36,037 nt of DNA from positions 1 through 36,037 of the forward strand of contig JAUVAX010000026.1 in assembly GCA_030591685.1 (NCBI GenBank), read 5' to 3'. Both the position numbers and the translations under genes were made by a program. Below are positions 1 through 36,037 of the stretch, piece after piece; the first letter of the stretch is position 1, and every line of letters starts with the position of its first letter. The DNA comes from Pseudobdellovibrionaceae bacterium (GTDB lineage Bacteria; Bdellovibrionota; Bdellovibrionia; Bdellovibrionales; UBA1609). The notes under the pieces were generated by a model. The model saw nothing but the letters and a program-made list of their open reading frames with translations. It was not told where the DNA came from and made no database searches.

Positions 1-2
1 AC

Positions 3-905
3 AATAATTTTGAAGTTCTCTTTGTAGCTGCTGGGTACGCTTTTACATGTGTTATAGTAAAGGGCAAAAACGAGGCCTATATAGGATCAGGGGCATTAAA
101 GTGTTTTGGTAATAATGATTACAAACAGCTCGGTGTGAGCACAAGCCAGGTGGCCTCGACTTATAGGCCACGAGCTGTCCCGGGCCTTGGCGCAGGAGTT
201 ACTGATGTGGCTTTAGGAGAGGGCTCCTCTTGTGCCATTAAAAATGGTGGTGTTTGGTGTTGGGGGAGAAATAACTTTGGTCAACTAGGAAGGGGTTCAT
301 CAGGTGGTTCAGATGCAACTCCAGTGCTGATTGCCGAGTTAGGTGAAGGAGTCACTGAAATTTCAGCGGGTCGGTATAATTTTTGTGCTTTACAAGAGAA
401 AAATAATTCTCAATTAGTTAAATGTTGGGGTCACAATAACTATGGCCAAGTTGGTAATGGGCCAACTTTAGACTCTGTAACAACCCCTTTGGTGACTATA
501 ACTGAGCCTTTAAATACAATTAAAAGCATAGCTCTTAGTGCTGAAAGCAGTTGTGCGACGTACTCAAATGGCTCAGCTCAATGCTGGGGGTTTAATTATT
601 ATGGACAATTAGCAAATGACATAACCCCTGGCCCTGTAACCCCTGGTAACTCTAATGATCCTATTCAATTAACCCCTACACTTGTCACTAAGGGGCTTAA
701 AAGCCCAGATGCGCCGCCATCACAAATTAGTGAAACTTATCCTTCAAAGGCTAATAATCGTTGTGCTCGATTTAATACAACTAATGGAAAAAAATTAGGT
801 TGCGTTGGGAGTAATGGAGCTATGCAACTAGGTAATGGTCTTTCAGCTTTATCTGACCCCGATTATAATCGTTTTTTTGATGGAAGAAGCAAGTGGGGGA
901 TGTAA
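3..905 (+). CDS. RCC1-repeat protein, C-terminal part (5' end outside window)
   Basis: The frame is open from the first full codon at position 3, so this is the 3' portion of a longer gene. It contains at least five RCC1-type blade signatures: CFGNNDYKQLG (outside the first ATG-like codon, near base 103), CWGRNNFGQLG, CWGHNNYGQVG, CWGFNYYGQLA and a degenerate CVGSNGAMQLG near the end. Each blade also carries a Cys about 10-15 residues before it (as in SSCAIKNGGVWCWG), the usual RCC1 pattern. RCC1 repeats fold as a seven-bladed propeller; in Bdellovibrio-like genomes such proteins are commonly exported or surface proteins rather than nucleotide exchange factors. The signal peptide, if any, is outside the window. 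The last blades are irregular, and the chain stops shortly after the fifth. Function unknown. Confidence 0.8.
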   Translation, partial: NNFEVLFVAAGYAFTCVIVKGKNEAYIGSGALKCFGNNDYKQLGVSTSQVASTYRPRAVPGLGAGVTDVALGEGSSCAIKNGGVWCWGRNNFGQLGRGSSGGSDATPVLIAELGEGVTEISAGRYNFCALQEKNNSQLVKCWGHNNYGQVGNGPTLDSVTTPLVTITEPLNTIKSIALSAESSCATYSNGSAQCWGFNYYGQLANDITPGPVTPGNSNDPIQLTPTLVTKGLKSPDAPPSQISETYPSKANNRCARFNTTNGKKLGCVGSNGAMQLGNGLSALSDPDYNRFFDGRSKWGM

Positions 906-913
906 GTCAACGG

Positions 914-932
914 GGTCACTCGTAGAGTGACC
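914..932 (+). repeat. perfect 8-bp hairpin after the RCC1 gene
   Basis: GGTCACTC, a three-base loop, then GAGTGACC, nine bases after the RCC1 stop codon. No T-run follows, so it is at best a weak or Rho-assisted terminator or an mRNA 3'-end stabiliser. Confidence 0.45.
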
Positions 933-996
933 TAAGCCCCTCCACTCAGCATAGGTACTAATTTTTGTAGACCTGAGTACTGACGCCTTACAACAG

Positions 997-1842
997 TCAC
1001 TCTATAGTTTTTGTAACTAAAGTATTTATAACTATGCCGGCACAGGTGGCGACGTTGAGCGAGTTTTTTTTGCCGTACAGTGGGACTCTTACAATGTGAT
1101 CAGCCTCAGTTAAAGTCTCCTTTGAAATCCCAAAACGCTCGTTACCAAAAATAACGGCTGTGGGGTGTGTTGGTATAAACGCCTCTAACGAGAGGGCGTT
1201 TTTAGCGGTCTCTATGGCGACAATTTCATACCCCTTAGCCTTTAGGTTTCTTATAAGTTCAGGTGTGTCCGGGCCTGGCTCCCAGGGTATGTTTTTTTCA
1301 GCCCCCATGGAGGACTTTAACACTTTTTCAGAATCAGGGGTCGCCGTGTAGCCCGATAAATACACCCGCTCTAAGTTAAAGCTTTCAGCTGTTCTGATGA
1401 TAGAACCCACATTAAAAGCTGAGCGTAAGTTCTCTAAAACAATAGAGATTTTAAAAGGAGTACTGGGGCTTAAAGTTTTGTCGTTAGTGTCTATCTGTTG
1501 GTCCAGGTCGGACTTGTTGAGCTCTCTTTTAAGAGGGGTCATTATGTGTTGGAGCTGATCGGGGTTACGAAGAGTCCCCTTAAGCCGAGTTAAACCGTAA
1601 AGGTGATGGGCATGGGCCTGATCTGTTAAGCCGCGAGTGGTGTCGTCTGTGGAGTCATCTACGGAATCATTTGTAAAATCGTTTGTGAAGTCCTGTAAAG
1701 ACTCTAGCTCGTCAAATAACTGCGAGAGCAAGAGGTCTTTTTTAAGCTCTTCGCCCCAGTGCTCTTTGGCTTGTAAGCAAAGAGCTAAGATGTATTCAAG
1801 TTTTAAAGTGTACTTGTTTTTAAACATATTTTCGGGGCTCAT
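997..1842 (-). CDS. SpoU/TrmH-family RNA 2'-O-methyltransferase
   Basis: The C-terminal half (residues about 130-281) carries the three SPOUT motifs in order: LENLRSAFNVGSIIRTAESF (motif 1, with the conserved Asn and Arg), AVIFGNERFGIS (motif 2) and VRVPLYGKKNSLNVATCAG (motif 3, SAM-binding knot). Family knowledge: these enzymes methylate ribose 2'-OH in tRNA or rRNA using SAM. The N-terminal 130 residues are not the usual substrate-binding domain; they are helical and contain a short acidic Asp/Thr/Ser tract (residues about 52-70) encoded by imperfect 12-bp repeats. The start lies 22 nt after the metG stop, so it is the second gene of a metG operon; there is no good Shine-Dalgarno, consistent with translational coupling. 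The exact RNA target cannot be told from the sequence. Confidence 0.85.
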   Translation of the reverse strand: MSPENMFKNKYTLKLEYILALCLQAKEHWGEELKKDLLLSQLFDELESLQDFTNDFTNDSVDDSTDDTTRGLTDQAHAHHLYGLTRLKGTLRNPDQLQHIMTPLKRELNKSDLDQQIDTNDKTLSPSTPFKISIVLENLRSAFNVGSIIRTAESFNLERVYLSGYTATPDSEKVLKSSMGAEKNIPWEPGPDTPELIRNLKAKGYEIVAIETAKNALSLEAFIPTHPTAVIFGNERFGISKETLTEADHIVRVPLYGKKNSLNVATCAGIVINTLVTKTIE

Positions 1843-1864
1843 AGTTAGGTTTAATTGTTTTTTT

Positions 1865-3520
1865 TTACGCCTTTGAGCTTTTACTTAATTCTTCTTGTAT
1901 CATGGTATCAAACTGTTTTTGCTCTAACCGCGTTGCTAGATGAGTATATGCGTTGATGGCTCTATTTTCTAAAACCTCTTGAGCACTGTTCCACGTAAAG
2001 GGTGTTTTTTCATTAAGTAGCGCCTCTACATTTTTAGAGTACTCAGGCATAACGGGCTTTAAATAAATAGCCATAATGCGAAACATATTTATTATGGTCG
2101 TTAGTATTTGTTTTGTTTTTATAGGGTCCGTTTTAATGAGCTTCCAAGGCTCGTGTTCGTCAAAATATTTATTGGCACCTTCGGCAATATCCCTGATTTC
2201 AATAATGGCTTTTGAGTACTCAAGGTTTTCAAAATGCTCAGCAATCACCTCTGATTTACTTTGCGCCCACTTAACCTTCTCTTGGCCTAAATCATCAAGA
2301 GTGCTTGTCGTGCCGTCGAGTTTTTTATTAAGCATTTGTGCCCCGCGAGAGGCCAGGTTAGTGATCTTACCTATAAGCTCCGAGTTTACTCGGCTTATAA
2401 AATCAGAAATATTAAGGTCAATGTCATCCACTCTGTTTGAGAGCTTACTGGCATAATAGTAACGTAAGTACATAGGGTCGACGTGTTTTAAATAAGTTCG
2501 GGCGTTGATAAAAGTCCCTTTAGATTTACTCATTTTTTCGCCATTTATTTTTACAAATCCATGCACATTAACCTTTGTGGGTAAATTATACTCGGCCGCT
2601 TTAAGCATTGCCGGCCAAAAAAGTGTATGAAAATAAATGATATCTTTACCGATAAAATGATGGATCTCAGCCTCAGGGTTTGACCAAAATTCTTTATAGT
2701 CCCTACCGTTTCGGTCACACCAGTTTTTAGTAGAAGATATGTACCCAATAGGGGCATCCACCCATACGTAAAAATATTTACCAGGGTGGCCGGGGATTTC
2801 AAAACCAAAGTAGGGGTCATCCCTTGAGATGTCCCAATCCCTGAGGTCTTCGCCAAACCACTCGAGCATTTTATTGTTGATTTCTTTTTGCGTATGCCCC
2901 GGGAGCCAGTCTTTTAAAAAGTCCTTATAATCATTAAGTTTAAAAAATATATGTTCACTGTCTCGTGTTGTGGGTGGGTTTTTACAAATAGAGCAATGAG
3001 GGTCTTTAAGATCACCTGGGGCATAGGTGGCCGCGCACACGTCACAAGAGTCCCCGTATTGCTCTTCGGCCCCGCATTTAGGGCACGTGCCCTTTACAAA
3101 GCGGTCGGGTAAAAACATTTTATCGTGCTCGCAATAGGCCTGTTTTATAGTCTTGAGTACAATGTGGTTTTTTTTCTTCATTTTTAAAAAAAACTCTTCG
3201 CTAAAAACCTTGTTTTCAGGAGAGTGGGTGGAGTAGAAGTTATCAAACTCCACTTGAAAGTCTGCCAAGTCAGCACTATGTCTCTCGTAGGCACCTTTAA
3301 TGAGTTCTTCAGGGGAGATATTTTGCGCCCGAGCACTAATCATTATAGGGGTGCCATGGGTGTCATCGGCACAAAAGTAACGGCACTCATGACCTCTCAT
3401 TTTTTGAAAACGGGTCCATATATCTGCCTGAACATACTCCAAGACATGCCCTAAATGGATCTCACCATTAGCATAGGGCAGGGCCGCAGTGACGAGGATT
3501 TTTCTTGGTGAAGAGCTCAT
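1865..3520 (-). CDS. metG: methionyl-tRNA synthetase
   Basis: Class I synthetase charging tRNA-Met. HIGH-type motif HLGH at residues 22-25 after the typical TAALPYANGEIHLGH opening; KMSKS at 329-333. A zinc knuckle is formed by C146, C149, C159 and C162, matching E. coli spacing, and a second Cys pair (C176, C179) follows, as in two-knuckle MetRS forms. At 551 residues it is the compact form without the C-terminal EMAP/tRNA-binding dimerisation domain found in the ~670-residue enzymes. The start is supported by an AAAGGAC Shine-Dalgarno a few bases upstream. It is followed closely by the SpoU methyltransferase, so two translation-related genes share a transcript. Confidence 0.96.
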   Translation of the reverse strand: MSSSPRKILVTAALPYANGEIHLGHVLEYVQADIWTRFQKMRGHECRYFCADDTHGTPIMISARAQNISPEELIKGAYERHSADLADFQVEFDNFYSTHSPENKVFSEEFFLKMKKKNHIVLKTIKQAYCEHDKMFLPDRFVKGTCPKCGAEEQYGDSCDVCAATYAPGDLKDPHCSICKNPPTTRDSEHIFFKLNDYKDFLKDWLPGHTQKEINNKMLEWFGEDLRDWDISRDDPYFGFEIPGHPGKYFYVWVDAPIGYISSTKNWCDRNGRDYKEFWSNPEAEIHHFIGKDIIYFHTLFWPAMLKAAEYNLPTKVNVHGFVKINGEKMSKSKGTFINARTYLKHVDPMYLRYYYASKLSNRVDDIDLNISDFISRVNSELIGKITNLASRGAQMLNKKLDGTTSTLDDLGQEKVKWAQSKSEVIAEHFENLEYSKAIIEIRDIAEGANKYFDEHEPWKLIKTDPIKTKQILTTIINMFRIMAIYLKPVMPEYSKNVEALLNEKTPFTWNSAQEVLENRAINAYTHLATRLEQKQFDTMIQEELSKSSKA

Positions 3521-3792
3521 AGGGGGTATTTGTCCTTTTTTTTAAATTTACGCACTTTTTAGCCCCTCCACTAACTGAAAGGCTCACTCTAAGTAACAAT
3601 TTTTGTAACTATGGTCCACGAATATACGCTTTTTGTCCTTAGTAAATACTGAAGCAAACTAGGGCTAAAATCAATAAAAATAAGTATAAACAGGCAGTTA
3701 CATGAATTCAGCCGGTTTCAACAGATCCTTCCCTCCTTGGCACTTTGTTTGCTTTATTTAAGCTTAAAGCCAGCCAATCTAAGGAGAACTAT

Positions 3793-4812
3793 ATGCGTAA
3801 ACATTCAGCCTCAATTTTTTTGTGGGTCCTATTACTAACCCCCGCATTTGCCTTTTCAGCGATTAAAACGGAGCTGAACTCAGAGATCAACAGTGCCATA
3901 AAAAAAGAAGCTCAGCTTAAAAAGAAGGCCAAAAGACTTTCAAAGCGCTCAAAAAAATTAAGAGCCCGAAAGTTAAGAGCCCAAAAATTAAACAAGAAAA
4001 AAAGACGAAGAGCCAAAAGAAAGTCTAATAAAAAAAGGGCCCGTAACTCCTCTGTATCTAAAATATCAGTTGCTAAAAAATCATCAGTAAAAGATTTTTG
4101 GGGTTTCACTTTCTATACAGAAAATTACAAGTCAGCAGCAGATCATGCGGCTAATTTATCAAGCTATAACCTGCTTATGCTTAAATATAATATAGACAAA
4201 GTGTCTTCAGCTACATTTTTAGAATCCTTTGTTTTTGACTGGGGTGAGTCTGGTACTTTTAGCCAAGGCGATGTGGCCTTTCAATATGATAGAAAACTAG
4301 GTAAAGCAGCGGGTTTAGATTTATCCACTCGTGCGAGGCTTTATGTGCCTGTGAGTGAGAGCAGCCAAGATTTAGGGCGCTATCAACTAAGGCTTTACGG
4401 TAATGCTGGTGGTGAAATATCCCCCATTTTAAGTTATAAATTTCAAACAAACCCTCGAATATACACGTACTCAGACCATGATGAGGGTCAGTTAACTCTA
4501 AAATGGATTAACGCGGCCTCATTAACATTAAAAGCCACAGATAAAATATCTCTAACAAGCTCTCTAGGGCACATTCATTATAGCAGAAACTCTGGGTTAA
4601 AGTACGAAGTCGATAAACCTATATATTTACTTGATGACCCGTATGATAATGATGACGCTATGTTCATTAGCCTTGAGGCAGGATTCGCGCTTGGGATCAC
4701 AAACTTCTCGCTAATGATCGAGCAGGAGAGAGACCTTAGAAGCTCAGAGTCTTCGTCACTTTTTGATGAGTCAGGAACCACATATTTTATGACCTTTAGT
4801 GTAAGCATTTAA
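3793..4812 (+). CDS. exported beta-rich protein with a strongly basic N-terminal segment (paralog of the next gene)
   Basis: The start at 3793 is chosen because AAGGAG lies at 3781-3786; an upstream in-frame start at 3745 has no such site. A signal peptide (MRKHSASIFLWVLL... ending near AFAFSA) is followed by about 65 residues made mostly of Lys and Arg (residues about 35-100), then a ~230-residue beta-strand-rich region resembling an outer-membrane barrel. That region is clearly related to the protein at 5122-6066: both contain a (R/V)xYxPxSE block, a P-R-(I/V)-Y-T-Y-S block followed by GQL, and a final LFDE..T-Y segment. The paralog lacks the basic stretch. It is monocistronic with a strong terminator. 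No database family recognised; the membrane location is inferred. Confidence 0.75.
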   Translation: MRKHSASIFLWVLLLTPAFAFSAIKTELNSEINSAIKKEAQLKKKAKRLSKRSKKLRARKLRAQKLNKKKRRRAKRKSNKKRARNSSVSKISVAKKSSVKDFWGFTFYTENYKSAADHAANLSSYNLLMLKYNIDKVSSATFLESFVFDWGESGTFSQGDVAFQYDRKLGKAAGLDLSTRARLYVPVSESSQDLGRYQLRLYGNAGGEISPILSYKFQTNPRIYTYSDHDEGQLTLKWINAASLTLKATDKISLTSSLGHIHYSRNSGLKYEVDKPIYLLDDPYDNDDAMFISLEAGFALGITNFSLMIEQERDLRSSESSSLFDESGTTYFMTFSVSI

Positions 4813-4868
4813 TAATTTTTAATTAAACACCACGCACCGCATTTATACCTTTCATTCGCTCGCTTTAG

Positions 4869-4898
4869 CCGACTTAGCGCACTAAGTCGGTTTTTTTT
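4869..4898 (+). terminator. Rho-independent terminator
   Basis: Perfect 9-bp stem CCGACTTAG / CTAAGTCGG with a CGCA tetraloop, followed directly by eight T. It ends the transcript of the basic exported protein gene. Confidence 0.93.
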
Positions 4899-5002
4899 AT
4901 AGTTTCTGCCCCTTCAGGCCCGATGAATATTAAATTATGTGACCATGGCTATAAGGGGCTCTTATGGCGCTATAAATATATAAGACAAATAAGTGTTTAT
5001 CA

Positions 5003-5031
5003 TTGATTGATGACTTTACTAGTTCTATATT
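5003..5031 (+). promoter_or_regulatory. candidate sigma70 promoter for the second barrel-like gene
   Basis: TTGATT (5003-5008), 17-bp spacer, TATATT (5026-5031). It lies 90 bp before the ATG of the gene at 5122, downstream of the preceding terminator. Located by inspection only. Confidence 0.45.
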
Positions 5032-5121
5032 GGCCCCAAAATTATGGCATTAAGTTTGCTTATCATAGCCTTAAAACAAATAAGCAGTGTCACTTTATAA
5101 ATACACCTCCGGGGGGGATCA

Positions 5122-6066
5122 ATGAAAAAACTACTACTAGCAGCGTTATTAATAAGCACATCGGTGTTTGCAGCAGAGAACAAGTCAAAACAAAAAGCCA
5201 GTGAGGTTAAAAAAGAAGCCAGTAAAATGAGCTTTAGTTTTTTATCTGAAGTTAATATAGATATGAAAGACATAAACAGAGGGCAAACAGACGCTTTATC
5301 GTCTTATAATGTTATTGGCTCTAGCTATAAATTAAATGAAAATGACTCTCTGGCTGTTAATCTTGTTTTTCAAACAGCTCGACCGAGCCTTAATTATGAG
5401 GGTGTTATTGATGAAATGGGTGTTGTTGCAAAACCTGGAGATAAAATTGATGACAAAAAATTAACGCTTACAAATACTCAAAAGTTTTCTTGGGGCGACT
5501 CTTATATAAAATACACTCGTGCTAAGTCATCCATTTTTGGTAAAGAGTACGTGGGCCAAATGCGAGTGTACTTACCACTTAGTGAACAAAGTGATTTAGT
5601 GGGTAAGTATCAAACTAGAGGGTATATGATTTTCTCTCAAGAGCTGAATAAAACCTTTTCAGTAGATTATATTATTAACCCAAGAGTTTATACTTATTCA
5701 AAAGATTCATCGGGGCAATTGTCTTTTATGGGGCTCTACTTAGCCTCTTTAAATCAAAAAATAAATGACTCGGTATCTTTATCTTATGCTTCGTATTTAC
5801 TTCAAAGGCATTATAATACAGGTAAGGCCCAGAGTTTAAGTGGCCTGAGTGCGGATGGGTCATATACAACTATTGAGTCTAAATACAGAGATGAGAACAC
5901 AATTTCTGAGATATACTTTAACTTAGCAGCCTCATTTAAATTAACTGACAAAGTTGGTTTTGATGTTTACATGGAGCAGCCTAGAAACTTTGCATCAACA
6001 AGTCGGTTTGTACTGTTTGATGAAGCCGATACTTATTATGGGTTTGTACTTAAAGCAAAACTATAA
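5122..6066 (+). CDS. exported barrel-like protein, paralog of the preceding gene
   Basis: 314 residues. A signal peptide (MKKLLLAALLISTSVFAAE, cleavage near residue 18) is followed by a short Lys-rich linker and then alternating hydrophobic/aromatic strands typical of a beta-barrel. Shared blocks with the preceding gene product include Y-L-P-L-S-E-Q-S-D-L-V-G-K-Y-Q, PRVYTYS..SSGQL and LFDEADTYYGF near the C-terminus, so the two arose by tandem duplication. The C-terminal residue is Leu rather than the Phe/Trp usual for BAM substrates. The ribosome site is unusual: a run of seven G (5111-5117) directly preceded by CACCTCC. Own candidate promoter upstream and own terminator downstream. Function unknown; outer-membrane location inferred. 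Confidence 0.75.
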   Translation: MKKLLLAALLISTSVFAAENKSKQKASEVKKEASKMSFSFLSEVNIDMKDINRGQTDALSSYNVIGSSYKLNENDSLAVNLVFQTARPSLNYEGVIDEMGVVAKPGDKIDDKKLTLTNTQKFSWGDSYIKYTRAKSSIFGKEYVGQMRVYLPLSEQSDLVGKYQTRGYMIFSQELNKTFSVDYIINPRVYTYSKDSSGQLSFMGLYLASLNQKINDSVSLSYASYLLQRHYNTGKAQSLSGLSADGSYTTIESKYRDENTISEIYFNLAASFKLTDKVGFDVYMEQPRNFASTSRFVLFDEADTYYGFVLKAKL

Positions 6067-6092
6067 ACTTATAAAAATTAAAATATAAATTT

Positions 6093-6124
6093 AAAAAGGG
6101 CCCTGAAATAGGAGCCCTTTTTTT
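6093..6124 (+). terminator. Rho-independent terminator
   Basis: AAAAAGGGC ... GCCCTTTTT stem with one mismatch and a short loop, running into TTTT, 27 bp after the stop codon of the second barrel-like gene. Confidence 0.85.
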
Positions 6125-6504
6125 ATTAAAAACATAGAATTGAATATTATAATAAAAACTTAAATTAAACCTCATCTAACGACCGGGTACTCACAGTGAC
6201 CCCATCTAAGTCATCTCATTTAATAGATGTTAAATGAAAGGGGACAAATAAACCGGCTCTAAAACAGCTTATTTGACTGCACGTAAAAGATTTTTAGTTG
6301 GGCTTAATGCCATGGATCTAAAAATACATACAAGCCCTTAGGCCCTTTTAGCGTATCAATCTCGCTTTTTAACAGGTCGTTTTAGATAAAAATTCCAAAA
6401 AAATAGTGTTAAATTTTCTAAAACGCTCCTCAAAGGGCTTAGCTCTTTGAGGGTTTCTTAACCTGTAGTAAAGGTAATATTAACAAATCATAAAGAGGGC
6501 ATAA
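6125..6504 (+). other. intergenic region with two hairpins ahead of the exported-protein gene
   Basis: No plausible gene. It holds a perfect 8-bp stem TCATTTAA / TTAAATGA with a six-base loop at 6216-6237, and a stronger hairpin CCTCAAAG ... CTTTGAGG (6428-6452, with an inner GC/GC pair) 52 bp before the GTG start at 6505. Neither is followed by a clear T-run. They may form the 5' leader of the next mRNA or the tail of an unseen transcript. Confidence 0.45.
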
Positions 6505-7548
6505 GTGAGAGTAATAATCCTGGTTTTAGTTGTTCTTATTACCTCAGATTTAATGGCTGCCAAGGGGGCAACCTGTTCTTCAATCTTTAAATTCACCCCA
6601 AAATTAACTCTAATTAAAACAGCCCCTAAAGAAAATAAATCTTTTTTTGATAAGTTGCCGCAAGTTGAGAAAGACCGGTTTTTTTCATTAACTCGTGAGC
6701 TATCCCCTGTATTAAGTTTATTTGATAATAATTTAAAAATGAAAAATAAAATCATCTCATACGCCACTATTAATGAGAGCTTATTTAGTATCATTCAAGA
6801 CATGGCTCATGTTAAAGACCTGGTAGATACTATTATTGAGATTAAACTTGATGAGGCAAACTTTGACGCCATTTATGCCGAAAAGCTAGAGCTCCTTAGC
6901 CAGCACGATGCGCCTAAAAGCACACCTCGGTTTAAAAATAGCAGCAATGTTTATGACTTAGAATTTTCAAAAAAGCCCCTGTCCCCACAAAAAGAGTATA
7001 TGTTAAGTTGGGAGTCTCGGAGTGATCAGCATATTAAAGCGTTTTTAGAGTTTATTGTAAACGAAACATCCGAAAAATTAATTCATGAAATTAATTTTGA
7101 GCAAGCTCTTGGTATGGACTTAGAATTAATTGTAGGCAATGCGGGTAACCTTTATAGAGTTCTCTCCTCTTACTTTGCGTTAGAAGGGCTTTTAAAGGCG
7201 ACCCTTTACTCGGGTAAATTGACAGAAGGCCCCCCCGCAAGCCGACCTGTAAATTTAAAGCTTATTAACGGTGACTATCAAAAATTATTAGAACTGGATG
7301 AGATTGTTTTAATATACGCCGCCAAATACACTTATTTTTCAAATAAAAGTGTACACTTGCTTTCTGAGATTTTTTCAAGCTCAGAGAAGTTTTATAACGA
7401 AGGTTTTATAGACGCAAAAGATCAACATGATTTACTTGTTTTACTAAGTAAATTTAATGCTTCAACACCTGAGTTTAAGATTAAAAATGTAAACACTTTT
7501 TTTGAAGGCCTGATCACTATAAATTATTTTTTAGTCGAACTTAAGTAG
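6505..7548 (+). CDS. exported protein of unknown function
   Basis: 347 residues from a GTG start with AGAGGG at 6494-6499. The N-terminus MRVIILVLVVLITSDLMAA is a signal peptide, with probable cleavage at AAK or MAA. The rest is mostly helical, polar and without recognisable motifs; a single Cys (residue 24) follows the signal but without a lipobox. The last 25 bp overlap tail to tail with the M23 peptidase gene on the other strand, so the two transcripts converge. No family recognised. Confidence 0.7.
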   Translation: MRVIILVLVVLITSDLMAAKGATCSSIFKFTPKLTLIKTAPKENKSFFDKLPQVEKDRFFSLTRELSPVLSLFDNNLKMKNKIISYATINESLFSIIQDMAHVKDLVDTIIEIKLDEANFDAIYAEKLELLSQHDAPKSTPRFKNSSNVYDLEFSKKPLSPQKEYMLSWESRSDQHIKAFLEFIVNETSEKLIHEINFEQALGMDLELIVGNAGNLYRVLSSYFALEGLLKATLYSGKLTEGPPASRPVNLKLINGDYQKLLELDEIVLIYAAKYTYFSNKSVHLLSEIFSSSEKFYNEGFIDAKDQHDLLVLLSKFNASTPEFKIKNVNTFFEGLITINYFLVELK

Positions 7549-8087
7549 GTATGTTTTTGACCCAACTGAGCCAAAGACCTAATAGAGGGCAAAAACTCTA
7601 TGGGGTTGACTGGTATTTTATTTTTTAAAAGTTCAAAGTGCAAGTGTACCCCTGAGGCACGCCCTGTGCGGCCCATTTTACCAATCAACTGACCCTGTGT
7701 AAGCTCTTGGCCTGTCCTAATGTGTATATTATTTAAATGAGCATAAAGTGTAGACCAAGCTTTTGTGTGCTGAATGAGTACCATTTTGCCGTAGCCTCTA
7801 AACCGGCTGCCGGCATATATTACAACGCCTTTTTCCACAGTGATTATTTTAGTTTTAAACGGGCCAGAGAGGTCAATGCCATCGTGAGCTGGGTTTTTAG
7901 GGGGTGCAAATTTTTGTGTTAAACGAGCCGAATCAAGAGGCCAAATAGGGTTAAAGTGCAACGATAAACCAGAGCCCTCAGTTTTATAATTTTTTAAAAA
8001 AGGTTTTGGGTCGCGCCAGGCCCCTTTAAAGGGGGTCGTGCACGAGATTAAGAGTAAAAATAATAGGTTTATTAACATAGTTTTCAC
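7524..8087 (-). CDS. M23-family metallopeptidase lipoprotein
   Basis: LytM/M23 domain at residues about 55-165 with the zinc and catalytic residues visible: H68 and D72 in HDGIDLSG, H117 in LYAHL, H148 and H150 in GVHLHFEL. All are present, so it should be an active peptidoglycan endopeptidase rather than an EnvC-like activator. The N-terminus MKTMLINLLFLLLISC is a lipoprotein signal with C16 as the lipidated residue, placing it in the periplasm on a membrane. The GTG start at 8087 keeps the Lys needed for export; an ATG three codons later would lose it. No clear Shine-Dalgarno. Compact (187 aa), without LysM or coiled-coil regions. Substrate not determinable. Confidence 0.88.
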   Translation of the reverse strand: MKTMLINLLFLLLISCTTPFKGAWRDPKPFLKNYKTEGSGLSLHFNPIWPLDSARLTQKFAPPKNPAHDGIDLSGPFKTKIITVEKGVVIYAGSRFRGYGKMVLIQHTKAWSTLYAHLNNIHIRTGQELTQGQLIGKMGRTGRASGVHLHFELLKNKIPVNPIEFLPSIRSLAQLGQKHTYLSSTKK

Positions 8088-8149
8088 TTTTTTAGTTTAG
8101 TACTAAATATAAAACATATAAAGTCGTGATTTTTTTTGAGCTGAGTACT

Positions 8150-9385
8150 CTACTTATAAATAGGGTACTTTTGGCATAAAGTTTTGACCTCTTCTTTAAT
8201 GTTACATAATACTTCTTCGGAGTTTATATTTGTAATCACTTTTTTTATCCAAGCCCCAATGGTCTTCATTTCATCAACACCCATGCCTCTTGTAGTAAGG
8301 GCAGGGGTTCCGATCCGTATGCCACTTGTAACAAAGGGGCTCCTTGTTTCGTTGGGGACGGTGTTTTTGTTCACTGTAATACCGGCCCTATCCAGTGCAT
8401 TTTCGGCCTCTTTGCCGGTGATGTTTTGAGCCGTAAGGTCAATTAATAGTAAATGGTTATCTGTGCCGCCGGTCACAAGTTGAAGGTCTAAGTCCATAAG
8501 AGTATCACCAAGTGCTTTAGCGTTTGTGACCACTTGTTGAGCGTAGGTTTTAAACTCAGGCCTTAAGGCCTCGCCAAAAGCTACGGCTTTCGCCCCGATG
8601 GCGTGCTCTAGCGGGCCCCCTTGTATGCCAGGGAATATTTTAGAGTTTACCTTTTTAGCATGCTCTTCTTTACAAAGTATAAGGCCCCCACGAGGCCCTC
8701 TAAGAGTTTTATGAGTTGTTGTCGTCACAAAGTCGGCATAGGGCACAGGGGACGGATGCTGGCCCCCTGCAACGAGCCCTGCAAAGTGAGCCATATCTAC
8801 AAGTAAAAAAGCCCCTACAGAGTCTGCGATTTCTTTAAATTTTGAAAAGTCTAATGTTCTAGGGTAGGCGCTATAGCCTGCAATAATCATTTTAGGTTTA
8901 TGTTTTTGGGCTTGCTCGTAAATAGTATCGTAGTTGATTCTATGAGTATTGGCGTCTAAACCATAGCTAACGGCATTAAATAATAGACCACTAAAATTTA
9001 CAGGGGACCCGTGAGTTAAATGCCCCCCGTGAGAGAGGTCCATCCCTAATACCGTTTCGCCAGGCTTTAAGGCGGCGAGGTACACGGCCATATTAGCCTG
9101 ACTCCCCGAATGAGGCTGTACATTTACGTGTTCGGCATTAAATAATTTTTTTGCGCGATCTATGGCCAACTGCTCTATTTCATCGACAAACTCACAGCCT
9201 CCATAATATCTTTTACCCGGGTAACCTTCAGCATATTTATTTGTAAGTATAGACCCTTGGACTTCCATCACTTGCTTTGAGGCATAGTTTTCAGAGGCGA
9301 TCATCTCTAACCCGTACTCTTGCCTGTAGAGTTCTTTTGTTAAAGAACTTTTAACTTCTATGTCAGTTAAGTGTTCGTAGTTCAT
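8150..9385 (-). CDS. glyA: serine hydroxymethyltransferase
   Basis: PLP enzyme converting serine and tetrahydrofolate to glycine and methylene-THF. The family landmarks are in place: LASENYASK near residue 30, [39 protein letters not shown] and the Schiff-base lysine in [14 protein letters not shown] (around residue 228). Full length at 411 residues. AAAGAGG lies 8 bases before the ATG. Upstream is rpiB, 126 bp away; that gap is AT-rich with a weak hairpin around the rpiB stop (9503-9518) and a small AACCC/GGGTT stem near 9410, so glyA may have its own promoter. The fabF-rpiB-glyA order is common in Deltaproteobacteria. Confidence 0.97.
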
Positions 9386-9511
9386 ATGGACCTCTTTTTA
9401 AGTAGTCACCCAAATAAAAGGGTTTTTGATTTTTTTAACTTAATATCTAAAAAAATAAATTTGTATTGTTATAAATAATTAACTTCATAAACGTAACATA
9501 ATTCTTTGCAT

Positions 9512-9952
9512 TCAAAGATCTATAGAGTTTTCTAACAAAGACACTCTTCTCTCATGTCGACCCCCTTCAAAAGGTGTTAATAAAAAGGTTTCAACAATCT
9601 GTAAATTATCGGCTTCTGGTGTTATTCGAGCCCCTAAACAAAGAACATTCGCATTGTTGTGTTGACGGGTCAATTGAGCCATTTCTGCTTGAGTACACAG
9701 AGCCGCCCTAATTAACGGGTACCTATTGGCCCTAATACTCATACCAATGCCTGTACCACATATAAGTAGCCCTAGGCTGTCTTTTTTACTTAAAACACTT
9801 TTACATAACTTGTCTGCAAAGTCTGGGTAGTCGACGCTTTCAGTGGTTTGTGGCCCTAAATCAACCCAGTTATAATTTTTAAATTGGGCTTGAATGTGTT
9901 TTTTTAACTCGACCCCGGCATGGTCTGAGGCAATGTAAACAGTTGGACTCAT
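9512..9952 (-). CDS. rpiB: ribose 5-phosphate isomerase B
   Basis: 146 residues, the normal size for RpiB (RpiB/LacAB family), which interconverts ribose 5-phosphate and ribulose 5-phosphate. Visible active-site elements: D10-H11 in ASDHAG, catalytic C65 followed by T67 in CGTGIGMSIRAN, the conserved HNNANVLCLGAR segment, and phosphate-binding arginines in GGRHERR. AAAGGGG precedes the ATG. It sits 15 bp after fabF and is probably co-transcribed with the fatty-acid genes. Confidence 0.96.
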   Translation of the reverse strand: MSPTVYIASDHAGVELKKHIQAQFKNYNWVDLGPQTTESVDYPDFADKLCKSVLSKKDSLGLLICGTGIGMSIRANRYPLIRAALCTQAEMAQLTRQHNNANVLCLGARITPEADNLQIVETFLLTPFEGGRHERRVSLLENSIDL

Positions 9953-9967
9953 AAAAGACCCCTTTTA

Positions 9968-11212
9968 TTAAATTTTAGAAAATATCAAACACGCATTCGT
10001 GCCACCAAAACCAAAACTATTATTTAAAGCATGCTTTATAGGGGCTTCTTTAGCTACGTTGGGTACAAAATCAAGTTTAAAACTCCCGTCGAGGTGCTCT
10101 AAATTTATAGTTGGTGGGACTTTGTTTGTGTAAAGACTCATAATTGAAAAAACACTCTCAATGGCCCCCGCAGCACCTAACGTGTGGCCCGTCATGCTTT
10201 TAGTACTGCTCACTAGGAGTTTATTATTGTGAACTCCTAAAGTAGCCTCTATAGACCGGGCCTCAATGGTATCACCCGTGGGGGTACTGGTCCCATGGGC
10301 ATTTACGTAATCAATATCTTCAGGGTTAAGTCCGGCATCATCAAGGCACATTTTCATAGCGAGCTTTGCCCCTGCGCCATCTTCAGGGGGGCTTGTGACA
10401 TGATAAGCATCCGAAGAAAGCCCATACCCTGAGAGTTCAGCATAAATAGTCGCCCCTCTTTTTTTAGCATGTTCGAAGTCTTCTAATATTAATGTTGCTG
10501 CCCCTTCACTGAGCACAAAGCCATCTCTGTCTTTATCCCAGGGTCGACTGGCTAAATGAGGGTCGTTATTTCTTGTAGAGAGGGCCTTCATGTTTTGAAA
10601 ACCAGCCATAGCTAAAGAGCATATTGTAGACTCGGCCCCGCCAGCCACCATAACATCACAATGGCCGTTTCTGATAAATTGGGCTGCATCACCGAGCGAA
10701 TGGCTCCCCGAAGCACAAGCACTTGTCACCGTATAATTAGGGCCCATAAGCCCATATTTAATACTAATTTGCCCCGAAGCTAAGTTTGCAATTATTTTAG
10801 GTATATAAAAAGGGGATACACGGCTTGGGCCACGATTTTTAATGAGGCTTGCGGTCTCCTGTGTGTCGGGTAGGCCACCCATGCCAACGCCAATAATAAC
10901 CCCTGTGCGAGTTTTTAATGCGTCGGTAAATTCGACACCACTGTCTTCTAGGGCCATTTGAGTCGCTGCTAGTGATAAATGAATAAAGCGGCTCATTTTT
11001 TTTTGTTCTTTTTTAGGGATGTACTCATCAGGGTTAAACCCTGAGACCTCTCCGGCTATTTGTACATTTAACGAGCTAGGGTCAAAGAGAGTGATTTTGT
11101 TTATACCCGATATACCGTTAAGAGCATTCTCCCACGAAGTTTTCACGTTAAGTCCAAGGGGCGTTACGGCCCCTAATCCTGTAACTACAACTCTTCGCTG
11201 TTTGTTGGGCAT
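9968..11212 (-). CDS. fabF: 3-oxoacyl-[ACP] synthase II
   Basis: Condensing enzyme that elongates acyl-ACP with malonyl-ACP. Cys-His-His triad: nucleophile in VTSACASGSHSLGD (C166 from the chosen start; E. coli C163), NAHGTSTPTGD and KSMTGHTLGAAGA; the glycine-rich FGFGGTNA lies near the C-terminus. I chose the ATG at 11212 (MPNKQRRVVVTGLG) over an in-frame ATG at 11236, because GAGAG lies just before it and the N-terminus then matches FabF length (414 aa). It is 30 bp after acpP, the standard acpP-fabF pairing. Confidence 0.95.
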   Translation of the reverse strand: MPNKQRRVVVTGLGAVTPLGLNVKTSWENALNGISGINKITLFDPSSLNVQIAGEVSGFNPDEYIPKKEQKKMSRFIHLSLAATQMALEDSGVEFTDALKTRTGVIIGVGMGGLPDTQETASLIKNRGPSRVSPFYIPKIIANLASGQISIKYGLMGPNYTVTSACASGSHSLGDAAQFIRNGHCDVMVAGGAESTICSLAMAGFQNMKALSTRNNDPHLASRPWDKDRDGFVLSEGAATLILEDFEHAKKRGATIYAELSGYGLSSDAYHVTSPPEDGAGAKLAMKMCLDDAGLNPEDIDYVNAHGTSTPTGDTIEARSIEATLGVHNNKLLVSSTKSMTGHTLGAAGAIESVFSIMSLYTNKVPPTINLEHLDGSFKLDFVPNVAKEAPIKHALNNSFGFGGTNACLIFSKI

Positions 11213-11242
11213 TGATCTCTCAAATACATGACTCATATAAAA

Positions 11243-11473
11243 TTAAGACTTACCTTTTTCTTTCAGGTAGTTGGTCACATCGGTCACTGTTTTAAGCTTT
11301 TCAGCGTCCTCATCGGGGATTTCAACTTCGAATTCTTCTTCCATGGCCATTACGAGCTCAACTATGTCTAAACTATCAGCACCTAAATCATCAGCAAATG
11401 AGGCCTCTGGTGTAATGCGGTCAGATTCTACTCCTAGCTGCTCTTCAATTATTTTTTTGATTTTCTCGTCCAT
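11243..11473 (-). CDS. acpP: acyl carrier protein
   Basis: 76 residues, acidic, with the phosphopantetheine attachment Ser34 in [10 protein letters not shown]. It carries the growing acyl chain for FabD, FabH, FabF and FabG, all encoded alongside. A strong GGAGGAAC Shine-Dalgarno precedes the ATG, and a good separate promoter lies in the 62-bp gap after fabG, as expected for one of the most abundant cell proteins. Confidence 0.98.
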
Positions 11474-11498
11474 TGTTCCTCCGAAAAATAGTTAACCT

Positions 11499-11526
11499 AT
11501 ATTATTTAATTATTCTCTTGTGTCAA
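11499..11526 (-). promoter_or_regulatory. internal sigma70 promoter for acpP
   Basis: Read on the minus strand: consensus TTGACA (11521-11526), 16-bp spacer, TAATAT (11499-11504). It would start transcription about 20 bp before acpP. An extra promoter here would raise acpP/fabF expression above that of the upstream fab genes. Confidence 0.6.
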
Positions 11527-11535
11527 AGACCAATA

Positions 11536-12276
11536 CTACATAAATAAGCCACCGTTAATACTTATTGTTTGTCCGGTCATATATTTAGATTTGTTGCTGA
11601 GCAAAAAGCTTACAGCTTGTGCAATATCAAGTACTTCACCGAGCTGCTTCATAGGTATTTGAGCAAATATTTCTTGTTTTTGTTCGGGGGTTAAAATATC
11701 TGTCATTTCAGTTTCTATAAAGCCTGGGGCCACACAATTTAAACGAATGTTCCGACTTGCGACCTCTTGCGCCACACTCTTTGTAAAGGCCTCTATGCCA
11801 GCCTTACTGGCCGCATAGTTGGCTTGCCCCGCATTGCCCGTTTGTCCTATAACGCTTGTGATGTTCACAATCGAGCCCGCTTTTGCCTTAAGCATAGGTC
11901 TTAGGGCCGCTTTTGTGCATAAAAAGGTGCCGTTTAAGTTAGTATTGATAACTTTTTTAAACTCATCCGACTTCATTCGAAGTAAAATTTGATCCGATGT
12001 GATCCCGGCATTATTAACAAGGCCATCTATTGTGCCAAAGGTATTAAAAATAGTTTTAAAAGCCTCATTCACTGAGGACTCATCTTCAAGTTTTAACTGT
12101 ACACTTAAATGGTCCTCGCCCTTTAGTTTTGATAATACAGCTTCGGCACTGTCAGGCCTTGATGAATAAGTAATACAAACCCTGGCCCCCTCATCAGCTA
12201 GGTGAGTTGCTATACCAGCCCCGATCCCTCGACTTCCACCTGTAATGACGTAGGACTTGCCTTGATGTGAGTTCAT
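11536..12276 (-). CDS. fabG: 3-oxoacyl-[ACP] reductase
   Basis: NADPH-dependent reductase of the elongation cycle, short-chain dehydrogenase family. Rossmann motif GGSRGIGAG at residues 13-21, NNAG at 88-91, catalytic N113, S141, Y154 and K158 (NYAASKAG), and the C-terminal YMTGQTISINGGLFM typical of FabG. 246 residues. AGAGG lies upstream of the ATG; 13 bp separates it from fabD, indicating co-transcription. Confidence 0.96.
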   Translation of the reverse strand: MNSHQGKSYVITGGSRGIGAGIATHLADEGARVCITYSSRPDSAEAVLSKLKGEDHLSVQLKLEDESSVNEAFKTIFNTFGTIDGLVNNAGITSDQILLRMKSDEFKKVINTNLNGTFLCTKAALRPMLKAKAGSIVNITSVIGQTGNAGQANYAASKAGIEAFTKSVAQEVASRNIRLNCVAPGFIETEMTDILTPEQKQEIFAQIPMKQLGEVLDIAQAVSFLLSNKSKYMTGQTISINGGLFM

Positions 12277-12289
12277 AAAACCTCTTTTA

Positions 12290-13273
12290 TTATTGTTTAG
12301 CCCAGTCGGACTCTATTATTTTTAAATCTTCTAGGCTATTTAGACCAAATACTTTAATGTTTGGATTAATCTTTTTAACAAGCCCCGTTAGGACCTTTCC
12401 GGCCCCCACCTCAATGGCTTTTTTAACTTTAAAAGTAGGCTCAAAACTTTGAACACACTCCACCCACCTTACTGAAGATGAGATTTGCCGAATCAGCTGC
12501 TCTCGGCACTCGCTCACATCACTCGCAACGGTGGCACTAAAGTTTTGCACCACTGGAACAGTCGAGGGGGTAAAAGAAGTGTCTTCAAGTAAAAGACGCA
12601 TTTTTTCTTCAGCAGGGGACATTAAAGAACAATGAAAAGGGGCAGAAACTTTAAGGGGTATAAACTTACACCGCCTCACTTTGTTTTCCCCTTCGGGGAG
12701 GTGAGTGAAAACACTACTTGTGTAGTTTTTAATCAACCAGTCGATGGCTTTTTTATGTCCACTTAAAACAATTTGCCCGGGGGCATTGAAATTAGCAGCC
12801 TCTACAACAAGCTGTGTGTTTTGTTGAACCCATGCACATAAAGTTTTGACCTGGGTCGGGGTCAGGCCCATGGCCGCCACCATGCCCCCTTCGCCTTCAG
12901 GCACCGCTTGTTGCATATACTGACCACGGTTTCGTACTAATTTAATAGCCTCTTCAAAGCCTATGGTTTCAGCAGCAACAAGGGCCGCGTATTCGCCAAT
13001 AGAGTGACCCGATAAAACACTCAGCTCTGAAATGTCTGTGACCTGCTTTAATGTTAAGTAAGAGGCTATAGATACCAGCAATATGGCCGGCTGAGTGTTT
13101 TCAGTTAACGAAAGTTCTTGTTCTGAGGATTGAAATAATAATTTTTTAAAATCTTGCTTGAGAAGATCACTGGATTGTTCAAATAATAACTTAACTTGCG
13201 GAAAGTTATTGTATAAAAACTCCCCCATGCCTATATGTTGACTGCCTTGACCAGGGAACAAAAGCGCGCGCAT
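12290..13273 (-). CDS. fabD: malonyl-CoA:ACP transacylase
   Basis: Transfers malonate from CoA to ACP. The active-site GHSIGEYAA places the nucleophile at S91 and the partner His at H214 (APFHCSLM); the FPGQGSQHIGMG opening is intact. 327 residues, slightly longer than the usual ~310 because of an insert around residues 185-205. The ATG directly abuts the fabH stop codon (13274), implying translational coupling. Confidence 0.96.
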   Translation of the reverse strand: MRALLFPGQGSQHIGMGEFLYNNFPQVKLLFEQSSDLLKQDFKKLLFQSSEQELSLTENTQPAILLVSIASYLTLKQVTDISELSVLSGHSIGEYAALVAAETIGFEEAIKLVRNRGQYMQQAVPEGEGGMVAAMGLTPTQVKTLCAWVQQNTQLVVEAANFNAPGQIVLSGHKKAIDWLIKNYTSSVFTHLPEGENKVRRCKFIPLKVSAPFHCSLMSPAEEKMRLLLEDTSFTPSTVPVVQNFSATVASDVSECREQLIRQISSSVRWVECVQSFEPTFKVKKAIEVGAGKVLTGLVKKINPNIKVFGLNSLEDLKIIESDWAKQ

Positions 13274-14272
13274 CTAATACCTCAACAGTAAACTGCCGCT
13301 TGTTAGCCCGCCCCCGAAAGCGGCCAGTAAAATATTTTGACCTCTTTTTATACGACCATCTTTAACGGCACGGTCAAAAGCAATGGGTATTGTCGCCGCA
13401 GAGGTATTGCCAACATCTTCAATTTCTATAATCACTTTTTCACTAGGAAAGTTAATGTACTTTGCCACCGATTCAATGATCCTAATATTAGCTTGGTGAG
13501 GTATAAACCAAGAAACATCCTCATAGCTCATGTTATTAGCCTCAAGAGTTTCTTTAGCCGCTCGGCCCATTGTTCGTACAGCCTGTTTAAAAATCTCTCG
13601 ACCATTCATTTTTACTGTGTGTAGGTTGTCACTAATAGTTTTGGCTGTGGGGGGCATTGCGGACCCTCCTGCGGGTAAAGCGAGTAAGTCTCCATATTTG
13701 CCCTCAGCATGGCACTGGTGAGAGTAAATAAGGGAGTCTTCATCTTCTTCGGCGCGGCTCAGTATAGCGGCACCGGAACCATCCCCAAATAAAATACAAG
13801 TCTGTCTTTCATTGTAGTCGACAAAAGGGTGCAACACCTCGGCCCCAACACATAAAATATTTTTATAATGACCGGTTTGAATAAATTGGTTCGCAATAGC
13901 AAGGGCATAAATAAACCCCGAACAGGCCGCCGACATATCCATGGCCATACAGTTTTTAGCGCCGAGTTTTTGTTGTAAAATGCAGGCTGTGCTGGGCATC
14001 ATATGGTCTGGGGTTACAGTGGGTAGTAAAATTAGATCTATATCTTTAGGGTCAAGCCCTGCATCATCTAAGGCTCTTTTAGAAGACTCATAAGCCAGGT
14101 CACTTGTGCAGACCCCTTCACCGGCAATATGGCGAGACCTAATACCAGTGCGCTCGGTGATCCAAGCATCATTGGTGTCGACCAACTTTTCCAGATCTTT
14201 ATTTGTTAACAGTTTTTCTGGTAAGTAAGAACCTGTTCCAGATATTTTGGCTCTATAAAATGAGTGGCCCAT
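13274..14272 (-). CDS. fabH: 3-oxoacyl-[ACP] synthase III
   Basis: Initiates fatty-acid synthesis by condensing an acyl-CoA with malonyl-ACP. Catalytic triad C117 (SAACSGFIYAL), H259 (PHQANIRI) and N289 (NTSAATIP). 332 residues. AAAGGGGGGG lies 3-9 bases before the ATG. Upstream is rpmF with only 50 bp between; plsX, which sits here in many bacteria, is missing from this position. Confidence 0.96.
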   Translation of the reverse strand: MGHSFYRAKISGTGSYLPEKLLTNKDLEKLVDTNDAWITERTGIRSRHIAGEGVCTSDLAYESSKRALDDAGLDPKDIDLILLPTVTPDHMMPSTACILQQKLGAKNCMAMDMSAACSGFIYALAIANQFIQTGHYKNILCVGAEVLHPFVDYNERQTCILFGDGSGAAILSRAEEDEDSLIYSHQCHAEGKYGDLLALPAGGSAMPPTAKTISDNLHTVKMNGREIFKQAVRTMGRAAKETLEANNMSYEDVSWFIPHQANIRIIESVAKYINFPSEKVIIEIEDVGNTSAATIPIAFDRAVKDGRIKRGQNILLAAFGGGLTSGSLLLRY

Positions 14273-14322
14273 AGCCCCCCCTTTATAACTTAGAAGTTAA
14301 TCAAGTGGTGAGAACACTAAGC

Positions 14323-14502
14323 TTACTCAGCAGAAGGAGATATTTCACGGCCCTTATAGTAACCACATGAACTACACACTGTGTGCGGTAGAGATAATGA
14401 ACCACAGTTTTTGCAGTTATTTGTAGTGGGTTTTTGTAATGCCGTATGGGCTCTTCTCATGCCCCGTCTTGAACGCGAAATTTTACTCTTTGGACTTGCC
14501 AT
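14323..14502 (-). CDS. rpmF: 50S ribosomal protein L32
   Basis: 59 residues, [20 protein letters not shown] at the start, then a zinc ribbon C30-x2-C33 and C43-x2-C46, ending [13 protein letters not shown]. Size and layout are exactly those of bacterial bL32. GAGGTGA precedes the ATG. It lies between the DUF177 gene and fabH, the classical ribosome-lipid junction operon. Confidence 0.96.
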
Positions 14503-14561
14503 TTTGTCACCTCAGGTTATTTAATTTCAAGGTCGTCAAAATATAGTAATCTTGACAAAAA

Positions 14562-15146
14562 TCAAGAATTTAATTTAATGTTTCCTAATATTTTAAAAGG
14601 CTTATGGGTATTAGAGCCCTCAACGCTCACAGGGCGCTCTGTAGAGATAAGCCCTTTATTTTGAGCCTCCGTGAAATTAGAGCAAGATGTGTAGCAACTC
14701 TCACTGCCTAAAGCTTGGTAGGGGGTGTTGATAGCAATCTGCTCATGAAGGTATTCGCCGATATCAAACATATTTGACTCTATGGTATGGCAGTACACCT
14801 CACTGCTGTTATCTGAGGAGTAATTTTGCCGAGACTGGCTCCCATTTGTGTAAACAGTAGAGTCATCTATAATTAATAGCTCATAAAATTCAACCATTAA
14901 GGGCTTATCCACATCAACGCCACAGCGGCTACAGGGCAGGTCTAGGGTCGTTTTAAGGGTCCCTCTCACCTCGTAGGCATTGCCTAGGTGTTTAATCGTT
15001 AACTCGACCTTATACTCATGAGAGCCAATAAGCTCTGCGAGAACCTCATTTAACTCACCCGAGCGGTGATTATAGCAAAAAAGCTGACCGTCTTTATTGA
15101 GCTCAGAGAGGTTAAATACTTTGTCAGATCTATATTTTGTTTCCAT
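14562..15146 (-). CDS. yceD: DUF177/YceD-family protein
   Basis: 194 residues with the family core: a CSRCG motif (near residue 75) and later Cys residues, a beta-rich N-terminal half and a D-I-x-E-Y-L-x-E-Q helix (FDIGEYLHEQIAINTPYQ). In bacteria and plants DUF177 proteins are linked to 23S rRNA or 50S accumulation. Position immediately before rpmF is the strongest support. The middle carries a non-conserved Ser/Asn-rich loop. No Shine-Dalgarno is visible: the bases before the ATG read CCCTCCTGT. First gene of the minus-strand block that runs to glyA. Confidence 0.85.
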   Translation of the reverse strand: METKYRSDKVFNLSELNKDGQLFCYNHRSGELNEVLAELIGSHEYKVELTIKHLGNAYEVRGTLKTTLDLPCSRCGVDVDKPLMVEFYELLIIDDSTVYTNGSQSRQNYSSDNSSEVYCHTIESNMFDIGEYLHEQIAINTPYQALGSESCYTSCSNFTEAQNKGLISTERPVSVEGSNTHKPFKILGNIKLNS

Positions 15147-15457
15147 ACAGGAGGGTTTAGGACATTACGCGTTAAAAATCAACCCCTCATGGCAAGTTTT
15201 AATGATGCTAGCACTTGATTTTAGGCTCAACTCACTTGAGGCAGCCCCGACATTAATTAAGCTGGGGTGACAACTTGCCTCCAAAAAATATGCCTGGCAC
15301 CTGAGCTATGTCTAATACTTATACAAGCCGAGGTCGATTAAGGGCTCCGTAGACATAGTGTACACCTATTTAAGGTCTAACTCATTGAAATTACATAGGC
15401 TTATTGCGGCACAGCTGTTGCTCTTATATGAGATAAGATAGATCAAGGAGATTCAAA
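15147..15457. other. divergent intergenic region with a nested hairpin
   Basis: No gene seen. It must hold promoters for the DUF177-rpmF-fab block (minus) and the small exported protein (plus). At 15238-15281 there is a two-part hairpin: GAGGCA/TGCCTC outer arms and GCCCC/GGGGT inner arms. No T-run follows on either strand. A small AAGGAG site at 15445-15450 belongs to the next gene. Confidence 0.4.
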
Positions 15458-15721
15458 ATGAAAGCATTTGTGATATTAACTCTAGCCTTCACATTTACAG
15501 GCATAGCCTCTGCTAGGACCGATATTGATTTTAACTCAATGATAAATAGCGGCTTTAAAAAGCAAAAATCTTTAGTCATCAACACGAAAGCTCTTGCCGA
15601 AGGGGTCGAGCATAATACTGAAGAGGGTGAAATATTAAATTTTGTGGCCAATGAAGTAAAACTGAATAAAGCCTCCAAAGTGGTCTATAAAAATAAAAGG
15701 GCAAGGCTTAAAAGCTATTAA
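15458..15721 (+). CDS. small exported protein, unknown
   Basis: 87 residues from an ATG with AAGGAG eight bases upstream. The N-terminus MKAFVILTLAFTFTGIASA is a clear signal peptide with an A-x-A-like cleavage site, leaving a ~68-residue, basic-ended mature protein (…YKNKRARLKSY) without Cys. No family recognised. Monocistronic; an imperfect AT hairpin AAGGTA/TACCTT follows at 15754-15774. Confidence 0.7.
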   Translation: MKAFVILTLAFTFTGIASARTDIDFNSMINSGFKKQKSLVINTKALAEGVEHNTEEGEILNFVANEVKLNKASKVVYKNKRARLKSY

Positions 15722-15849
15722 GTCTAATTTCTAATTCAAATAAGTGGGCTTAAAAGGTAATATTTTAATACCTTGCCGGCTCATTGCCATGTAACCTCTA
15801 TAAATTATAATAAATCGAGTGTTTGAGTGCAAAAAGGAGCCTTTTAGGT

Positions 15850-16278
15850 ATGTCTTTATATTGGTTTAAAGCCTTTCATCTTATTGCAATGGTGGCCTGG
15901 TTTGCTGGGATGTTTTATATGTTTCGGTTATTTGTTTATCACACCGAAAACGTAGGCAAAAAAGATGTTGTTGAAGTCCTGATGGTGATGCAAAGGCGTC
16001 TTTATAAAGCCATCACTCTGCCCGCTATGTTAATCACATTGTTTTTTGGTTTTGGGATGCTTGTTTTACAACCTGAATATTTAGACTTTACATGGATGAC
16101 TCTTAAGCTGTTAGGGGTTGCTGGTTTAGTGACTTATACATTTTACTTAAACTATGTGCGAAAGCGTTTTTCTAGGGGGGATGTTTACTTGACCTCTAAG
16201 CAGTGTCGCTTTCGTAATGAAATACCAACTCCTCTGTTGGTAGTTATCGTAATACTGGCCTCAATCAGACCTTTTTGA
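15850..16278 (+). CDS. hemJ: HemJ-type protoporphyrinogen IX oxidase
   Basis: 142 residues, four predicted membrane helices. The opening LYWFKAFHLIAMVAWFAGMF is the HemJ/UPF0093 signature with the haem-coordinating His in FHLIA; the R-L-F-V-Y-H and the terminal R-N-E-I-P-T ... I-R-P-F are also family blocks. It oxidises protoporphyrinogen IX to protoporphyrin IX in the inner membrane. I chose the ATG at 15850; a TTG at 15823 is also open but the AAGGAG (15834-15839) fits the ATG. In the third-fourth helix region the usual Tyr-His pair is replaced by YLN, which I note without assigning an effect. Confidence 0.88.
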   Translation: MSLYWFKAFHLIAMVAWFAGMFYMFRLFVYHTENVGKKDVVEVLMVMQRRLYKAITLPAMLITLFFGFGMLVLQPEYLDFTWMTLKLLGVAGLVTYTFYLNYVRKRFSRGDVYLTSKQCRFRNEIPTPLLVVIVILASIRPF

Positions 16279-16394
16279 ATATAACAACTAGACTATGGTA
16301 CTAATGCGGCCTGTCCAAAAGTTTGGCGCGTTGCACTTAAGCCTTAAACATGGGTTAATTGTTTTAATTTAACATTGAGTACAAGGAGGTCGCA

Positions 16395-17903
16395 ATGTGT
16401 AAGCTTATTTTAGGAGCACTATTTTTAACCCTATCAACGCCTGTATTTGCAGGTAATTATATTGTTAAATATAAAGCGGGGGCCATATTGAGCCTCTCAA
16501 CAATGGATGATGTTCAACTCATGGATCAACACCCTCCGGGTCGAATTATGAAGGTCTCGATTAGTCAAAAAAATGAGCCCCAGACATTAAAGCGTCTAAA
16601 AAATCTACCTCAAGTTGAGTACGTAGTTAAAGATTTTAAACTTAAAGCCTTCAGAGCTCCTCTTTCAAACGCAAAGCTTAAGGAGCAATGGGCCATCGCT
16701 AAAGTTAACGCTGAAAAGGCTTGGTCTTTAGCCGGCAATAAGGGGTCAAAAAATATAGTTGTCGCTGTGATCGATACAGGGGTGGACTATAACCATGAGT
16801 CTCTATCACCAAACGCTGTAAAAGGTTATGATTTTAGAGATGACGACAGTGACCCTATGGACAAGACTGGGGCCAGAAACCCAGGTCACGGCACACATTG
16901 TGCTGGGATTGTCGGCGCTACCGGATTTATAGATGGTGGAACAATTGGGATAGCCCCAAATATTTCTATTATGCCCATACGTTTTTTAGGTGCTGATGGT
17001 AGTGGGGATTTAGCCGGTGGTATTAAGTCTATTGATTATGCCATAGAAAAGGGTGTGGATGTTATTTCAGCCAGTTGGGGAGCCTCTGTCCCTAAGGCTC
17101 AAGCAAAGCCACTGATTGAGGCAGTTCAAAGAGCCAGCGATGCCGGGATTATTTTTGTAGCGGCGGCAGCTAATGATGGTAAAAATAATGATAAAACGGA
17201 TGTCTTTCCGGCAAATGCAGAGTTTGAAAACACAATAACTGTTGCTGCCAGCGGCCCACAAGATGAAAAACCAAGTTGGTCTAACTATGGGCGCATGACG
17301 GTTCATCTCGCTGCACCTGGCTTAAACATCATGAGCACATTACCTAAAGATAAATACTCAAATCTTTCAGGTACAAGCATGGCCACACCTCTTGTTTCAG
17401 GCTTAGTGGCATTACTCAAATCACAAGACCCTAGTTTAACAGGCAAACAAATTAGAGCGCTCTTACAGTCAACAGGTACACAGGTTAAAATTGAAACCGC
17501 CTGCAATTGCCGGGTCGATGCTGGACAAGCCATGAAGTCACTTTTAAACAAAGACCTCATTATAGCCCCTGCAGCTTTTACAGCTAAAGTGGATGACACT
17601 AAGACCTTTGAGGTTGTAAATGCCTCAGGGACAGTGACCTATGAGTCTGAAAACCCAAGTGTGGGCACCATTGATACCCAAGGGAACTTTAAAGCCATTT
17701 CTGTGGGTGAAACTCGAATTCACGCCACAGATGCTACAGGTAGAAAGGTAAGCTCACTTCAGTTGATTATAGCTAATGCGCCCTCTGATGGCGGTGGCGG
17801 CGGAGGAGGAGGCGGTGGTGATGGCTCCTGCCCCTTAGATCCCGCTCTTTGTGACATTGCTTGTGGCATCTCACCAGAGCTTCCGTGGTGCACAAACAAG
17901 TAA
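16395..17903 (+). CDS. secreted subtilisin-like serine protease (S8) with Ig-like and Gly-rich tail
   Basis: 502 residues. Signal peptide 1-19; an I9-like propeptide to about residue 90; catalytic domain with D127 (VIDTGVDYNH), H165 (GHGTHCAG), oxyanion N260 and S328 (SGTSMATP), all intact. Residues about 390-460 form a Big-2-like Ig domain (…ENPSVGTIDTQGNFKAISVGETRI…). Then a poly-Gly linker and a short tail with five Cys (SCPLDPALCDIACG…PWC) that could be disulfide bonded. Strong AAGGAGGT site (16383-16390). Own terminator downstream. Exported proteases of this type are abundant in predatory and degradative bacteria; the substrate is unknown. Confidence 0.93.
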   Translation: MCKLILGALFLTLSTPVFAGNYIVKYKAGAILSLSTMDDVQLMDQHPPGRIMKVSISQKNEPQTLKRLKNLPQVEYVVKDFKLKAFRAPLSNAKLKEQWAIAKVNAEKAWSLAGNKGSKNIVVAVIDTGVDYNHESLSPNAVKGYDFRDDDSDPMDKTGARNPGHGTHCAGIVGATGFIDGGTIGIAPNISIMPIRFLGADGSGDLAGGIKSIDYAIEKGVDVISASWGASVPKAQAKPLIEAVQRASDAGIIFVAAAANDGKNNDKTDVFPANAEFENTITVAASGPQDEKPSWSNYGRMTVHLAAPGLNIMSTLPKDKYSNLSGTSMATPLVSGLVALLKSQDPSLTGKQIRALLQSTGTQVKIETACNCRVDAGQAMKSLLNKDLIIAPAAFTAKVDDTKTFEVVNASGTVTYESENPSVGTIDTQGNFKAISVGETRIHATDATGRKVSSLQLIIANAPSDGGGGGGGGGGDGSCPLDPALCDIACGISPELPWCTNK

Positions 17904-17930
17904 TTAAATCACTGTATATATTTTGATATA

Positions 17931-17960
17931 AAAGGCCCCTTTATTTGGGGCTTTTTTTTT
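17931..17960 (+). terminator. Rho-independent terminator of the protease gene
   Basis: GCCCC / GGGGC stem extended by AAA/TTT with one bulged G, loop TTTATTT, then nine T. It begins 28 bp after the stop codon. Confidence 0.9.
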
Positions 17961-18011
17961 GGGCTAAAGAAAGACACTCAGAAAAAGCAGAGGCATATAT
18001 TTTAAGTAGGG

Positions 18012-18860
18012 CTAAAGGGTATAAATATAAATCTTACCATGCTTCATTATTAAAGGCATAAACACAGCCTTTCGCTGAATAAAGCTAATACTTAAATTAG
18101 AGTGAGGTTCAATATAAACCTTTGATTTTAACTTTATTTCTCCGTGAGCAAATCGTTTAGTCGCTCTTCGGTGCACCATCCCTAACAGAGCTCTTGCTAA
18201 AATTTTAGGGGTTAAATTACCGGGTTCACTGCCTAAAGCGTTGTATAGGTGAGAGAGTGTCTCCGCCTCAAAGCTCATCACAAACTCTGACCGGTAACCT
18301 GTGGCCTCGACTTCAAAAAGTATGTTAATTGCTCCAATAAAATCAGAGTTCATAGGTTTAGCTTCAGGAGGACCCACTTGTACAAGAGAATTTGAAAGTT
18401 TTTTATAAATATTTTTTGTGGTATCAATAAACACCTCAAAGCAGGTGGCTGATAGATATTGATCAGTACTTTTAAGTTTTAATTCAGCGCCAATAAGTTC
18501 CATAAGGTTTGAAAAATCAATCGGATGGTGCGCAACATTGACATTACTTTTTAAAGTGGTCAAGGTGTCGTCGGCCTCTTGTTGTAGAAATACTATGGGG
18601 GTTTTATTATTATTACCCGTATGACTAAGATTGCTTAAAAAATTCAAAACACCCTTTTCTTTTAAACATTTTTGCTCAGCAATTATATAATCAAAGTTTT
18701 GATTATTAAGTTTTTTTATGGTGTCTAATGAAGTATATGAATCTACAATGTTAACACTACTAGAGAAATAACTGTGAGCATAATGTGAAAAAATACTTCC
18801 AAGGTCCTTACCCTCGGATAAAACGAGAATAGCCTTTCGATTTGATACAACCCTCTCCAT
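18012..18860 (-). CDS. degenerate receiver + CheX-like domain protein (1)
   Basis: 282 residues from the ATG at 18860, preceded by GGAAGG; a GTG six codons earlier is possible. Residues about 8-125 have the secondary-structure rhythm of a CheY-like receiver (AILVLSEGKDL…FDYIIAEQKCL…PIVFLQQE…HHPIDFSNLMELI), but the phospho-acceptor Asp position is Glu (AEQ) and the conserved Lys before Pro is His, so it should not be phosphorylated normally. Residues about 140-282 resemble a CheX/CheC-like fold (DFIGAINILFEV...G), without the E-x2-N phosphatase motif. Related along its whole length to the next gene. Probably a regulatory or scaffold protein; function unknown. Confidence 0.65.
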   Translation of the reverse strand: MERVVSNRKAILVLSEGKDLGSIFSHYAHSYFSSSVNIVDSYTSLDTIKKLNNQNFDYIIAEQKCLKEKGVLNFLSNLSHTGNNNKTPIVFLQQEADDTLTTLKSNVNVAHHPIDFSNLMELIGAELKLKSTDQYLSATCFEVFIDTTKNIYKKLSNSLVQVGPPEAKPMNSDFIGAINILFEVEATGYRSEFVMSFEAETLSHLYNALGSEPGNLTPKILARALLGMVHRRATKRFAHGEIKLKSKVYIEPHSNLSISFIQRKAVFMPLIMKHGKIYIYTL

Positions 18861-18893
18861 TTTAAGAAACCTTCCCACATAAGATTAGTACTT

Positions 18894-18922
18894 AGAATAA
18901 TTCTCACGGGAACTTAACACAA
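18894..18922 (-). promoter_or_regulatory. candidate promoter of receiver-CheX gene 1
   Basis: Minus strand: TTGTGT (18917-18922), 17-bp spacer, TATTCT (18894-18899); predicted leader of about 27 nt containing the GGAAGG site. Confidence 0.4.
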
Positions 18923-18995
18923 TTTATAACTCTTTATGTGTATCATATTGAGGCATTTAAACGGTTATTTAACATAAAATTAATGTAAGGGCTTT

Positions 18996-19826
18996 TTAAA
19001 AAACATATAAGTAAAGATGTCCAAAGGCTGACTTTAGGGAAATACAAATGCCCTTTTTACCTTTAAGGTCATTTAAAACAGTATCGTTGGTGGGTACTAT
19101 TAATATTGACCCAAGACTCTCTTTAAAAAGGGTCTCGAAATGTGATTGAAGATTGCTGAAAATTATTTTAGTGGCAGCCTTCCCAACAATTAATGTAGAA
19201 AACTGATTACGCTGCCCTATCGACTCTGAGAGTTTTTCAAGTAATGAGCTCTCGTACATAAAAATAAAATTCGTACTCTTTTCATGAGTCTTGTTACTAT
19301 ATATTATCCCTGATTTACCCTTTAGGCTTTCTCCCTCAGGTTTTAAAATAGGGTTTTGCAAATCGGTAGGCTCAAACAAAACCTTAGATAAAAAACTGTT
19401 AGCAGATCGTGCAATGTCCTCAGAAAATTTAGACACACGGTACTGTTCAATGCCCTCTAAACCCAGTTGCTTGGAAAGCAAATCTATAAGTTTAAAATAA
19501 TTTACAGGGCGAACTGCGTTATGTACATTTTTATTTTTGGCTAAGCGGGGAGCACAGCTAGCCCCTTCGTTACTAATAAAAATAAAACTAGAGTCTTTAC
19601 TTTTAGGTAAGGCTTGAAGTTCAAAAACAAGCTTTGAGGGGGAAAAACCCTCAGCATCTCCGTCGGCTATGACAACGTGAAATTTTTGAATTCCAGCTTT
19701 TTTAATGGCTGAGTCCTGGCCAGGGGCGTGTATAGTTCTTGCTAGAGAGCCAAAGGCCTTAGCGATAAAGTAATCAATCAACTCTCTTTCTTTAGAGTCA
19801 CTGACTGTAACTAAGATATTTTTCAT
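18996..19826 (-). CDS. degenerate receiver + CheX-like domain protein (2)
   Basis: 276 residues from the ATG at 19826 (MKNILVTVSDSKE…); an in-frame TTG at 19847 lies inside the -10 region and is unlikely. The N-terminal receiver keeps an Asp at the acceptor position (FHVVIADGDAEG) but has Arg for the conserved Lys (VRPVNYFKLIDLL). The C-terminal half has the same plan as its neighbour and ends HLYLYVF against IYIYTL there. The two genes lie head to tail with separate promoters, so they are a diverged duplication. CheX phosphatase residues are not evident. Confidence 0.65.
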   Translation of the reverse strand: MKNILVTVSDSKERELIDYFIAKAFGSLARTIHAPGQDSAIKKAGIQKFHVVIADGDAEGFSPSKLVFELQALPKSKDSSFIFISNEGASCAPRLAKNKNVHNAVRPVNYFKLIDLLSKQLGLEGIEQYRVSKFSEDIARSANSFLSKVLFEPTDLQNPILKPEGESLKGKSGIIYSNKTHEKSTNFIFMYESSLLEKLSESIGQRNQFSTLIVGKAATKIIFSNLQSHFETLFKESLGSILIVPTNDTVLNDLKGKKGICISLKSAFGHLYLYVF

Positions 19827-19838
19827 ATGTGTCTCTGT

Positions 19839-19867
19839 ATAATACAAACTACATACCCTTCTGCAAA
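19839..19867 (-). promoter_or_regulatory. promoter of receiver-CheX gene 2, very short leader
   Basis: Minus strand: TTTGCA (19862-19867), 17-bp spacer, TATTAT (19839-19844). The ATG ends 12 bp past the -10, giving a predicted leader of only about five bases. Confidence 0.5.
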
Positions 19868-19995
19868 CGTTCCATAAAAAACAAGTCTTTAGATTTTAAC
19901 CCAATAAGTATTCATAAGCAATAAATCTTAAAGTTCACCCCGAAATGAAACTTGTTTTATCAAAAAGAAACATTAAATAAGTCACTATTAGACAA

Positions 19996-20538
19996 TTAAA
20001 GAATCAATCGTCTTAGCTCTGTTTGTGAGTACAGATAGTCCGCATATATCATTGTGTTTGTAACGTTTCTGTGGCCTAGAGCTACTTGTAAAAGTCGTAG
20101 GTCTTTAGTTTTTTTATAAAGGCGAATGGCAAAAGTATGCCTTAAACTATGAAACTTTTTATGAACAGGCCTATAGAGGTGCCAAACCTGAACAAGTCGA
20201 GAGTAGGATATAGGGAACATTAACCCTGAACATTTTTGAGGATCCAAAGAGCCCTTGAGCTGCAAAACGTGTTTAAATAACCATGAGGGCAGGGGGATTT
20301 CGCGATCATCACTGCCCTTGATCCCTCTTATATAGAGGCTCTCGTCGTACTCGTTAACGTCTTCGAGCCTGATATTAAGTAGCTCTGTAGCGCGCCCACC
20401 GGTGAGGAGTGCTAAATAAATCAAAACACAGTTTCTTTGATCTTGGTCAATAAAGCTGTCTAGTATATAGCAAAGCCTATCGTGCTCAGGCTCAACAAGG
20501 TATTTAGTTTTGTTTAATTGATACCTTTGTTGCCTCAT
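19996..20538 (-). CDS. single-domain tyrosine recombinase
   Basis: 180 residues consisting only of the catalytic domain. All active-site residues are recognisable: R49 (TGGRATELL), K74, H130-x2-R133 (HSLRHTFA), H156 (LGHRNV) and nucleophile Y165 (NTMIYADY). The N-terminal SAM-like core-binding domain of XerC/D or phage integrases is absent; an in-frame stop sits two codons before the ATG, so this is the full gene, not a truncation by start choice. FimB/FimE-type inversion recombinases are comparable in size (~200 aa). GGTGA is a plausible ribosome site. The gene faces a ~360-bp region of inverted repeats and a divergent HTH gene. It may act on those repeats. Confidence 0.88.
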   Translation of the reverse strand: MRQQRYQLNKTKYLVEPEHDRLCYILDSFIDQDQRNCVLIYLALLTGGRATELLNIRLEDVNEYDESLYIRGIKGSDDREIPLPSWLFKHVLQLKGSLDPQKCSGLMFPISYSRLVQVWHLYRPVHKKFHSLRHTFAIRLYKKTKDLRLLQVALGHRNVTNTMIYADYLYSQTELRRLIL

Positions 20539-20555
20539 AGGATTTCACCAATTTT

Positions 20556-20570
20556 TATACGCCGCGTATA
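20556..20570. repeat. palindrome TATACG-ccg-CGTATA
   Basis: Perfect 6-bp arms, 18 bp before the recombinase ATG and overlapping a TATAAA that could be its -10. Probable operator. Confidence 0.5.
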
Positions 20571-20648
20571 CCAGCCGAGTGGTGTGAAATAAAAGATAAA
20601 ACCCTCACTTTGACAAAGTTCATTAGTATAAAACTTGGCTACCAATTT

Positions 20649-20675
20649 TAAATAATTAAATAGCTTAATTATTTA
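20649..20675. repeat. 27-bp inverted repeat with 11-bp perfect arms
   Basis: TAAATAATTAA, five-base spacer ATAGC, TTAATTATTTA. Two 11-bp arms around a 5-6 bp centre is the architecture of XerC/XerD (dif-like) crossover sites, although the arms do not resemble dif sequence. Confidence 0.65.
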
Positions 20676-20693
20676 GTGTACTTAGCACTACAA

Positions 20694-20707
20694 CTTATAA
20701 CTATAAG
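20694..20707. repeat. palindrome CTTATA-ac-TATAAG
   Basis: Perfect 6-bp arms with a two-base spacer; it overlaps a second small palindrome CTATA-agc-TATAG at 20701-20713. Confidence 0.5.
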
Positions 20708-20819
20708 CTATAGCCTATTTTGATTTTAGGCATATGTCACCATGCATTTAATTTAATTCAATAAATCTAAATACTTAACTTGCCGCGTCTGATTTGGCGG
20801 ATGCCTTAAATATACATAT

Positions 20820-20858
20820 CACAACTATAAATATTGTGAAACACTGTATCAAGTTGTG
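20820..20858. repeat. nested inverted repeat CACAACT ... AGTTGTG
   Basis: Perfect 7-bp outer arms 25 bp apart, with an imperfect inner pair ATATTGTG / CACTGTAT, so the whole 39 bp is roughly symmetrical. Confidence 0.45.
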
Positions 20859-20882
20859 TTACGCAGCATGCAAGCAAGGTCG

Positions 20883-20906
20883 GGGTTTAATTATTTATAT
20901 AAACCC
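20883..20906. repeat. inverted repeat GGGTTTA ... TAAACCC just before the HTH gene
   Basis: Perfect 7-bp arms, 10-bp spacer, 17 bp before the poly-G ribosome-site-like sequence of the HTH frame. It could be an operator or a leader hairpin. Confidence 0.5.
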
Positions 20907-20932
20907 TCATCACCGACAAGCAGGGGGACAAA

Positions 20933-21484
20933 ATAGAAACCATTAAACCTAGAAAAGCCCATCTCTCAAAATATCAAAGGGGCGCATTACTTGATGCTCT
21001 TGATAATGCGAACCTTAACCAAGCACAAAACACCCCCCCTATAGCGCCTGATAGAGCACCAAAAAGTGCTTTAGGGCTTAAGTACGAAGCTGAGGTTCAG
21101 ATTATTACTGCAAAGCTAGGGGACTTAGAGCAAATCCGTACTAAACTAGGTGTTTCACGGCGTAAAATCTCACAATTACTTATGGTGGACCCGTCGGCTT
21201 GGACTCGGTGGTCTAAGCAGGGCAGAGCCCCCGCACATATTTATAGATCCTTACAGTGGTATATGGCCCTTATAGATAAGGACTCTGCCTGGCACCCACA
21301 AAACACGTTTAACACTCTTTCACGCTCATCTATTAACAATGAACTTTTGGTCATGAAAAAAACCATCCAACAACTACAACAAAACCTTAAAGCGCAAAAA
21401 CACACCAAATGGCCCCAAGCTTTAAGTTACTTTTTGGTTCTCTGTTTAGGGCTTTTAGGGGGCTTAGTTATTCAACAGCTTTAG
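20933..21484 (+). CDS. membrane-anchored helix-turn-helix protein with no canonical start codon
   Basis: The first ATG in this frame is at 21182, but that would cut a helix-turn-helix (LEQIRTKLGVSRRKISQLLM, then DPSAWTRWSKQGRAP) in half. The frame is open back to a stop at 20900-20902 and codes for protein-like sequence (KPRKAHLSKYQRGALLDAL…). No ATG, GTG or TTG occurs between 20903 and 21181. The best candidate is ATA at 20933, five bases after GGGGG (20923-20927); ATT at 20942 is another. From 20933 the product is 183 residues: HTH at about 64-100, a coiled-coil-like stretch, and a C-terminal membrane helix (YFLVLCLGLLGGLVI) with a two-residue-plus tail. Alternatively an ATG at 20994 in another frame joins by a -1 slip at the C7 run near 21032, or the gene is damaged. 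Confidence 0.55.
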   Translation: METIKPRKAHLSKYQRGALLDALDNANLNQAQNTPPIAPDRAPKSALGLKYEAEVQIITAKLGDLEQIRTKLGVSRRKISQLLMVDPSAWTRWSKQGRAPAHIYRSLQWYMALIDKDSAWHPQNTFNTLSRSSINNELLVMKKTIQQLQQNLKAQKHTKWPQALSYFLVLCLGLLGGLVIQQL

Positions 21485-21612
21485 TGCTGCCGGCTTTATT
21501 TTAAGGCTCGGGTATGAGTTTATAATTAAGTACTGTTTTTTAATAAAGTAGAGGCGCAGGATACTCGTAAAATCAGCCTTTAAGGTTTGAAATATAAAAA
21601 CGAGCTCAATTG

Positions 21613-24210
21613 TTATTGAATAACACCAAGCACAGTCATCTCTAGTTTTTGTTTTAAGGCCACGAGTTGGGTTAAAGAGTGAGAGTTCAGATGGGGCTCA
21701 AGCATATAGAGTGTTTTTAATAATTCGGTCGCCTCGCTGAGGTTAAGGGGGCGATTTTTTGTTTCGCCAATTGCGGGGGCATAGAAGTTTCTGCTTTTAC
21801 TCCAAAAAGTATGATTTAAATAATAATAATTTTCAATCGCTACCTTTTTGTAGAGGTCATTATTAAGATATTCAGAAAGCCTTAGTAGGGCCTGCATGGT
21901 CAATAACTGACTTTGCAGTGTTTTTACCGGTGCCCGTAGTACCTGTTTGGTTTCTAAATTAAAGCCCGCGTAAAATCCCTCGCCATTTAGGTAAAGTTTA
22001 TTTGTTAAAAAATTACCCATAGCTATAGAGAGAGCCCTTAAAGAGGCCTTGGCACTTAAAATCTCATCAAGGGCACTCGCTTGATTTGTTGTTAAGCTCG
22101 CGCCTGAAGCCTTTGTCGTAGGAGGGTTTAGTAAAAAGGAGGTTGTGTTTTCGACCCCCTCTATAGACTCAAGAAACTCCAATAGGCTTAGTAAAAAGAG
22201 GCTTGTGTCCTCTGTGTTAACGTTTAAAACCCTTTCAGAGTTAACTATGTCTACAACCCCGGCCATGGCCGCCGGGTGAGAAAGTGTGGAGTTTTTATTA
22301 CTCCAATGCCAATCGCCATCAAGGTTAATTAAAAATACCGGCGAGCCCGACTTATTTAAATTTTTAAATATACTTAAATTATTTACAAGCGCTATGGTGT
22401 ATGAAATGTCTTTAGGGAAGATGCTTTTGTTAAGGCTCTCTTTTGGCAGTTTTGTAAGTAACATATCAGCTGTTTTCGTTTCTAGGGTAGAGTTAAAAAT
22501 ATTATTCTCCCAATCTTTTAAAAACTGAGTAAACAGAGCCACGCCTTTGACTAATTTAGCCTGCGATCGAACTGTGGCGGTGGGTATGATTAAGGCCGGT
22601 TTAAATATTTCAAATCCGCTTTTAACCATAAAGGTATCGGGCATAAAAAAGGGCACATTACTTTCATTAAGAGCGTCTAAGCTGCTGTGCGTGATTTTGT
22701 TATGACTTTTAAAGATGGAGTACGAAGGGTAAGGCGTTTTGTCGGCCTGTTTATAACCTATCATTGGAAGAAGCTTATTGATCTGCGAAAATAACTCCAC
22801 CTCAATGTCAGCATTGCTTTTAGGGGTTTCATTTTTTAAATCAAAAGCGGTGAGAGCTAAAGAGCCCCCTATAACAGCTGATGACGTTGTTACGATGGAC
22901 TTGTCAATAGACGGCGGGGCTGTAGACTTACGGATTGACTCTATCGCCGGAAACAACTCTTTATTAAACCCCTCTTTAGACCACTGGCGGGCGCCATTTG
23001 TGATATAATTTGAATAGTCATTTTTTACTAGCGCGATTTCTGCGCGAAGAGCTGTCATCTCTATTTCTATTTGATCATATAATAAAAGCGGAACTTCTTT
23101 AAAAAAAGCAGCGGCTTTTTGTGAAACTTCGTTTTTTACATAGTCAGAAGCAGAGATGTTCACGGCCACTGCCAACTGCGTGAGTCCATAATCATGTAAC
23201 TCAGGCATTACAAATAGTCTTTTTGCTGTCTCTAAAAAGGGGTTAAAGCATATAGTTTTTTGTAGGCACTCTAGGCCCCCATCGCTTGTTTTAGATAAAT
23301 AATTGTATAGCTCTGGAGAGACCTTTTTAAAAGTGGCCCTCCTTTTAGTGTCATCCATTTGAGCCCATAATAATATTAAGGTTTTCAAAGCCTTTCCAGC
23401 TCCCTCATGGCTAATATCAATAGAAGCACCGATCTCCTCGGCCTGTGCTAATATGCCTGTATACTCTTCATTAAGCACAATGTTTGCAGATGAAATAATT
23501 TGCTTTACGATGATCACTATTTGAGAAAACTGCTCTTCCTTGTAAAGCTCTTCTGACTGTTCTTTGGCGGCGAACATCAGACTTTGAGTTTTTTGCTCAA
23601 TAGAGTTTATTATAGACTCACTAATATTGACGTCAATTCTATGATTATGCATTTTTAAATCAAACCATGTGATTAAATACTCAAACTTCTTCAGTGTCTC
23701 TGCTAAAGTGTTACTGGAGTCGGGCCATGGGAAGTTCTCATCTAAATGCTCTGTTAAAATATGTTTGAGTTTACTTAATTGTTTTTCAAGATGTTTGTCT
23801 AATAATGTGATAGATTTTATGGCTTCTTCTTCGGATTGGCCAATGAAGGCCGAAAGATAAGGGCTGTTTTCAAAGTTAAATATTGAGTAGTTATTAGAAT
23901 TATTGTAGAAATCATTTTTTAATTTTCTCCCGGTATTTAAATACGTTTTATTTTTTGTTAAATCATAGAGTGTAAATAAATTTATAGTTAAATCAAAATA
24001 GGTGTCTGTATCCGACAAAGGGGTTTTGTTTTGAATTTCTAGGCTAATATCTTTTAATGACTCTAAATCTAAAACTTGATCCTTTAAGGTCGTGTTGTCA
24101 AAAAGACTGACCTTTTCAAAATCATTTGATGGGACTTGAGGTTTGCACGAAACAGTAACACTTAAAAATAGTGCCGCAAGTAATAAGTATTTAATTTTAT
24201 ATCTGTGCAT
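21613..24210 (-). CDS. large lipoprotein, unknown (helical toroid-like)
   Basis: 865 residues. Signal and lipobox ALFLSVTVSC place the lipidated Cys at residue 22. The chain is almost wholly helical, with paired-helix repeats at the N-terminus (residues about 65-130, YFDLTINLFTLYDLTKNKTYLNTG) and near the C-terminus (residues about 720-860, LLTMQALLRLSEYLNND ... FWSKSRNFY). These are reminiscent of the (alpha/alpha)6 toroid of DUF255/glycosidase-like proteins, but no catalytic motif is visible. It starts 10 bp after the barrel gene at 24221 with AAAGGA upstream, so the two form an operon and probably act together in the outer membrane. Function unknown. Confidence 0.75.
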   Translation of the reverse strand: MHRYKIKYLLLAALFLSVTVSCKPQVPSNDFEKVSLFDNTTLKDQVLDLESLKDISLEIQNKTPLSDTDTYFDLTINLFTLYDLTKNKTYLNTGRKLKNDFYNNSNNYSIFNFENSPYLSAFIGQSEEEAIKSITLLDKHLEKQLSKLKHILTEHLDENFPWPDSSNTLAETLKKFEYLITWFDLKMHNHRIDVNISESIINSIEQKTQSLMFAAKEQSEELYKEEQFSQIVIIVKQIISSANIVLNEEYTGILAQAEEIGASIDISHEGAGKALKTLILLWAQMDDTKRRATFKKVSPELYNYLSKTSDGGLECLQKTICFNPFLETAKRLFVMPELHDYGLTQLAVAVNISASDYVKNEVSQKAAAFFKEVPLLLYDQIEIEMTALRAEIALVKNDYSNYITNGARQWSKEGFNKELFPAIESIRKSTAPPSIDKSIVTTSSAVIGGSLALTAFDLKNETPKSNADIEVELFSQINKLLPMIGYKQADKTPYPSYSIFKSHNKITHSSLDALNESNVPFFMPDTFMVKSGFEIFKPALIIPTATVRSQAKLVKGVALFTQFLKDWENNIFNSTLETKTADMLLTKLPKESLNKSIFPKDISYTIALVNNLSIFKNLNKSGSPVFLINLDGDWHWSNKNSTLSHPAAMAGVVDIVNSERVLNVNTEDTSLFLLSLLEFLESIEGVENTTSFLLNPPTTKASGASLTTNQASALDEILSAKASLRALSIAMGNFLTNKLYLNGEGFYAGFNLETKQVLRAPVKTLQSQLLTMQALLRLSEYLNNDLYKKVAIENYYYLNHTFWSKSRNFYAPAIGETKNRPLNLSEATELLKTLYMLEPHLNSHSLTQLVALKQKLEMTVLGVIQ

Positions 24211-24220
24211 GCGTAGTCCT

Positions 24221-25450
24221 TTAAAAAAACATCATTAACCAAAGAGAATAATTAATATTTTTTGCCGTATTAATACCTGTAATTACATTAGAAGCTGAAA
24301 ACCAAACAGTCATGGGTAAGAGTGCTTGTTTTTTAAAGTAAGCCTCTACGGTGCTGTATGAGATCTCCATGTCGACCCCGCTGGACTCTCTATTTGTGCC
24401 TTCTGTTAAAAAACTGTAGTCACTTATGGGTCCGTTTGTATGCCTGTCTTTTCGTTTGTTGATGTACTCATATCCAAAGCCTAAGGAGAACTTGTTTGAT
24501 ATTTTCTTTGCAATACTTAAATTTAATGTAAGTTGCTCGCCTCCAAGTACTGTAAGCACCTGTTTTGTTTCTGGCCCTGGTAAAAAATCGGATTCATCCG
24601 CCGGAATGCGTACTGCTTTTTTTGTTGGAAATATTAATTTATACCCCACAGCCCCTACAAACTCATATAAACTTTCTGATTTTTTTGAAAATATAAATTT
24701 CTCTTCGATGGAGGTTTCGGCAAACCCTTCTGGGTCTGTAAGGTCATCGGGGTTATCTTTAGGTCCTGTTGGTAAAGTAATGAGAGTTTTAGATGTGTAT
24801 TGAGATTTTTCATCAGAGTAAAACTTATAAAGACTCGTGATTTTAAAGTCCCCCCAAATAGATTTTTTATAACTCTTTAAAGGAGCGAGTTTCTTTTCAT
24901 TAAAATGTTGATTGATGGTCTCAATTCCATCAACGTCAAGCTGATCAAAGGCCGCATCGAGTTCATTTGATAAACCGTAGAGCTGACCTCTGATGTCATT
25001 AATATTAGAGCCTACGTGATCTAGATTAATCTTGTAATCGAACTGCATAAAGGGCGACGTAAATGCAAGAGTCCATTTATCTGTGATCCCACGAGCATAA
25101 ACTGGGGCGTAGTAGCTCACGTTAGGGTTGATATCTATAAAGATCTTTCCTAGATGCAACTTCTCACCAAACTGGTAGGGGCCAAATTGGTTTAAAGTCG
25201 CTTGTAATGTTTCAAACTGAGGATTCATTGCAGTCAGTATTTCAGAGCTGAGTTCAATTGATTTTGCATCCTTTAACGACGTTAACTGGCCCTGACTGTT
25301 AAACTGATGAGTGAGTCCATCAATACGCCCCGTGATCAAAGATACGCTGTTGACCCCCTTAGGGAGTACAGTAGGGGATTCTAAAAAGCCATGTGACAAC
25401 GGGCTTAAAACCATAAGGCTCATATATATAAGTATTTTTTTGATTAACAT
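24221..25450 (-). CDS. outer-membrane beta-barrel protein
   Basis: 409 residues with a signal peptide (MLIKKILIYMSLMVLSPLSHG). Long amphipathic strands and a C-terminal aromatic end (NINYSLWLMMFF) are typical of BAM-assembled barrels. The layout, with alternating PTGPKDNPDD-type loops and SLGFGYEYINKRKDRH, resembles the loosely defined transporter family labelled 'MetA-pathway of phenol degradation', but I would not assign a substrate. A ~50-residue helical insert (residues about 150-200, NINDIRGQLYGLSNELDAAFDQL) is unusual for a barrel. No Shine-Dalgarno. First gene of an operon with the large lipoprotein. Confidence 0.78.
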   Translation of the reverse strand: MLIKKILIYMSLMVLSPLSHGFLESPTVLPKGVNSVSLITGRIDGLTHQFNSQGQLTSLKDAKSIELSSEILTAMNPQFETLQATLNQFGPYQFGEKLHLGKIFIDINPNVSYYAPVYARGITDKWTLAFTSPFMQFDYKINLDHVGSNINDIRGQLYGLSNELDAAFDQLDVDGIETINQHFNEKKLAPLKSYKKSIWGDFKITSLYKFYSDEKSQYTSKTLITLPTGPKDNPDDLTDPEGFAETSIEEKFIFSKKSESLYEFVGAVGYKLIFPTKKAVRIPADESDFLPGPETKQVLTVLGGEQLTLNLSIAKKISNKFSLGFGYEYINKRKDRHTNGPISDYSFLTEGTNRESSGVDMEISYSTVEAYFKKQALLPMTVWFSASNVITGINTAKNINYSLWLMMFF

Positions 25451-25648
25451 GACTATTTAGAAACATTACAAATTTGGTGCCATGCTGCCTGATAAGAGAG
25501 GCCCTTTTAACATGTCTCAAGGTGATAATAAGTACAGACCGGTGACAATTTTTAGCGCTTGAAAAAAGTTAAAATCGACCTCACACCACTTTAAACAAAC
25601 AGTCGTTTAAGATTGCTGACGGGCTTAAGTTCTACTGACCTTTTGTCG

Positions 25649-25678
25649 ATATATCTCATAACAAGTCAGGAGATATAT
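25649..25678 (+). promoter_or_regulatory. leader hairpin sequestering the ribosome site
   Basis: ATATATCTC (25649-25657) pairs perfectly with GAGATATAT (25670-25678) around a 12-base loop. The right arm overlaps the AGGAG ribosome site (25668-25672) of the TTG-started gene at 25681. An AU-rich stem covering the site could act as a thermometer-like or protein-controlled switch. Confidence 0.5.
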
Positions 25679-25680
25679 TT

Positions 25681-26139
25681 TTGGGCCAGAAACTTAGGTT
25701 ATTCATAGTTCTCGGTATATTTGGGCTTCTAGTAAGTCCATTTACGAACTGCGCCTCCTCAATTGATCAGGGCCAGGACCTGTCAGCAAACGAGCTTTGC
25801 ACTACTGATTGTGAAAGCAATTCTCCGCAATTAGAAATTAAATTCCATTTGGAGTCTTATAAACTCACAGGTGACAAGAGGAGCATTGAAGTGGGAGGCT
25901 TTTGTAACGAAGGTCCTTTTTATAACTCTAATGGTTCAATTCATATTCAGTGGGGTCTTGTAATCCCTGGAGTTGGTGCTCAGCTCCAAAATAACATCGT
26001 AACCTGTGAAAATGGGTATTTCAAAATCGAAATTATACACACTGCAGACCTTACTCAGCATGGCCTTAATGTCACAATTGTTGGCACAAGCTCTAATGGA
26101 AACACCCAAGAGGCCACTCATAGTCTCAATATTTTTTAA
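25681..26139 (+). CDS. small lipoprotein, unknown
   Basis: 152 residues from a TTG start placed eight bases after AGGAG. N-terminus MGQKLRLFIVLGIFGLLVSP followed by FTNC, with C24 the likely lipidated residue. The mature part has four more Cys (two close together in CTTDC, then GFC and TC) and a beta-sandwich-like pattern (GSIHIQWGLVIPG … NGYFKIEIIHT … GLNVTIVGTSSNG), reminiscent of an Ig-like fold. It ends with a four-base tail-to-tail overlap with the PotD-like gene. No family recognised. Confidence 0.72.
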   Translation: MGQKLRLFIVLGIFGLLVSPFTNCASSIDQGQDLSANELCTTDCESNSPQLEIKFHLESYKLTGDKRSIEVGGFCNEGPFYNSNGSIHIQWGLVIPGVGAQLQNNIVTCENGYFKIEIIHTADLTQHGLNVTIVGTSSNGNTQEATHSLNIF

Positions 26140-27239
26140 TTACTTTTTATATTCTTTTTTGAACGGACCGATGACAGCGTCCTCCATGGCCTTAAGCGCA
26201 GCTTATGATTAAGCCCCTTTAAAGCTTCTATCCACGTAGATTCATACCCAAAATGAGAGTAGGGGACTGTTATTTTGCTTAGCTGTATGTGTCTTAAAAA
26301 ATTGGCCTGCATTTGTGGGTTGTTTTTATTTTTTAGTGTTAAGTTCACAGTCGGGTGATTATTGGCCTGAGACATATACTGGCTCCCCTCTTTGGTGAGT
26401 AAGTAATTTAAAAACTTATAGGACAAGTCTAATTTAGTTGTGGCTTCGTTAATACTAAACGTAAAAATCATTAATGTTGCCTTTTCGTCTGGTAAGAACA
26501 CTTCAAAGCGATCATTGAGTTTTACAAAATCATGTCCATTTTTGATATTAGTTTGAAAAACAATATTTTTGGAGCTTTCAAGTGGAGCTTTTGGCGGAAG
26601 AAATGAAGTTTTTTTAAAAAAATGCTGGAGTGCGGTTTGAATCTTTTGAGTCTGTCCCGTTTTAACCCATTGCTTAATAACATACCCTAAACGTGTACTT
26701 AAAAAATAAATATCATCAGGTTCAGAGGAAATATATAATTTAGGTGTTAATTTTTTTTCACTCATCATTGTCTTTAAGCTGGTGGCTCTGATTTGTTTGT
26801 CTTTAACAAAAAAATCAATGTCCCACAGTACGGGCATCGCTATTTTGAAAAAATCATTGTTAAGCTGACTAAAATCAGATGAAATATTTTTACTGTTTTT
26901 GATGCGATCAAAATCAAGTTTTAATTTATATTTAGAGCTTTTAATAAAGTTAGAGTTGTATGTGGCCCCCTGTACTAAATCAAAATTATTTTTAGGATTC
27001 AATATTTTTTTTATAAGATCAAATGAGTTTTGCGCTAATGTGATATGGATTTTAATATTATGTTTAGACTCAAAATCATCAATAACCACTTGAGGTATGA
27101 AGTTTTTCTCTGTTAAAACCTTTAAGTGGCCTAAGTGTTTACTTTCATTTTTATTTTCTGTTAACTTTAAGCCCCAACCTACGCCTAACAAAAACGAGAA
27201 TGGGATTAAAAAAAACAAACCCTTCCAACTATTAATCAT
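26136..27239 (-). CDS. PotD-like periplasmic solute-binding protein
   Basis: 367 residues. The N-terminal membrane/signal segment (WKGLFFLIPFSFLLGVGWGL) is followed by the type-2 binding-protein pattern of the polyamine family: LKVLTEKNFIPQVVIDDFE (compare V-Y-N-W-x-x-Y-I-P in PotD), then a K-I-L … FDLVQGATYNSNFI block and a later C-terminal S-x2-F-L-N-Y-L-L-T-K-E-G. Ligand residues cannot be assigned and no ABC permease or ATPase lies nearby, so it may be an orphan receptor or a membrane-anchored sensor. No Shine-Dalgarno; see the promoter immediately upstream. Confidence 0.7.
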   Translation of the reverse strand: MINSWKGLFFLIPFSFLLGVGWGLKLTENKNESKHLGHLKVLTEKNFIPQVVIDDFESKHNIKIHITLAQNSFDLIKKILNPKNNFDLVQGATYNSNFIKSSKYKLKLDFDRIKNSKNISSDFSQLNNDFFKIAMPVLWDIDFFVKDKQIRATSLKTMMSEKKLTPKLYISSEPDDIYFLSTRLGYVIKQWVKTGQTQKIQTALQHFFKKTSFLPPKAPLESSKNIVFQTNIKNGHDFVKLNDRFEVFLPDEKATLMIFTFSINEATTKLDLSYKFLNYLLTKEGSQYMSQANNHPTVNLTLKNKNNPQMQANFLRHIQLSKITVPYSHFGYESTWIEALKGLNHKLRLRPWRTLSSVRSKKNIKSN

Positions 27240-27244
27240 AGCTT

Positions 27245-27272
27245 ATTATACGGTGAAGGCCACACGTTTGAA
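27245..27272 (-). promoter_or_regulatory. promoter of the PotD-like gene, leaderless
   Basis: Minus strand: TTCAAA (27267-27272), 16-bp spacer, perfect TATAAT (27245-27250), only five bases before the ATG at 27239. It fills the 38-bp gap after the von Willebrand gene. Transcription should begin at or inside the start codon. Confidence 0.6.
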
Positions 27273-27277
27273 AAGGG

Positions 27278-28402
27278 TTATTCCTCTAAAGTAAGAGTAT
27301 CAAAGGATACATTTATAGTCGCTCCCTGTACTGGAATATAGTCGCCATAAAAAACGATACTATTGGCATCAGGGCTATAATCCCAACCTCCGGACAATGG
27401 GCCAGGGTTACTGCTAACGTTAGGTATTGACAATCCATCTACGTAAACTTGGATGGTTTCAGGCTTAGGCGTTCTTGCTAAATAAAATTGTGTTGAGAGC
27501 TGGAGTATTTGTTCTGAAATAAAATTTAAATCCGTGGCAAAATCACCACATAAGTCTCCTTTGGCTCCACCTGTTGCGTCAACAAGCTCTCCGTAGCGAA
27601 CACCGATTTTTCTACCAGACCATGAGATGTTTAATAAGTCTCTGCAGGCCTCATCCCAAATTGACATGGAGTTCACATTAAACCTCTTTGTAGCCCCGCT
27701 ACTTGAAGTTAAGGCTTCTAAAAACTGAAGGTAGTAATTTGTTGGTACAATATCAGCATCGTTATAAAAGCTGGGTAAATCAGGGGTAGAGCCTGTAGGC
27801 CCCCATCCATATGTGGGATGTGAGAAATCATCCTCATCGCTCACAATGATGACGGCTAAAAAACTATCGGCTCTAACAAAGCCTGCGTTAAGAGGGGACG
27901 TTAGGGCCTCTTCCATGCTCTGAAAGGCTCTCTCTAGACCGCTCCCACTGGTTCCTTGGCGCATGTTTTCCAAAAATACAGCCTCAGGGTTGGGTGTGTT
28001 TTTATCAATTATTTTAATATTCGTGTGGATATAATTACCGGTATCTGTATCTAAATGACCTTCTTTAAATTCTGAAAAATCAGCTTCATAGTCGGGAAAA
28101 TAAAAACCCTTATAGGCTTCAGTCGTTGTTACTGCAATTTGGTAATCATAATCATTGGCTACAAACTTATTAATAAAACTAGTAAAGTTAGCCGCTAAGT
28201 TGTCCTGACTTGTTCCCATGGAGCCAGAGTTATCTACAACCCATAAGATATCGATTTTTGTATAAGTCTCTTCAGAACTACTTTGTATAAAAGTATTTTC
28301 TTCCGGCAATACAGAGAAAGTGGGGGTATCACTGGAGCACCCCAGTGTTAAAAAAGATATAATGCCTAAGGTTAGAAACGTACTACTTTTTAAGCCTGTC
28401 AT
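27278..28402 (-). CDS. von Willebrand factor A-domain lipoprotein
   Basis: 374 residues from the ATG at 28402, chosen for the GGGGAG eight bases before it. Signal plus lipobox GIISFLTLGC, Cys about residue 22. The VWA domain (residues about 45-270) has an intact MIDAS: DNSGSMG near the N-terminus, then a Thr-containing loop and VSDEDDFSH. A C-terminal beta-domain (PETIQVYVDGLSI … GWDYSPDANSIVFYG) closes the protein. VWA lipoproteins bind partners through a metal ion at the cell surface or periplasm. The same domain pair occurs in Bdellovibrio-like genomes; no partner can be assigned here. Confidence 0.85.
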   Translation of the reverse strand: MTGLKSSTFLTLGIISFLTLGCSSDTPTFSVLPEENTFIQSSSEETYTKIDILWVVDNSGSMGTSQDNLAANFTSFINKFVANDYDYQIAVTTTEAYKGFYFPDYEADFSEFKEGHLDTDTGNYIHTNIKIIDKNTPNPEAVFLENMRQGTSGSGLERAFQSMEEALTSPLNAGFVRADSFLAVIIVSDEDDFSHPTYGWGPTGSTPDLPSFYNDADIVPTNYYLQFLEALTSSSGATKRFNVNSMSIWDEACRDLLNISWSGRKIGVRYGELVDATGGAKGDLCGDFATDLNFISEQILQLSTQFYLARTPKPETIQVYVDGLSIPNVSSNPGPLSGGWDYSPDANSIVFYGDYIPVQGATINVSFDTLTLEE

Positions 28403-28648
28403 AATTTTAACTCCCCATAAAGCTACATTTAAATAGCTTCGATAGTTAATATAAGAGCTTACATACAACAGTTAGAATTGTATCGACGTTAGTCTAGATT
28501 GCTTTAATTATCGATGGTTCTTAAAAGCTTATATAACATATTTAAATCACTTACTTATTTAGAGTGAGCCTCAATGAGACATGGCAACTTGTTGAATTTA
28601 CTCATGTTTTTATGCCAAAATAATTTAAGAATACTTTTTTTGACTAAA

Positions 28649-28703
28649 AGTTCGTCATAAAAATTAAAATTTCAGGGCTTAATTCTACTAAAACTGACGA
28701 ACT
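28649..28703. repeat. inverted repeat AGTTCGTCA ... TGACGAACT
   Basis: Perfect 9-bp arms at 28649-28657 and 28695-28703, with 37 bp between. Long loop, no T-run; could be paired binding sites. Confidence 0.5.
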
Positions 28704-28824
28704 ATTTTTCACATTTAAAATGGACCTCACCAATGATATCTCTCAAAAACCCATATAAACCAACAAGTGGGGTGTATTAAAAAATTCAAACGAGCGTCTA
28801 TTGGTTCAATATGTCTTCATTAAG

Positions 28825-28867
28825 CCTCTGCGCCTCGTAGTAAATTAACAGCCAAAGCGGGCAGAGG
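28825..28867. repeat. hairpin CCTCTGC ... GCAGAGG
   Basis: Perfect 7-bp GC-rich arms with a 29-bp loop in an AT-rich context. Unassigned. Confidence 0.4.
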
Positions 28868-28963
28868 GAGTCTTTATGTATCAGAAGTTGGAGGGGGTGA
28901 AGTTATAATTTCTTTTAAATTTGATCATAAATCAATCACGTGCCTAATATATAAGCTTTTTAA

Positions 28964-28988
28964 TGTAATAAAATGTCATTTTATTACA
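28964..28988. repeat. 25-bp near-perfect palindrome
   Basis: TGTAATAAAATG, single T, CATTTTATTACA: 12-bp perfect arms. Its length and symmetry fit a dimeric repressor operator, for example of the Fur superfamily, better than a terminator, since A-runs rather than T-runs follow on the plus strand. Confidence 0.6.
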
Positions 28989-29097
28989 AAAAAATTTAGA
29001 TTTTTTTAAACCTTCAAAAGTCCTGATTTAATAATTGTTCCACGGTAGTTATAGAGTGTGTAACAGGTGTGTTTTGCTAAGTTTTTAAATATTTGTA

Positions 29098-29219
29098 TAA
29101 ATGCGCACAGCGGTAAGACTTGCCGAACTTTAATGAAAATTCGTAGCATATGTTTGTGGGGGGGCGATGTCCGACAGGAAGACGCTTTAGAGCACGGAGG
29201 CTCACATCGTCCTTTTTTT
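29098..29219 (+). ncRNA. candidate structured small RNA
   Basis: Consecutive elements: an ATGC (29101-29104)/GCAT (29146-29149) outer pairing enclosing CGGTAA/TTGCCG (29111-29125), then a long terminal stem GGGCGATGT (29162-29170) with ACATCGTCC (29204-29212), containing one G.T pair and inner CCG/CGG and GCT/AGC helices, followed directly by seven T (29213-29219). The last part is an intrinsic terminator ending something transcribed rightward where no protein gene exists. I could not match it to SRP RNA, 6S, tmRNA or a c-di-GMP riboswitch. The 5' end and promoter are unclear. Confidence 0.35.
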
Positions 29220-29294
29220 AGATTCTTACATTCTTTAAAAAGACCTTACCTTCTACAAAATAACAATCATCACATTTCAAAATAAAATCACCTT

Positions 29295-29341
29295 AAAAGA
29301 GAAAGGCCCGCAACGTTGGGGTCTAAGCTCTTAACTTTCTC
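29295..29341 (-). terminator. terminator of the thioredoxin-peroxiredoxin operon
   Basis: Minus strand: GAGAAAG ... CTTTCTC outer arms (29299-29341) with an inner CCCCAACG/TTGCGGG stem, followed by TTTT. It lies just after the dps fragment, where a dps gene's terminator would be. Confidence 0.6.
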
Positions 29342-29345
29342 ATGA

Positions 29346-29455
29346 CTAGTCCTCAAGAAGGCTCCTGAGCATCCAGGCCGTCTTTTCATGCTGTTGACTC
29401 CGCTTTAGTGAGCCAGTCAGCAGTAGCTTCGTCAGAGGCCTGTGTGACAACACTG
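29346..29455 (-). pseudogene. remnant of a dps (ferritin-like DNA-protection) gene
   Basis: Two overlapping minus-strand frames spell the C-terminus of a Dps protein: VVTQASDEATADWLT in one frame, then SQQHEKTAWMLRSLLED and a stop (29346-29348) in another. HEKTAWMLRSLLE is characteristic of the Dps C-terminal helix, and DEATADLLT usually precedes it by a few residues. The switch falls around 29408-29420. No frame extends further 5': the peroxiredoxin stop is 15 bp upstream. So only ~37 codons survive, with a frameshift. Identification is from memory of the family, not a search. Confidence 0.75.
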
Positions 29456-29469
29456 TATATGCTTAATTA

Positions 29470-30054
29470 TTAATTGTGTTTATTAAACCAAGCTTTTGAG
29501 CCCTCTGGATGGGGGGTCATTGAGTCATCACCCTCAACCCAGTTTGCGGGGCAAACATCCCCCTTTTCGGCCGTAAACTGGTAGGCCGAGAGCAGCCGAA
29601 GAGCCTCATTTACACTTCGCCCCACGGAGAGGTTATTTACAGTGGCTTGTTGAACAACATCATTATCATCAATTATAAATAACCCCCTTAAAGCCACCCC
29701 TTCTTGGGTGAGGACTTCATAATCTCTAGCTATTGTTTTATTCAGGTCAGCAAGTAGGGGGAACTTAACCTCACCAAGTCCTCCATCACTTCGATCTTGT
29801 TGAGTCCACGCTAAGTGTGAAAACACAGAGTCCACAGAGCAAGCGATGAGCTCACAGTTTTTCTCTCTAAATTTCTCAGCAGCCTCTGAAAAGGCTACAA
29901 TCTCAGTAGGGCAGACAAAAGTAAAATCTAGGGGATAGAAAAACAGTATCTTCCACTTTCCTTTGAAGTCCTCAAGTTTTATATTGGTTATCTCACCATC
30001 AACAACCGCTTCTGCAGTAAAATTTGGGGCGGCGTGACCGACTAGTTTTGACAT
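29470..30054 (-). CDS. typical 2-Cys peroxiredoxin (AhpC/Prx1 type)
   Basis: 194 residues. Peroxidatic C48 in FTFVCPTEI, GGLG at about 91-94, catalytic Arg in ALRGLFIID, and resolving C168 in GDVCPANW. It reduces peroxides in the cytoplasm, with thioredoxin as the likely reductant; a thioredoxin is encoded two genes upstream. The C-terminus ends KAWFNKHN, without the YF motif tied to overoxidation sensitivity. AAGGAG lies eight bases before the ATG. Last intact gene of the operon trx-DUF6952-prx, divergent from OxyR and so probably peroxide-induced. Confidence 0.95.
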   Translation of the reverse strand: MSKLVGHAAPNFTAEAVVDGEITNIKLEDFKGKWKILFFYPLDFTFVCPTEIVAFSEAAEKFREKNCELIACSVDSVFSHLAWTQQDRSDGGLGEVKFPLLADLNKTIARDYEVLTQEGVALRGLFIIDDNDVVQQATVNNLSVGRSVNEALRLLSAYQFTAEKGDVCPANWVEGDDSMTPHPEGSKAWFNKHN

Positions 30055-30067
30055 ATTATTTCTCCTT

Positions 30068-30322
30068 TTAGTTAATTGAACCTATTACTCTTTGCATAAA
30101 CGTATTTAAGGCCTCTTTTTGAGGGGCCCCCTCTTCTACCATCTTGTTGACCTCAACGGCCCCGTAGAGGTCTGAAAGTAACTCACCAATGATATCTAAC
30201 TCATCAGGTTTTAGTCCGCGAGCTTGCGAAATGTGCTCGAGAACATTTATAGTTTTTGATATGTCCTCTTTACAATTTTTTTCACTATAGGCTGTGATAT
30301 GTTTAATTAGGGGTAATTTCAT
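30068..30322 (-). CDS. DUF6952-like small protein
   Basis: 84 residues, opening MKLPLIKHITAY and containing DELDIIGELLSDLYGAVEV, with QKEALNTFMQRVIGSI at the end. This closely resembles the DUF6952 proteins that, in Bacteroidota, sit between a thioredoxin and a peroxiredoxin gene, exactly as here. Helical, soluble, no Cys in a redox motif (single C17). Its start overlaps the thioredoxin stop by 20 bp, so translation is coupled. The role is unknown; the context suggests a partner of the peroxiredoxin system. The match is from memory. Confidence 0.7.
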   Translation of the reverse strand: MKLPLIKHITAYSEKNCKEDISKTINVLEHISQARGLKPDELDIIGELLSDLYGAVEVNKMVEEGAPQKEALNTFMQRVIGSIN

Positions 30323-30614
30323 CGACTAAGCCCTCCACTAATTCAATTTTATTTCCTTGCGCTTCCTTTATAAGCTCTCCCTGGCGAAAGGCCGCAAACG
30401 TAGGCAAATTAGTCACATTGGCTAGCTTTCGAGCTTGGGGCATTTTTTCAGCATCAACATACACAAACGTTATGTTCTCATGTTTATCTGAGAGCTTTTT
30501 AAATTTTGGTCTTATAATTCGGCAGTTGCCACACCAGGTGGCTCCATACTGAACAATAACCCTCTCTTCGCTCTTGATTATTTGTTCAAGCGTATCTTTT
30601 GTAAGTTCGATCAT
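30303..30614 (-). CDS. thioredoxin-family protein
   Basis: 103 residues from the ATG at 30614, chosen for AAGGAG seven bases upstream; an earlier start would add an unsupported 17-residue tail. The redox motif is WCGNC (C28, C31) rather than WCGPC, and the cis-Pro loop is NLPTFAAF. A CGNC pair usually gives a different redox potential from classical thioredoxin. Probably the dedicated electron donor of the peroxiredoxin in the same operon. First gene of the operon. Confidence 0.9.
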   Translation of the reverse strand: MIELTKDTLEQIIKSEERVIVQYGATWCGNCRIIRPKFKKLSDKHENITFVYVDAEKMPQARKLANVTNLPTFAAFRQGELIKEAQGNKIELVEGLVDEITPN

Positions 30615-30630
30615 TTGTTTCTCCTTGCTA

Positions 30631-30655
30631 TAACCATTATTCGACCAAATGGTTA
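30631..30655. promoter_or_regulatory. inverted repeat TAACCATT ... AATGGTTA in the OxyR-trx control region
   Basis: Perfect 8-bp arms, nine-base spacer, 16 bp before the thioredoxin start. A LysR-type regulator site is expected in this 115-bp region; an imperfect CTAT-N13-ATAG element also occurs at about 30698-30717. Which one OxyR uses cannot be decided by eye. Confidence 0.45.
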
Positions 30656-30709
30656 AAATATCCAATATTGCTTTTCTATGGATTAACAGCTTTAAACTAT
30701 GAGTATTTG

Positions 30710-30718
30710 TGGTATAGT
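30710..30718 (+). promoter_or_regulatory. extended -10 promoter of oxyR
   Basis: TGg-TATAGT, 11 bp before the ATG at 30730, so the predicted leader is about five bases. No Shine-Dalgarno is present, which agrees with leaderless or near-leaderless translation. Confidence 0.5.
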
Positions 30719-30729
30719 AGTTATTGACT

Positions 30730-31677
30730 ATGGCGTCTATAACTCAATTCGAATATATTATTGCTGTTAATAAAACCAAGCACTTTGGGCGGGCGGCTAA
30801 GCTTTGTAACGTTAGCCAGCCTTCCCTCTCAGCTCAGATACAGAAGGTCGAAGAAGAGTTAGGGATTATTATATTTGATCGCTCTAAAAAACCCGTCATA
30901 GCCACTGACAGAGGTTTAAAGGTGATCGAACAAGCTCGCCACATATTAAGAGAATATAAGGGACTGTTTAGTATCCAAGGCGAGGGTAGCGAAATTACAG
31001 GGGATTTTCAATTAGGGGTTATACCCACACTATCAGCTTATATAATCCCCTTATTTATAGAGTTGTTCTCAAAAAAATACCCAAAAGTAAATTTGACAAT
31101 AAAAGAACATCAAACAGAGGAGATCATCGAAAGACTCCATAACGATGAACTTGATGGGGGGCTTTTAGTTACCCCACTCCATGAGGAGCAAATCATTGAG
31201 CGCAGCCTATTTTTAGAGCCCTTTTATGCTTTTGTTTCAGAAAATCACAAATTAGCAAATAGAAAAATAATTAAGGACTCTGAGTTGTCAGAGAGCTCCG
31301 TATGGCTTCTTAACGAAGGGCATTGTCTGAGAACCCAAGCTCTTAAGATTTGCCATTCTAAAAACAAAAATCAGGTCTTAAAAAATGTACAGTTTGAAAG
31401 CGGCAACCTTGAGACGTTAAAAAATTTAGTAAAAAAGGGGAGCGGGTATACATTTTTACCCCTTTTGGCCACACTGAACTTATCCAATAACGAAAGAAAC
31501 AAACACTTACGAAAGTTTAGCAGGCCCATCCCCACTCGCGAAGTGAGCTTAGTTCATAGCCGGAGTTTTTTGAAAGAAGAAATACTCAGAGCTCTTGAGT
31601 TAGTCATTTTGGAGTCTATACCAAAAGAAATAAAATCTCTAAAAAGAGGGGGGCTTGATGTTATTGAAATTTACTGA
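30730..31677 (+). CDS. oxyR: OxyR-type LysR-family peroxide regulator
   Basis: 315 residues. N-terminal winged HTH (residues about 1-60: TQFEYIIAVNKTKHFGRAA … SQPSLSAQIQKVEEELG) and a LysR substrate domain. The redox pair is exact: GHCLRTQALKIC gives C199 and C208, the E. coli OxyR numbering, when the ATG at 30730 is used; this supports that start over the TTG at 30724. H2O2 forms a disulfide that switches the protein to activator. It is divergent from the thioredoxin-DUF6952-peroxiredoxin operon, its most likely target. Confidence 0.92.
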   Translation: MASITQFEYIIAVNKTKHFGRAAKLCNVSQPSLSAQIQKVEEELGIIIFDRSKKPVIATDRGLKVIEQARHILREYKGLFSIQGEGSEITGDFQLGVIPTLSAYIIPLFIELFSKKYPKVNLTIKEHQTEEIIERLHNDELDGGLLVTPLHEEQIIERSLFLEPFYAFVSENHKLANRKIIKDSELSESSVWLLNEGHCLRTQALKICHSKNKNQVLKNVQFESGNLETLKNLVKKGSGYTFLPLLATLNLSNNERNKHLRKFSRPIPTREVSLVHSRSFLKEEILRALELVILESIPKEIKSLKRGGLDVIEIY

Positions 31678-31716
31678 TTTTTTAAATAGGCTAGGTCTTG
31701 AAAGGAATGGGGTTTA

Positions 31717-31744
31717 TTGTCAAACACTAAGGGTGTGATAGTAT
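31717..31744 (+). promoter_or_regulatory. candidate promoter of the glycosyltransferase gene
   Basis: TTGTCA (31717-31722), 16-bp spacer, TAGTAT (31739-31744); gives a ~90-nt leader. Confidence 0.35.
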
Positions 31745-31840
31745 AAACAAACTTTCTAGTAACAACATTTATATTTAAAGATATAGTCTTACTAAACATA
31801 TCTCATAGTAATAAAAAAATACTGAGCCATAAGGTTGTAG

Positions 31841-33046
31841 ATGAGCATAAAAAAGCAAAAAGTTTTATTTTTCTCAGAGGCCGTTACATTAGCTCACGTT
31901 TTGTATCCTCATGAATTAGCGAAAAGTCTTGATAAAAAAAAATATGAGGTCTACTTTGCGGTCAATGATAGATATAATAAATTATTTGATTTTAAAGATT
32001 TAAAACTATGTCCACTTAATACCATATCCAATAAAGACTTTGTCGAAGCACTTAAAAACGGAACCCCTCTTTATAAAACAAAAATACTGGAACAGTATGT
32101 TAAAGAGGATATAGAGCTCATTGAAAAAATAAAACCTGACCTTATTGTTTCTGATTTTAGACTTTCACTTTGTGTCAGTGCTGTAATCAAGCGAACACCA
32201 CTTGTTTCTATAGCCAGTCCTTACTGGACGCCCTATAAAACAACACCTTTTCCATTGCCAGACTTACCTATTAACAAAATCATTGGACTTAAAATAGCTA
32301 TGTTACTGTACAGATTATTAAGGCCTATGTTTTTTTATTTTCATACAAGACCCTACAATTCAATTCGTAAAAAGTATGGACTAAAAGGATTTGGGGGGCG
32401 ACTGCAAGAGGCTTATACTTTTGGGGACGCTGTTGTGTTCCCTGAAATTCCAGAGTTATGCCTCTTAAATGGTGCGCCTAAAAATTACTCTTTTATAGGC
32501 CCTCTCGCCGGAGATTTAAGGCTCCCTTACAATAAAGAGATTGAAGCTATACCCAAGAAGGAGGAGCTTATATATATAGCCCTCGGAAGCTCTGGAGATC
32601 AAAAAAAGCTCCCTCTTATAATAGATACACTCAAAGACCTGCCTTACACTCTTGTCGTATCTTCGACCGATAAATTAATAAATACTAAAGCGCAAAAAAA
32701 TGTAGTGATCTCTGATTTTGTCAATACCAATCAAATATTGGATCGAACAAAATTAGTTATTTGCAATGGAGGAAGGGGCGGAACACAACAAGCCCTACTT
32801 TTTGGAGTGCCTGTTATTGGTATAGCCAGCAATTTAGATCAATATTTAAATATGCAAGGGGTCCTGAAAAGCGGAAGTGGTCTTCTGCTACGGTCGCAAA
32901 CTCTGAACAGTTCAGAGTTACTTCAAGCCGTGCAAGGAATTCTAAAAAACAATAAATACAAAATTTCTGCTCAGAAAGCTAAAGTGAACTACAAGAATTA
33001 TAAAGTCCATGAACGTTTTTCTAAAATACTTGAAAACTACTTATAG
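31841..33046 (+). CDS. glycosyltransferase, GT1/GT28-like (UGT fold)
   Basis: 401 residues with a GT-B plan. N-terminal Rossmann-like domain (KVLFFSEAVTLAHVLYPHELAKSL … KPDLIVSDFRLS) and a C-terminal nucleotide-sugar domain with ALGSSGD, and CNGGRGGTQQALLFGVPVIGIASNLDQ, corresponding to the H/N-G-G-x-G-T … G-V-P-x2 block of MurG/UGT enzymes. No signal peptide, so cytoplasmic or membrane-associated. It probably transfers a sugar to a lipid or small-molecule acceptor; the acceptor is unknown. It converges with the permease gene (22-bp gap). Weak AAGG before the ATG. Confidence 0.82.
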   Translation: MSIKKQKVLFFSEAVTLAHVLYPHELAKSLDKKKYEVYFAVNDRYNKLFDFKDLKLCPLNTISNKDFVEALKNGTPLYKTKILEQYVKEDIELIEKIKPDLIVSDFRLSLCVSAVIKRTPLVSIASPYWTPYKTTPFPLPDLPINKIIGLKIAMLLYRLLRPMFFYFHTRPYNSIRKKYGLKGFGGRLQEAYTFGDAVVFPEIPELCLLNGAPKNYSFIGPLAGDLRLPYNKEIEAIPKKEELIYIALGSSGDQKKLPLIIDTLKDLPYTLVVSSTDKLINTKAQKNVVISDFVNTNQILDRTKLVICNGGRGGTQQALLFGVPVIGIASNLDQYLNMQGVLKSGSGLLLRSQTLNSSELLQAVQGILKNNKYKISAQKAKVNYKNYKVHERFSKILENYL

Positions 33047-33068
33047 GTACATATAAAAAATAATTAAG

Positions 33069-34283
33069 CTACCTAAGCCCTTCTGATATATTAATTTTTA
33101 TGACCTTTAGAGCCGGTAAAATAGTAGCCCCAACAGTAGAAAGGCTAATTAATAAAACAGCTTTTATCATCATTACATTATCTAATCTGATCCTTGATAT
33201 AAAGCCCGAAGAAGAGTTTGGGGGCGGGGGCATGTTAATACCATTTTGATTTATAAGGTAAGTGAGTAAAAAGGTCATTATAATCCCTAATAATGACCCT
33301 AATAATGAAAAACAAATGCTTTCTATGAGAAGCATTTTAAATACCTTATTTGTGGAGTCACCAATGGCCCGCATTGTGGCGATTTCTTTAACTCGCTCAT
33401 TTATACCAGCTGCAATAGTGCTATTAACAACTAAAAAAATCATTAAAAGCAGTGCCCCCTGTAAAATCCCATATTGCCGATCAAATAAAAGTACTGTTTT
33501 TCGATAAAAACTAGCCAGCATCTCCCATGGTTGAATTTCAAGATCAGAGGGTAAAATATTTTGATTAATTTGTTGGGTGACCTTTAGAGTGTCCTGAGTG
33601 TGAGTTAAAAGCCCCACAAATGAGTGAATTTGCTTTGTATTTAATAGCTTCTGTGCCGCCGAAAGAGGAAGCCTCACCCCTCGATTGTCATAAATTTTAG
33701 ACGCTGAACTAAAAACCCCAACCACTTCAAAATCTAAAAGGTTCATTGCGCCTTCAGGTGAATTTACAAACATTGAGATATACTCACCAACTTTAAGGTT
33801 CATGGCTACCGCGACCCCCTCGCCAACAATAGCTTTATATTTATCTTTAGAGGTTAAATTTCGACCACTTAATATGTTTAGAATTTCTGAAATTTTTAAT
33901 TCCTTATCGGGCTCAATCCCTTCACCATAAATAGGGTAGTCCGCCTCACCGTTACTTAGTAGGCCTGAAAACACCAATCGTTTTGCTAATATTTTAACCT
34001 CAGATAGCTGACTTATTGATTTAAAAAGAGTCGGGTCGGGCGACATTAAATACTCAAAAGGCCTTTGTCGACCAAGCTCGTTAAAGCCCTTTTTAAAGAT
34101 TTGAAAATGACCGTACTGCGAACGAATGATGTCTTCACGAAACTGATTATAAATATCTTCAATAAACCCTGAGGCTATACTCATCCCTGCCACCCCAGTG
34201 GCAAGGGCTAAAAGAGTGAAGCCTGTTCTGATTTTACTTCTAAGTATATTTTTAAATGCTAATCGTAAAAGACTAATACTCAT
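33069..34283 (-). CDS. ABC transporter permease, FtsX/MacB type (2)
   Basis: 404 residues. First membrane helix near residues 20-42 (FTLLALATGVAGMSIASGF), a ~230-residue periplasmic MacB_PCD-like domain, then three helices in the C-terminal FtsX domain (LLLMIFLVVNSTIAAGI … LIESICFSLLGSLLGIIMTFLLTYLI … AVLLISLSTVGATILPAL). The NERVKEIATMRAIGD coupling-helix motif that contacts the ATPase is present. LolCE/MacB-like permeases move lipoproteins or other molecules between inner and outer membrane instead of importing solutes. It follows the sister permease by six bases, so the pair may form a heterodimer as in LolC-LolE. Confidence 0.88.
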   Translation of the reverse strand: MSISLLRLAFKNILRSKIRTGFTLLALATGVAGMSIASGFIEDIYNQFREDIIRSQYGHFQIFKKGFNELGRQRPFEYLMSPDPTLFKSISQLSEVKILAKRLVFSGLLSNGEADYPIYGEGIEPDKELKISEILNILSGRNLTSKDKYKAIVGEGVAVAMNLKVGEYISMFVNSPEGAMNLLDFEVVGVFSSASKIYDNRGVRLPLSAAQKLLNTKQIHSFVGLLTHTQDTLKVTQQINQNILPSDLEIQPWEMLASFYRKTVLLFDRQYGILQGALLLMIFLVVNSTIAAGINERVKEIATMRAIGDSTNKVFKMLLIESICFSLLGSLLGIIMTFLLTYLINQNGINMPPPPNSSSGFISRIRLDNVMMIKAVLLISLSTVGATILPALKVIKINISEGLR

Positions 34284-34289
34284 TTTTTC

Positions 34290-35507
34290 TCACTTGTAAG
34301 CCAATGCTTCTGTAATGTTTTGCCGCGAAGCCTTCCAGGCGGGCAACAAACTCGCTATAAACGTTGAAAACAGACAAATTAAAGACGACCTTATAATGAT
34401 TTGAGCGGTCCACGTTAAGCCCGCTTCAAAGCCGTGGTTCATGCCTGGTGCAGGAGGCATGGGGATCCCTACTTGAGTCCCAATTTCACATATAACTATA
34501 CCAACAGTTACACCAAAGATGGCACCTAAAACGCCCCACAGTAGGCCTTCGTAGACAAAGAGCTTTAAAATCTTTTGCCTTCGAAAGCCTAAGGCTAAAA
34601 GAGTGCCGATTTCTTTAGTTCTTTCAAGCACATTCATCATAAAAAGATTAGCAATGCCTAAAATAATAACTATCACCATTAAGATTCGTAATACCCCAAG
34701 CTGTTTTCCAAATAATTCGACAGTTTTGGTGTAAAATTCATTTATTTCATCCCAAGATTTATACTCTAAATTACTTATGTGACTAAAATTTTTTTTAATT
34801 TTTTTGAGTACCCTTTGAGTTTCCTTGACGTCATCTACATAAATCTGCCACTTATGAACTTTGTCTGTTAAAAAAAGATTTTGTAAAAGTTTTATCGGGG
34901 CCTTAATGGCTAAGCTGTCTTTGTCCGCATTTGGGGAGGTAAATTTATTAATAATATTGGCCTCAACAGCATTAAAACCTCCATACTTAGTTTTTCCCAT
35001 GAGTACAAGGGGTTTTCCAGAGCTGGCTTCAAGGGTATTGAACAAGCCCTCCCCTAACATTACATCAAAGGTTGAATCAGTAAATAGACTAATGCCCAAA
35101 AGCCTCGGGACCTTTTTGAGTACAAGCTCCGAAAAACCGATATAATCACTGCCATATCCAACAAACGGGACCGTGACGCCGTTATATGCGACCATACCGC
35201 TGACTATTAATAAGGGTTTAACAAATATTATTTGTGGGTCTATGTTTTTTATTTTTTGGATATCGGGAGCTTCAATAAGATACTTTTGGGGGTACGCGGC
35301 CCCTTTTTGCCTATAACCGACCTGGGAGACTTCAATATGTGCCCCCCAGTTCCAAATGCCACCATCACGAGTGGCTAATAATAGCCATGACATAAATGAC
35401 TCTGCTGAGATAAGTATAGCTACTGCTAACACAAGTGACGCTAAGGTTAAAAACCCTCTGCGGGAGTTCCTAAACATACTTTTAAATACAAAAGCTAAAT
35501 CATTCAT
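34290..35507 (-). CDS. ABC transporter permease, FtsX/MacB type (1)
   Basis: 405 residues with the same layout as its neighbour: N-terminal helix (LASLVLAVAILISAESF), a periplasmic domain, and three C-terminal helices beginning at about residue 285 (VLRILMVIVIILGIANLFMMN). Coupling motif LERTKEIGTLLALGFRRQKI. Both end in the P-A-(W/L)-K-A-x-x-x-x-I-T/S-E-A/G-L pattern. It lies 15 bp after a LolA-like gene; the ATPase is not in the window and is expected upstream (beyond base 36037). The cargo cannot be told from sequence. Confidence 0.88.
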   Translation of the reverse strand: MNDLAFVFKSMFRNSRRGFLTLASLVLAVAILISAESFMSWLLLATRDGGIWNWGAHIEVSQVGYRQKGAAYPQKYLIEAPDIQKIKNIDPQIIFVKPLLIVSGMVAYNGVTVPFVGYGSDYIGFSELVLKKVPRLLGISLFTDSTFDVMLGEGLFNTLEASSGKPLVLMGKTKYGGFNAVEANIINKFTSPNADKDSLAIKAPIKLLQNLFLTDKVHKWQIYVDDVKETQRVLKKIKKNFSHISNLEYKSWDEINEFYTKTVELFGKQLGVLRILMVIVIILGIANLFMMNVLERTKEIGTLLALGFRRQKILKLFVYEGLLWGVLGAIFGVTVGIVICEIGTQVGIPMPPAPGMNHGFEAGLTWTAQIIIRSSLICLFSTFIASLLPAWKASRQNITEALAYK

Positions 35508-35522
35508 ACTTATAAAGCCGCC

Positions 35523-36037
35523 TTAAAATTCGACAGATGCAGGGTCTAATTTTTTTAAATATTGATTGGTAAACATTTTTTTAGGGATTGGTTTGCGCTT
35601 CCACTTTTTGTATTCAAGTATCGAGCGATGGCCCTTTTTGGTCGCATCCGTCATTATCAGTTTAAGAGGGCGAAATCCACCAAGGATTTTTTTATAGCGT
35701 TTATACTGACAAGTCTTTATTAAACGCCCGGAAAGTGAGTAAAACAAAGCTTTTTTAGGTCGATAAGATTTTTTATCAACCCATAGCTTCACGCGGTGAT
35801 ATGTTACCGAGTTGTTTATAGCTTTGAGATCTAATACGTAATAACTTTTGCCTGAAAGCTTTTGTGGTTTTAAATGTTTAGCTTTATAGTCGCCGCTAAA
35901 GTTGGCCCGGGCAATATCGCCATTTGAAACCATACCTGTTAGACGTTGACTTGGAGACATCCTAATGGGTTGAGATATATTGGGCATAAAAACCCACAAA
36001 TCATTGCCTCTCATTAATAACACCTGGCCCCTCTCTC
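35523..36037 (-). CDS. LolA-like outer-membrane lipoprotein-sorting protein, C-terminal part
   Basis: Partial at the right edge: the frame continues to the window end, so the GTG at 36023 need not be the start. Residues resemble the LolA-like 'outer membrane lipoprotein-sorting protein' family (Pfam LolA_like, PF17131): GNDLWVFMPNISQPIRMSPSQR, then an NGDIARANFSGDY block, a central hydrophobic strand YYVLDLKAI, VKLWVDKKSYRPKKALFYSLSGRLIKTC and a basic C-terminus. Such proteins are often encoded with FtsX-type permeases and an RND-like or LolD ATPase. Probably periplasmic, passing a lipid or lipoprotein from the permeases outward. First visible gene of the operon. Confidence 0.8.
   Translation of the reverse strand, partial: ERGQVLLMRGNDLWVFMPNISQPIRMSPSQRLTGMVSNGDIARANFSGDYKAKHLKPQKLSGKSYYVLDLKAINNSVTYHRVKLWVDKKSYRPKKALFYSLSGRLIKTCQYKRYKKILGGFRPLKLIMTDATKKGHRSILEYKKWKRKPIPKKMFTNQYLKKLDPASVEF

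Follow-up and report, generated by a model that had tools for sequence, protein, structure and literature searches.

The stretch of DNA analyzed here (the window) was a contig of 36,037 nucleotides from a Pseudobdellovibrionaceae bacterium whose source assembly comprised 2.66 Mb in 98 contigs. Near its middle, a gene for a minimal tyrosine recombinase and a gene for an HTH protein face away from each other across an intergenic region that contains two adjoining palindromes, one of them an imperfect palindrome of 28 bp (Table 1). In a profile search the recombinase was assigned to the Pfam family Phage_integrase at 69.6 bits, and R49, K74, H130, R133, H156 and Y165 showed no variation across 36 orthologues. 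Its AF2 model (pLDDT 90.5) was a lone catalytic domain without a core-binding domain, which together with the Pfam match and the invariant residues bore out the original prediction of a 180-residue tyrosine recombinase that possesses all six catalytic residues and lacks the core-binding domain. The orthologues ranged from 173 to 205 amino acids and likewise consisted of the catalytic domain only. XerA (5hxy) was the top Foldseek match of the model, with the catalytic domain of XerH also among the best, and the XerA model of NCBIfam gave the best score as well, at 66.9 bits far under the family cut-off of 220. Scores against the NCBIfam models for XerD (54.1 bits; cut-off, 329.6), XerC (49.6 bits; cut-off, 335.15) and the integron integrase, integrase_gron (51.9 bits; cut-off, 265), were likewise too low for membership in any of these families. 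In the tree, the recombinase was placed apart from the XerC and XerD encoded in the same genome (support, 100/99). Searches of phage and plasmid collections returned only distant integrases, with at most ~34% identity among the matches listed, and a query of IMG/VR returned no relatives of the recombinase. Four flanking ORFs in the window had no Pfam match above the cut-off. Two neighboring proteins beside the recombinase (encoded at 18012-18878 and 18996-19847) are similar in length and without a convincing Pfam match; they look paralogous, perhaps with a receiver-like N-terminal part.

Table 1. Positions of the genes and sequence features at the locus and of the phage-like elements in related genomes
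Feature	Position	Strand	Basis or remark
Minimal tyrosine recombinase of 180 aa, consisting of the catalytic domain alone	19996..20538	-	Pfam PF00589, AF2, Foldseek, orthologues
AT-rich perfect palindrome, 27 bp, flagged in the original prediction	20649..20675	.	Only in this window; role perhaps none
Conserved recombinase-side flank of the 28-bp site	20676..20686	-	GCTAAGTACAC in the window, YTAAGTA in relatives; alignment of 66 variants
28-bp recombination site, GCTATAGCTTA-TAGTTA-TAAGTTGTAGT	20687..20714	-	Conservation, arm covariation, insertions at the center
Arms of the 28-bp site	20704-20714 and 20687-20697, center 20698-20703	-	
Conserved HTH-side flank of the 28-bp site	20715..20727	-	TTTCAAAAT-type block in relatives, AAAATCAAAATAG-like in the window
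Array of TTGTG/CACAA-type repeats (about three) ahead of the HTH gene	20820..20866	+	Recur at the same place in relatives
Tail-anchored HTH protein of ~183 aa, with an HTH domain, a helical linker and a C-terminal membrane helix	20933..21484	+	Likely ATA start at 20933
Phage-like elements of ~9.4 kb	L088 5472-14945 and L089 4776-14164		Inserted at the 28-bp site
Third element of the ~9.4-kb family, genome G009	L186 ~1884-9637		Integrated elsewhere than the 28-bp site

The HTH gene required correction at its 5' end. The conserved HTH domain starts upstream of the ATG at 21182, so the listed ORF is too short, and the frame ahead of that ATG contains no ATG, GTG or TTG. An ATA at 20933-20935, with AGGGGG ahead of it, aligns with the conserved Met-Glu start of the relatives and is probably the start codon of the gene; relatives have ATG at this position, and the ATA could be a sequence error. 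Of the divergent HTH protein as originally described, the orientation and the C-terminal membrane helix were retained, while its length was revised from 100 to ~183 residues; on the corrected start, the distance between the two genes becomes ~394 bp. Among 60 distinct HTH homologues, 51 passed a strict hydrophobicity threshold for the C-terminal membrane helix and two more came close, and six (f5 and some relatives) possessed a Lys/Arg-rich tail instead. In the HTH proteins of L097, L099, L100, L123, L133 and L141, the tail that replaces the membrane anchor is long and histone-like. The model of the HTH protein had no significant match in the PDB, where only weak Xre/Aca1-like matches were obtained. 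The array of TTGTG/CACAA-type repeats is, judged by its position and recurrence, probably the operator of the HTH protein. Elsewhere in the genomes such repeats were scattered and occurred at about the rate of the reversed-pattern control. A MatP-like terminus organizer was ruled out, since the operator motif does not recur across the terminus region.

The intergenic region had been described as containing at least six palindromes, of which the 27-bp repeat with its 11-bp arms and 5-bp center was said to have the geometry of a Xer-type crossover site. This palindrome exists, and it is unlikely to have arisen by chance: an arm of at least 11 bp arises in 0.8% of dinucleotide shuffles, and the chance expectation for the palindrome in the window is 0.01 matches. 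When arms of 8 bp or more and a loop no longer than 8 bp are required, it is also the sole perfect inverted repeat of the region, so that the count of six is reached only when far shorter repeats are included. The 27-bp palindrome was present in just 1 of 66 distinct recombinase-side flanks, with no relative sharing it, and this absence of conservation ruled out a crossover role. What is kept with the gene pair is instead the imperfect palindrome that adjoins it. An Rfam search gave no match.

The conserved 28-bp site has a layout of 11+6+11, as in dif, and its consensus on the recombinase strand was ACTATAGCTTA-TAGTTA-TAAGCTATAGT. Across 65 variants the inner arms were near-invariant, and the outer arm positions varied in step on both sides. 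The top three mutual-information column pairs of the whole site were mirror pairs, and mirror-pair complementarity was 0.78 to 0.83 versus an expected 0.41 to 0.48, with slid controls near expectation. This mirror covariation, which partly includes G-T pairs on the recombinase strand, fits one protein recognizing both arms. The central GT reads AC in 6 of the 65 variants (L026, L096, L021, L035, L030 and L029), as if the center were reversed with the orientation of the flanks unchanged. Of 132 recombinase loci (several of them from the same genome), 121 had the site no more than 1.5 kb from the gene and in one orientation relative to it throughout; in the other 11 it is farther off or split. 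In most loci it lies 50 to 300 bp upstream of the recombinase gene, and in a few genomes several kilobases separate the two, with the site still beside the HTH gene. A genome-wide pattern search recovered one site locus per genome, with few exceptions, against 0 to 1 for the reversed-pattern control. The site was undetectable at three loci at which the recombinase is lost or truncated (L190 to L192) and in genus g44, which has no gene pair. As a pattern match alone, the short site pattern CTTATAGTTATAAGNNNNAG was matched in 19 viral contigs of IMG/VR (L147 to L165).

Recombinase orthologues were present in ~95 and HTH homologues in 99 of the 141 genomes of the order. Among 103 good genomes, in which co-occurrence was counted by hand, 79 possessed both genes, 18 neither and 6 one alone (Fisher P = 3e-14), most mismatches being contig ends. 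The two therefore form a conserved divergent pair in the order, and the recombinase does not sit alone in relatives; judged from the genomes, the link between them is a genetic association. The better conserved of the two proteins is the recombinase, with 57 to 66% identity between the orthologues and the window protein, compared to 23 to 42% for the HTH homologues. The module was found in nearly all full-sized Bdellovibrionales genomes, including that of the model predator B. bacteriovorus. The recombinase was absent from genus g44 and from small, reduced genomes; since these have lost the pair, with g44 keeping a dif-like site, the pair is not indispensable. At least two genomes (G128 and G133) have kept the HTH protein but not the recombinase. 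Outside the order, three genomes from a single additional family of the class possessed the recombinase, and it was found nowhere else in the phylum as sampled. In many families a fabG-fabD-fabH/DUF177 cluster occurs on the side of the recombinase, and the fabG/D/H side of the window is chromosomal and syntenic; this synteny indicated vertical inheritance of the pair.

Evidence on the use of the site came from phage-like elements of ~9.4 kb, which split it exactly at its center in two genomes of different genera (G006 and G039). The sequence TAGTTATA was common to both element junctions in G006 and likewise in G039. When the flanks were joined, those of G006 gave an intact site as in the uninterrupted relative G009, and those of G039 gave a perfect palindrome. 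About 10 genes, including those for a transglycosylase and a packaging-type ATPase, are common to these two elements and the third one in G009, and the elements encode their own recombinase, kin to that of the host. The capsid candidate of the elements had no PDB, Pfam or solid PHROG match, and a double-jelly-roll identity for it is a guess; IMG/VR returned no relatives of either the capsid candidate or the element recombinase. Because the elements sit exactly in the center in two genera, these sequences identify the 28-bp site as a true crossover site, whose center serves such recombinases as the point of exchange. Use of the same site by the host enzyme is what we infer from the adjacency of its gene and from the loss of both together. 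Recombination by the module is well supported by the comparison of genomes. The broader prediction of a self-contained module for site-specific recombination, with a DNA-binding partner anchored in the membrane, was supported as well.

In most of the complete genomes with dnaA placed, the locus lies about half-way round the chromosome (the exceptions being G011, G014 and G023). In the 30 genomes that have the site and a canonical dif on one contig, the distance between the two, reckoned by hand, had a median of 12 kb and was within 20 kb in 28; within the window itself, no canonical dif was found. The dif of G004 is at the coordinate published for B. bacteriovorus HD100 (PMC2731167), and in this genome 12 kb separate the 28-bp site from dif and 6 kb separate it from the GC-skew peak. 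Across four genomes, the distance between the site and the local GC-skew peak was 6 to 12 kb, and in all four the peak was nearer to dif than to the 28-bp site, so that dif remains likely the main site. XerC and XerD homologues were found in 13 of 13 genomes tested, and canonical dif in most of the order. Since XerC, XerD and a conserved dif are also present, with dif nearer the skew peak, the usual job of dimer resolution is already owned. Each of five genomes (G000, G004, G005, G045 and G098) possessed only one GyrA/ParC-type subunit, encoded near dnaA in the complete ones, and topoisomerase IV appears to be absent from all five. No link between this absence and the module was shown, because G045, which is without the module, also has a single subunit.

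We lean toward interpreting the locus as a dif-like site-specific recombination module that works with a single recombinase at the chromosome terminus, additional to and separate from XerCD/dif. At the level of sequence, the analysis established the recombinase and the site, the linkage and co-conservation of the two, the center as the crossover point, the single copy, the location at the terminus and the membrane anchors. The purpose of such a module would be dimer resolution or sister unlinking, with gating by the HTH protein. Each 11-bp arm of the 28-bp site would be bound by one of two recombinase monomers, and two sites, either on sister chromosomes or on the halves of a chromosome dimer, would pair in the terminus at division; strand exchange across the 6-bp center TAGTTA would then resolve dimers or unlink sisters. 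The divergent HTH protein, bound to the operator array 100 to 150 bp from the site, would tether the locus to the inner membrane, and the tether could confine recombination to the right place or steady the synapse of a recombinase that has no core-binding clamp domain. More tentatively, and somewhat short of being probable, two parallel systems may operate at the terminus: XerCD/dif and, ~12 kb off, the minimal recombinase with its own dif-like site, gated by a DNA-binding protein that is membrane-tethered or, in some clades, Lys/Arg-rich-tailed. Such a second system would perhaps resolve or unlink the numerous sister chromosomes that multi-nucleoid filaments contain, the order being seemingly without topoisomerase IV.

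Other explanations were weighed against this one. It is rather unlikely that the locus is a domesticated integrase module, that is, an ancient int-att-repressor unit of a phage or plasmid that became fixed in the ancestor and was retained for a use other than chromosome resolution, for example to occupy the preferred attachment site, to regulate excision or to keep out related phages. The order of integrase, site and HTH gene does resemble the int-att-repressor block of temperate phages, and phage-like elements with kindred recombinases integrate at the same 28-bp site; however, most genomes had no phage genes at the host locus, the site has remained a palindrome close to the terminus in different families, and the synteny indicates long vertical descent. 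A purely regulatory palindrome, acting as an autoregulatory operator of the divergent genes or as an RNA hairpin upstream of the recombinase, would suit the short distance to the recombinase gene in most loci and the G-T pairs in part of the covariation, but we regard it as improbable given that insertions in different genera cut exactly at the center, that the 11+6+11 geometry and near-invariant inner arms suit a recombinase site, and that in a few genomes the site is several kilobases from the recombinase gene and beside the HTH gene. We give equally little credence to the view that the HTH protein anchors or organizes the terminus, with the recombinase minor or ancestral; this would accord with the terminus position of the locus and with the membrane anchor of most homologues and the Lys/Arg-rich tail of others, but the operator-like repeats were not enriched around the terminus, and it is the recombinase that is better conserved. 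Finally, although FimB and FimE are also small recombinases without a core-binding domain and of like size, these minimal invertases invert DNA between two sites, and a FimB-type phase-variation switch acting on inverted repeats near the gene, as originally suggested, is highly improbable here, where no pair of inverted sites around an invertible segment was found, there is one site per genome with the same orientation in 121 of 121 loci, and scores to invertase models were weak (34.6 and 31.6 bits versus cut-offs of 221 and 222).

Considered as a dif-like module of the terminus, the locus shares with the single-recombinase dif/Xer systems a two-arm site of 28 to 31 bp with a short center, a single copy near the terminus and a gene linked to the site. 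Two other features of these systems, namely, being the sole Xer system of the genome and possessing a two-domain (core-binding plus catalytic) recombinase, were not found, and on this account the module is set apart from the XerS/XerH/XerL family. XerH/difH of Helicobacter and Campylobacter and XerS/difSL of streptococci and lactococci likewise consist of one recombinase and a dif-like site beside its gene at the terminus. XerH and XerS are two-domain proteins of ~350 to 360 amino acids and the only Xer of their genomes (PMC5357621, PMC2731167), whereas the Bdellovibrionales enzyme has ~180 amino acids and the catalytic domain only, occurs beside XerC, XerD and dif, and has a membrane-anchored HTH partner. 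XerL/dif of the Legionellales is a close parallel, as it is also an order-wide, single-recombinase system with a strongly palindromic near-terminus site and was also noticed via an integrating mobile element (PMC9765430). XerL is at least ~390 amino acids long (catalytic Tyr387), its gene is >400 kb from dif in L. pneumophila, and no other Xer is known in the Legionellales (PMC9765430). Archaeal XerA/dif likewise combines a single recombinase with a 28-bp site, and XerA is the best match in both Foldseek and NCBIfam; it has the N-terminal core-binding domain that the Bdellovibrionales recombinase, far below the XerA cut-off, is without. Mobile elements use the terminus site both here and in the case of the IMEX elements at dif, but IMEX borrow XerCD, whereas the ~9.4-kb elements bring their own recombinase.

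To our knowledge, the chromosomal dif/Xer systems known so far are one per genome. No description of a second terminus module in the Bdellovibrionales was found in the literature searched, and a second terminus recombination module has apparently not been described before; a review of non-binary division names only xerCD, dif and FtsK (PMC11318664). In the Bdellovibrionales, the 28-bp site offers phage-like elements a natural attachment site, and the module provides a directly testable site, recombinase and membrane partner. An order-wide second module would be relevant to the resolution of multi-chromosome filaments during non-binary division.
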